A DNA stretch of 64,000 nt from Periconia sp. R9002 (taxonomy: Eukaryota; Ascomycota; Dothideomycetes; Pleosporales; Periconiaceae), in NCBI GenBank assembly GCA_023627715.1, contig JAMAHW010000087.1, forward strand, positions 1-64,000, read 5' to 3'. Positions 1 through 64,000 of this stretch are shown piece after piece. The position numbers were made by a program, and so were the translations under genes. Numbering within the stretch: position 1 is the first letter of the stretch; every line of letters starts with the position of its first letter. Below the pieces are notes generated by a model. That model was not told the origin of the DNA and searched no databases. It worked only from the letters and a program-made list of their open reading frames with translations.

Positions 1-772
1 GTCAAAGTGGATGTTTTACTGCTTTTGGGCTAGGTTGATGTATTTGCGGTGTAGGGAACATCGTACTGGGAAATAATACACCGGGAGGTTACATATTGGG
101 AGGACTACAGGGTTCTATGAATTTTGAATTTTGAGTTGATCATCACAGATACTACAGAGTTCTATAAATTCAAGGTTCTTCGACCTACGTAGTATGTCTG
201 TCTGTTACAGTTATCCAATTTGTGAATAACAGAGGTAGGGAGATATAAAATAGTGAACCTTGGAAAGGCAGACGGGCATCACGTAGAAAGTTAGCAGCTG
301 GATGCAAGACTAGTTGGGCGTGAAGGCACCGCCAGGTTTGGGCGATTGATCAGTGAGGTTGAGAGGAAGCTGGAACGGGGGGTTTGCAGGAGTGATGTGT
401 GATATGCTCTTGTATTATATTGTAGTACTCTGGCAGGAGACTCCGCATTTGAAAACACTAAGTTGATGGAACTTACGGTTTGATTGCGGACGCCTGTGTA
501 TGACAAAAGCTCGACGAATTGTGTATGATCATTCGCTGCGGCCCGCGAATCACACAAAGGGTAGATTCTTCAAGTGACATTCTTCTCCACCACATTCCTG
601 CCGAAAAAGCAGCCTCTGTATCTTCTTCAGGAATTGCTTTCAATATCCAACGAGAATCAATGTACCAGGTCGCGAAGCCTGTGGGTGGCGTCCACGGGCA
701 GCTCTGCATCGGTGTAGCGTTTCGTCGCCTGCCCTTGCTTTACTGTCCTTCCTTGTGTCGAGTGCCTCCATC
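1..772. other. left-edge region without a recognised gene
   Basis: Short open frames only, none with a recognisable protein family. The first 290 bases are AT-rich. The right end is the 3' flank of the minus-strand LSM4 gene. Confidence 0.5.
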
Positions 773-1268
773 TTAAGCACCGCCGCCGCCCCCTCCCCGT
801 CCCCGGCCACGACCCCGTCCACGCATACCGCGGCCGCCGCGATCTCCACGGTGCTCGCCTCGTGTATGAGCTCCACCTCGACCGCCCCTGTTCGCCTGGT
901 CCTTGGCTTGTTGCTCCTTGACTACGTCGACAATCTCATCTGGCACTCGTAGATACTTGATCTGTGTTCGGTCAGCGTTTGCTGAACTATTTTCGGGACA
1001 TGTGAACTGGACTGACAGTGCTGCCGCGCACGTATATCTCAGGTAGCCGCCAGAACCTATCGCCATCCGCGCTTGTTTGTACAACCTCCTTCAACGTCAA
1101 GTTCATCCAGGTGTCGCAATTGATCAGCGTGCCGTTGAGAGTCTCGCCGCTCTTCAATTCGACAAGCATAGGGTGGCCGGTCGCGGCCGTTAAGAGGCCG
1201 AGGGGTAGCTATATAATAAGGGCGTTAGCTTGAGCTCCAAGCAATCCGCAATTGGAGCATCCCACCAT
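773..1268 (-). CDS. LSM4: U6 snRNA-associated Sm-like protein LSm4
   Basis: LSm4 is a subunit of the Lsm2-8 ring (U6 snRNA, splicing) and the Lsm1-7 ring (cytoplasmic mRNA decapping). The product is about 127 residues. The Sm1 motif ([24 protein letters not shown]) and Sm2 motif ([14 protein letters not shown]) match the family closely. A C-terminal RGG tail (about residues 90-127) matches the known LSm4 arginine-glycine tail. The intron at 962-1016 is clear and joins RGST to IKYLR. The N-terminal [13 protein letters not shown] needs an initiator Met; the best candidate is an ATG at 1266-1268 separated by an intron at 1209-1265 (AAGCTAAC branch site, ATAG acceptor), making the first coding exon a single codon. 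That 5' donor (GTGGGA) is weak, so the start is less certain than the rest. Confidence 0.93.
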
Positions 1269-2130
1269 GATGTATGACGCAGCAGCTGTTCTCCGGGGCC
1301 CAGTTCTGAGGAATAGTTCTCGGAGTTTATGACACCACTGGAGCGAACTTGCGCGTCCTTCGAAGGAAAGTGATTTGGAGTTGACCAAGTAGTTGGCAAA
1401 GTAAGTGGACAGATGGTTTCTCGATCAATGGTGGTAGAGACTGAGCGAAGTTCCGAGTAACATCAAGAGCCAATCACGCGTTTGACAGTCTTGGCGCATG
1501 TCTTATCGATAAGGCATGGGAAACGTTGTTCCGCCTCAAGTGCTCATATTCTGATACGAGCAATACGACGTGGGATGGATTCAAGGGCACCGGCCCCCGT
1601 GGGAACCGTTTGCATCATGATTCCTTGTGTAGGTGAACAGCTTTTGAGGCTCTGACCCGGCGGAAACGGATCTTTTAACAACTCCGCTTGTGTATTGCTC
1701 CCATCGTATTCAAGACCTTGAGGAACAATATGCAGCCAGTTCATTGCACATGCCGACGGAACTAACAAAACAACTGGATTGTAGCCAAAGGCATATATCA
1801 CAGACAAGATTCAACATGATGATTCATTTTGAACTTCGGATGTCGTGCCGCAGCTGAATCGCGACCATTTGTGCTCAGCCCCATTACTCGATTGGCTCGA
1901 GGCGCCACGCGTCCGATACTGCTGACTTCGACCGACTTCCAAGCCCCCCCGACATCCCCATAATACCAGTTGACATCTCGCCCTTCCCGCTGGTGCCTGA
2001 TTTTCCGTGGCCTTGGTCGCGATCAGAACAGCTGTCTGTTTTCTTTCTTTTACATCGCTGTGTCGCTGTGCTTGCTTGCCAAAGCTTCTGTTGCTGCTGC
2101 TTTTGATTTCTTTTGTCGTTTGACCGAACC
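1269..2130. other. divergent intergenic region
   Basis: Separates LSM4 (minus) from the membrane-protein gene (plus), so it should hold both promoters. The last 150 bases before the plus-strand ATG are pyrimidine-rich. No coding region recognised. Confidence 0.5.
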
Positions 2131-4168
2131 ATGCGGTCCTTCAAGTCGAAGGTACTGTCGGCCTGTGCTTGGGCGGTTCCTGCGATTTCTGCCGTTCTTC
2201 CCTCAGCGCTCCACACTCCACATGAGCTTCATGTTAGACGGGATGGAGCTGTGGAGTTAGGTACGTTAAATACACGCTCCCCATTTTTGCCATTCCCAGG
2301 CAGCTACTAACCATCGTCAGATGTCCGCGACACTTACGCGCAAGCTACATTCAGTGTTCCATGTGCTGGTTGTCTTGGCCCAGCTCACACGAGCCGTGAT
2401 GACGAGTCCATCGTAGGACCCACTCCAGGCAACGATGTAACTGGCCATCTCACTTACCTTTCTTTAGATCCTTAGCTTCAAGGCTCATGCCCACGATGAT
2501 GCTTGTGGTACCAGTAACATCACTTTGAACGGACACTACCTGCCTCAGGAATGGCAAGGTGACTGGGCGTCTGGTTCCGGCTCCTATAGTGGTGTCACCG
2601 ACCTCGCCGCCGAATCCTTGCTCCTTCAACACGACCTTGACCTCGAGTGGGAAAACTTTTGTCTTCACGGGGAGGAACAAACAGATGATGCCGCCCAGGT
2701 CCTGACCGTGAACATTAAAGCTATCGACGGCAAACCCATCCAGAACCCCTCTGGTTTCACAATCTCATTCAAGCAGCAGCAATCACCCCCAGAGCTGCTC
2801 CGTCTCGAGCCTGTCCCGAACCGGTCGGCAAGTGACAAGCAACACGCTTCCTCGTGGCTCGCACCCCCCTTGAACCATCGCTTGACTCCTCCCAAGGACG
2901 GCGTAGTTTCGCTTGAATCTTCCTCTGGTTCATCTTTGGAAGACGAAATTCGCGAATGGAAAGCTCTTCAAGCCCAAGTACAACAACTTCAAGAAGTCAT
3001 TGAGCAGAAAGAGGCCTATATCAAGGCCCAAATCCAGCAAGAAACTGGGAATCTAAACGAAAAGCTCCGCGAATGCAACAACTTCAAATGTTTTGTGAAA
3101 ACGATTGCGAACGGAGCTCATGGTGCCTGGAAGATTTTTTACATTCGCCTTCAATCAAAGCACCACCATAACAAACCGATGGGGGGAACCAAGGAGGAAA
3201 GTTTCCATAGTCTAGCGAAGGGCGATTACGCGCAAGTCCCTGAAGGCAATGCTCCTGTTACAGCTCATGAGGCTGAGGGGGTTATGTCACCCTCTTCGAC
3301 GACTTCGGCCACTCCTCCATACTATACTAGGGCCGCCCAACATGAAAATTTTCCTGACGAGAAGGAGCAGGATGAACCTCTTGCTCATCCCCGATTGCCC
3401 TCGCCCAACTCACCTTTCGTGATAGCGCTTGAATGTGTTCTTGGCATATTGTGCTGCGGCTGTCTTGTAACAGTCATCCAGAGTCGATGCTGCAGTCTCC
3501 GTACCCGCACCGAACGAGCAGCCGCCCGAGAGGAACGTCGCAATGCCCGGGCCTATCGCCGTGCAGCGCGCAACCATGCATGGCGAAACTGGTGGCGTGG
3601 CAACTGGCGGGACCGCGCGAGAATCGAAGACTATGAGGAAAAGCGTCGCCTGATACAGGACCAGGAAAACGTCCTCGAAGGTGCGATGCAGGAGGAAATC
3701 AGACAACTCCGTGCCGCCCACTGCATTGTAAATGAGTTGATCGGTGCCGAAGAAGGTCGCCAATCCATGTCGCCGTCATCAAGACACCGCCCACGACACA
3801 TTGATTGTAACATCCCGCATGCAGCTGTCGACGAACCTTACTCTCCTCTATCCACCACCTCTACGTATCCGCCCACATCGCTCCCCGAGTGTCCATCCCG
3901 CCCTCTCTCGCGAACAGATAGCCTCCCCGGGTATGCCTCAAGTAGCCCACCCGCATACGAAGAAGACGAAGACATATCGAACTCTGTCCCCAACGGATTC
4001 AGAAACTACACACCCTCAACCATATCGTCGTCTTCTTCGGCTAGCTCACGGTGGACACCCGATTCGAGCGTAGTCGATGTGAGTCCTCGACCTAGCGCAG
4101 ATACGCTGCGGTATGTGGAGTCTGGATATGCAGAGACCACAGAGACGGGCGTTGGGGAAAAGAACTAA
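2131..4168 (+). CDS. secreted-pathway single-pass membrane protein, unknown function
   Basis: No family recognised with confidence. Three exons (2131-2260, 2321-2412, 2468-4168) join in phase to give about 640 residues; both introns have good donors and acceptors, the first a CTACTAAC branch site. The N-terminus (MRSFKSKVLSACAWAVPAIS) looks like a signal peptide. A Cys-containing ectodomain follows (CAGCLGP; DDACGTSNIT with an N-glycosylation sequon). A hydrophobic segment, FVIALECVLGILCCGCLVTV, near residue 390 is the probable transmembrane helix, followed by an arginine/glutamate-rich, coiled-coil-prone stretch and a Ser/Pro-rich acidic tail with PPAY-like motifs. This suggests an extracellular N-terminus and cytosolic tail. 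Function is not inferred. The intron phases make the start at 2131 better than any internal start. Confidence 0.75.
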
Positions 4169-5162
4169 TCATGATTCTTTTTCTCTTTGAGCCTTTAGCG
4201 ACGGATTGGCTTCTCCTTTCCTATTCTCTTTTTGTTCTACCTTTGCTTCTGGTTTACGGGTTTACGTCAAATGCTAGCGCAGCGATAACAGTGGGTGGCC
4301 CTTTTCACATACTCCTTTCTGGGGGAGTTGTTTCTTTCTTCGAGGTCAGGGCATACTTTTTATTTCCCATCATATCTACTTTCCTTCCGTGTCTTTTTCT
4401 TTTTCCATTTCTCCTTCCTCACCTCTCAGTCTCCGCCCCTATTTCCTTTTCTTCCCATTCTATTTCTTCATCTTTACCAACCCGAGGCAAACATCTCATC
4501 CCGCATAACCATGCATACCGTATTCCTTACTCAAACAGCGTGAACGGCCATGCAATGCGCAAGCAAGAGGCATCGCCTTTTCTCATCAACACAACGCATG
4601 AGTTCCGCGCGATCGGCACCCTGCATGCTCTACCTACTTACCTACTAATATCTCTTTTCTGGTGTACAACATCTGCTTTTCTTCCCTTGCTTCCTCTTTC
4701 TACATGTGTTCGATTAATCGGCGGAGAAAGGAAGTGGGACAGGTGAAGGAGGATGTAATACTTATACATGAGTACACGTATGTATATACGGATTGCTCCA
4801 GTTTGCTCATATTTGATGAGACTGGAGTTGTCTGATCATATGAATGGAATTGAAATGAAATCCAAATCAATAGTCTACTTGTGCGATAGGGTGAAATCTA
4901 AATCCCTAGGTATAAAGAAATGACTATACGCGTCCTTGATCTCACACCCTACAATCACGCCCAAAGCATCTACAATTGCCGTAACAGAAGCGGGATCTTC
5001 TTTAATAGTAGTTACACAAAAAAAGTATTGTTACAGAATACCTTTTTATCCACACATACATGTACAGACCAGACAGAACCCAAAACAATATAAACACCTC
5101 CATGTATATGCGTCCCGATCTACTATCCTACACTGCATCGCCACACTCTACACGTTCTCCTT
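4169..5162. other. convergent intergenic region
   Basis: 3' flanks of the membrane-protein gene and NAM9. The first 500 bases are CT-rich on the plus strand, probably 3' UTR. Open frames here are low-complexity and not convincing. Confidence 0.5.
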
Positions 5163-6569
5163 CTATCTCCTCCTCAAGTACCAATTGAACGCCAGCTGGC
5201 CAGTCGCGAAGTGGAACGGTGTCGGCACCTCAGCCAGACCAGGCCTAGCCACGGGATGTCGGAGGTACACAGCAGCGCAGATGTTCTGGTTGACCTCGAG
5301 ATATCGGGGGATGAAGGCAAAAGCCGACATGTAGTCTCTAGGGCGCCAGGGTGTCGCGTACGGGGCGGCGGCGTTGCGCTTGTTCCACGCGGATGTATGC
5401 GTCGTCTCCAACTTGAGCTTCTCGAAGGCTTCCCGGAGCTTCTCCTTATCATCCTCCGAAATGAGCGATGCACTTTCGGCTTCCTCGGCGTTGGAGGCTT
5501 CTGCGGCGTCTTGGGCAGCACGGGCGTTGATGGCGTTCTTCAGGAATTCGAACTGCGAGTCAAGAGTCGATACGGATTCCGGGCTCGCTGTCTTCCATAG
5601 CCCGATGGATTTGCGGATTTGTTGGCGCAGCGCTCGGAACTTCTGCTTGTCCTTGGCGCTGACTTCTTCGTTTAGGACTTCCTGTACGTCTTGCATGAGG
5701 TTTTGCATGTGTGTCTTCAGCTCAGCGGGGGTGGGCTCTTCGCGAGCAGTGATTCTCTCCGTCTCCTCGGTGGATGGGTTGACTTTGGACTTTTGATTCC
5801 ATTCATCGGCGCGCGCTGTGGCCTTCTCCTTGGCGATTTTACGTGCTTTTGACGAGCGCTTTTTAGGGGCACCGGTGGCGTACATGACGCTGGAGGGTTC
5901 GACTTGGAACATGTCACCCGGGTTGAGCATGTAGCCTGGATACACCATCTGTGGATGTCAGTCCATGCCCCTGTATTATCTCCGCATGGCTTCCGCAACC
6001 TACCTTCTTGCCGTTCACCTTGACCAGCCCGTGTACACAGAATTGCCTCGCCTGTCTGACACTGCTTGCAAACAGCGATCTGAAGATGGCAGAATCCAGA
6101 CGTCTCTCGATGGGGTAATATGTCATCTGCATATACGGCGTCATCGCCGGCCATTTGGGGTTCTCCTTTAGATCTTTCCCTGCACCACGACCGGCAGCTT
6201 GCTCAGAACCATCGTGTCGAGCCAGATACTTGTAGTCCATGGGCACGACGGCGGGCAGGTTCCTCCTGAACATGCGCTTCCACACCTTCTCCCGGATCTG
6301 TTCACCATGATATGCGCGGGTCAGGGATTTGGCGGTCCACTTCTGCTGGAAGTGCGTTCTTGGCCCAAATATCTGGGGATTCTTCAATTGGGAAATGCTG
6401 TACAGCGACCAGCGCGACCAGTCCTGCCTGGGCCTCTATACGATGGATGATGGTTAGCAGTCATCCCCCGTTGACTCAGAAAAAAAAGGGCGCAGGGCCG
6501 GGCAGAGTCGGGCAGGGCAGTTTGACTCACAAGCTTCTTGAGCGAATGAAACCTCCCCTTTTTCCTCAT
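5163..6569 (-). CDS. NAM9: mitochondrial small-subunit ribosomal protein uS4m
   Basis: uS4m is a primary 16S-type rRNA-binding protein of the mitochondrial small subunit. Three exons (6531-6569, 6004-6435, 5163-5948) join in phase to about 418 residues. The first exon gives [13 protein letters not shown], and the second continues into the family hallmark [16 protein letters not shown]. An S4 RNA-binding fold follows ([25 protein letters not shown], then [16 protein letters not shown]). The C-terminal half is a long Lys/Glu/Ala-rich extension, common in fungal orthologues, ending in a conserved-looking tryptophan/arginine-rich tip. Introns are 6436-6530 and 5949-6003. The start is fixed by the short first exon, which restores a NAM9-like N-terminus. 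Confidence 0.92.
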
Positions 6570-6906
6570 TATGGCAGGCCGATGACTGATGAAGATGGAT
6601 GTGGAGGTGAATTGGCTTAAATGGCTGTCACGACCTGCACTTGCTGGCCTTCACCCAAGAATTCTGAGGCTAGCGGAGAGCGTTTGCGCACGGACCAGCG
6701 CGAAAATTAGGGAAAGAGCTCCCCCGCTAAGCTAGCTCGTTTGTTACTTCTGCTTGCCCGACTTTTTTTCTCCTCCACCACTACCTCTCGACCGTGGTCC
6801 CCAGCTCCCCTCGCACTGTCTTATTCTGCTACTTTGCGTTTGTGAGAACGGGGATTAACTTGAATTTCTAGATAACAGTACCTCTATCGAGCTACGAAAC
6901 ACAACT

Positions 6907-8239
6907 ATGTCTGATCAGACCCCCGCCGCCGAGGCGGCCAACAACCCCGCCGAGAGCAGCAACGACGGCAAGGTTGCGGAAGCCTCAAAGGAGGTGCCCG
7001 CCAGCGATGCGACCGGCAATGCCAAGTATGTACTTCCGCGCGACTTCTGATTATAGTACTGACAGGCCAATTAGGTCCGAGGAGCGGGAGCGCAGCAATG
7101 GCAACCGCAACCACAGCAAGTACAACGACAGGCGCGACCGTCATGGCAACGACAGATGGTCGCACCGTGGTCGCGGCGGTCGTGGCGGTCGCGGAGGTCG
7201 CGGTGGTCGAGGCGGCTACCAGGACAGGAAGCGCAAGTTCGTAATGGCGTTTTTGCTGCGGGCGCACATTTACTGATTGACCGCCAGTGACAATTCGGAG
7301 TTCGAGAACCTCCCAGAGACCGATGATCCGGATGTGATCCGTACCCAGGTATGTACATTGTATCCACAAAGTCTAACACGTCCACGCTAACAAAACCAGG
7401 TCGAGTTCTACTTCTCGGACGCCAACCTGACCCAAGACAAGCACCTCTTCCTGCAGACCGAAGGTCCCAATAATGTCCCTGTCGACCTCAAGCACCTTTG
7501 CTCCTTCAAGCGCATGAGACGCTTCAAGCCCTACTCCGCGATCGTCAAGGCCCTCCGTGAGAGTGAGAATCTGATCCTCTTGGAAGACGGCAAATTCAGT
7601 GGGCCAGGCAATGAGGCCGTCAAGCGCAAGGTGCCCTTGGTGGTACCCAAAGAGGAGGGCGATGATGAGAACCCGCCCTCTCTGTTTGAGCAGTACCAGC
7701 GCTGCTTCAAATCTTCTATCAACGACGATGCGTCGAGCGTTTATGTCAAAGGCTTCCTGGGTGATGCTGCCGCTGACAATAAGAGTGTCGGCCAGATTTC
7801 GCTTGAGCAATTCTTTAAGCCTTATGGCTCAGTCTCGGTCCGCATGCGTCGGGATAATGACCAGAACTGGAAGGGCAGCGTCTTCGTTCGCTTTGATTCG
7901 GAGGAGACGGCAAAGCAGTTTCTCGAGTTGGAGCCTAAGCCCAAGTTTGAGGGCAAGGACCTTACCGTTATGTCCAAGCGTGGATATAGCGAGATGAAGT
8001 GCGCGGAGAAAGGAATCACCCCCGACTGGAAGAAGACGGAAGCCTCTCAACCTCCCCCACTCGTCAGGAAGAATCGCGATGACGAAGTCGATGAGGATGA
8101 CTGGATCGAGCGCCGCGCCCGCCAATCCGGCAAGGACGCTGGCAACAATGACGACTCCAAGAAGCGCAAGCTCGAGGATGCACCCCAAGCCAAGGACGGA
8201 CCCAAGAAGATGAAAATCATTCTCAAGGAGGACTCGTAG
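6907..8239 (+). CDS. LHP1: La protein (La motif + RRM, RNA chaperone)
   Basis: La proteins bind the 3' UUU-OH of nascent RNA polymerase III transcripts and help tRNA maturation in the nucleus. Four exons (6907-7025, 7075-7236, 7288-7348, 7400-8239) join in phase to about 393 residues. The La motif begins near residue 105 (VEFYFSDANLTQDKHLF, then VPVDLKHLCSFKRMRRF). An RRM follows around residues 220-310 (VYVKGFLG; GSVFVRF as RNP1). The C-terminus is basic with a nuclear-localisation-like KKRKLE. An arginine-glycine block of repeated RGG lies before the La motif, at about residues 70-90, instead of the more usual C-terminal position. The ATG at 6907 opens an acidic Ala-rich leader typical of yeast and fungal La proteins. 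Confidence 0.93.
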
Positions 8240-9199
8240 AACAGGTTAGCCGGGAAGCGTGATTAGATGCTTTTTTGAGTAGCCTCCTTGGATTGCTCAA
8301 TGCATATCTAAAGCTGATGCTCTTTTCATTACATACACACATGGCGTTGGGGGGGCTTTTTGCATGGAACACGGTTGTCATGGACAGACAACCACACATG
8401 ATTGATTTGGCAGAGGGAACTTTTCTGAAAAGTGTTGCTCCTGTATGATACCATTCTAAGGCACGGATGAAATGCGATCACGATGCACATACTGCACGAA
8501 ACAAATTGGGCTTTCGATGGATTCACACGTGTGCTAGTTGATGCTAATTCTCCTCCCCGCTGCCAAACTTATTAACCATCTTCATCCCTTGTTCTCTTGT
8601 CATGTTGCTTGCTGCAGTTTACAGCGTATACCAGCCTCAATGAGCTCGTCCCATGCTGCCACCCCTTCCACACCCACTTATAAGCATCGAGCTCGTGTGC
8701 CGTTTTTCCAACTTCAGTAGCGTAGAGACCAGCCGACAAGAATCACTCCATGTAAAGGTTTCTCAAACGAAGGGGAACACAGATAGAACAGTCTCAGAAT
8801 CGTTAGGTGAATTATCACACCCTTTTCAATAAACCCCCGCGCATTGAGTGTCCTGCGAGGCTGGTTCACGCTATCTACCCTTTGAAAAAGATGGCCGTTG
8901 GGGCCTAATTTGATGTACGGTACAAAGCCGGTTCACAGCAGTAGGGGCGGTCGTGGTTAGCAACGAATCCAGTATATCATATTGTCTGTGGGAAACGTCA
9001 AGGTAAGAAAACAATGAAGAAGGTGTTGGAAGGATGAAGGATCCGTAATGTATGCACGACTATTCAACTGTCGTGCTTCTTATCATTTTTTCTACATAAT
9101 ACATAAACATTCGCGTCCTCGTGAGCGTTTTTTTTCGTCTACCTCGTGCGCGTTTTTTTTAAACCCATGAAAAGAAAAGGAACGAAATATTTGTGAGAT
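8240..9199. other. convergent intergenic region
   Basis: Nearly 1 kb between the 3' ends of the La gene and LYS1. Contains T-rich runs near 9129 and 9153 and no convincing coding region or RNA gene. Confidence 0.5.
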
Positions 9200-11572
<2,373 letters not shown>

Positions 11573-14509
11573 ATGGTCAAGTAAGTCCCATTCGTCGCTC
11601 CCACTCTCGTTGGAGCATCCTCTTGAGCTTCTCCTTCTCCTCAAGCGCTTCGTCGTCGCTTCCTCATTTGCAAATCGAACAACATGCTAACCGTCTGCCA
11701 GCTTCACCGTCGAGGAGGTACGTAACCCGCACAACTGCGCAGACACCCATCCGCCACTCCAACCGAGATGGAACATCAGGCAAACTCCTCGAGTATTCCG
11801 CGGGTAGCTAACATGGACATATAGATCCGTCAGTTGATGGACAAGGCGGAGAACATCCGTAACATGTCCGTCATTGCCCACGGTAAGCGCTGCCCAAATG
11901 ATGCCCCGCACCACACATCAAAATCCGCTTTCTAATCCGCGCCTACAGTCGATCACGGAAAGTCCACTCTCACCGACTCCCTCGTTCAGCGTGCCGGTAT
12001 CATTTCGGCGGCGAAAGCCGGATCAGCGCGATTTACCGACACGAGAGCTGACGAACAGGAGCGTGGTGTGACCATCAAGTCCACTGCCATCTCCCTGTAC
12101 GCCCAGCTCCAGGACGAGGAGGACCTCAAGGACATCCCCGTCAAGGTTTCCAAGAACGACTTCTTGATCAACTTGATCGATTCCCCCGGTCACGTTGACT
12201 TCTCGTCCGAGGTCACGGCCGCTCTCCGTGTCACTGACGGTGCTCTCGTCGTCGTCGACACTATCGAAGGTGTCTGCGTCCAGACCGAGACTGTGCTTCG
12301 CCAGGCCCTTGGTGAGCGTATCAAGCCCGTTGTCGTCATCAACAAGGTCGACCGTGCTCTTCTCGAGCTCCAGCTCAGCAAGGAAGATCTGTACCAGACC
12401 TTTTCCCGTGTCATCGAGTCCGTCAACGTCGTCATCGCCACCTACTTCGACAAGGTCCTTGGTGATGTCCAGGTCTACCCCGACAAGGGTACCATTGCCT
12501 TCGGTTCCGGTCTTCACGGCTGGGCCTTCACTATCCGCCAGTTCGCTTCCCGTTATGCCAAGAAGTTTGGTGTTGACAAGAACAAGATGATGGAGCGTCT
12601 CTGGGTAAGTGAACATCTACTGACAATATATCCCCCGCGCAGATGCTGACTATCCATAGGGCGACAGCTACTTCAACCCCAAGACCAAGAAGTGGACCAA
12701 GGTCGGCACCCACGATGGTAAGCCCCTCGAGCGTGCTTTCTGCCAGTTCATCTTGGACCCCATCTTCCGCATCTTCAACGCTGTCATGAACTTCAAGACC
12801 GACGAGATCCCCACCCTCCTCGAGAAGTTGGAGATCAAGCTCGCTTCCGACGAGAAGGATTTGGAGGGCAAGCAGCTCCTCAAGGTTGTCATGCGCAAGT
12901 TCTTGCCCGCTGCTGACGCCCTCTTGGAGATGATGATTCTCCACCTTCCTTCCCCCGTCACCGCCCAGAAGTACCGCATGGAGACCTTGTACGAGGGTCC
13001 CACCGACGACGAGAACGCCATTGGTATCCGTGACTGCGATCCCAAGGGTCCTCTCATGTTGTACGTGTCCAAGATGGTGCCGACTTCCGATAAGGGTCGT
13101 TTCTACGCTTTCGGTCGTGTCTTCTCTGGTACCGTCAAGTCCGGTCTCAAGGTCCGCATCCAGGGTCCCAACTACACCCCCGGCAAAAAGGAGGACTTGT
13201 TCATCAAGGCCGTTCAGCGTACCGTCCTCATGATGGGCCGTACCACCGACCCCATCGAGGATGTGCCTGCCGGTAACATTCTCGGTCTCGTTGGTATCGA
13301 TCAGTTCTTGCTCAAGTCCGGTACCCTTACCACCAGCGAGACGGCACACAACCTCAAGGTCATGAAGTTCTCCGTGTCTCCCGTCGTGCGTCGTTCCGTC
13401 GAAGTCAAGAACGCCCAGGATCTTCCCAAGCTCGTCGAAGGTCTCAAGCGTCTCTCCAAGTCGGATCCTTGCGTCTTGACCTACATCTCCGACTCTGGTG
13501 AGCACGTTGTTGCCGGTGCCGGTGAGTTGCACTTGGAGATTTGCTTGAAGGATCTCGAGGAGGACCACGCTGGTGTTCCCCTCCGCATCTCCGACCCCGT
13601 TGTCCAGTACCGTGAGACCGTCAACGGCACATCGAGCATCACCGCTCTGTCCAAGTCGCCCAACAAGCACAACCGTCTCTACGTCACTGCTCAGCCTTTG
13701 GACGAGGAGGTTGCCAAGGCCATCGAGGAGGGCAAGATCGGCCCCCGAGACGATTTCAAGGCTCGTGCCCGTATCCTCGCTGACGAGCACGGCTGGGATG
13801 TGACCGATGCCCGTAAGATTTGGTGTTTCGGACCCGACACCACTGGCGCCAACTTGCTTATCGACCAGACCAAGGCCGTCCAATACCTCAACGAAATCAA
13901 GGACTCCGTCGTCTCCGGTTTCCAGTGGGCTACCAAGGAAGGTCCCGTTGCTGAGGAGCCCATGCGTTCCATCCGCTTCAACATCATGGATGTCACCCTC
14001 CACGCCGATGCCATTCACCGTGGTGGTGGTCAGATCATCCCCACTGCACGTCGTGTGCTCTACGCTGCCACTCTCCTTGCCGAGCCCGCTCTCCAGGAGC
14101 CCGTGTACTTGGTCGAGATCACCGTGCCCGAGCAGGCCATGGGTGGTATCTACGGTGTGCTCACCCGCAGGCGTGGTCACGTCTTCGAGGAGACCCAGCG
14201 TGTCGGTACTCCCCTCTTCAACGTCAAGGCTTACCTGCCCGTCAACGAGTCTTTCGGTTTCACCGCCGATCTCCGCTCCAACACTGCCGGCCAGGCCTTC
14301 CCTCAATTGGTCTTCGATCACTGGCAAGTTCTCCAGGGTGGCTCGCCGCTTGATCCCTCAACGATGCCCGGTAAGATCGTCCAGGAAATGCGTAAGAGGA
14401 AGGGTATCAAGGAGGTTGTTCCAGGTGTTGAGAACGTAAGTGTCCCGTCCCAATTACACTCAACAGTAATATATACTAACTGCAACCACAGTACTACGAC
14501 AAGCTATAA
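11573..14509 (+). CDS. EFT2: translation elongation factor 2 (ribosomal translocase)
   Basis: EF-2 is the GTPase that drives translocation on cytosolic ribosomes. Six exons (11573-11580, 11702-11717, 11825-11882, 11949-12604, 12660-14435, 14492-14509) join in phase to about 843 residues, the family size. G-domain motifs are plain: [12 protein letters not shown] (G1), DSPGHVDF (G3) and NKVDRALLE (G4). The C-terminal domain carries [16 protein letters not shown], whose His is the expected diphthamide site and ADP-ribosylation target. The protein ends in YYDKL. The first two coding exons are only 8 and 16 nt, a gene structure seen for EF-2 in many Pezizomycotina. Codon use is strongly biased towards C/G-ending codons, as expected for a very highly expressed gene; this also produces long antisense open frames. 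Confidence 0.98.
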
Positions 14510-15229
14510 AGGATTTCTCTCCAAATTGTGTAGATTTCCTTTCAAAGCGATTCCGAAGCCGAGGGCGGTTGTAAGTTTGCTCATGATCAGTAGCCGCTGA
14601 AACCTCAATTCATGCATGCATCACGACGACAACGAAGGTGGTTCAAAAAAGAAAAACAACATAAAAGCGTTCATTCTTTCAGGCATCACCCCCATCAGCG
14701 AGCGCAATGAGAAATGACGATCCGGGCAACGTGACTATTATTTGGACTAGCTCTTGTAGGCGGCTGACGATAAGACACGGTTAATGAAAACCTTTTTCCA
14801 TTCATTCAAATCATTGTGTGTTTGACGTGATGTGCGACGTTTTGTCCGTGATGTATTCCTATCTCTATTGTATAAAAAGTACAATGAATCATCGCAGAGT
14901 TTTTACTACTCGGGGTATCGACGCAGGCGGAAAACACACGGTAACATCTCTATCATATACCCACACGTCCTACACGTTACACATCCGGAAGGGGGGATTG
15001 ATTGTTCAAGTTAGCGGCCAAAATATACACCTATCTGAACCCTCATGAGGGATTCCACCTAGACAAAGAGTCCAAAAACCGAGTGAAAGACGAAACCTGG
15101 CGGTCTTACGATTCAAAAGAGAAAAGATAAAAAAAAACATACAACAGCAGGTATTCGCCAGTGGTCTCCCACCTGACTACTAATCTGCCGGTAACATGCT
15201 TAAGTACAGCTGAGCGAACGGGAAGCTCT
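14510..15229. other. intergenic region after EF-2
   Basis: EF-2 3' UTR and flank; marks the switch from housekeeping genes to the accessory locus. No gene recognised. Confidence 0.5.
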
Positions 15230-15230
15230 G

Positions 15231-15440
15231 TTCTCATATTCCTATGGTCGTATGTGATAGTTGAGATGTGAAATGGTGTATATATAGGGAGTGTAAAAGA
15301 AGTGTGAGGTAGTGGGATTGCGAGATTCGTTGGTTATGGTGGTTGATGGGGGGTTTACAGAGCTTTTTCTTGGGGAAGTAGATGTACATGCAAGTTTCTA
15401 AATCAATTGATCGCAAAAACACCCGTGCATAGCGTAGCTG
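15231..15440. repeat. diverged direct repeat, copy 1 (left of the kinase gene)
   Basis: About 200 bases resembling 16700-16880. Shared blocks in the same order include TCCTATGGTCGTATG, GTGAA-TGG--TATAT, GTGTAAAAG and CAGAGCTTTTT. The copy lies just downstream of the minus-strand kinase stop codon. Overall identity is only moderate by eye, with small gaps. Confidence 0.6.
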
Positions 15441-15474
15441 ACTAGCTCCAGCACAAAACTGACGAAAAGCGATA

Positions 15475-16463
15475 TCAGGCACCTACAGGATTAGTGTAGT
15501 AACGCCACGCTTCTACTACATCCTCATTATGATCCACAATCTGTGGTAGATACTTTGTAGCCCATTCGTCAGAGTAGAGGGTCGTCCAATAGGCTTTACA
15601 GTCTTCCCAGTAAGCCGGTAGCCATGCAGACTGCTCCCAGTCTATCAAGGCAGCCACTTGTGGAGGCCGAGACAGCGTTAAGATAATACTACTCTGATGA
15701 AGGTCACCATGCGTAAGCACGATTTCGCTGTCATCAGGTAGAATTTCCCGATACGGCTCAGGTATTGTTTCAGGATCAGGTACCCATCGTTTGTACTGGA
15801 GTATGTACCAATCATGGAATTCTTTGACAGAAGTAAAAGGTCCAGACTCAGACTGTGATGCTTCAAAGAGTGCACGCTCATAGTAATTGCCTCCAGCAAC
15901 ACTGCCTACATATTTTTGTTGGTAATTATATAAAAAACCCTTTTAAAGATCTTACCAATAAATTCTTTAGTAGGTGGTAGCCTTATCTGGCGTAGATTGT
16001 GTAGAACTGTGCGCAGTTCACGACAGATGTGTAACCGGTCTCCTTCCCCTAAATCTGGCCACGCATCCTCCATGGTCCTTCCATACACTGCCTCCATGTA
16101 CAGAAATACCTCACTGCCATCCGTTCGCCAACCGTAGAGTTCAGGCACAGGCACCGATTTTCCACAATATTTTTGGAGCATGTAGAGAGTCTGCCCCTCT
16201 GTAAGCTTTACAAGGCTACCCCACTTTACAAACAACCCCTTCTCCTCGAATACAGCTGGTACTGGGCTTCCGTTGTAGCCCTCGGTGTTAACCGACCTCT
16301 CCTTCCAACCCCAATGAGTGCCGGCAGCATACTGAGAATGCGCACGGGCTCGAACTTCGCTGGGTGTGGGAAGTTCCTTGTGGGATTGGAAGAAAGAGGA
16401 CGTGAGAACATCGAAATTGTTGTTTTTTGGGATATCTTCTGGGCTTATTTGAATAATTGGCAT
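15475..16463 (-). CDS. aminoglycoside phosphotransferase (APH)-family kinase-like protein
   Basis: APH-fold enzymes transfer phosphate to small molecules such as choline or antibiotics, and fungal members are mostly uncharacterised. Two exons (15956-16463 and 15475-15905) join across a 50-bp intron to about 312 residues. The catalytic-loop motif LTHGDLHQSSII and the metal-binding segment ALIDWEQSAW are intact, and FVKWGS is the likely ATP-binding Lys region. The N-terminus is set at MPIIQISPEDI; an in-frame ATG at 16533-16535 would add 24 residues and cannot be excluded. The gene lies about 400 bases downstream of the HR-PKS on the same strand and between two copies of a diverged repeat. Substrate unknown; self-protection or tailoring of the polyketide is a hypothesis from position only. 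Confidence 0.85.
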
Positions 16464-16863
16464 GGTGGCAATAGGTAGTGGCGCAGTTGGCGATGTGTTA
16501 GGTGGACAGTAGGTGCGAGTTTCACTGTGGGGCAATAGAGTGAAGAATATAGTGCTAGATACTTTAGCAATTCCAGCGCTTAGGGGATGGCGTAGTGCTT
16601 ACGAGAAACTAGAAACTAGAAACAGGGCTTTGAATAGCTGGCGCAAAATTACCGAATACGGAAATATTGGCAAACGGCGAGTCGGAGAGGAAAGATCTGT
16701 TTCATAGTCCTATGGTCGTATGCGGTAGCAGGGCTGTGAAGTGGCATATATGTGGTGGGATGTGTAAAAGTATGGTCAGGGATAGGGTAATTGCAGAGCT
16801 TTTTTATTAGGACAGTAAGTATGACTGTTCATTGATATTTGCTTGCGGATATAAACTGACAAT
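16464..16863. other. kinase promoter / PKS 3' flank
   Basis: About 400 bases holding the upstream region of the kinase, a small GAAACTA tandem near 16604, and the right copy of the direct repeat. No gene seen. Confidence 0.5.
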
Positions 16864-16880
16864 CTACATCCAAAATCTTG
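16700..16880. repeat. diverged direct repeat, copy 2 (right of the kinase gene)
   Basis: Partner of 15231-15440, with the same order of blocks beginning TCCTATGGTCGTATG. It occupies the 3' flank of the HR-PKS, as copy 1 occupies the 3' flank of the kinase, and reaches slightly into the last PKS codons. Confidence 0.6.
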
Positions 16881-19800
16881 CACAAAACTTGCTTTTCTTA
16901 GCTATCCTCAAACCCACATCATCGAACGAGCCTCCTGCCATTAGCTCGAACAATGCAACATCAGCATGAAGGTTCTTAGCGACCCAGTTCCGCAATTCAA
17001 TAACTGTCAGTGAGTCCACTCCATAGTCCTGCAACGATTTGGAAGCGTCGACGTCAGACTCCTCAATCATCATGGAGGCGGAGAGTTTCTTCAAAAGCCC
17101 GCGACTGATGATCCCCACAGCTTGCTCAACCGATTCGGCCGCTTGTAAAAGTTGTCCGTCGCTACGCTCCGATCCAGCGCCAGGAGAAGAAAGAGCATCG
17201 TCATGGCCATCATCCATGTGTTTGAACGTCGCCCATTCCATCCAAGGGGGGTTGCTGATGCCCGTAGCCCTCATACCGGCGGGAGTTTCGAGACCAATGA
17301 CTTTCTGAACGTCAGGGACTGCGGTAGTTGTCTCGTATCTCTGACAATAAACATCCAACAACCGGTAAAACTCCAAATTCGAAATGGGCAGATAGCACCC
17401 TACCCGGGCCATGAGATTCTCCATGTACGAGTTGCCTGCAATGACTCCTTCATATTGCATCCAGCCAAGGTCCAGTGCTAACGCTTGCTGACCGCGCGAC
17501 ACTCTGTAATAGGCCAAAGCATCCTGGTAGCTGTTACCGGCGGCGTAATTTGTTTGCGCTCCGAATCCAGTGATGCCTGAGATGGAGGATAGCATGATGT
17601 AGAAGTCCATGTCTTCTGGGAGAAGCTCGTGCAAATTCCAGGACCCTGCCACCTTTGGTCTGACTCCTTCTAGCCATCCATCATACTGCATTCGTTCGAA
17701 GAAGGAATCCTTGACAAGCTTAGTACACTGAAAAAGCATGATATACCAGAGGTTTCTTACCTTAATAACCATGGTGCTATTGATGCAGCCGCGAATAGGC
17801 GGAAAGTCTTTGCCAGATCCGAATATCGCATCATGCAATGCATCTTTATCAGCGATGTCGCAAGCGGGAGCGCTGACTCTCACTCCTAGGTTCTCGAGTT
17901 CTTCAACCAAGCGTTGAGCTTCTGTCGTTACTGGTCCTTTACGGGAAAGCAGTATCAGGAACCTGGCGCCCTTCGATGCCATCCATCGCGCTATGCTGCG
18001 GCCGAGACCGCCAAAGCCTCCCGCTATCAGGTACGCTGAACGTGGATCGAGCTTAGAAGAGTTGAAAACGGGCTCTCTGACCTATGAAAGGGTTAGCAGA
18101 GATACAGTTGGTAGCTGTGTTGCGGACTTACCTGAACAATGTCCTGAGGACGCATCTCAACCACGATCTTCCCAACATTCTTCCTACTTTGCAACTGTCG
18201 GAACGCCCCTTCCGTATCCCCCACCCCATACACTCTCAAAGGTTTCGGCGCCGTGAGGAACCCCGCAGCAAGCAGATTGAGCACCGCGCGAAGTGATCGA
18301 TGACCCATCCGAGGTCGCTCGCGCAGCAGTAAATTAAGATCAACCACCGAAAACGAAGTGTTCGCGCCAAACGATTTCATGGGAAGGTTGGCGCGATCAA
18401 TAACATCCCTCTTCCCAATCTCTATGAACCTCCCAAACGGTGCGATGCAACCCCAAGATGCTTTCATAAGCTCACCCGGAAGAGCATTGAGCACCACGTC
18501 CACGCCACGACCTTGTGTCTCCCTCATAATCGCTTCCGCGAAGCCGTCCGTCCGGCTGGAGAAAATGTGGTTTTCCGGGATTCCGTATTCCTCTTGCAGA
18601 AATTTCTTCTTGTCTGCGGAGCCCACCGTCGTGAAGATTGTGGAAACTCCAAGGTGTCTGGCAAGTTGAATAGCGGCTTGGCCAGTCCCTCCTGAACCAA
18701 GATGAATAAGTAGAGTATCGGTTTCGCGAATCCGTGCGGCTTCGACGAACGCATAGTGCGCTGTGGTGAATACCACCGGAACTGAAGCCGCATCAGCGAG
18801 CGGGATGCAGTCAGGGATGCGAGAGACATATGATTCATGGCACCTGACAACCGTCCTGAACGTCGAAACCGGACCCAGCACAATAACGCGATCACCGACC
18901 GCAACGTCCCTCACATTCGCGCCAATTCTCGAGACTCTCCCCGAGCATTCACCTCCTAGCATCTCCGAATCGATCTGTCCGAGAGCTGCCAAGCAATCGC
19001 GGAAATTGAGACCTGTGAAAGCTACTTCGACCTCGACTTCCTGTGCGTCCAGAGCTGTTGTAACAACCTCCTGATCCTTCTCGAACAGCAGAGAGTCAAG
19101 GAACCCAGGCGTCCCAAACCTCATCTTCAACGGCCCAGCGCTTTCGAACGAGACGGATTTCAACTCCTCGAACACTTTCTCGCCTCGAATCGTATCTGTC
19201 AGAGGACGATCGTGCATCACGCGCCGGACATGAAGCACTCCATTCTTAACCTCATATTCCGGCTCAAACACACCCCCTTCGTTCCGCAACTGTTCCTGCA
19301 TAACCGTGACAATGCTATCCAACGCCCCATCCGTCGGAGTCGCAGAATCTTCGAGCGTCAACGTCGTCAACGTCAAATACCCAAGCTCATTCCTAAGCAC
19401 GCGATTGAACCCTTCAAACATAGCTGCTTCAGGGCTCTTTCCGTCCCTATCGCCAGCCGAGACCCACAGGATCTGCTCAGATCGAACGATGAAGCGTTTC
19501 AGGCTTTCGAACATGTTTGGATCCATGGTGGAAAGGAAGGGTCGGTCGAAGTCGGTGAGGAGGATCCGGAAGGGTTTGGGACCGGTTTCGCTGGGGTGGA
19601 AGTCGGATAAAGCGTGTGTTTTGATGTCTGAGAATCCTTGTGAGGAGAGTCGTTGTTGGAGTGATTGCGCGATTTGCTCGTGTGCGGGGGTTTGCTCGCC
19701 GATGATGATTTCGACGGATGGGAGGTTGACGTGGGGAGGAGGTGGGTGTGTTGGTTCTAGGATATGAACAACGGAAGTCGAGTCGGGAGATTGGACGGGT

Positions 19801-22800
19801 CCTCCGGTTGGGAAGTCGGCGTAGTCAAGATGCGGTGAATCATGTCTGGAATGACCTTTTCCCTCTACCGAAACAGCGTCTGGCGGATTCGTGCTATCGA
19901 GCTCTGTTTTGCTCTGGAAAAGCACGGTCGCGGTAGATGAGTCGAACACCACCACGCTACGATTCGACTCGCGCGAGCTTTCTATCAAGAACCTTCCGTT
20001 TCGCTTCAGAAGATGGCTCAGTTGCGTCTGTGTGGCCTTGAGATCTTCTAAGTTCGATGTCGTATCGTCGATAAAGATCAGATCAAACGAGCCTGGTTCA
20101 AACTCTTGAAGGTTGAAATCGAGGCTGAAGTCGATCTTCTTGACATGCACCATAGAGTTATTTTCATAGAGGGTTTCGTTGGGCTGTTCGAGTCCGTCGA
20201 CTAACGGCTGTACCAATTCGTACGAAGCAGACAATGCCATGCTATTCCTCGTGTCGGTAGCACCATTCGAAACCTCGAGGAATGCGCGTAGAAGGCTCGA
20301 TGGCTGCGGGTACACGCTTGCGGATATATCCATGATCTTCAATTTCGGCGTCTTGTGAATCGATAGTTCAATGAGGTTTCGCAGCGTGTGTATCAGAGAT
20401 GGCTTTTCCTGTCCGTCTTTGCAAACGTCGACCAGTTTTTGACCGCGCACGAGGGAAATGTCGGGTTTGCTTGTCACACCGTAACAAAGCTGCGGCTTTT
20501 GCAGCCCGGCGGAACTGCTTACTGCAGTGGTTTCCATCTCCATGCGAGCGACGACGTGGTTGAGACTTTCGTCGAAAAAGACCGTTTCCGAAATCGCTTT
20601 TCTCTTACTGAGCATCTGGGACTTGGAGAATGCTTTGAATGGCTTGTCGTCGAGCGTGTTGTGAATACTGCTGGTGATGTGCAGCTTGTTGATTCTAGTC
20701 GGGATCAAGGTTGGGATTGTTTCTAGCCCGCCCTTGGATAGTGAGACGAGCATCAGCTGCGCGCCGGCGTCGAGATCAATGGGGTGTACGATGGCTGAGC
20801 TTGAAGGGAATACAGATGCATCTTTCCGAGATTGTGCCTGCTTGATGGTTGCTGTAGCTTCATATTGATAGCCAACGCGCATGTCATCCAGGACTTGGAA
20901 CGACGGTCCGTAGTTGAACCCCATGGCTTCAAGGGTGCCATACAAAGAGCCCTTGGGTGCAGCCCGAATGTTACGTCCCGCGATATCATGGTAGAGACCG
21001 AGTGCCGACACAAGACGCTTCTCCGCGGTATTCTCCATTCCATTTGATCCAGCATCCTCAGGATCCAAACGAATACGCCCGGTACAATGCTGAATCCATT
21101 TGTTCTCTTGGAAGGAGAAGATTCTGAAGTCTGACCATACACGCTCTTTGGATGTGGGCGCAGAGGCGGAGCTGACATGGATTTCAACTTCCACACCATC
21201 GGCTTCACTATTGATGACAAGAGGACTATTGATGATGACATCCTCTAGAATGAAGCCTGAATTCAGCCAAAGACCCGCGGACAATTGTTTTATCGCTTCG
21301 ATCGCCATCACCACAAACCCGGCAGCGGGGTACAGAGTAACTCCGTTGATATTGTGGTCCTCGATCCACGGCAAGCGATCCATAGACAGGAAATTCCGCC
21401 ATCGTGCCTCCAGAGGGTTCCAATCGGGGACTTGGACTCCGAGAAGATCATGGGGTGGGTTTTCACGGAACCTGTACGCTTTCGCAAAACGGCTTTCGTG
21501 CCAGTACTTCTTGGAATGGTCGAAGGGGTAATTTGGCAGGTCCACAGCAGGCTTGGGGAACGGTTTGCGTTGCGGATTGTTGAACTTTTCGATCTGAGGG
21601 TCGTGGCCGTGACACCAGAGAGTACCGATCGTGGTACCCAGCGTCTCAAGAGGCGGTTTCCCTCGTGTCAATGTGGGGAAGTATGAAAAGCTCGCGCGCC
21701 CTGCACCTTTGCGATTGTTCAATGTTTCCAGGATGGGGGCTTTCAGCACGGAATGGGGACCAAGCTCCAGGAATGACATTGCCGACTGGCCGTTGGATGT
21801 CTCTATGTGTTTAGACACTAATGCGTCAAGAGATCCATGAAAGTTCACGGTGGAAACCAGGTTCTCGATCCAGTACGAGGCATCGCAGAGCTGATCGGCA
21901 GAGATTTCCTTTCCAGTGACTGAAGATACCATTTTGGTTTCGGAGGCACTGGCTTGCTCGAGCACGTCCATTGATTGCCGATAATCGTTTGAAATCTTCT
22001 CCATAGCGGATGAGTGATAAGGAACTTCAACTCTCAGCCTTCTGACGAATAAGTTGTCTTTCTCCATAGCGCATTTAATCTCGTCCAAGCGTTGTGAATC
22101 TCCGCTCAGCGTTACGTTTCGCGGACTGTTGATACATGCAATAGTCACGTCGTCCTTAGGGTTCAGATACTTCGAAACATCGGACGCTGGAATTCCGGCG
22201 GCCATCATACCCCCGCGAAGAACTCCCGACGATGCCATGGCTTGGGTATGATAGCCTCTGTAAAACGCCACCCTGCACGCCGAGCGGTGCGAAAGAGCGC
22301 CGATACAGTATCTTGAGAAGTTAGTCATTTCCTTCGCTGTCGCAGCTTGACTTGACTTACGCGGAAGCAATCTCGCCCGAGGAATGGCCAATCACGTATT
22401 CTGGGACCAGTCCCCAATCTCGCAACAGGTCTATCAAGGCTACCTGTATGACTGTGCAGATTAATTGACTGAACTCTGGTTGATCGATTCGAGACGTTTC
22501 CGAAGGCTTCGCGAGCTCGTCTGTACTACTGTTAACGCTGTACCGGACATCAGGAACCAATTAAATGAGAACGAACCTTCGATTGACCATGTACAAGACA
22601 TGTCCCGCATATAGATCTCTGATTGTTCTATACTCTCGCGAAACACCCGATAGGTCATCAATTCCAACGCCATTCCAGGGTACTGAGCCCCTTGTCCTGT
22701 AAAAACAAACGTTAAGCGTGGACGTCCTTTGCACTGCACTGGCGACGACACGGTGTTCATCATGATATCCTCGGTGTCTTTCGCAAGCATAAAAGAACGC

Positions 22801-24926
22801 CATGGAAAACGAGTGCGACGGGCGGCAAGAGTAAAAGCTAAGCTCTCAAGAAACTCCGGCTGAGAAGAAGTGAGCGACTTCTTAGAAAGAAACGATTGAA
22901 GTGCACCTTGCATACGTTGAACCCCACGTTGATCGAAGGCAGACAGAACTATGAGCTTGGCATTATCTGAAACGGTTTCTACAGTTGACATATCCGAGAT
23001 TTGATGCTCTTCCTCAACTGTAGGATGTGATTCGAGAGCGTATCTTCTCCCTTGCATTTCAGCGAGAGAAGGGTTGATCACAGTGCTGTGAAGACCGTGC
23101 AATCCGTTTAGGGATAGATGGTGGTATGCATCCTCAAGAATCGCAATCGAGTTCGAACCTCCGAACCCAAAGGACGCAACTGACGCTCGGCGCAAACCAG
23201 GATGAGGCCAAATCACGTTCGATACCGGAAACTGTCACGAAAAAAGTCAGTTTTTGTTGCTAGAAGTAGAAGATACTTAACGTACCGTGAGATTGGTTTT
23301 TTCTGAGCTCAGTTTTGGATTTAAATTTTCCAAATTGGCAACTGGGGGAATGATTCCGCGTTCCAGAATCATCACCGTTTTGATGATGCCGGCGAGACCG
23401 CTGGCACCTTCCAAGTGGCCAATGTTGGACTTGACAGATCCACTGCACCGCTTTTATCAGCCTTGTGGGAAGGACAAACAAATGGGGGATACTAACACAT
23501 AGACGGTATCGTGACCACCCGAAGCTTTTCCAAACGTGGCGGCAATTGCAGAGCCTTCTGTCGTATCGCTGTGGTCTGTTAATTCTATAATGCCCACATC
23601 TTTCGGATTGCCTACCCTAGAGTTGTTCCAGTCCCATGCGCTTCAACATATCTCGTCTGACTTAGATCTAGGCCTGCCTTGGCATGAGCTTCCCTGATAA
23701 GTTCCTCTTGCGCCTTCTGACTTGGTTGCGTAATTCCGGGTGTACGACCATCCTGGTTGGCGCCGGTGGATCTGCAGAGGGCCATCAGCACACGACAAAT
23801 TGAGAGCACAATATCTAATTTTCACAGGAGAAGTTGTGCGTACCTGACCACAGCGCGTATAACGTCCCCGTCCTTGATTGCGTCCGATAACCGCTTCAGA
23901 ACAACGGCGGCAGTACCTTCTCCTCTGGAGTATCCATTGGCACGCTCATCGAAGCTGTATGAGAGCCCGTCTGGGGAGAGAAAGTTCATGCTGCTCAAAG
24001 ACGTGAACGTATCGGGTGAAAGTAGCAGGTTGGAACCTCCGACAAGTGCCTTGAAATCGTGTTATTTGTTGCCCCGGCCAGATTCTATAGATGTGAACTT
24101 ACAATATCAGCGTCCCTATTGCGCAGTCCTTGGCAGGCGGTATCCAGAGCCATCATGCTACTTGAGCATGCGGAGTCAAAGTTCACACTGGGCCCATGGA
24201 GGTTGAAAAACCAGCTTACTCGGTTCGCCAGGATCGATAACGAGGTACCGGTCGGATGATAATCTGGGAATCTGTCGCTGTCTTTGCCCAATGAAGTCTT
24301 CCAGTCATCGGAGAAGCAGCCGGTGTGCACGGAAGTCTTCGTGCCGTAGATTTTTTCAAACGGAATTCCGGCTGAGATTGTTAACGACTTTCATTGCGAT
24401 GTCGATCAAAGACTCACAATTCTCAAACGCCTTGTAGCTTGTTTCTAACATACGGCGGTGCTGAGGATCCATTGAACTGGCCTCTTTGGACGAAATTGAA
24501 AAGAACGGCGCGTCAAAGACGTCAAGCGGCTCCTTGACAAAATGTGCTCCATGGATTGGAAACTTGTAGTCGCGTCGTACATTTAGATTCAGAAAAGGGA
24601 GGCTCAGATGGCTAACTCACAGTTTCTTTTCGAGAACCTTCAGGGTGGTAGAACGAATTCCAGGTGAGTCGGTCTTCAGGCCATGGCGTCATGGCACATC
24701 TTCTCTCCACCAGCATATCCCACAGATTGTCGGGCGAGCTGGCACTGCCAGCAAACTCTGAAGAAAAACCAATGATTGCAAGAGGTTCAAGCGCGACGTG
24801 CTCAGTTTGCTCCTGATTATGCACGCCGTTGGATGAAAAGCTTGTCCCATTTGCACCATTCATTTCAGCTCCCCCATTTGTTTTCAAAGTCTCATCATAT
24901 CTATTGGGGGCTTCGGGTGCGGTCAT
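16864..24926 (-). CDS. highly reducing iterative type I polyketide synthase (HR-PKS)
   Basis: Builds a reduced polyketide chain from malonyl-CoA. About twelve exons join in phase to roughly 2,480 residues. Approximate domains: KS 45-470 with active Cys in DSACSSS and the two His in EAHGTGT and NIGHLEG; AT 570-890 with GHSSGE and PYHSS; DH 1000-1290 with His in [10 protein letters not shown] and Asp in [10 protein letters not shown]; a short C-methyltransferase remnant near 1370-1450; ER 1770-2085 with NADPH loop [14 protein letters not shown] 2105-2290 with [15 protein letters not shown] and NYAAGN; ACP near 2390-2470 with the carrier Ser in [10 protein letters not shown]. The methyltransferase lacks the usual glycine-rich SAM motif, so methylation is doubtful. 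There is no thioesterase, reductase or condensation domain after the ACP, so release needs another enzyme. All splice joins that I checked keep the frame, so the gene looks intact. The product cannot be predicted. Confidence 0.95.
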
Positions 24927-25687
24927 CTTGGCTAGGTATAGAAAATTTCACTCTAAAAGTGCGGGAACAACAGAAAATTCAAGTGATGTTAGTCGATTCT
25001 AAGTTGTGACATATGCTAGGGGACTGAGGTTCTCGTGACATATAAGTTGAGTTACTAATTGAGTACATCATAATCTTGAATTCACCATCCGTCACGGCTG
25101 AACCCTCACTCACCCATGCAAAAAGAACGGTTCGAAATCGGGTACCGAAATTTGGGGGCAGTCTGCCTTGCTCGTAACTCTCTACCAGTAGGGAAGCTGA
25201 AACCAGCTTTAATCCATGATTTGTCGGTCGTCCCCGAACAGTTGTCCTTCTATTCGATATCGAAAAGGTGTATATCGCGGCAGTGTGCTGCTCGATCGCC
25301 CGATTCGGAGTACGCAGTGTATTCTCATATGCTCCACAGTTTATATTAGTACGAGCTTGTAAGCCAACCAATGAACTTTAACCTCAGCTTCCGTCCAGAT
25401 GCGTCTCCCTGCATGATGCCATGCAATGGAAGGGGGGGTAACCGGGCTCACAGAAACAAGGCAAACGGAAGGTCAGACGCCTGATTATAAAAGGCCAACA
25501 TGCTGCAGATGCAGGGATGCTCGCAAACTATCAAATGTACTCGATATGCCGTAGTTTCCGCCCCCTGCATTCCTTCGCAGCCCCTGGTTCCCAGCCAGAG
25601 CTTACTGTAGATAAGAGGGGATTTTGGTCCAGTAGCCAACAAAGATTTGCTCGGTCACAGCAAGCCATTTTTTCTTGACAAAAAAAG
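24927..25687. other. divergent promoter region of the PKS and the SAT4-family gene
   Basis: A 761-bp region between two head-to-head genes, suitable for shared control. A CCAAT pentamer occurs near 25368. No obvious zinc-cluster binding palindrome was recognised. Confidence 0.45.
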
Positions 25688-27008
25688 ATGAGTGCAAACC
25701 AGTCCAAGAAAGAACAGATACTCCGAGGGCCGGCGCTGCATGCTCCACCAGGACAGCAGGCCCACGTAATTGCGCCCAAGGAGTATTCGCACAGTCAACA
25801 CACCTTTTACATCTGTGTGGTGTTTTGCACTGTCATTAGTGGCTTGTTTATGGTCTTGCGCATCTACGCCAATTTTTGGGTCATGAAGAAGCGCAAAGTG
25901 GATGACTGTAGGTGCACGAGCGATGCTGTCGGAATGACAAAAGCTAATCTCATTTAGACTTGCTTCTAGTAGCATTTGTAGGTGAAGAAAATCCGTCTAG
26001 ATATTGCAGATACTGATTGCAGTGCGTAGGCCCTCCTCCTCTGCATTATTTCCATTGGACGCGTCACTCTTGACCACGGTATAGCCATTCATCAATGGAA
26101 CATCTCGATGGCCGAATTCTTCAAGTTGCTCCATGTTAGTATGCTCCTTGCCATCTACTTTCCAGTTGCTCACCTGTTAGTGGCTCAACTACTTCGAAAT
26201 TTTGTATGCACCGTGCAGTGTGTGCATCAAGACGGCCCTCGTGCTCCAATATCTGCGCATATTCGCGCCCATCAGAACATTGAACAATTTCGTGTTCATC
26301 GGTGGTTGGGTGACCATCGCCGTCAACTTCGGCTTCTATTTTGCACGCATGTTCATTGCCATATTCCAATGTACGCCTCGAGAGAAGATTTGGAACAAGC
26401 TGTACGCTGGAGGGACATGCATAGACGATTCCAAGATGCATATCGCGACCGGCTTTTTCAACATATTAACTGACCTGATGATTCTTGTTTTGCCTATCGG
26501 ATCTGTCTGGAGGATGAGAATTCCTCAGTGGAAGAAATTTGGTATCTCGCTTCTGTTTACAAGCGGTTTGCTGTATGTCAATACCCCGTTTCATTCATGA
26601 CAGACGCTAACAAGTAAAAGTGCCACGGTCGCCACAGCCTTGAGAACTTGGTACGGTGTTAGAGCGGAACAAAATGGCGATTGGTCCTATAACACGGCAT
26701 GGGATGGCCTGTGGGCTTACGCTGAGTTGTCCCTGGGCATCATCATCGCATGCGGTATAGAGCTTCCGAAATTGGTCAAAGAGAAAAAGCTTCCATTCCA
26801 GCCTCAAATCGCCGTCCTGACATCCGTCTTCAGGAAGGGTTCGTCCTCTGGGGGTACTGGCGGGAGCACGGAAGCCAATGGGATTAAAAAGACTGAAAGC
26901 GGTGGAACAGATCCTGGCAGTCAAGGTAACGGAGATGCCGCTGCAAATGGGATGGAGGCGATGAAAATAGACGACCAGTGGGCTGCGACCATCAAGAACC
27001 TGGCGTGA
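25688..27008 (+). CDS. SAT4/PTH11-type rhodopsin-domain integral membrane protein
   Basis: Family members are fungal seven-helix membrane proteins, some of them receptor-like; no function is known for this one. Exons begin at 25688; small introns follow at about 25908-25957, 25982-26009, 26022-26089, 26139-26186 and 26574-26619. Hydrophobic segments include FYICVVFCTVISGLFMVL, NFVFIGGWVTIAVNFGF, and a helix at about 26440-26500. The family signatures DDY after helix 2, CIKTALVLQYLRIFAP, and the cysteine-flanked loop after FQCTPRE are present. The cytosolic tail is Gly/Ser-rich. No N-terminal CFEM domain is seen. The second and third exons are short and their exact borders are uncertain; the helix after DDY may be incomplete. 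Divergent transcription from the PKS suggests, but does not prove, a cluster role. Confidence 0.8.
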
Positions 27009-27118
27009 TCCGCTGCCTGTACAAGAGCGATACATTAGTACACTGTGCCATTTCGTAACGGCATGTCAATGTTTGATACCTCGCAGGAAGTCATTGGAAT
27101 ATACAGTATTATTCTAGT

Positions 27119-27776
27119 CTGTGTCAGGGACGCTTTTATGAGGAACGTTTGCGTGAAGGACGATTTGTGTGAGGGACGCTGAGAAAGCAAAATTCCCCAT
27201 GGGAGACATTTGTGTGAGAGACGTTGTGTGAGGGACATCTTAGTAGGGGACATTTGTGTGGGGACGGTTATGTGAGGGACAATTGTGTGGGAGACGTTTG
27301 TGTGGGAGACGCTGAGTAAGCGATTATTTGTGTGAGAAACGAAAATCTGTGTGGGAGACGAAAAATTGTATGGGAGACAATTATTTGTGTGGGAGACGAA
27401 TTTTGTGTGAGAGACGAATTTTGTGTGAGAGACGAATTTTGTGTGAGAGACGATTTTTGTGTGGGAGACGATTTGTGTGAGAGACGCTTAGTAAGGCGGG
27501 GTAATTTGTGTGAGAGACGATTTTGTGTGAGAGACGATTTTATGTGAGAGACGATTTTGTGTGAGAGACGATTTTGTGTGAGACGATTATTTGTGTGAGA
27601 GACGCTTACTAAGGGACGTCCCTCACACAGATCCCCCGCATTACTAAGCGTTCCCCACACAATCGTCTCTCACAAACGTCCCTCTCTCACACAAACGCCC
27701 CCTATACAATCGTCCCTCACACAATCATCCCACCTTACATAAGCGTCCCTCATACAATTGTCATCCCTCATATAGA
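27119..27776. repeat. minisatellite of GTGTGAGAGACG units with a reversed arm
   Basis: From 27119 to about 27611 the plus strand carries some 25-30 imperfect copies of a 15-18 bp unit with core TGTGTGRGAGACG, separated by short T-rich spacers; the most regular stretch is 27380-27600. Longer units containing GACGCT(T/G)AGTAAG occur at about 27310, 27486 and 27602. At about 27610 the orientation flips: CGTCCCTCACACA and related units run to 27776. The centre, CTTACTAAGGGACGTCCC, is itself nearly palindromic. The array could therefore fold into a large hairpin. Open frames through it are products of the repeat and not genes. Confidence 0.9.
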
Positions 27777-28049
27777 TAACATGAGTGCTCCTCGCAAACT
27801 GTATGGCACAAATGACTGGGCTGCGATTACGCTTGGACTGAATTTCAGTATGTTTGCTTGTACTCGAGAAGGCTTGTTGGTACGCACTGTGCCACCCCAG
27901 CCTCAAATCGCGGTTGGCTGCTTGATGTCGGGCCCGATGAGCTCAGTAGCAGGTTTCTCCGCTCCGAATTATGTATTTAACCCCAGCTCTCTTACGGCTT
28001 CATTTGTGTTCTCGTAAGAACTGCTCTCCGATCTTCACTATCACGCGAC

Positions 28050-29002
28050 ATGCCGTCCTATCTTCCCAAACTCCCTTCTATCTTACGCGGAGATGATTTC
28101 CAGCTGTCCACATGGCTTGCTTTGGGTTCGATTCTCTCCTCGCTCTCTGCTTTCTTCCTGCCCAGTTGGGCAATAGTTGGAATCCCAGCCTTGATCATCG
28201 GGAAACGCGTCCTTTGGATCTACCTTCAATCGACTGGCACGATAAAGCCGGAATCTAACATTAAATCCGGGAAATGGACGGCAATTATCCCCCCAAAAGC
28301 CTCGCCCAGCGAAAAAAGCGATACTGTGATGTTCATACTCGGTGCTCGGACTCTACAGTAAGTTTGATTCGCCATGTGGAGCACCCAGGGTTGTGCTACT
28401 AAATTGTGCCCAGTCCAATGGGCCGTTTGGCCCCCGGAATGAAGGACTTGGGCCAGTATTTTGGCGCTGCGTGGAAAGACGCAGAAGAGAATCGGGAGAA
28501 ATGGGGTTGTGAGTTCATCCGGCCCTGCACAATATCGTGTCGCCCTGCTGCGCTGCTGAGCTGACCATCTTAGACCTGGGAAGGGCTCCGATTCTGTACG
28601 GGGCCACGGGCGATGGTGGGACGACCATGATTTGGCTTACCTATTGGAAAAGCGTGGAGCAGCTATCCGCATTCGCTCACGGTCCCTCCCATCGCATCCT
28701 GTGGGACGGGTATCTCGCAAAGAAATGGCCCAATCTCGGCATCATGCACGAAACATATCGGGCAGGAAGTCGGGACTGGGAAAATGTGTACTATGACTTT
28801 CAGCCATACGGCATGGGTATGTACAACCATCAAAACCGAACTCAGCCTTGCGCTCGCACTGATACACTGTTTATTTTCAGGATCGGTGGACTTTCCCAAC
28901 GAAGACGACGAACCGGTTTCACCGTTGAGAGAAGTCAAGGGCTATCCACTCAACTCCATGTTTGGAAGGCTGGGAAGAAAAGATGGTGGTCGCAGATTGT
29001 AG
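28050..29002 (+). CDS. DUF4188-family putative monooxygenase with membrane N-terminus
   Basis: DUF4188 proteins resemble dimeric alpha/beta-barrel monooxygenases; no reaction is established. Four exons (28050-28360, then segments starting near 28413, 28574 and 28880) join in phase to about 255 residues. Two hydrophobic stretches at residues 20-60 (TWLALGSILSSLSAFFLP; AIVGIPALIIGKRVLWIYL) precede the domain. Family-like motifs are VMFILGARTLHPMGRLAPG, MIWLTYWKSVEQLSAFAHGP and LGIMHETYRAGSRDWENVY. The C-terminus is short and charged. The gene lies between the minisatellite and an MFS exporter, all on the plus strand. A role in modifying the PKS product is possible; the membrane anchor is unusual compared with the short bacterial members. 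Confidence 0.8.
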
Positions 29003-29671
29003 GCAACAGGATAACGAATGCAGGGTGGGTAAGCTGCCGATGCAACCGACTTTTTGTTGTGTGATTGGCTGGAACGCAGCATTCGTATATGTTGTCTTGA
29101 ATCGGGCGAAACCATTAACGTTATCGGGTAGGGATGTGGAAGAAATTAATCGATGGATTCGGTAAAATCCACGCAGTTTGCGTATGCAGAGTCTTTGCCG
29201 CGTGCGTACCCTGCTCCCCATCCTCAACACCAAACTTGTCAAATCAGAACATCACCATTTGACATGCGTGGAAGATCTTTACCAAGTTGAAATAATAGTC
29301 GACGTTTAGTAGTTTCATAACCCCCAAATCTGATGATAGTCTCGGGTACCCTTCGTTTTGCCTTTTTCGTTCTCTAGGCTCCCCTCAGTAATCAGCCACT
29401 CAGCCAAAGCGTCGTGTGCCCCCACAAACTCTAAAAACCGACTCTTCCGGATACGAATCAGGCCGGTGAGCTTCAACTTTAATCTATGTTCGGTTTCCGA
29501 CAGAATCTTATACTGTTCAATCAGAATTACGTGGGTACAGCTAGGTGTGGGCCTCCATCGAGACAAAAGACCCATTCGATGATGTGAACTTTTTTGGTTG
29601 ATTATCAAAACATTAAACACATTTTCAAGTTGACGATTATCAAAAACGTTGAAAAATTTTCAAGTTGCAAA
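29003..29671. other. intergenic region before the MFS exporter
   Basis: AT-rich, including a short duplicated phrase (GATTATCAAAA) at 29598 and 29634 in the probable MFS leader. No gene seen. Confidence 0.45.
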
Positions 29672-31652
29672 ATGGAGCACGCTCAGAAACCCGAAGACCA
29701 AGCAGAGCGTATTGTCAAGTCGGGTGCAAGCTCCACCAAAGAGCAAACAGCATTGCCAGATGTATCTGAATTCCCATCTCACGGACAATATCTCCAGGGT
29801 TGGAGAGTCTACACAATTAACATCTCGTGAGCTTCTCAAACTCCGGATGTACTATTACTCTCTGAACAATCCATTATAGACTGTCGATAGCAATATTTCT
29901 CTCAAGTTTGGACCTTGCCATTGTAACGACCGCACTAGTCCCAATTGCCAACAGCTTCCACAGTTTCCAGCAAAGCAGTTGGATTGTGAATTCATACATG
30001 CTGACGTACACTGGTAAGACATCAAAATATCAATAACATACACGGCTGACTGGAAGCTTTCATGTATAGGTTTCCTCGTTATTCTTGCAAAACTTAGCGA
30101 TGTCTTTGGTCGCAAATCCGTTCTCGCCATTACTTTCGTCATCTTCATTGTCTTTTCCGCGGGTTGCGGCGCTTCGCAGACAGTCACGCAGCTGTACGTT
30201 TCACATCCTATACGTCTCGCGATAAACTAATCGAGGCAGAATTGTTCTCCGAGCGTTCCAAGGGATAGGTGGAGCCGGCATGTATTCCATCACATATATC
30301 ATAATGTTTGAACTTGCGCCGCCGGAGAAATACGCCATCTACACGGTGATGGTGACATCCATGGTAACGCTTGCCGTTGTGTTAGGAGTTGTGCTTGGCG
30401 GCGCCATTTCGTCAGCGGGGGCGTGGAGATGGATCTTTTGGGTCAAGTACGAGATCCTTCCCCCCACAATCCATCCTTCTCCAGGAAATTCCCCGAAAGA
30501 AGAAAAGCAAAACGTGCTAACGTGGGATCGTTATCTTTTAGTATACCCGTCGGATGCATTGCCTTGGCAATCCTACTCGTAGCGCTTCCGAATGGCTTCC
30601 CACACCACACCTTGGCGAAACAAAGCCAGGAGAAACGACCGATTCGGATTCGTTTGCCTTCTGCGAAATACTTCAAAAGGATAGATTATGTAGGCACGGC
30701 GTTCCTATTGTGCGCGTCGGTCTTCTTGGTAGCCGCCCTTGAAGAAGCAGCAGCCGGCCGTGCTTGGAAATCCGCCCTCATCATCAGCTTCCTCTGTCTC
30801 TCGGGCATCTTCTGGCCAGCGTTTTTTCTCTTCGAAAGAAGACTCACACGATCCTCGACACCCCGCGAGCCGGTTTTTCCATGGCGACTGGCAACATCTC
30901 GTCAGATTGTGGGATTGTTCACGAGCATGCTGTTCGTCGGTGGCCAGTATACGGTATGTCTTGTTGCGATCGCTCAACGGTATCAAACGCTGCACTCCAT
31001 GTCGCCATTACAAGCCTCCCTCAGAGTACTGCCATTTGGATTGACGTCGCCATTCGCCGGAACCCTTGCAGCAGGCGTGTGTAAGAAAAGACAGATCCCG
31101 CCCATATACTTCTGCTTTGCGGGATCCCTTCTCCAGATCGTGGGCATGACGTTGATGGCGAAATCTTCGACGGCGACACACGTCTCTGGTGCCTTCTACG
31201 GGTTTCAGATCGTCGCCGGCGTTGGCGTGGGATTCAATCTGATTTTGCTTACATTGATGACGCCTTTGACCGTGGAAGAGCAGGACAAGTGTAAGACCCT
31301 CCATCCTAGCAACGTATAAATAAACGCTGATATGTTGGTTCTAGCGACTGCTTTGGGCTCGCTCCTCCAAAGCCGCAACCTCGGCGGCGCACTCTGCCTT
31401 GCCATCACAGCAACCATCTTCAACGACTACGTCCGAAAACATCTCGGACACGTTCTTACCCCGCAGGTTTTGGATGGAGTACTGAAGTCGTCTCAAAGTA
31501 TTACATTATTGCCTGTCGACATTCAAGATACGGTAAGGCAGACTTTCGGGAAAGGGAGTAATCTGCAGTTCATGTCGTTGGTTGGATTTGCGGCGGCACA
31601 GGTGCCGACTAATCTACTTATGTGGTCCAAGGAACAGATACGTATCAAATAG
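29672..31652 (+). CDS. MFS drug-type exporter (DHA family, probably 14 helices)
   Basis: Likely plasma-membrane proton antiporter exporting a small molecule. Six exons (29672-29826, then starting near 29879, 30069, 30240, 30541 and 31345) join in phase to about 540 residues. Helix 1 has the DHA2-like SLDLAIVTTALVPIANSF. The loop 2-3 motif A is GFLVILAKLSDVFGRK. Helix 4 has LRAFQGIGGAGMYS, and helix 5 VLGVVLGGAISSAGAWRWIFWVN followed by IPVG, matching the antiporter motif C region and the following WRW-IFxxN-P signature. The C-terminal end is short and basic (KEQIRIK). As an exporter in a polyketide locus, product efflux is the natural hypothesis. Confidence 0.9.
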
Positions 31653-32236
31653 GTCTGAACGCGGGCAATGGCTTTCGTATGAGGCTTTGTGTCTGTGGTA
31701 GCTCTGCAGCCTGGCCTGAGCGGGACGAAAATTGGATGATTGTGTGCAATAGTAATAGCAATTTCACGCTGGATGCTTCTGTCGCACTACATATTTAATC
31801 AAATCATTACTTTATCCCTCACCAACACTCCTTTGATTGGTATGAGTTTGCTTGTTTTGGATTAAAAGAAGAATGCATTGTTGCATCGCAACATGATTGC
31901 TCGCGGTGTCAACACCGGTGGTGTTCCATTGAAATGTCCGGGCTGCGCACATATAGTCCGCTTTGTATTTACTTCGGTGGACTGATATCAACCCGGCTTT
32001 TGTTTCTGCAGTTGGCCGCTATCTCTTCTTTCGGCCACCCCGATTTCCTGTTTCCTGGGTTGGTCACAGTACCAGCAGCTCACGGTTTGGTAGTCGTAGC
32101 ATTCTACTAATCGGAAGACGCCTCGAAATGAATAAATTCCGTCTGATTGCATTCCCGGCAAATCGCGGGCTCCAGATTGATCTTCAACTGAAGGTCTGAA
32201 AGCGTCAAAGTTTGACAACATCGCGCAAGCCAACCC
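31653..32236. other. convergent intergenic region
   Basis: 3' flanks of the MFS exporter and of the minus-strand membrane protein. Nothing recognised. Confidence 0.5.
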
Positions 32237-34288
32237 CTACCACTCCCAGACGAAAAAAGCAAAAGATCCAAGAACATACGGCCCAGTGAGAGCGACGGTC
32301 AAAACCAGACGAGACGTTACCGTCGTACACGTGAGCAGTGCGCAAACGAGGCCAACCATCACCCCGAAATTGACCCACCAAGAGTAAAACGCAAACCGCC
32401 ATACCGAGTTGGCAATCTTAGATTGCGAGAAGAGCGTGGGCATGCTGGCCGAATACGCCACAAGAATCAGCAGAACCAGAATCCACCATTTCTCCCGACG
32501 CAACCATATTAGGATGTTGGCTGGGGGTTCGAACAACGCGGGCGATTGGTACGAGATGCTGCCCCCGCGCGCATCTTGGATGGATCTGCGGATTTCGTTT
32601 TCCGAGGTGGAGGGGTGGATGTCGATGTTTAGTTCTTTTTCCATGGCTTTGGCGAGCGTGACGACGGCTTTGTATTCACCGTCGATGGTGGTGCGGCCGC
32701 GTTCGCGCATGATGTGCTCGGCGTGGAGAGATAATGCGAATATGCCGATGCTCCATAGGAGGAGCAGAACCATGACAATGTATAGCTGGATGAACGAAAA
32801 GCCCCAGCCGTAGTTCTTTGGAATCTCAGTGTCGCGTTACTAATTGGTATCAAGAGACAGTGACGTACCTCGGTGGGCTGGCACATCCCGTGTTTCTCGT
32901 TTTCAATGTATTCCTTTGTGAATTTGTCGCCGGTGGTTGTATCTACCCAAGACAATTCCCTGTCTTGCCAGGCCCCTACTTTCGCACTGGCATACTCTGC
33001 GGTGATATTGAGACGTGGGGGCTCTAGCGTGATGCCTCGCCATGTAGATGTTACGTTTCTCCCGGGCGTCTTGGTTGTGTTCTGTAGGTCTAGTTTTACT
33101 GTCAGTTGAGAACTACCATTTGGGACATCATGCAGAAACTTACAATGCCCACACTCCAATAGATAGCTGTCATCATCTCCCCAGTTGCCCAACGAGATGT
33201 CCCCCGACGTCTGTTTGTAACCAAAAGGCATTCCGTCCACGTCAATGAGTGGGCCGACTAAAACATCTCGTCAGCATAACTTCACTACAAAGTCGACGTG
33301 AGCATACGTTTGTCGTCGCGGAACAGAACCGGGAAGTCTTTTGTTTTGTTGATACGTTCCCCGTCATGTATGGTAAACATCAGCAATCCGAACTGAGTGA
33401 AAGGTATGCTGGCATTGTGTCTGTTCCGAATAGAGGGTACAGTATCGGTAGTATAGCCTGTCATAGAGCTGGCGAGAGTAGGAAACAGAAGCGTAAATGT
33501 TATGCTTGCGACTATGAAGCACGAAGCAAACCGGGAATAGAGCCCTTTCCGAGTCATCAAGTCTCGCGTAAGCCGAATTGTCGAGTAGAAGGAGGGAGCA
33601 CTGTCGAGGAAGATCACGCGGAAAGTATTAAAGGTAACCTATTTCGCGTCAATAAGAATAGTTTCTTTCTCGTTCCCTACCTGCAGCCGAACTGGGGTCA
33701 AATATTTACGTACTGGCTCAACCTCCATACTCGTCGTCACGTACGAAGCAAATGCGCGCCAACTGAAAAATGCCAATACAGCTTGGCCGCAACGACCAAT
33801 AAACTGTTCCATGTTAACTTATTTGATGAGCGTAAGCAGTGAATACTCACTACATCCCAAACAAGGTCAATAATCTTCGCCTCCGTATACGTCAACGACG
33901 CAGTAGTTTGCAGAGTAATCTGGAAGAACCCAACGGCACTCCAACCCGTGTACAAAGACGGAAACAACCTAAACTGACCATTGACGCAAGCATTTTCATA
34001 CCAGTGGACGCCGTTTGTCGAAAACTTGGCAAGTCCAGTCAAAGTACTGGAGAGGCCGACGATCCTAAGTAGCGGGCGTTAAAGTCAGTCAACCGAGTCA
34101 ATGGTAAAAGTATCCGAAACGCCACTCCACGTGGAGGCCTCCTGATACGAGTTGAGATCTGGGGGTACTGACCAGCACAGAATCAGAAACTTGAAGACCC
34201 AGCGCTTCCACCGTCGTCGTCCTCCAGAAGAAGAGCGGCTCGTGTCCCGGCCTGTAACGTCAAAGGTGATTTCCTCAATGTGTCCCAT
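32237..34288 (-). CDS. polytopic membrane protein, unknown function
   Basis: No named family recognised. Several exons on the minus strand; the first is 34173-34288, joined over an intron at 34064-34172 to WIVGLSSTLTGLAKFSTNG. Predicted helices are RWVFKFLILCW at the N-terminus, a segment at about 33845-33935, FASCFIVASITFTLLFPTL, FIQLYIVMVLLLLWSIGIFAL, WWILVLLILVAYSASM, and two more near the C-terminus (WRFAFYSWWVNFGVMVGLV; LTVALTGPYVLGSFAFFVW). Between helices lies a long soluble loop with N-glycosylation sequons (about 32890-33250), suggesting an extracytosolic domain. The overall design resembles fungus-specific hypothetical membrane proteins. Middle exon borders are less sure than the ends. 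Its first intron is one of the three related sequences reported as possible introner-like elements. Confidence 0.7.
34064..34172 (-). repeat. intron with introner-like sequence, copy A
   Basis: A 109-bp intron of the membrane-protein gene: donor GTCAGT, branch-like CTGACTTTAAC, acceptor TACTTAG. It shares CCTCCACGTGGAGTGG and the 3' block CTGACTTT...CCCG.TA..TAG with copies B (35990-36107) and C (35238-35414). Confidence 0.65.
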
Positions 34289-34870
34289 ACTGCAACTAGG
34301 GGACCGAATAGGTGTAGGAAAAAATGAACAATGGAATGGAAATACAGGTACTTCGAGACATAGGATATAATCGCTATAGCGTGCTACGCCGCTCGCAGTT
34401 CGCATAAGAACACCGCCTCATATAAGTCTTCCATCATCACGGACCACAGCTTTTAGGAATCCTATCATGTCGACCTATCAGATCCATGAAAATCTATATC
34501 TTCAGCGGTAAGCTAGTTAATAGAGGCGTAGCGTAGGGGGCGAAAAACCGTGCGTAGTGTCAGATTCAGCTGAAAGCATTTCTTTTGGCAATTGAGCTGT
34601 GGAATTGTCCAATGAGCAAAAGAGAACGCTATTTACATAAGAATCTGAGTAAGATTTTCCCGCATCAAGCCCCTTCCTTCACTGCGAAGGGTTAGCTTGA
34701 AGTGGAACGTTGGATGCTCGCTTGTTAGACTGAGGTTTCATGCATCACTACCGTCTTCTTTTATAGTGTATGAGAAGCTTCGATTACACCAATCAATTGC
34801 GAAGAAGAAAATACTTTTGGTGAGAAGCTTCGAACAAGCTCGAAAGTTTCCCTTTTTTTGATTTTTATTC
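34289..34870. other. intergenic boundary region
   Basis: AT-rich upstream region of the membrane-protein gene. Two GAGAAGCTTCGA segments near 34769 and 34821 are a short duplication. No gene seen. Confidence 0.45.
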
Positions 34871-34954
34871 GTGTTCAGTGTTCAGTGTTCAGTGTTCAGT
34901 GTTCAGTGTTCAGTGTTCAGTGTTCAGTGTTCAGTGTTCAGTGTTCAGTGTTGA
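34871..34954 (+). repeat. heptamer minisatellite (GTGTTCA)n
   Basis: Eleven perfect GTGTTCA units followed by one imperfect unit (GTGTTGA). The purity implies recent expansion or active slippage. Confidence 0.97.
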
Positions 34955-34960
34955 GGGGTA

Positions 34961-35045
34961 GGGGGTATAATGTACATGAATTTGATCAACCGTGCAGTGC
35001 TGGGGGTATAATGTACATCGTCGAGGAAGGGGGTATAGTGTACAT
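34961..35045 (+). repeat. three spaced copies of GGGGGTATAATGTACAT
   Basis: Copies at 34961-34977, 35002-35018 and 35029-35045 (the last with TATAGTG). Spacing is unequal (41 and 27 bases between starts), so this is not a simple tandem array; it follows directly after the heptamer array. Confidence 0.85.
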
Positions 35046-35237
35046 CCAATGCCATGCATGCCATTCATCCGTTCGCCCATGAATCAATTCGTTCAGTCAT
35101 TCATCCATCGCCGCATACAAAGGGCAGCCATGCGTTGTTTTCCATCTCCGAGAGTCAACATCGAGGTACTCAAACATCCATTTCCCTCTCTATTCAATCA
35201 ACCAATCCTCCAACCTTTCAAGCAGAAAAAATGACAC

Positions 35238-35414
35238 CTATATCGTGGGTACAAAGTCAGCTAAATTCAATGGGGGGTGATATAATGAGTGATGAATGTC
35301 TGAATATACCACTCCACGTGGGGTCTCGATAACAAACGACTCTGTACCACCTGCCCTGGAACTGGGCGCCAAACGACGGCGAGCGTCTAAAGGAAATGAA
35401 TGAAGACGACATAC
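35238..35414 (-). repeat. introner-like sequence, copy C
   Basis: Bounded on the minus strand by a GTATGT donor (35409-35414) and an ATATAG acceptor (35238-35240). Core shared with copy B: CGAGAC-CCAC, TTTAGCTGACTTTGTACCC and the acceptor block; core shared with copy A: CCACGTGGAGTGG. It lies just downstream of the CTK2 tail stop codon at 35443, so it may be a 3' UTR intron. Confidence 0.55.
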
Positions 35415-35442
35415 CTCTCCCATAGTTTCATCCTGGCTCGGA

Positions 35443-37828
35443 TTAGTCAGACGGGGTATAGTGAGAAGATTCGTGCTTGCGAGCGGAACGGCGCTGACGA
35501 CGTCCGCGTTGACGTTCGCGTCTGCGGACACGACGTTGGAGGGCAAGTTCGTCTAATGGTTCCTGCTCTTGATGGTGGGTGTTGTCGTCTCCGGAACCAC
35601 GATGATCATCTTGACCTCGGTCTTGGCTGCGTTCGTAGTTGGACCTAGGTGCCCGAGTAGACATTTCCTCGGCCTCGCGATCGTAATAGTCTGTTCGGCC
35701 CCTATCAGGGCTGTTCAGGAGGTCGTAGTTGGGCCTGTAAGTAGATGCACGGGGATAGATGTTGCCACTACTGCTTCCATATTTGTACTTGGGGTCGTAG
35801 GGCGTATAGCTCCTACCACGATGGCTCCCACCACGACGGCTCCGGTGTTCGTAGTCGCCCTCGAATGGTGAAGCGTAGGATTCGTGACGTGAGCGAGTAC
35901 GTCTATCTCCCTCGTAATCGTCGCGCCGGTCCCTGTGCCTCTTACCACGACTGCTCCGATACTCATAGTCGGATTCGTATGGCGAGGTCCTATACCGGGG
36001 TTACAAAGTTAGCTATGTACAGCCAGGGTGGTAACAGTACATGACTAGTATCTCCACAGGCCACGCGATGTGGTGTCTCGAAAACAAAAGACTGGGTATA
36101 TACTTACGTTCTAGCGGTCTGAGAGCGATGCGAATCGCGTTCGAATCCTCGTCCATGCTCGCCGTAGCCGTCATCTCCAAAGCGACGTGCTGTGCTACGT
36201 TCATCTGCAGCCCGTTTTGCTCTATCGGCTGCTCCGGCGATGCGGAAATCATCCTCCTCATGCGAAGCATCACGTGAGAGACGGACGGAACCAGTGCCCC
36301 AATTGTTAGAGTAAGTACGCTGCTAGAGATGCATGTTAGACCCGGGAAAAACCGTGAAAAGAGCAGGAACAACATGCAAAAAACAAACGTAATAAAAGAC
36401 AAGCAAGAATCGAAACGCAAAAATCAAGTTCACAAACACATTCGCAGTTCAACGCACTCTTCGTCTGTCTTGCTCCCACTCCCTATCCCGATCTCTACCG
36501 CGGTCATAGTCGCGATCGCGGTCACGATTCTTCTCCCAACCGCGGTCCCGATCACGGTCACGGTCACGCTCAGGTTCGACCGCGACCTCTTCTTCATATT
36601 CTTCCTCTTCCGCCTGCCAATAACTGTTCACGATAGTAGTCTCTTCTTTTGCCCGCTTTGCGCTGAGCATGAACCTCACTGTGCCGGTCTGACCCCTGAT
36701 TCCGATAGTGGAAGGAGGGGCAGCTGTGCCAGGAGAGATTTGATCTGCAGGCGAGTTCGCATCGAGGCCGTTGCGGGTGTTGGATGCACCGTTTGTGTTT
36801 TGATCGGACGTTTGGGAGTCGACATTTGTGCCCACCTTTTCAGAGGCGTATTTGCAGTATCGAGGAATATTCTTACTGGAGGCTTCCTGGTTGAGACCAA
36901 TGCGGAGGTTGATGAAGGTTTCGAGGCTGTATAGCGGACCTACGAGGGTCGAGCTGCGATAGTGCGTATAGAGATCCAACAGGTCAAGCAGTGTTTCCAT
37001 GACCTCCGCTCGATCTATGCCCCATGATTTGTACTCTGCTATTCCAGTATCAACAACCTTGGACATGTCCTCGCCATGCAGGCGTGCAGAAAGTTCCAAA
37101 CACGCAATCGCCATGCCAATCGCGGTTTGCTTCAATGGCGCCCATGTCCGGTACAGATCGATGCTCAAGTCCCACGCAGTCATTCCTATAGGATCTAGTG
37201 GGAAACCCAATTGTTTGGCGATCTTGATCATCAGCTTCTGCGGATGTCGGGTACGGAAGTCGAAGCCCGCGCTCTTGAGCATGAGGCGTTCGAGCTCAAG
37301 GATGACCCTGGAGTGCTGTTCGAGACGCTAGAAGCCATACATGTCAGTACTACTATCGCATGTCACATTTGAAGGCGGAGAGGACATGTATCTCACCGGA
37401 TCGTCGCTACTAAGCTGTTCTCCAACATCGACTCTCAAATTATAGTGTGCCGCCAGGATCTCACGGCTTTTCTTCAATGTATCCTCAATCTTGCAGGCCG
37501 AGAAGAGTGCCGCAGCTGCCGCGTCTGCAGAGTTGTATTCGTGATCGGCATGTAGCAAGCGAAATTTGTGATAATAGACGACAGCCGTGTTGAAAGTGCG
37601 CACGGGAAGCTGGAGCGCGCGCCGCACCTGGTCGATGTAGGCCACACCTTGCAGTCGAGCGGCATCTTCTCTCGCATCGCTCATTCCGAGGTTGTTCAAG
37701 GCTTGCTGGATCGCGGATTGCAATACGTATGGTCTCGCCACTTCAATGTGGGACGGATGAGGGCCAATGCGAGCGTCTTTGGCTGGCCCAATGGCAGGCG
37801 CTTCGGCGGGAGAGGCGGTCGCCGCCAT
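35443..37828 (-). CDS. CTK2: CTD kinase I cyclin subunit (Ctk2) with RS/RD-rich tail
   Basis: Ctk2 is the cyclin partner of the Ctk1 kinase that phosphorylates the RNA polymerase II C-terminal domain. Exon 1 (37397-37828) and exon 2 (to about 36458) encode the cyclin fold: IGPHPSHIEVARPYVLQ, RALQLPVRTFNTAVVYYHKFRLLH, AAAALFSACKIEDTLKKSREI, then GFDFRTRHPQKLMIKIAKQLG. Exon 2 ends in RD dipeptides and reads into a stop at 36449. However, a donor GTGCGT directly before that stop, an intron 36323-36457, exon 3 (36108-36322), intron 35990-36107 and exon 4 (35443-35989) join without any frame break. They add about 250 residues rich in RS, RD, YE and SY motifs, giving about 687 residues. Exon 3 has no usable ATG of its own, which favours the fused model. 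The cyclin identity is firm; the tail is inferred. Confidence 0.8.
35990..36107 (-). repeat. intron with introner-like sequence, copy B
   Basis: A 118-bp intron in the CTK2 tail: donor GTAAGT, 3' block AGCTAACTTTGTAACCCC then GGTATAG. About 100 bases align with copy C, including TCGAGAC-CCAC and the 3' block. Confidence 0.65.
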
Positions 37829-38543
37829 GGTGGCATGCAAAGCGTCGCTCACTGTAAAGTAGAAAAAGAATGTAGGTGCTTCAACAGTGTAAAAGGTTGA
37901 TCGCAAGGGTGCTCTTCCAGCGGCAAGCGCAAAATCAGCAATGCCGCTCAGAGTGTGGTGGGGGAAGAGTCAAATGGCGAGGTGGGATTTTGTAAATGTA
38001 GGTCGACGGAGCTGCCCGCATTAGGTGTTTACAGCTATAGTGGTCTGTGCACGCGCGCTCTTGCCCAAACCCAACAGCTACCCAGCCTTGGACAGGCTTT
38101 CATGTGACGCGTGACGATGTGGCACGGCTAACACGAATGCACATATGTAATGCCGTAGATCCATCCCCGCAAAAGGGAGGATCACTTTTTCATTCTTCTC
38201 TAAAAACTCCATTACTGTTTTGATGGAACCATTCAATGACGGTTCACCTATGCACCCCTATATACACTATATGCGTTACCTTCCCCCCCTTCGTCCCAAC
38301 ATGGATATTACTGCGTCGTAGTCGTCAAGAAAATGAAGTATCCGGTGCCCTCGTTACCGAGCCGTGGCACAAATATTAGAAGGTCTAATGTAGAGTACCG
38401 GAATGAATCTAGACAGAACTTTTCTCCAAAAGTCCTGCGCTATTCTCATCCCAGAAGAATCGAATCAAGAACTCCACGCTATGGATGCCAACGCCGAATC
38501 TGCTAAAGTGCAAATCACACAGCAGTGGAAAGGGATCAAACAT
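37829..38543. other. CTK2 promoter / ERG5 3' flank
   Basis: No gene recognised. Contains one GACGCGTGACG sequence near 38106. Confidence 0.5.
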
Positions 38544-40351
38544 CTAAGCTTCCCGTTCAGAAAAAGTCAGTAGACAATCGTCCTGTTACATGTTAGTCGA
38601 TGCAACCTGGGTCCCAGAAACCAGGTCAACTCACCATGGGGAAGATGGTAGCAAAAACTTTGATCTCCTCGCTCTTATCCGTCACTTTGTGCTTCCAGTC
38701 CAACATCATACTGGCCTTTCCGATCATAAGCATAAGATTAGCTTGCGCGTATGTCTGTCCAAGGCAGTAGTGTGGTCCGGTTCCAAACACAAGCCAGTTC
38801 TTAGTCTGCTTATCCGCGTCGCCGGTGATCCATCGCTCGGGAACAAAGGAGTCCGGTTCAGGGTACGCCTCGCTGTCGTGGAGAGCCAAGTAGGTGGTAG
38901 GAATAACCATGGAACCCTTGGGAGCGGTGTATGTGTCGGTAATGGGGAAGTCCTTCTTTGCAACATAGGGGACCATGATGACGGGAGGGCGGTAACGAAG
39001 AGTCTCCTTGACGACGGCACGGGTCCATTGCATTGTCTCGATCTGATCCAAATCGATCGGGGCGTGGATGTCACCATTTCGGATCGCAATGTTCTCCTCG
39101 CGGACCTTGTCCAAGATCTCGGGTCGGTCAGCCATGATCTGGAACAACCAGGTGCAAGCAGATGAGGTGGCGTCCTGGGAAGCGAAGAGGAAAGTGAACA
39201 AGGTCATGGCAATCTCGAAATCAGTGAATTCGCGAAGGAGCATGGAGGGCTTCTCGTCGTCCGAAACCTTCTCGCCGGCAGCCTGCCTCTCGCGGTATTT
39301 GGTCGAAGCCTGGATGTTTTGGACCCAGAAGTCGAGGATGCAGTCGGCTTTGCCGCCAGCAGCCATACGAACCTTGCTCTTGGCGGCGCACTTGGAGAAC
39401 TCTTCCAAAACCATGTCGGCGGCCTTCTTGCCATACCAGCTCTTGGTGAAGGGAAGAATGATGGGGAAGTTGACAAGCTCAAGAGCGGCGGTGATGAGGT
39501 AGTAATCGTCGCAAATCTTCTTGATAGCTTCCTGGGTCATGTAGTGACCACAGAAGGTTCGGCAACTTAGGGCGCACTGCAATTCACGGAACATCGGCAT
39601 GAACGGAACGGGCTCGCCCTTGTTCTCAACCTGGGAGATGTTGACGAACTGCTTGAAGTAGTCGTTGTAGATCTCCTCCTGGATGGGAAGATACTGATTG
39701 AGAGCCGAGCGGGTAAACAGACCATTCAAGCCCTTGCGATAATCGACGTGGGCTTTGCCGTCGAGGAAGACCCAGTTCTGAGGGCGGAGGAGCTTGTACG
39801 CAGCATCGACGACGCAGGGTTTTACGAAGGTGGGCGAATTGAAGATCTTGCGGGCCATGTCGCGAGTGGAGGCGATAACGACGAACCTGAAGGAGCAGTC
39901 AGTATGCGCCACCGGTACAAACAAAACAATGCGGATCCCAAGCCAGTTTAGCTTCAGAGGGCGCGCGGAGGAGGCAATCGTACTTGTGGAAGACGGAGAC
40001 ACAGCTCAAGGGACCGGAGTGCCATTTTGCGTAGTACGCTTCAAACTTAGGGTTCATGGATTCGAGGAAGGGGCCCATGAAGGGCACTTTCATGGAGGGA
40101 CCGACGATGGTGCCCTTGTTCCAGATGTACTTGACTGGGGCGTGTTAGCTTGGGGGCGCGGGTGCAATTGGATGGGATCACGGCATACACTGGTCGTAGG
40201 CGACAGCGAGCATCAAGGCGGTCAAGACAAGCTTCCACCAAGTCATGTCGTTGAGAAGCCTCGAGAGCAGGCCATTGGTGTTGAACGAGGCCATGACCTG
40301 CGCGACCTTTGCGTCGGCGGTGGGCGAAACAAAACTCGCATTGGCAGCCAT
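38544..40351 (-). CDS. ERG5: sterol C-22 desaturase, cytochrome P450 61
   Basis: CYP61 introduces the C-22 double bond late in ergosterol synthesis, in the endoplasmic reticulum. Four exons (40189-40351, 39984-40134, 38635-39886, 38544-38582) give about 534 residues. An N-terminal hydrophobic anchor precedes [23 protein letters not shown]61-specific blocks include [34 protein letters not shown] and [19 protein letters not shown]450 motifs: helix [14 protein letters not shown], ExxR in KETLRYRPP, and the heme loop [11 protein letters not shown] with the Cys ligand. A 52-bp last intron (38583-38634, GACTAAC branch site) links IFPM to [12 protein letters not shown]; without it the protein would end in MVS and lose a conserved-looking tail. 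CYP51 was considered, but these blocks fit CYP61. Confidence 0.95.
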
Positions 40352-41075
40352 ATTGAAGTGCCTGGCGACGGTGAGGCGGGAGGGGAGGAAGAAAGAGGAG
40401 GAGGAGGTAAGGAAAACGAGAAGGAAAGACGAGGGGGTTGAAGGTTTGGAAGGATTCAATGGAGATTGATCCAGGGTCCCCTAGTACTAAAAGTCGGTTG
40501 ATTGGTTCATTTTGATTGCGGGCTTGGCAATCGCTCCCCCGTTAATCGCATTCTGCTCGCTCGGGACCGGAAACAGTGGTCGCCGGCAACGCCCAAGTGG
40601 TGTCATGCATAGGTACCACGATAACGTACCTTTGTACCTACAGTCATGATCATCCGGTGCTTTCTTCGTACCATCATCACGCCTGAGTTTGTTTCAGGGT
40701 TGCGTCTGTTTACTACTCCGCGCATCATCAACAACTTCATGATTCGCACGTCTTTCACGCCACTAAGCCAAATTTAATGTTCGCAGACATGCATTTGTCA
40801 CCAATCTAGGCCTCTCACACGACAAATAAATAAGCTGCACACTAAAAAAGCTCTAGCAGCCTTACCGTGCAGATTATCTTGTCGCCTGAGGAAGCCTCTA
40901 GTTATCCACAGTGCTAAACACCAAACCATTCATTGCCATAACGCTTTCGCTGTCATCAAACCGGGGTATTCCCAAATCCCATCCCATGCCCAGTTGCGCC
41001 AGTAAAATATGCTGCAGCTTTTCATATACACTCCGTGCTGTAGTAGACCCTTGAACCAATGGCCCACTTGAATAA
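40352..41075. other. ERG5 promoter / 3' flank of the CCCH-RRM gene
   Basis: No coding sequence recognised. The part near ERG5 is CT-rich on the gene strand. No sterol-response element could be assigned with confidence. Confidence 0.45.
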
Positions 41076-43578
41076 TCAATCCCATTGATCAGCGTCGTCA
41101 GCAACGTCCAAATCTGGATCCTCCTGCTTGATGGGAGCTTCGCCGTCATCTGCTTCATTCCTCGCCTTGCCATTTTGGTCCGCTTCGGCCTTGACAGCAG
41201 TTGCTTCCTGTTCAGTAGATCCCATCACTACTGACTCTCCATTGGGCACCCAAGAAAGTCGCAGACGTCCCACGCCTGGGATATACTCAGCTTCGTCGAG
41301 GAACTGGTAAAGTGGAAGTTAGTGTACAAGTCAGTCAGTGGGGCGGAGGGAGGTACACACCTTCTCAGCCAGGTAGCGTTCCGAGAAGCTAGCGACAAGA
41401 GTATTGGGGCGTTCAGTATGCGATTCAACATTCTCACAGCCGTCCACAATCTATAGTTGTTAGCCTAGTTCATCATTGAATCAGCGGGTTCCATGGTCTT
41501 ACTCGAAGATAAGTTCGTAGAGCAAGATCTTGATCTGAATCAGGTTCAATCCCGGCGATGGCGAGACGTTTTGGGCGATTATCCATCCTTTTCACGGAGC
41601 ATCGCAGTCTACCTCCACGTCCACGTCCACGATAACCTCCGCCACGATAATCACCACGTGCTGCAGCACCATTGCTGCTGATATTCCTGCTGGGAGGATC
41701 AATTGACGCATCGCGTTGAGCAAACAAGCCTTCAGCCTCGGCGTGGAGCAACGATAGATTGTTCAATAGAGCAACGTCCGAGGAATGGTACTCTTTCTCG
41801 CGTCTATCAATCGCCTCTTCGCCTTTGCTCTTGGCTTTCTCGGCTAGTTGTCGTCGAATCTCATTGATTTTCTGTTCATGAGCTCGGAGCTTACGCTCAA
41901 TCTCCTCTGCTTCGGCGTCCGTTTTCTCCATCTTCGCTCGCCTCTGCTCAAAGGCTTTCTGAGCTTCTGACTGCTGCCTTTCAAACTCGGCGGCGTCGAT
42001 CATTTCTTCGTCTTCTCCATAAATCTCAGGAATATCATTGTTGCCTGACTTGCTGCCGACGTGCACAGTCCGATAATGTCCAGTAAACGGGACCCCATCG
42101 ATCAGGACTTCGCCCTCTTGTCCTCGTCCTGGATTGAGTCGATTTTTATACCAAAAGACTCTGACAAATCTATTATCGAAAATGACTTTGGGGCTATCAT
42201 AAGCTCGTTGTGCCATATCATGGTTCTCATATTCAATAATGGCCATTCGCTTGTGGTCTTGCAACTGCACGTTAACGATATTGCCGAATTGTGAAAAGAA
42301 TTGTCGCACATCAAACTCGTGAAAGTGCTCTTCGGGAATTTGCTCCACTACCAACTTAGTATTGCGTCCACGTTTCGGGTGTATATGGCCTCTACCTTGA
42401 GGCGCAACAGGATTTTCATCTCGCAATGTGTTTGAGCGTGAGATGTTGGTGGCCTGGGATTGCAATGCAAGTGATGGGCGGGTTGGATCATATTCCGGCA
42501 CCTCGTCATTCACCGGCGTACTGATATGAGCAAAAGGACATAGTGTTCCTAAGAGACAAAACCCTTGTTGATCAAATGTCTCACATCTCACATTGTGCTT
42601 GGGGGGCGGGACATGTCCTGGATTGGCCATTGTCGGTGGCAAAGTAGGAGCACGTAGACCGAACAAGCTTGCCATGGCGGTTAGGAACGTGGCTGGATTC
42701 GAGAAATCAAACGCAGGGGGCGCAAACGATCCTAGGCCTGACTGAGCAGGAGCAAAGTCAAAACTCGATGCGGGAATGGTGGCCGCTGCTTCATGCTGCG
42801 AAGTGCTTCTGTCACTGGGCCTGGTGTGGTTGGAGTTGAAGTTCCCACCCCTTCGTGCTGCATGCCTTTTTGTAGGTCGATTTCCGGCATTAGGACTGCC
42901 ATACGGGCTCTGTTCGCCATTCATATGTTCGTCATCCAACATCCGTTTACGTGATTGTGGTCCTCGATTTCCATGAGTGTAGCCTGTCGAGGTATTCAAA
43001 TTTAGTCTTTGCGCTGCTGGGCCGATCGGGGGATCTCGCAAGAACGGCCTCGCGTGAGGCACAGGTCCGGACGGTTTTGCATGATTTCCGTACAGTCCTA
43101 CCTCATTGGTGCGCGCAGCTGACAAATTGGGCGATTGGGGATCGGATCCTGTGAACGAGGGTATCGGCGCGAACGATTGGGGACTTGGATCGAGGTATGC
43201 GGCGTGAGGTTCGTTCTTGACGGAGGTTTTTGGAAGCCAATCTTTCTGTTGGATACCCGACACCACTTTCTCAACAAATGAGGCGGCACCTGGAGTCGCA
43301 ATTAGCCCATGCTGCGTGTGTCCGTCGCTACCAAGTACGTACGATCTTGAAGAAATTCAGCAAGAGCCTCAGTGGCGTTCTGCTTCACAGCGTCGACGGG
43401 GCCATCGGCAGAGACAAGTGCTACAACGTATTCGGCGAGAATGTCGGGCGAAGCATCAGAGCTGAATCAAAATGTTAGCATTGCGATTGCGCGGCGCAGC
43501 TTGTTGAACCTACATTGCTTCGAGCTCTGGCAACAGCCATTGCTTAACAGCTTCCTTGTCCTCCTCCTCAAGCAACAT
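41076..43578 (-). CDS. RBM26/27-like RNA-binding protein (PWI-like, CCCH zinc finger, RRM)
   Basis: Animal RBM26/27 and fission-yeast Rmn1 act with Mtr4-type helicase complexes in nuclear RNA decay; a similar role is inferred. Five exons (43514-43578, 43343-43461, 41503-43289, 41361-41450, 41076-41303) join in phase to about 762 residues. The N-terminus MLLEEEDKEAVKQWLLPEL with DASPDILAEYVVALVS forms the PWI-like fold of this family. One CCCH finger lies near residue 290 (CETFDQQGFCLLGTLCPFAH). An RRM follows (TKLVVEQIPEEHFHEFDV; MAIIEYENHDMAQRAYDS), then a Glu/Arg coiled coil, an RGG-like stretch (about residue 625), a second RRM-like C-terminal piece and an acidic end. Start is set by the PWI-like exon; shorter starts would remove it. 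Confidence 0.88.
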
Positions 43579-44244
43579 GGCTGTGCCACAAGTCGCTTCC
43601 TACGTATCGTGTGCCTGTCAGAATTGTCAGAGAAAGTTCCGTGTATGGTGGAGTAGAACTTCTGAAGCTCTGCGAGGTATAAACGCGGAGCAAAGCACAG
43701 ACCACCCCGCGTCACGTCCGGGCGTAGACCCCACTATCAACATTGGGATAGCTACCTGCAGTCAGGGTCCATTGCCGTCACCCAAGGTTGTGCTTCCCCT
43801 CCTTGTTCACCTGCATTATGGGTCCGGATAGTGAATACATTTGTTGATGTCATATGCTATATTTTGTAAACCATTTGCAAGCCAGCAGTCTACTAACGCT
43901 AGTATCAATCATCCATTTCTGAACCTCTCTCTGCTCTTGGGTACCGATCTAAGTTTGGTAATTCACTTTCTACCATGCAATTGGCCCCGTAATCGTACTT
44001 TTCCTTCTTCTACAAGGATCAATGTCCATGTTAAGTCGTGCTAGGAGATACACGGATAAAGGAAAGGGGGAAGAAGATGAACGAAGAGGTAAATGTTATT
44101 TAAAAGTGGTAGTACAAGGTTGGCGTTGAGATTTTAAATATTATAGCTACCACATATATGCGCCAGGCATCGAAAACGTATCGCCTGAAATTTAATCAAA
44201 CTCTCATCAAGGGTGGTTTCAATCTTCCATAAACCCGCACTAAT
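43579..44244. other. intergenic region
   Basis: Promoter of the CCCH-RRM gene and 3' flank of the MFS permease. No gene recognised. Confidence 0.5.
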
Positions 44245-45950
44245 CTATGGTCTCCACCTGAACGACGGATGCTTCCAGTCCAAGTTCTGCTGCTGTAGCA
44301 TTGACAGCCCAGCCAGTTCTGCATCTGGCGTTTTCTTATCTCTGTTCGAATTATCCCTCTTCATCCACAAGAGGAGCAAAATCGAGAGTATTAAAATAGT
44401 CGAGCTTGTGGCAAGATTTAGTCCATTTCCGATATGATAATTCGGCTTGTCGAAAGGAAGGAAGCTCCATGTAGCAATAAGTCCTCCAACGTTTCCAAAC
44501 ATGACCGTAACTGCGATGGCTGAGGCGCGAGCAGTGTCGCTGACGACATTTGCGGAAACATGGGCGTTGCATAGCGCTCCGAATGCGAACGCACCGCTGG
44601 CAATAATGAACGTGGCGCCGTAGCGGACGGAGGGTGTTCCACTCGCAAGAAACATAATGTAGCCGACCATGATGAGAGGAGATCCGATGATGAAGAAGAT
44701 TGTGCGCTGGTCCCAGCGCCAGCTGAGGAAGGGGAAGAGTACTGTGAAGAATGCACCGACTACGTAAGGGGGTACCGTGTGGAGTTGCTGCGAGATGACC
44801 GTGTCTCGTGGGTAGATGGTTGCGACGATTGTCGGGGCAAAGAAAGCGAGGCCTTGGACGGTGATGTTGTCTAAGATATATGTCAGTAAACGCTGATCCT
44901 GGCTACATATCGACGCAAAGGAAATCTCAACATACTGAGCAGGAAAATGAATGATGTAGTAAGAGTGACCGGGCTGAAGATTCCCCTAAACGTCTTCGTG
45001 CGATCAATCTTATCCAGAACTTCTGTGGCTGCCACACGCTCAGACTTGACACGGGCGATTGCCAAATCCTTCTCTTCTTGTGAGAGCCACCTGGCTGTTT
45101 CGGGGCGATCCGTGAGTGTGATGAACGCAATGAGCGAGATACCAATGGTAATGATGCCCTCGATAGCGAAGATCATTCTCCATCGGTGGAGGGATCCAAA
45201 GCTATCAAGCTTCAAGATGGCTGACGCAAGCAATCCTCCAAAAGCTCCCGCCAGCGGAGCCATAACTATGTAAAGGGAAAGGCGGAACGCGAGTTCCGAC
45301 CTCCGATACCAACGGGACATGTAGTATGCTATACCAGGCAGCATTCCTGCCTCGAAGATACCAAGCAGGAATCGTACACCACATATTCCATGGATGTCAT
45401 GCACAAATGCCGTCCCTACAGAGCAGATGCCGAATGCGAGAGATATCGCAGGAATGAACCAACCCGGCCCGATCCATTTACAGGCCATGTTGGAAGGAAT
45501 CTCGAAGAGGATATAGCTGATGTAAAATACGGAAAGTACAGTGTTGTAGTCGTATCCGGTCAGCTTCAAGTCTTTTTCAAGCCCAGCAAGTTTCGCGTTG
45601 CCCTGTTAACCATCAGTGACTGTATTCCAGTCCGATCGATGAAGTCCAAGTGGTATGCGTACAATGTTGGCTCTGTCGATGAAGCAAAAGAGATATAGAA
45701 GCGCCACCGTGGGAACAATGTACAGATCGATCTTCCATCGCAGTCTCGCTTCGGCTTTAGGATCGAAGGTGACTAGAGCATGACCATATCTACCAAGTTA
45801 TAAGGCTTTCTGTCATGTCAAGAGGGATAAGGTAAAGAAAACTTACACGTCAGTGGCGGCGTTTCCCCGCCCAGCGACTTCGTGAGTCTCTCCTCCCTTC
45901 AGGTCTTCATACTGAGAGGCTGATGCCTTATCCTCGATAGGTTGCTCCAT
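44245..45950 (-). CDS. MFS permease of the anion:cation symporter (ACS) family
   Basis: ACS members (Dal5, Tna1 and relatives) import organic anions such as allantoate, nicotinate or vitamins; the substrate here is unknown. About five exons give some 495 residues. The family signature in helix 1 and after it is clear: VALLYLFCFIDRANIGNAKLAG, joined over an intron. SVFYISYILFEIPSNM is the helix 2 block, and VRFLLGIFEAGMLPGIAYYM with SRWYRRSELAFR the helix 4 block. The central loop is short and charged (SQEEKDLAIARVKSER), and helices 7-12 follow. The cytosolic N-terminus is acidic (EQPIEDKASASQYEDLKGGE). It has no evident link to the genes beside it. Confidence 0.9.
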
Positions 45951-47641
45951 GGTTTGTCTGATCTCGAACTTGAACGTAGGGTCAGTTATCGAGAAATGGA
46001 GCCGAAAACAGTGGACGACTATCAGCGATCTTCATCCGTTTTATAGTTGGTCATCCTGAATGGTAGGGCCATTGCTAGTAGCACAGAGCTGCTTAATACG
46101 GGCATACCCCACGTAACTGTCCATGGTATCCATCTCAACGCTAAGCCGCACAAATGCCCCGGGGCTGCTCCGTCACTAACTGTGCTCGACCCAAGAATCC
46201 GGGGAAAGGGCACGGCGAGCAGAAACGGGATTGGATCCGCGGTGGATTATGCGGAGCGCCCCAACTTGGCCCTGACTCGACACTGGCAATGCCTGCCGTC
46301 AACCCATTCCGTCCGTGATGACTTTTGCGGGGTACCTTTTCTGCGGCGCAGGTGGCAGCGTTTTGCGGCGCAACCACTTTGCCGATGCTCAGAGCCGATG
46401 AAACTGGTAATCCCACGCCATCCCGCATCGCCTATCTTTTATGTACATCATCCTGTATGTGCGGCCCGTCTTCCTCTCCCGTTTGCGATCTAATGCTATG
46501 CAATCTGTTTTTGTTTAGTCTTTTCCATCCACGAGATGAAATGCTGTATAAAATATGGCTGGCGCCCCACAGAATAGCAAAATTGCGCACCCCTTTTGGT
46601 TGTTGTTGACTGCTGTTTCTGCATGCGTTATCAATTATCTCCACTGCCAGGGAGTCTTCGATAGCGATATCATCTGAATTCTGACACCAACCCATGGTGC
46701 CGCGGAGGCTACAAGCTCTCAACAAGGCGGTCTGGGCTGATTCCAATCGTCATCGGCTCTTCGGACCACCTGAAATAGTTAACCCGCTTTTCATCGCTGC
46801 AACTGTCGACGTTGACTCTCCATAGACCCTACAGATTGAATGATGGCTGCTCCACTGAGATGGGACCACAATGCCTAGAGACAAGGTCACAGTGGAGTCA
46901 AGTTATCGATGCAGACCTCAACAAGAGCTATTACCGTGGGAACTTACATGTAACGGCTATCCCTGTCTTCTTAGGAGTGGATAGTATCAAAGAACAAGTC
47001 ACTAGGCTACGAGTAACTATCAGCTACGCTTAAATTACTTTTAAAGGTCAGATTGATCCAGTCCGACGACGTAGTCAAGAAGCCGAGGTAATTGTGATAA
47101 GTAACATTCTATGGCTTTTCGGTAGTCTTTGAATCTCGCTGATGCCTCTGAGTCCAGAGGATCGAGACCAACTCCACACGAATAAGTAGCAAGCAAGCAA
47201 GCAGGACTGGCATCTCTTCTCGAGCTCTTACGTTCCTCGGAATCATTAGGTGAGTTTTCGTGGCTTTGCTAGTTTCTCAGCCAAGACATAGTCGGAGGTA
47301 CTACGCTTGAATATCCTTTCCGGGGATGCTTTATGCTAAGAGTTCAGCACTCAAACTGGCTTTCGTATTCTTGATTATGGGTTCTCAATACCGTAATCTG
47401 TTGTTAAGGTATGGTAAAGACCGTGTTTATTTAGATGGTCTGCGGCTGCTGGGCTGTCATTGTCTGGGCTTGCTTTTGCACGGATGTCTTCTCCGAGCCA
47501 TCGTGTCGTCGCGCCCTGGTATTAGTGGTGATTCTGCAACATGTAGGTAGTTGGGTATCGTGTAGATTCTGTTGCGCAGAACATACTTTCATATTACATC
47601 TCACTTCATATCCGATACTCCCGTGCTAATAATAGACGCTT
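45951..47641. other. 1.7-kb gene-free region
   Basis: Upstream region of the ACS permease (minus) and 3' flank of the alcohol-dehydrogenase-like gene (minus). Short open frames have no recognisable similarity. A GCAAGCAAGCAAGC microsatellite sits near 47190. Confidence 0.5.
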
Positions 47642-48867
47642 CTACAGCTTGCTCTTTCCGCCCTGATTCAGCGTGATGACCAATTTTCCGAATTGACTTG
47701 CGTTCTTCATGTCTTCGAACAAACCGTTGATCTTTTCAATGTCGAGACCGTGGACCGATCTTGAAACGACCGGCTTCAATTTCTTCTCCTTGATAAATTG
47801 GACCATGTCGGCGAATTCTTTTCTCGAGCCCATGGTGGTCCCCCGGACTTCAATGTTACGCAGGACGGCAGGCATTATGAAGTCCATTTTGGGGGATATC
47901 GTCATGCCGTAAACAGAGATTATACCACCAGCCTGCATATTGTTAGCCGCCTATACAGGAAAGAATCATGACGAAGATAACCCACCTTGAGTAACCGGGA
48001 TCCTTTCTGCACAACATCACCGCCAGCCCCATCGACAATTGCATCCAAGAACGGCCTATCCTTGGGTAGCATACCCTGTAACGTCTTTTCCCATCCCTTC
48101 TCTTTGTATAGAACACCGCCTTTTGCGCCTAACTTCATTGCTTTGTCAATCTTTTCCTGACTCCCACTCGTTACATAGATATTGCAACCCTGCGCCACAC
48201 CATACAGTAACACCATCAATGCAACACCCCCTCCAATTCCCGTAACCAGGATGTTTCTCCCAGCGACCGCGTTCCCACTCTTGACGAAAAACGCCCGCCA
48301 CGCCGTCAATCCCGTGAGAGGAATCGCAGCCGCTTGCTCGTCGTTCAAGTGCTCAGGGCATTCTTCTAGCTCCGCCGCGTCCAATGTAACCACGTCCGCG
48401 AGTGTACCAGCTGCATTCATTTTTGTACCACCCATGATCGCGTACCCTTTAGGGTGTTCAGGCCCTTCAGGCGACGATGCCCAGCCTGTCCCCGGATTCA
48501 GGATTACGCGCTTGTTGAGCCATTTTTGCGCGGAGGGCGAGGAGCCTGCCGAAGTCACGATGCCAACGCCATCGGCGAGGAGCGGTACGCCGAATGTGGT
48601 ACCTGGGTAGAGGTGTTGGCGGATGAAGAGGTCACGGTGATTCAGCGCAGCCGCGGTGAGGGAGATAACGGCCTGACATGATTGTTAGATGTGGTAGGAA
48701 GGTAGTGGATTCGGTGAATGGGACCAGGTGACCAATTGGCACGGAGGAAATATGATACGTACTTGGGTGTCGGTCGGCTTCGGGTCTGGAATTGTGATTC
48801 TTTCCAATGGGTAGTAAACTTGGCCCGGCTTACCAGGCACTTGCTTGATTGCGATGGCTGAAGGCAT
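47642..48867 (-). CDS. zinc-type alcohol dehydrogenase-like / quinone oxidoreductase-like MDR protein
   Basis: Medium-chain dehydrogenase/reductase using NAD(P)H; exact substrate unknown. Three exons (48763-48867, 47986-48672, 47642-47932) join in phase to about 360 residues. The GroES-like half has AVISLTAAALNHRDLFIRQ and LLADGVGIVTSAG; position 2 is NHRD, where zinc ADHs have a Cys-His pattern, and no structural four-Cys zinc lobe is visible. So despite the usual family name, zinc binding is unlikely. The Rossmann half has ILVTGIGGGVALMVLLYGVAQG and DAIVDGAGGDVVQKGSRLLK. It resembles the family that includes a fission-yeast C16A3.02c-type protein. Confidence 0.88.
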
Positions 48868-49231
48868 TGTGTGGCTATTTCTCGGGTAAGAAGTGGATAG
48901 CGCCCAAATTTGCGAGGATCAAGGAGGAAATTTGAACTGTTCGTATGCGGTCAAGTTCGATGTCGATGTTTTGTAGTGCATGTTGGTGAGTTGGGGAAGA
49001 GATGGATCGAAGGAGGATGACGAAGGCCGATGAACCGAGGTGGTTTGGCGCAGCGGGGAAGACTCGCGCCACTTAGTGCCATCCATCTCACACGCATCTT
49101 TCGACTCGACTCAAAATGGTATTAACCAAATAGAGAACATCTACGTAGTCTGACTTTTGATAAACAAACATGGGAATTGTATATTTTTCTTTTTTGGGGA
49201 ATGGTGGAATTTTGTAGCTCATTTCACAGGC
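48868..49231. other. intergenic region
   Basis: Promoter of the dehydrogenase-like gene and 3' flank of the F-box-like gene. Nothing else seen. Confidence 0.5.
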
Positions 49232-50434
49232 TTATGAGCTATCATCAGTGCTGAAAGATAATCTCATATCCTTGCGATCCTGCTTTGACGATCTACCTCT
49301 CGGCCAATACACGCTTCTCGAAATAGCAAACTCGGGATTGGGACGCATGTCGGGATCGCATGCCCAACGTCTCTTTAGCAAGCCGTTCAATTTAGATTGG
49401 GGGAATCCGTTTGCCACGGCACCTTCCTTTGCAGGAGCGACCAAGTAATGTAGGGGTGAATAGATCCTCTTTGCCTTTTCCAAGTATTGCTTTTCATATT
49501 CCCAGTCCATTTTGCTAAGGGCAAAGAGATTGGTGAATGATCTTGGGAAAATATAGCGTCCCTCATCATGATGCAAGACGCTGATTCGAGCATCCTGATC
49601 ATGCTGCAGTGTGTAGATTGGATTGCGAATCGCTTCTAAGATGTTGGTCAAGCGACGATGCGTATCGGCCGCTGGGACGGGCTCTATCGGCCAAGGCGGG
49701 AAGGCTGTCATGAGGATAATTTCTATGGTCCTTTGAGGCGGCGATCCGGAAAATCCAGAACGAGTCAAAGCCTCAAGATTTTGGAAGATTCCCATTAGCA
49801 GCTCCTGCTCCCGTTCGAATGGCCCCCAAAGATAATAGGATCTGTGAATGTCGAAATGTTCATACTTGACACGGATCTGAAGATGACGCACGTAATCAAT
49901 CGGTAGTATGCCTACCGTACGTATGGTCCCTTCATTTTCGGAGCGTGGGAAATTGAATCCCGGGTCGGAGAAGAGGAAGTCCTGTACCGAGTTTCCAGTG
50001 GTGCAGAGAGAGAAGATATTTGACGCGTAGTAGATTTTGGAGGCTTCATATGCTATGTCAAGTCCCATATACTCAGGATCCAGAGCATAGTCGGTAGGCA
50101 ACAGGCAATCGTCGGGGGGTACGATGCTATGGTCAAATATTACTGCACTGTCACCGATGCTGGTGTGTAAGGCTCTGGCTAGATCACCTCCAGATGGTTC
50201 TAGAGCACGATCCATGTTTTTGTCATCTTCGGAGGAGTAGAGCTTCAATGGTGTGAAATGATCCGAACCAATTAGTATAGGCTTCTCCTCAATGTAGATG
50301 TACGAATACACCATCTCACGGAGCTCTCGGGGCAGTTGCTTCAGCATCATTGATGCAAGTTGACGACATTCCGCTTTTGCATTTTGGATAAGAAAAGTCT
50401 CAGACTCGCTGTCGTTTGGAGTGCTTTCTGGCAT
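49232..50434 (-). CDS. F-box-like fungal protein, unknown partner
   Basis: A single uninterrupted frame of 400 residues. Near residue 33 is LKQLPRELREMVYSYIYI, the LPxELRxxIY pattern of F-box-like fungal proteins, which often recruit substrates to SCF ubiquitin ligases. The rest has no named domain: AYEASKIYYASNIFSL and DYVRHLQIRVKYEH are typical of this large lineage-specific group. The C-terminus is basic then Ser/Asp-rich. It is transcribed away from PMS1 with only 224 bp between starts. Function beyond the F-box similarity is not inferred. Confidence 0.75.
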   Translation of the reverse strand: MPESTPNDSESETFLIQNAKAECRQLASMMLKQLPRELREMVYSYIYIEEKPILIGSDHFTPLKLYSSEDDKNMDRALEPSGGDLARALHTSIGDSAVIFDHSIVPPDDCLLPTDYALDPEYMGLDIAYEASKIYYASNIFSLCTTGNSVQDFLFSDPGFNFPRSENEGTIRTVGILPIDYVRHLQIRVKYEHFDIHRSYYLWGPFEREQELLMGIFQNLEALTRSGFSGSPPQRTIEIILMTAFPPWPIEPVPAADTHRRLTNILEAIRNPIYTLQHDQDARISVLHHDEGRYIFPRSFTNLFALSKMDWEYEKQYLEKAKRIYSPLHYLVAPAKEGAVANGFPQSKLNGLLKRRWACDPDMRPNPEFAISRSVYWPRGRSSKQDRKDMRLSFSTDDSS

Positions 50435-50584
50435 TTTTGCTTATAAAGAATGTGTGTACGGTGTAGATTGAACGACATGCGGCTAGGAACTCAAGCATCA
50501 ATCAATGCTAACGGCTTTGAAGTGGGAGAAGGCTAACCGATATTTACGTAATCAAGAGTATTCGTCTTTTCACGTGACTTAGTG

Positions 50585-50590
50585 ACGCGT
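50585..50590 (+). promoter_or_regulatory. MluI cell-cycle box (ACGCGT) upstream of PMS1
   Basis: A perfect ACGCGT 69 bases before the PMS1 ATG, inside a CG-rich stretch with more CGCG. MBF/Swi6-type factors use this site to drive G1/S genes in yeasts. The site is seen; its use here is inferred. It could also affect the divergent F-box-like gene. Confidence 0.55.
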
Positions 50591-50658
50591 CGCGTTTCCG
50601 CGTTGCGTAGCTTAATGTCATGCGAAATTAGGCTTCATCACTCACGACATGGATTGAC

Positions 50659-53600
50659 ATGGCCACCATCAAGCCCATCGAGGGCCGTTCGGTCCACCAG
50701 ATCCAGTCTGGACAGGTCATTGTTGACCTCAGCTCCGTATGCAAAGAGCTGGTAGAGAACAGCCTGGATGCAGGCGCCACATCTATCGGTGTGTATCTCA
50801 TCGCCCCCGCGCTTTCGCGCGCATTGGTTTTCTGACGGGATTGAGCTAACAACATTCACAGAAGTGCGTTTCAGGAACAATGGCCTGGACGCCATCGAAG
50901 TTCAGGATAATGGCAGCGGGATTTCTCCCGAAGATTACGATACCATAGCCTTGAAGCACTACACCTCCAAGCTCTCCACCTACGACGATCTTTCTTCGCT
51001 AAATACGTTCGGGTTTCGCGGCGAAGCCTTGTCCTCACTATGCGCTCTTTCCAAATTTCATATTATTACCGCGCGGGCATCAGACGGTGCGAAGGGAACA
51101 AAGCTGGAGTTTGAGCAGTCGGGAAAGTTGAAGGGTACTTCCGTGGTGGCGGCAAAGCAGGGTACGACGGTTGTTGTAGAGTCTCTCTTTCATAATTTGC
51201 CCGTACGACGCAAAGAATTGGAAAAGACAATCAAAAGAGAGCACGGCAAAGTTTTGCAATTGTTGCAAGCCTATGCGTGTATAAGTGTTGGCGTCAAGTT
51301 CAATGTGAGTAATCAGATGCCAAAGGGGTAAGTCGACACAGTTGCATACGGAACTGGTCAAAATTGACGAAATCACAGGAAGAAGACGGTGGCTTTCTCC
51401 ACCAATACAAATCCCAACACGAAAGAAAATATTGCCAACGTATACGGCGCGAAGACTCTCCTTGCTCTTGTTCCGCTCGATCTCAAATTCGAAATGTCAC
51501 CTTCAACTCGTCCAAGCTCCACACAGATCGGTCAGAGCCAGAGCTCAGAGTCTCGGACGGTGCGAATCGTGGGTCACATATCTCGTCCCGTCGTAGGAGA
51601 AGGCCGTCAGACACCCGATCGGCAGATGTTTTTCGTAAACTCGCGACCATGCACTTTGCCACAGGTGGCCAAGGCCTTCAATGAGGTCTACAAGACATAC
51701 AACATCACCCAATCGCCCTTTATTTTTGCCGACATCAAGTTGGACACAAATGCGTACGACGTCAACGTGAGCCCGGACAAAAGAACAATCATGTTGCACG
51801 ATCAGGCCGCGCTGTTGGAGAATCTTAAAGAGGCACTGGGGGACTTGTTCGACAGTCATGACCAAAGTGTTCCGCAGTCCCAGCTCTTGGCCAAGCGAAC
51901 TCAATCTATTGGCATTTTCAAAATACCCACTGGACAGCAACGGGACAATGCTGAGTCGGATGCAGAAGAGCGAAGCTCACCAATCCAACCGCCTGTCACT
52001 CGAAAACTCTCATCCCCAATGCCGGGAAACAACCAAGCGTCTTCATCTAGCAGTGACAGGCCTCCTACGGGTTTTATCAAAGCAAGTTTGATCGAAAGGT
52101 TTGCTGAGAGAGATGCAGAAGAAAGACCTGCTCAAAAGCCAGCTCAACAGAGGAAACAAGTGGCATCTGCCGACGACAACGAAGCCCTGGCAGAAGAGGA
52201 AATGCCACACTCTCCAGTCAGATCGGGAATTTTGACTAGTGACAAAGCAAACACTCCTCAAGCATTAAACAGGGGGTCGGCGTCTCCTCTATTTGAGCCA
52301 GAACGCGGAGTATTGTCTGTAACTAACGAACCTGAACCCGTTCCAAAGGCAGTAAAAGATTTCAATGCGCGTATGGAGTCTTTACATACAGAGTCGCCGA
52401 CGCAAGATAGTCCTCATAGTGCAGACAATAACGAGGAGAGCATTGCCGCTATCAAGCAGACCCCACAAAAACATCTCTCACAAAGTACCATACAGAATGC
52501 TTTTGACCGAATGCGGCCGATGCGCACTCCAACACAACAGGCTACTATCACTGTAGGCAACACAACTACCGTCTCCACCATAGGGAACAGCGGCGAATCT
52601 CGCGCTGCGAAGCGAGCCAGGATCCACACGCCCAAGTATGGATTGAACGGAACGCCTCTGAGTCAGACACCTAAACAAGGACTACTCTTCAAAAGTCTTC
52701 GCGGCTTTGCTGCACCTGGCACACAGATGGAGGATAGTGACGACGAAGATGAGGAGCTTGGCGAGGGAACTGGCAGCAGCATGTCAGTCGGACACGCTCG
52801 CTCTCCTTCGCCTACAAAGCGCCGCGTGCAAGAGTTTGAGGGACCTCGTCCTGATGATTTCGCTGGATCTTCAAGTATTCCTGCACCCCGAGGAACCTTG
52901 GCTCATGACGAAGGTCGCTCTATAGCAGACAAATCCAGTGATGATGAGAGCTCTGATGGTGAATACATTGACGAAGATGAAAAGAAAGCCCGCGAAGAAG
53001 CTCGAATCGCAAAGTCTATCGCGGAGGTAGAAGAAGCTGCAGCAAGGCCCAGTGAGGTGAATATAAAACGAGCTGAAAAACTCTCCAAAATCTCTCAAAC
53101 AAAATACCGGACGACGAACCTGGAGCGTTCTATCGATACGGAAATATCGTCTATCGAGAAGCACATTCACAAGCTAGCTGCTGCTTTGGACGATGCAGAT
53201 GCAAGAGGAGAAATTGAGTCAAAGCGAAATACCCCCGTCTCGAGCACGCAGCTCCAAAAGGAGGATGCAGAAGAGCGTTTATCACTCACGGTGTCCAAAC
53301 CAGATTTCAACGCCATGCGCATCATCGGACAATTCAACTTGGGTTTCATTCTGACTGTGCGCCCGCCCACATCTACTTCACCCTCGTCCGAACTATTCAT
53401 TATCGACCAGCACGCCTCCGACGAGAAGTATAACTTCGAGCGGCTCTCCGCGTCCACAGTCATGGTCCCGCAGCGACTAGTCCATCCACACCCGCTCGAA
53501 CTTACAGCCGTAGAAGAAGAAATCATCCTCAACCACGAAGCAAGTCTAGCAGCAAACGGCTTCAAAGTCGACATCGACACTTCAGGCGCAAAACCCGTAG

Positions 53601-54109
53601 GACACCGCGCAGCACTGACCTCACTACCCATGAGCAAGGAAGTCACCTTCACCCCCAAAGATCTAGAAGAACTACTTGCTCTCATTCTCGACAACCCTCC
53701 TCCTCTTACCTCCACGCCAACAACATCAGAGCCTACTTCACCTTCCTCCCCCGTGTCTCCCGACTCACGTCCCGCAACAAAATCCATTTCAACATCAACA
53801 TTGTCGGCGTACACCCCGCGTCCCAGCAAAGTCCGCAAACTCCTCGCGAGTAGAGCATGCAGAAGCTCCGTCATGATCGGTAAAACGCTCAAAACAACGC
53901 AAATGGAGAGTATCGTCCGTCACATGGGCAGCATGGACAAACCGTGGTCGTGTCCGCACGGTCGACCTACTATGCGGCACATGTTTGGTCTGGACAAGTG
54001 GGAGAGTTGGACCGAGGGGGATGGGGTTAGTGGGTTGGGGGAGGTCGGTATGAGCGTTGATTGGGGGCAGTGGGTGGAGGAAACGAGAGGAGGTGTGGAG
54101 GATAAGTGA
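50659..54109 (+). CDS. PMS1: DNA mismatch repair protein PMS1 (MutL homologue)
   Basis: PMS1 pairs with MLH1 to form MutL-alpha, which nicks DNA during mismatch repair. Three exons (50659-50788, 50862-51327, 51379-54109) join in phase to about 1,108 residues. The GHKL ATPase shows [25 protein letters not shown], and [16 protein letters not shown]. The MutL transducer domain follows, with [11 protein letters not shown] and [14 protein letters not shown] long disordered linker spans about residues 360-830. The endonuclease domain has [13 protein letters not shown] (the DQHAxxExxxxE metal motif), [12 protein letters not shown], and [11 protein letters not shown]. All catalytic motifs look intact. 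The end is slightly extended ([15 protein letters not shown]). It is convergent with MCM3, with about 435 bp between stop codons. Confidence 0.97.
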
Positions 54110-54544
54110 ACTTTGTTGAAATTTTGGGATTATCTTAGAAAGGATATAGATATGATTGCGGGCTGGTGTCAATGGCGTATGAGGATCTATGACCGTTTAT
54201 GTGGGTAGGCTTTTGGTTTGAGATTGTTTGGATACAGGTATCTTTGGTTAAGAGGTAGATATGGATACGCCATAGGTTTTATATACTCTTATGGTTATGG
54301 GACAAGTAAAATGATCGGTTTTGAACCGATTTCATCTTGTGGGCTGAGAATGACGCCATGCACCTAAAGACGTCGTCGGATGACAGATATACGCCGATGG
54401 ACACTCTTTGCAAAACTCATTCTTCACGGATTGCATAGTGTGGTATATATCATGGAATTCCTCGCTAACCAAAAGACATAACCTAGACCATTCTTCGTCA
54501 AATCATGAAATCGCAATTACTACAGCGCCGACCCCAAACTATGC
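54110..54544. other. convergent 3' flanks of PMS1 and MCM3
   Basis: Contains an inverted repeat, ATCGGTT-TTG-AACCGAT at 54314-54330, that may form a small hairpin in a 3' UTR. No gene recognised. Confidence 0.5.
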
Positions 54545-57295
<2,751 letters not shown>

Positions 57296-57905
57296 GGTCA
57301 GAAAACCGGTGTACGAGGAAAGACGGATAAAGTATAAGGGCAGGCGAGGGTGGTGTGGGGAATATGAGCTGCAGTGAGTGTGTAAACAGAGGAGAAATAG
57401 AGGGGTGAACTACACCGCGCGTTCGACGCGACGCGCTTTTCGTTTTCAATTTGGCAACCTATTTGGGCTTAGTCCGGACCTTAACCAGACAACCAGAGCG
57501 AATGTTCACTGTGATTGGCTGCACCACTAGGCCACTGTTCGCATCTGTTCGCATCTGTAGGTATTGATTCTTCTGAACATTGATAAACGCAAGACAAAAC
57601 CTCCAGATATTTTTCCGGCGAGAGAAGGGGGATATCAACGTATAGAAAACAACTGAGTCTCAATATTGTGAGTCTGATAGACCAAAGAGTACATTTACAT
57701 CTGAATAACAAATCGTGATCTACATAAAATGTCTTTATTGCTGGTCCTATGCTCGATATTGACTCAAAAACGCAGAGTGCATCGGGATGGCATACCAAAT
57801 CATTCATTACATTGTAAGAGCCTCGCTCATTACTATATCTAGCCAAAGTCTAGTATTTAGAAGCAGATAGTTTTAGATCATTATAAACTGCCAGCTGCGT
57901 CTCTC
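57296..57905. other. MCM3 promoter / MTC6 3' flank
   Basis: MCM3 upstream region with tandem ACGCG sites (listed separately). The rest shows no gene. Confidence 0.5.
57426..57435 (-). promoter_or_regulatory. tandem ACGCG (MCB-like) elements upstream of MCM3
   Basis: ACGCGACGCG on the plus strand, about 130 bases upstream of the MCM3 ATG, with a nearby CGCGCG. Consistent with MBF control of a G1/S gene, as known for MCM genes in yeasts. Inference from motif and position. Confidence 0.5.
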
Positions 57906-60137
57906 CTAACTGGGAACTCCTTCATACTCCCATCCACCCACCATTCTGCGTCGTCTCCCTCTCTTATCCTCCCTCCTATTTGCGGCACACTTGACGAAAA
58001 ATGTCAAAGCTGCACACACGAATATTATGACCGCCGCCACCGTCGGCACCACAACCACTCTCACGCGATCGTTATCCGTGGGAGGGAGGTAAGGGCAGGT
58101 GGTGTTTTCGCCAGAGACCCAGCAGTTTTCAACATCGAGGGAATTAAGGTTAACGAAAATGGGCTCTCGGTTTTGCGATGACGATGCAAGTGCGGCAGAA
58201 TAGAGATGTGAGTTTTCAAGTGGTGTGTGAGGAACGCTGAATTCGAGGCCGCGGGGACAAAGCGATTGTACGTTGCCGTAAGACCCACGTTCAGAGGAGA
58301 TTTCCCAATGGTACGGTGCTGAAATATTTTGACACGCTGCTCGTAGACGGGTGGCACAGTCGATCGTTCGCCAGCGGCCCGGGTAGGATCCATCGATAAA
58401 CATAGCAGTACATCGGCCGATAGTGTCGCTGCCGACTGTACGGTTGGATGGCTCGCCGGGGGCAAACGTCCACATAGACGAGCGCAAAAATGCGGCGTAG
58501 GGTAGTGGGTTCTGGTCGGCCGTTGTATTTGCGAGTGTCGCGTTGAGGTAAGCGGAAAGACCGCAGGAAGTCAAGTTACCAACGGAGGGGATGGGAGCCT
58601 GGAAATCGGAGTTGGCGCTGATGTTTATGTCGGATGCCAGTGCGACAGCCCAGGATGAATTGGCAGATTCCGTGATGCTGGATTCTGAAGGCACTAGCAG
58701 GCAGCCTGAGCTGACGGTGCCATCAGAACCGAACGTGGCTGGGCGTAGTTGTCGGATGGTATCGGCAGAGAAAATGGTGGACTCGTCCACGGTAAGGTTG
58801 TAATCGGACATCTGTGGGTCTACCGAACCAAAGGAGACAATAAGACGCTCTACTCGACGAAACACCATAAATGCTTCAGTAGGCCACCCATCAGAGGTGC
58901 TCAACTGGCCATTTACCTGACGTGTCTCGTAGTACCCTGGAGCTGGCTGGTCATCTGAACCTCTAGAGAGCCAGCCATCATTGCCGTCTAAATCTGCCCG
59001 TTGAGCTTCCAGTTTCTGGGGTGTGTACAAACTGGACGATAAGTTGCCATTGATTACATCGCTAAGGAAGTTGCCACGATTGGGCAGTTGCGTTGGCTGC
59101 TGGGCTGGTGAGGTGGGAGATGACCGAGGAGCCGTGGCATGGATATTCAGCAGAAGAAATGTAATGGTCGCGTCAGTCGTGGTAGAGGTTTTGTCAAGAA
59201 AATCTGAGAGAATATTCGTCAAATAGCTGAGTGTCAAGGATCCTGCACAATTGTATGGCTTGAGGCCATTGCCTACAGTGGGCGATAGAGGTTGGGAATC
59301 AACGACTGATGCGGTGGAGCTTGCCGATATGCTCGACGAGACTGATGACGCTTGACGTGGTACTACTGCAGCGGTAGATGACGGGACTTGTGATGGGAGA
59401 CGTATTGATGTCCCTCTCGCTGTAAGAGTTGCACTTCTACTTCCTGAAGATGAACTTGGTGAGGCAGATGGTGTGCTATCTGATGCTGATGCTGAAGTTG
59501 ATGTTGAAGATGAATTCGAATTCGAATCCGAGCCCGGCGGTGCTATTTCAGCGGGACACAAACTCCACTGTGAACCAACTTGATCCCAATAAACATCTAC
59601 AGTGAATCTCCGTAACCCGAGTGCCAGGAGGTTCGAAAAGCATTTTTGAAACGCGCTGTCAGAATACAGGTTGTTGTTGAAACAGGCAGCCCTCAGCGAG
59701 ATGGAAGGTACGACATGGAAGTTGATAGGTACGAGTAGCCCTAAATCGCGCTGTGTCTGTTGGATATCGTCAGTACCTTATTCTGGTGATTAGAATCAAC
59801 GATGCAAGACGAAGTGGATTGTGGCAGATTGCGTTTTGCTCAATGATGTGAAACATTTGAACGCATCAAGATTCATTCTACTTTCTTTCTACAGATAGCT
59901 TCCAGACGGATACTAGCAGCCACCAGCATGTAAGACAGTGACGATTGCACGACTGGTGTCGGTGGCAAGCCATCTACATTGCGCGGCCACAGGTGTCTGT
60001 GTACAGCATGCAGTGGGACACCTGCCACATGGTGGATACACGCGACGTAACAAACTTACCCGGAGTGACTCGCTCCAGGGCTCTGTGAGAGTATCAAGTG
60101 CAGACTGGTCGGGATCGTATGGATGATTGCTTGACAT
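57906..60137 (-). CDS. MTC6: maintenance of telomere capping protein 6 (Mtc6-like) membrane protein
   Basis: Mtc6 was named from a yeast telomere-capping genetic interaction; the protein is a glycosylated single-pass membrane protein and its activity is unknown. The main exon (57906-59756) starts TQRDLGLLVPINF and continues with LRAACFNNNLYSDSAFQKCF and LGLRRFTVDVYWDQVGSQW, hallmarks of this family. A long Ser/Thr-rich stretch follows, then many N-glycosylation sequons, a Cys-rich GRWRTIDCATRLRAACQ lectin-like segment, and a C-terminal helix VVVVPTVAAVIIFVCAALTFF before a basic tail. Exon 1 (60060-60137, MSSNHPYDPDQS) joins over a 303-bp intron, long for this window. No signal peptide was found, though the family usually has one, so the 5' end is uncertain and may contain a missed exon. 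About 642 residues as modelled. Confidence 0.8.
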
Positions 60138-63100
60138 GTCTCGAGCTGATTGCAGCCTCGTCGTCACACCGCTTTCTGCGCTTTACCAATGTCCGCCCAG
60201 CATGAGGATACGAGTCGGGGCAATATAGGGATGGTAAACGGTGTCAGATGGATCCAGAAAGCAACTAAAATAGGATCAATGGATGGGATGATGATGCTAG
60301 TGTTGGCGCTGCTGAATGATGCTGATGGCGACCCGAGCGATCGGCGTGCAATGTTGTTGTCCCGGGCCGCGCTAGCTGATACACGTGACCCAGCCTTCTT
60401 TCATTCCTTGGAAGGTTGAATCTCCGAAATCACTCGCGCAAGATACGAATCTGAGACCTCATCCTTTGACCCGGGGTTTGAATGCCCAATCATGATTGTT
60501 GCAATAACTGAATATCCCAGCCAGAAACCCTGCACACTCTTAGAACGGTTGAATTGCTCGTATCCATGGCATCGCGTGCAGCGAGCGCAACGGTATCGGG
60601 TCTAGCTACTGTCTATGTACTCAGGCAGGTAGTGATGCGTATTGCACGTGCAATTCACAATTCATCTACATACATATCCGATCCGTAAGAGGGCAAAATC
60701 CCGTAATGCGACATTGAGAGAAGCTTGTCTTTCATGCAGGTCGATATCACTTGGCCTCGAGCTTTCCAACAGCCCTGGAGACCAGGGACGGCTACGCAAT
60801 GCTTCCTTCCTTTACACCGAGGCGTTGAGATCCTTAGGATTTACTCCCTGACCATAATAGAAATCCAGGTAATAACTAGTATTTTTTCGGGTTCGCATTC
60901 TACTCCACGGCAAATACCATCGAATCAGCAATCTTAAACGGCTACCTCCGCCCCCAGGCATTCAGGATCCTGTTCTGCGTCACTACCATCCATGCTGCAT
61001 ACAGCAAACAAGCATGCTGGAAGTCGGCGATTAGCAAATTTGATGGGAATTGCTCTTGGGGTCTCATCCTAACTCAATTTCGCGTTGGCGTTCACGTTCA
61101 CGATCCCAAAAGGTGGACCTGCATTTGCCTTGTACTGCCGTGCGCCAGCCAACCATCTCTTTTCCATCGAGATTGAGACCTGGAGCAAACAAATGGAGCA
61201 TTTTCATACGCACAGAACTCCTTGTTTTTCAACCACGGGCCAATACTTGCACCTCCCTTACAAATTTGCTCTGCGCCAGCGCCCGGATGGATGAAGGAGG
61301 CAAAAAAGGGTAATCGGATACGCAGGGAAGCCACATGGGAAAGGAACAGGGCCATGGGTCAGCAATCCCAAGGCAAAGGACGTAACGGTCGTCGTGCCGG
61401 CTGTCAGATCTTGGTACACTTTCACCCAATCAACTCGGGCACATGAGCCCTGGCTATAATTCGAGTTCATTATACATGGAAAGCGCCTAGGTACATGCCT
61501 TGGATCTCGGACTTGATCCCTTGTTTTGTTGGTCGATATGCGAAGCAGACACATCGGCGGAACGCCGATTCCGGCGTGCGCTCGCTGAGTGTGGGGTAAG
61601 GATGTGTACTACCTACACTGCATGGCACTGCTTTGTCCTCAGCGTCTCGCGTCTGGGGCACAGTGCGATGAAATGTGGCGGATTGGAGGTGCTCAGACTG
61701 GCGGTGTTTTTCTCTCGACTGTGGCGGCTGAGATAGAATAGCATCTCCACCTTTGTGAATCCGAAAGACGAGACTGCTTACCACTACGCCGCACACGCTA
61801 GGTACTTCGCTTTTACACCAAACTCACCGTTTAGACCAGGTATCAGCAGTTCCTCATTTGGGCCAAAAAGCGAGTGACGACAAGACTATTGTATCAATCT
61901 GGCGCTAATGATTCATCCCCTTTTCACCGTAACGCCCTCTGGCATCCTTCATGGTCATCATCAATTCGATTCCCTACTGACTTTGAGAATCCTCAAACTG
62001 TGGCGTCCGGGTGGCCCTACGCTATGTACTCCGACTCACCGAGCCCCCGATTTTCCAACGGTTGTTGATCACGACCCGGGTTCAGCAGTGCTTGCGACCG
62101 TAACTTCACTAGCTGCATCAACGAGCGTACACTTGACTCGTTTGACCTGAAGCATAGGCCCGGCGCCCCACAGCACGTTGTGATGATGTACGCCACACCC
62201 CGCCGACGATTGTTAGGGCTCACGGCAGGGGCGCTAACGTTTCTGAGTCGAGAAGGGTTGGAGAATTTGCGGACTAGCGCTGAGTTGATGGTCCTTGGCG
62301 GGGCCTTGGAGGTTTTGATGGACAATTGACTCGGCAGATCGCTGGACTACCGGATATCTAGGTTTGAGAATTCGGGTGGGGAGGGGTCAGGGGAGAGTGT
62401 TAGAAGCAGTCAACGAGTAGGCAGGTATTTGGAATCCAGACACGATTCATTTACAGCAAACGCCGACAGCAAACACCGATTATGATGCCTCGGTCTAACG
62501 AGACCATCAAAACAACGAAGGAAAAAAAAACTGGGGTGTAGTTGCAGCAAACGTTGAAAAACAATGACATCAATCATTCAGACCAGATCTCAACCTAACC
62601 ACCCGCCCCAAAGGATCAAGAAAAAAAAAACGGTTTGATCTCAAAGCCCCCCCATCCCCAAATCTACACAGGATGAAGATCGACAACACACACCCTTACG
62701 CAAAACCCCCGTCACCCTAAGCTCACCCCATCCATCAAACCACCTCACCTTTCCCAAACAAGTCACGCGTCGTACCCTTCAACCCAAACTATCGAAACTA
62801 GAATCGAACAGTCACACAAGCCTAGGTAGTTCAAGGCAAACGATTCAAGGCCTACCACCGACCCAACACAACTACCAAGCGCGTGCATGAACATGACGCA
62901 TAACGCTGCTGCATGACGGCGGCGTTTGCGCGCACGCGGCGGCAGGGGGATGATGATGAAGAAAAGAAGAAAAAGGGAAAAGATCGGTTATTTCCGGATC
63001 GATCGATTCCAACGGCGCGAGGCGCGGGTGCGTCGGGGGAAAACGTGGAAAAATAATCGGTTCTTTCATGTATTGGATAGTAGTTAGGGTATGGGAAGTG

Positions 63101-64000
63101 CTGAAGTTATGGGAATGTTGGTGATGAGGAAGGAAGGTAGAGTAGAGCGTTTGTAGAGATCAATATACCAATGTCTTTTTATCTATCTATCGCACATTAC
63201 ACCACCATCCATCCATCCCTCCACAAACCCCACTCTAAACCCAGCAACAAACAACATACAAACAAGCACTATATCATACCATACCACTCTATACCCATCC
63301 CGTCCTAAACCTCCCCCCATCATCCTTCAACACAAACCCCCCTCCCCTACCCAAAACACCCACACAATCATGAAAAAAACGCCTTGCCCGCCTTAACGCC
63401 CCAAACAACAACATCTAACCTAGGCTAACTTAATTGCGTTCATCTTCTTATCAATGTGATGTAGCTAAGTCCAAGTCCGCATAAACACCAACGTTAATGA
63501 CATTGATAACACCTTCGGTAGATAGATAGATGGGAATGTGGAATGTGATACAAATAACCGAGCGTAGCGGGGTGGAGGGCCTCCAAGGTTAGTTAGTTGG
63601 TTTGTTGGGAATGAATTGGATTGACGTCGGTTGTTTCCTTGTATGGATGGATAGATTGGTAGGGAGGGGGACTGGGTTGTATGTACGTGCGGGAGGGAAG
63701 AGGGACGGGAGCGGAGGGGAGGGGGGATAGGTACAGACTTATTGAAAATTGGTGTGTATTGTACGCATGGGGTTTTTCGGGATTAAGGAAAGGTAGTTGT
63801 AGTTTACTGTCTGTCTGTTTGCCTGTCTGTCTGTTTTAAGTTAGATAGTGATCTACTCAGGGCAAGTCAAAGCAAGCTTTGGTGGCAAGTTCCATTTAGT
63901 AAATATGCATACGCTCTATCATGTTCAAGTAACAAACAATTCTAACATGACGAATCACCACACTACCAAGAATCCCACCACCCTTCCACACAAGCCCAAG
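60138..64000. other. 3.9-kb right-edge region without recognised genes
   Basis: Only short, unrecognised open frames. From about 62,400 to 63,460 the plus strand is rich in A and C with homopolymer A runs (62522, 62621); from 63,500 it becomes G/T-rich. Microsatellite-like runs include CTATCTATC near 63183, CATCCATCCATCC near 63208 and a CTGTCTGT array near 63808-63835. This could be a long promoter/leader of a gene beyond the window. Confidence 0.5.
63808..63835 (+). repeat. CTGT microsatellite
   Basis: Imperfect (CTGT)n run interrupted by TTGC, on the plus strand, in the gene-free right edge. Confidence 0.8.

Follow-up and report, generated by a model that had tools for sequence, protein, structure and literature searches.

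A repeat family with 3-bp target site duplications in the genome of Periconia sp. R9002, with copies in genes as predicted introns

The window analysed here is the whole stretch of 64,000 nucleotides from contig JAMAHW010000087.1 of Periconia sp. R9002. Three segments with sequence in common, A, B and C, lie in it and are listed in Table 1 along with open reading frames. Removal of segment B, the donor-to-acceptor interval proposed in the preliminary description, joins two open frames, and its retention leads to an immediate stop. Removal of segment A also leaves a frame open; the predicted intron is 34065-34172, one base shorter than the 34064-34172 described earlier. Segment C had been taken for an intron-like sequence at 35238-35414, with its donor at 35414, which was not borne out: the repeat occupies only part of this interval and starts about 95 nt beyond the stop codon of the frame downstream of B. 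The gene names given earlier hold up in part only. For the gene interrupted by B, named CTK2, a frame upstream of its exons has a cyclin domain; one continuous gene comprising this frame and B is an assumption. For the gene interrupted by A, named earlier as a membrane-protein gene, the nearby frame gave no Pfam match.

Table 1. Coordinates of the segments and open frames within the window
Feature	Position	Strand	Remarks
Segment A	34065..34172	-	Probably an ancient copy of the family; predicted intron of 108 nt, GTCAGT...CTTAG
Segment B	35990..36107	-	Predicted 118-nt intron GTAAGT...GGTATAG; diverged copy, closest to subfamily 2
Segment C, repeated part	35237..35348	-	Subfamily 1 copy, profile positions 12-123
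Additional bases first assigned to C	35349..35414	-	66 bases up to GTATGT; outside the repeat
Open frame downstream of B	35443..35989	-	From ORF list and joined translation; stop codon 35443-35445
Open frame with cyclin N-terminal domain	37331..37969	-	Pfam Cyclin_N, E 4.3e-5

The window was searched with a profile built from other copies of the repeat. The three best places were C (E=4.6e-31), B (E=1e-20, 35989-36095) and, weakly, A (E=0.096, 34097-34138), all on the minus strand, in agreement with the common orientation reported before. The proposed kinship of the segments was upheld as well. In local alignments B and C scored 43 (best of 500 dinucleotide-shuffled pairs, 29) and A and C scored 29 (best shuffle, 23); A and B alone were within chance, their score being reached by 89 of 500 shuffles. 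The end-to-end alignment of A to a family consensus had a score reached by 0 of 2000 shuffles. As a second control, A was compared with the segments of similar length in the window that have splice motifs, 44 in number; only one, within C, outscored it, the next-best overlapped A, and the highest score among the remaining 42 was 5.25 versus 21.75. Used as a genome query, the DNA of A found only itself, which rules it out as an independent repeat; judged by its alignments, A is probably a weak, old member of the repeat family. Over the part that aligns, the DNA of B is matched at 71-88% by 20 further genomic places. The closest copies of C are 93% identical, and genome matches to the C query begin at query position 67 at the earliest. 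Its first 11 element positions are missing or replaced, and it ends with ATATAGG, followed by TGT. As a copy, C is taken to be younger and 5'-incomplete.

B and C are members of a large family of repeats in the 42.9 Mb genome. Genome-wide pattern searches matched the 3' end of the repeat at 150 places, the 5' end at 154 and the core at 180, with 0 matches for the reversed control patterns. The element is usually 123 bp long, too short for any encoded protein. It starts with GTTGAAC and ends with ATATAG|G; some 20 nt from the end it has a branch-site-like motif, CTAAC or CTGAC, which is conserved in both subfamilies 1 and 2. The termini are not inverted repeats, as the outer 11 bp are not complementary; the blocks of 11 bp that do complement each other are subterminal (element positions 12-22 and 102-112), 11 bp inside each end. 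The palindrome noted earlier in A corresponds to the element core. Subfamily 3 measures 120-121 bp (GTAYGTTC...TTTTAG) and holds both splice sites inside the element. Some neighbouring copies would be spaced by exactly 3 bp; the ends used are in part extrapolated, and only L033 is a plain case.

Stable folding had been expected of the three segments. Against shuffled sequences, only C was clearly more stable (z -2.6; A, 0.2; B, -0.6). One of two consensus folds had a z of -2.7, the other -1.0, and single copies a mean of -0.9, so that the supposed resemblance to the stably folding introner-like elements of Dothideomycetes appears poor. An RNA stem as the reason for conservation was rejected, since pairs between positions 12-22 and 102-112 occur no more often than expected from independent columns.

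Of the 108 full-length copies analysed, 58 have matching 3-bp flanks that differ from locus to locus, as in a target site duplication (TSD; expected 23.5, maximum 35 in 2000 permutations). This raw excess is owed in part to subfamily preference; when permuted within subfamilies or clusters, 37.0-40.2 matches were expected and the maximum in 5000 permutations was 51. Flank repeats match at length 3 only. The duplicated sequence is mostly T-purine-pyrimidine (TRY), as in TAT and TGT, and five copies have the mismatched flank pair TAT/TGT. The TSD is read as 3 bp and not 4 because the last G of the element is independent of the base before the TSD. Copies without a G before the target have TSDs in 19 of 41 cases (expected 7.6, maximum 15 in 3000 permutations). 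The match rate is lower in coding-sense copies (9/22) than in the unclear class (42/76).

Two copies, L010 and L164, are insertions inside copies of another repeat, and each provides the empty site of the other. The paralogue L174 is a further empty site, one base off the one expected. These empty paralogous sites cover two non-coding copies; coding copies were compared at the protein level only. The pair L047/L140, with 75% over 80 bp and a 4-bp gap near the junction, was too poor to count, and other junction-spanning matches came from neighbouring copies at the same locus and were discarded.

Insertion at G^TRY would give the donor GTRYGT, and splicing from it to ATATAG|G would be seamless. 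Copies flanked by coding sequence are found 22 times in sense and once in antisense (random positions, 501:485). The G before the target, needed for the donor, is present in 21 of 22 coding-sense copies versus 40 of 77 others, and the predicted donor G|TRY|GT, taken from the TSD, is likewise present in 21 of 22. All 22 have stops in all three element frames. Joined flanks are gap-free at the junction against solved homologues in four genes, namely PMA1, GH92, aldehyde dehydrogenase and, for subfamily 3, a Cdr1-type transporter. A matching 3-bp pair is present only at GH92 (L007); the pairs are unmatched at PMA1 (TAA/CCA) and aldehyde dehydrogenase (TAC/TGT). Many similar predicted introns occur in unrelated genes of one genome, with coding frames joining across the copies. 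To that extent the notion of introner-like elements that multiply is retained for the family; within the window C lies beyond a stop codon and A is a weak case.

An RNA-based introner-like element, spreading when its excised intron RNA is reverse-spliced into new sites, could also produce sense orientation in genes and seamless joins. The published reading of fungal introners, in the text available, is of this kind, and subfamily 3 would suit it, as both splice sites are inside and the 3-bp TSD was not seen in the copies read. An excised intron, however, brings its own 5' bases, which should not match each 3' flank, yet such matches are found. Furthermore, GT is missing at the donor position in 42 of 99 copies, copies without G have TSDs, and L010 and L164, with their mutual empty sites, sit in a repeat, the G being absent at L010. 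Reverse splicing is regarded as very improbable.

The family is in all likelihood a small non-autonomous DNA element with a 3-bp TSD that forms introns when inserted in genes. On insertion, the moving enzyme would duplicate 3 bp of the target, mostly TRY. Where a G precedes the target, this would yield G|TRY|GT, a donor of the fungal type (GTATGT, GTGTGT), and splicing from the new donor to ATATAG would restore the original sequence exactly. Copies in coding sequence would be kept mainly in sense at G sites, where they can act as introns; copies elsewhere would need no splicing. B, and probably A, would be older copies retained as introns. The family, the TSD, the empty sites, the orientation and donor bias and the continuity of frames after removal are observed; we infer splicing in the cell, a moving enzyme, and that selection brought about this bias.

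The family could instead consist of ordinary MITEs that have nothing to do with splicing, the coding copies being chance survivors that happened to splice. Such an origin would fit the 76 of 99 copies outside recognised coding sequence, a count from a simple classifier that misses some coding copies, and the coding-flanked share, which is not raised (23/99 versus 986/3000 random window positions). The element ends, on the other hand, match splice sites and do so in register with the TSD (AG|G, TRY|GT), the branch-site-like motif is conserved in both subfamilies 1 and 2, and subfamily 3 has GTAYGT and TAG, directly followed by GT in 12 of 12 copies read. An unlinked MITE family is given little credence. 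Short flanks of subfamily 3 gave open frames in 11 of 12 copies in sense and 11 of 12 in antisense, and do not discriminate its coding orientation.

The search for the moving enzyme found no transposase or autonomous copy for the element, and the loci read, which cover part of the genome, included no long element. Only at L101 are the two ends far apart (419 bp); this locus was dismissed as an autonomous partner, as it resembles a copy broken up by another AT-rich insertion. No viral contig had an exact match to the 20-base 3'-end pattern. PIF/Harbinger MITEs combine a 3-bp TSD of TWA with terminal inverted repeats and a DDE_Tnp_4 transposase. Here the TSD is TRY, terminal inverted repeats are absent, and PF13359 (DDE_Tnp_4) had 0 matches in the genome, in a search whose control was positive in only one of 14 genomes. 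OrsD genes are present (32 matches), and no tie to the element was established.

As to the kind of enzyme, a tyrosine-recombinase (Crypton-like) element would leave direct repeats by site-specific recombination and not by staggered cuts. The non-palindromic TRY preference, mismatched pairs such as TAT/TGT, the lack of inverted repeats at the ends and the presence of DUF3435-type genes (five matches) speak for it. Cryptons likewise have short direct repeats and no true terminal inverted repeats, but in the part of the source available they are described with direct repeats of 4 or 6 bp (4-6 bp) and an encoded recombinase (PMC3212892), whereas the Periconia flanks match at 3 bp only and the element has no coding capacity. 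No link was found between a DUF3435-type gene and the element. A Crypton-like origin is held to be rather unlikely; it is a sub-case of the preferred DNA-element explanation and changes the enzyme, not the intron-making mechanism.

DNA-transposon introners of the Micromonas type were reportedly described by Huff in 2016, and introner-like elements of Dothideomycetes are said to have been described by van der Burgt in 2012. The DNA-transposon introners of the dinoflagellate Symbiodinium microadriaticum, with co-option of the donor, share the TSD with the Periconia family, but as far as the available text goes have a 4-bp TSD and terminal inverted repeats, in place of a 3-bp TSD and subterminal inverted blocks in an ascomycete (Gozashti 2022, Fig. 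2B). Dothideomycete introner-like elements, in the extracts available, come from the same fungal class, likewise occur as many similar introns in unrelated genes, and like the Periconia family are longer than usual fungal introns (Collemare 2015). The repeated stwintrons of Xylariales, in the portion available, have near-terminal 10-nt inverted repeats able to pair as RNA, to which the blocks found here are comparable; they are nested introns, and they lack the TSD that the Periconia family has (PMC12403724). In its accessible part, the 2022 survey presents ascomycete introners as without TSDs and terminal inverted repeats and as strongly gene-biased, and also counts introner families with TSD but no terminal inverted repeats; an RNA route has been proposed for those of ascomycetes. 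Compared by description only, the present family differs from fungal introner-like elements in its TSDs and the absence of a coding bias. As a predicted introner family with TSDs, it sets Periconia apart from the published description of ascomycete introners in the texts at hand.

With its 3-bp TSD, its empty sites in paralogues and a target-derived donor, the family would place an ascomycete on the DNA-transposon side. That the introners of ascomycetes generally go back to DNA transposons, and that the passage can be seen in this family, with subfamilies 1 and 2 still needing the duplicated target for a donor and subfamily 3 carrying the donor inside, is a tentative and rather doubtful extension. 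If it were true, subfamily 3 would count as one of the fungal introner-like elements that have no TSD. With many sites in one genome the idea is directly testable, and comparison of the related subfamilies, some with the donor built in and some not, may give a view of how a transposon could become a self-contained intron.

The genome containing the window comprises 42.9 Mb in 267 contigs. A CYP61-type protein encoded in the window has 91% identity to its closest named match, from Byssothecium circinans, and another match reaches 95%. Byssothecium circinans belongs to Pleosporales (Dothideomycetes), and the host is therefore probably a relative. Further copies were sought across the genome, as proposed in the preliminary description, with a tolerance of three mismatches. 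At least 150 places match the 3' end GACTTTGTACCCACGATATAGG, at least 154 the 5' end GTTGAACTCCAGGTACAGAGTC and at least 180 a core pattern, versus none for the same three patterns read backward as a control; all family copy counts are lower bounds. Among the matches listed, 163 distinct copies were read, 108 with both ends present and 75 of exactly 123 bp. They fall into two main subfamilies of 46 and 60 copies, with two left over and a divergence of about 14% within each.

The bases on both sides of the element were compared in the 108 full copies, the 55 incomplete ones being excluded. The 3-bp flanks were identical in 58 copies (expectation 23.5; no more than 35 in any of 2000 permutations), and full flank matches of length 1, 2 or 4-10 showed no comparable excess. 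Since the preferred target site duplication (TSD) is TGT in subfamily 1 and TAT in subfamily 2, the permutation was also done within clusters, where 37.0-40.2 matches were expected and the maximum in 5000 was 51, still below the 58 observed. T-purine-pyrimidine (TRY) fits 55 of the 58 matching pairs. A TSD of 4 bp was considered and does not fit, since the closing base of the element is independent of the base before the TSD: it is G in 104/108 copies, among them 40 of the 41 whose TSD is not preceded by G (non-G copies). Among these 41, 19 pairs match (7.6 expected, maximum 15 in 3000 permutations). At locus L033 (~1490-1742), only TGT lies between two same-strand copies, as if the second insertion had used the duplicated target of the first.

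Empty sites were sought with 16 non-G copies whose TSDs match: their joined flanks (the sequences on either side after element removal) were compared to the genome, and scoring covered the top 40 of 171 candidates. Locus L010 has an element-free paralogue on contig C13, identical at 18/18 bases up to and including TGT; overall the joined flanks agree with it at 74% over 123 bp, and an additional T is present at the junction. Locus L164 carries an insertion in the same host repeat, 4 nt apart, and the two joined sequences, each with one TSD copy, agree over GGTATATGTGTATTGGTGT. L010 and L164 are thus each other's empty sites, with TSDs TGT and TAT. At L131, another repeat adjoins the element in the upstream flank (query 8-68) and recurs at many further genomic places at about 89-100% identity.

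In the proposed mechanism a donor such as GTATGT would be formed by G + TRY + GT, because the element begins GTTGAAC. CTAAC or CTGAC, about 20 nt before the element end, would precede the acceptor ATATAG|G, and splicing from G^T to AG would restore the original site. The mechanism predicts that coding copies lie in sense orientation with G before the TSD. This prediction was put to the test in 99 full copies (the other nine of the 108 had short flanks) by a simple classifier based on a codon score, for which 22 long open frames from the window served as training set. It placed 22 copies in sense orientation, one in antisense and 76 as unclear, versus 501, 485 and 2014 of 3000 random window positions. 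G precedes the TSD in 21/22 sense copies versus 40/77 others (P=0.0001), and all 22 coding-sense copies contain stops in all three frames. The TSD matches in 9/22 coding-sense versus 42/76 unclear-class copies. Coding-flanked copies among the 99 were not enriched over random positions (23/99 versus 986/3000), so no gene bias was seen.

Thirty-five joined flanks were translated and 20 were picked by eye as likely genes, 14 of the sense and six of the unclear class; the classifier thus misses some coding copies. A Pfam domain extends across the junction in eight of the 20 (four above and four below the curated cut-off); one of the remaining 12 has a match short of the junction and 11 have none. 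Alignments are gap-free at the junction for L139 (PMA1, against Neurospora PMA1), L007 (GH92) and L068 (aldehyde dehydrogenase), with flanking triplets TAA/CCA, TAC/TAC and TAC/TGT, respectively; only L007 retains an intact TSD. An 18-residue insertion in the L139 query, away from the junction, resembles an ordinary intron that was translated along with the exons. Donor GTAAGT (GTAA before GTTG or a remnant) with non-matching downstream triplets was observed at L002, L003, L034, L139, L163 and L173, and may mark a further subgroup or donors altered after insertion.

Subfamily 3, traced from core matches without the usual ends, has 12 distinct copies of 120-121 bp that start with GTAYGTT and finish with TAG, followed by GT in 12/12. 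The adjoining GT may reflect either a 2-bp duplication or a mere preference for GT; the subfamily resembles introners without a TSD. In most of its copies the flanks are short and give no sign of orientation. One copy gives a gap-free join to Cdr1-type transporters, and a carboxypeptidase domain spans the junction in one of three copies tested. L163 holds a subfamily 3 and a subfamily 2-like copy in apparently one gene; L104 holds two copies ~400 bp apart, also in apparently one gene.

The 11-bp blocks 12-22 and 102-112, placed symmetrically about the element ends, are complementary in subfamily 1 (one G-T) and have one mismatch in subfamily 2. No complementarity was found between the outer 11 bp of the ends and no covariation in the 12-22/102-112 pairing; in 18% of copies the predicted fold outdoes shuffled sequences by two standard deviations. 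Some copies, at L106 and L053, are rich in C-to-T and G-to-A changes, which may reflect repeat-induced point mutation. A 419-bp copy at L101 appears to be interrupted by an AT-rich insertion that may be a further small element. The OrsD domain has 32 matches in the genome, mostly on small contigs, which suggests other multi-copy, perhaps mobile, genes.

Three window segments, A, B and C, had been described as related intron-like sequences in one orientation, and all three do lie on one strand (see table). The likeness of B and C is far beyond chance in pairwise alignment against shuffles. The shorter block common to A and C was reached by 0/500 shuffles, and the A/B pair alone is unremarkable. 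In a search with a profile from 76 other copies, the three highest-ranking places of the 64-kb window are C (E=4.6e-31), B (E=1e-20) and A (E=0.096). In end-to-end alignment with the consensus, A scores above all 2000 shuffles; of 44 splice-motif segments similar to it in length, only one, within C, outscores it. A is probably an ancient family copy. C finds no support as an intron because its repeat part follows a stop codon. Two short repeats were noted by eye: the 7-base unit GTTCAGT is repeated head to tail about 11 times between the A gene and C (34871-34952), and three near-copies of gggggtataatgtacat lie at 34961-35046 (two identical, the third with one change).

Family copies and candidate copies among the window segments
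Segment	Position	Strand	Assignment
A	34065-34172	minus	predicted intron; frame open after removal
B	35990-36107	minus	predicted intron; frames open after removal, immediate stop if retained
C, repeat part	35237-35348	minus	family copy, downstream of stop codon 35443-35445

Gozashti 2025 reportedly describes introners from several transposon classes. A literature search of incomplete coverage returned no report of fungal or Dothideomycete introners with TSDs. The portion of Collemare 2015 available to us, on Dothideomycete introner-like elements, makes no mention of TSDs, and the repeated stwintrons of Xylariales were found without them, according to the available part of PMC12403724. According to Gozashti 2022, ascomycete introner families lack terminal inverted repeats (TIRs) and TSDs, whereas the present family has a 3-bp TSD (58/108 full copies).
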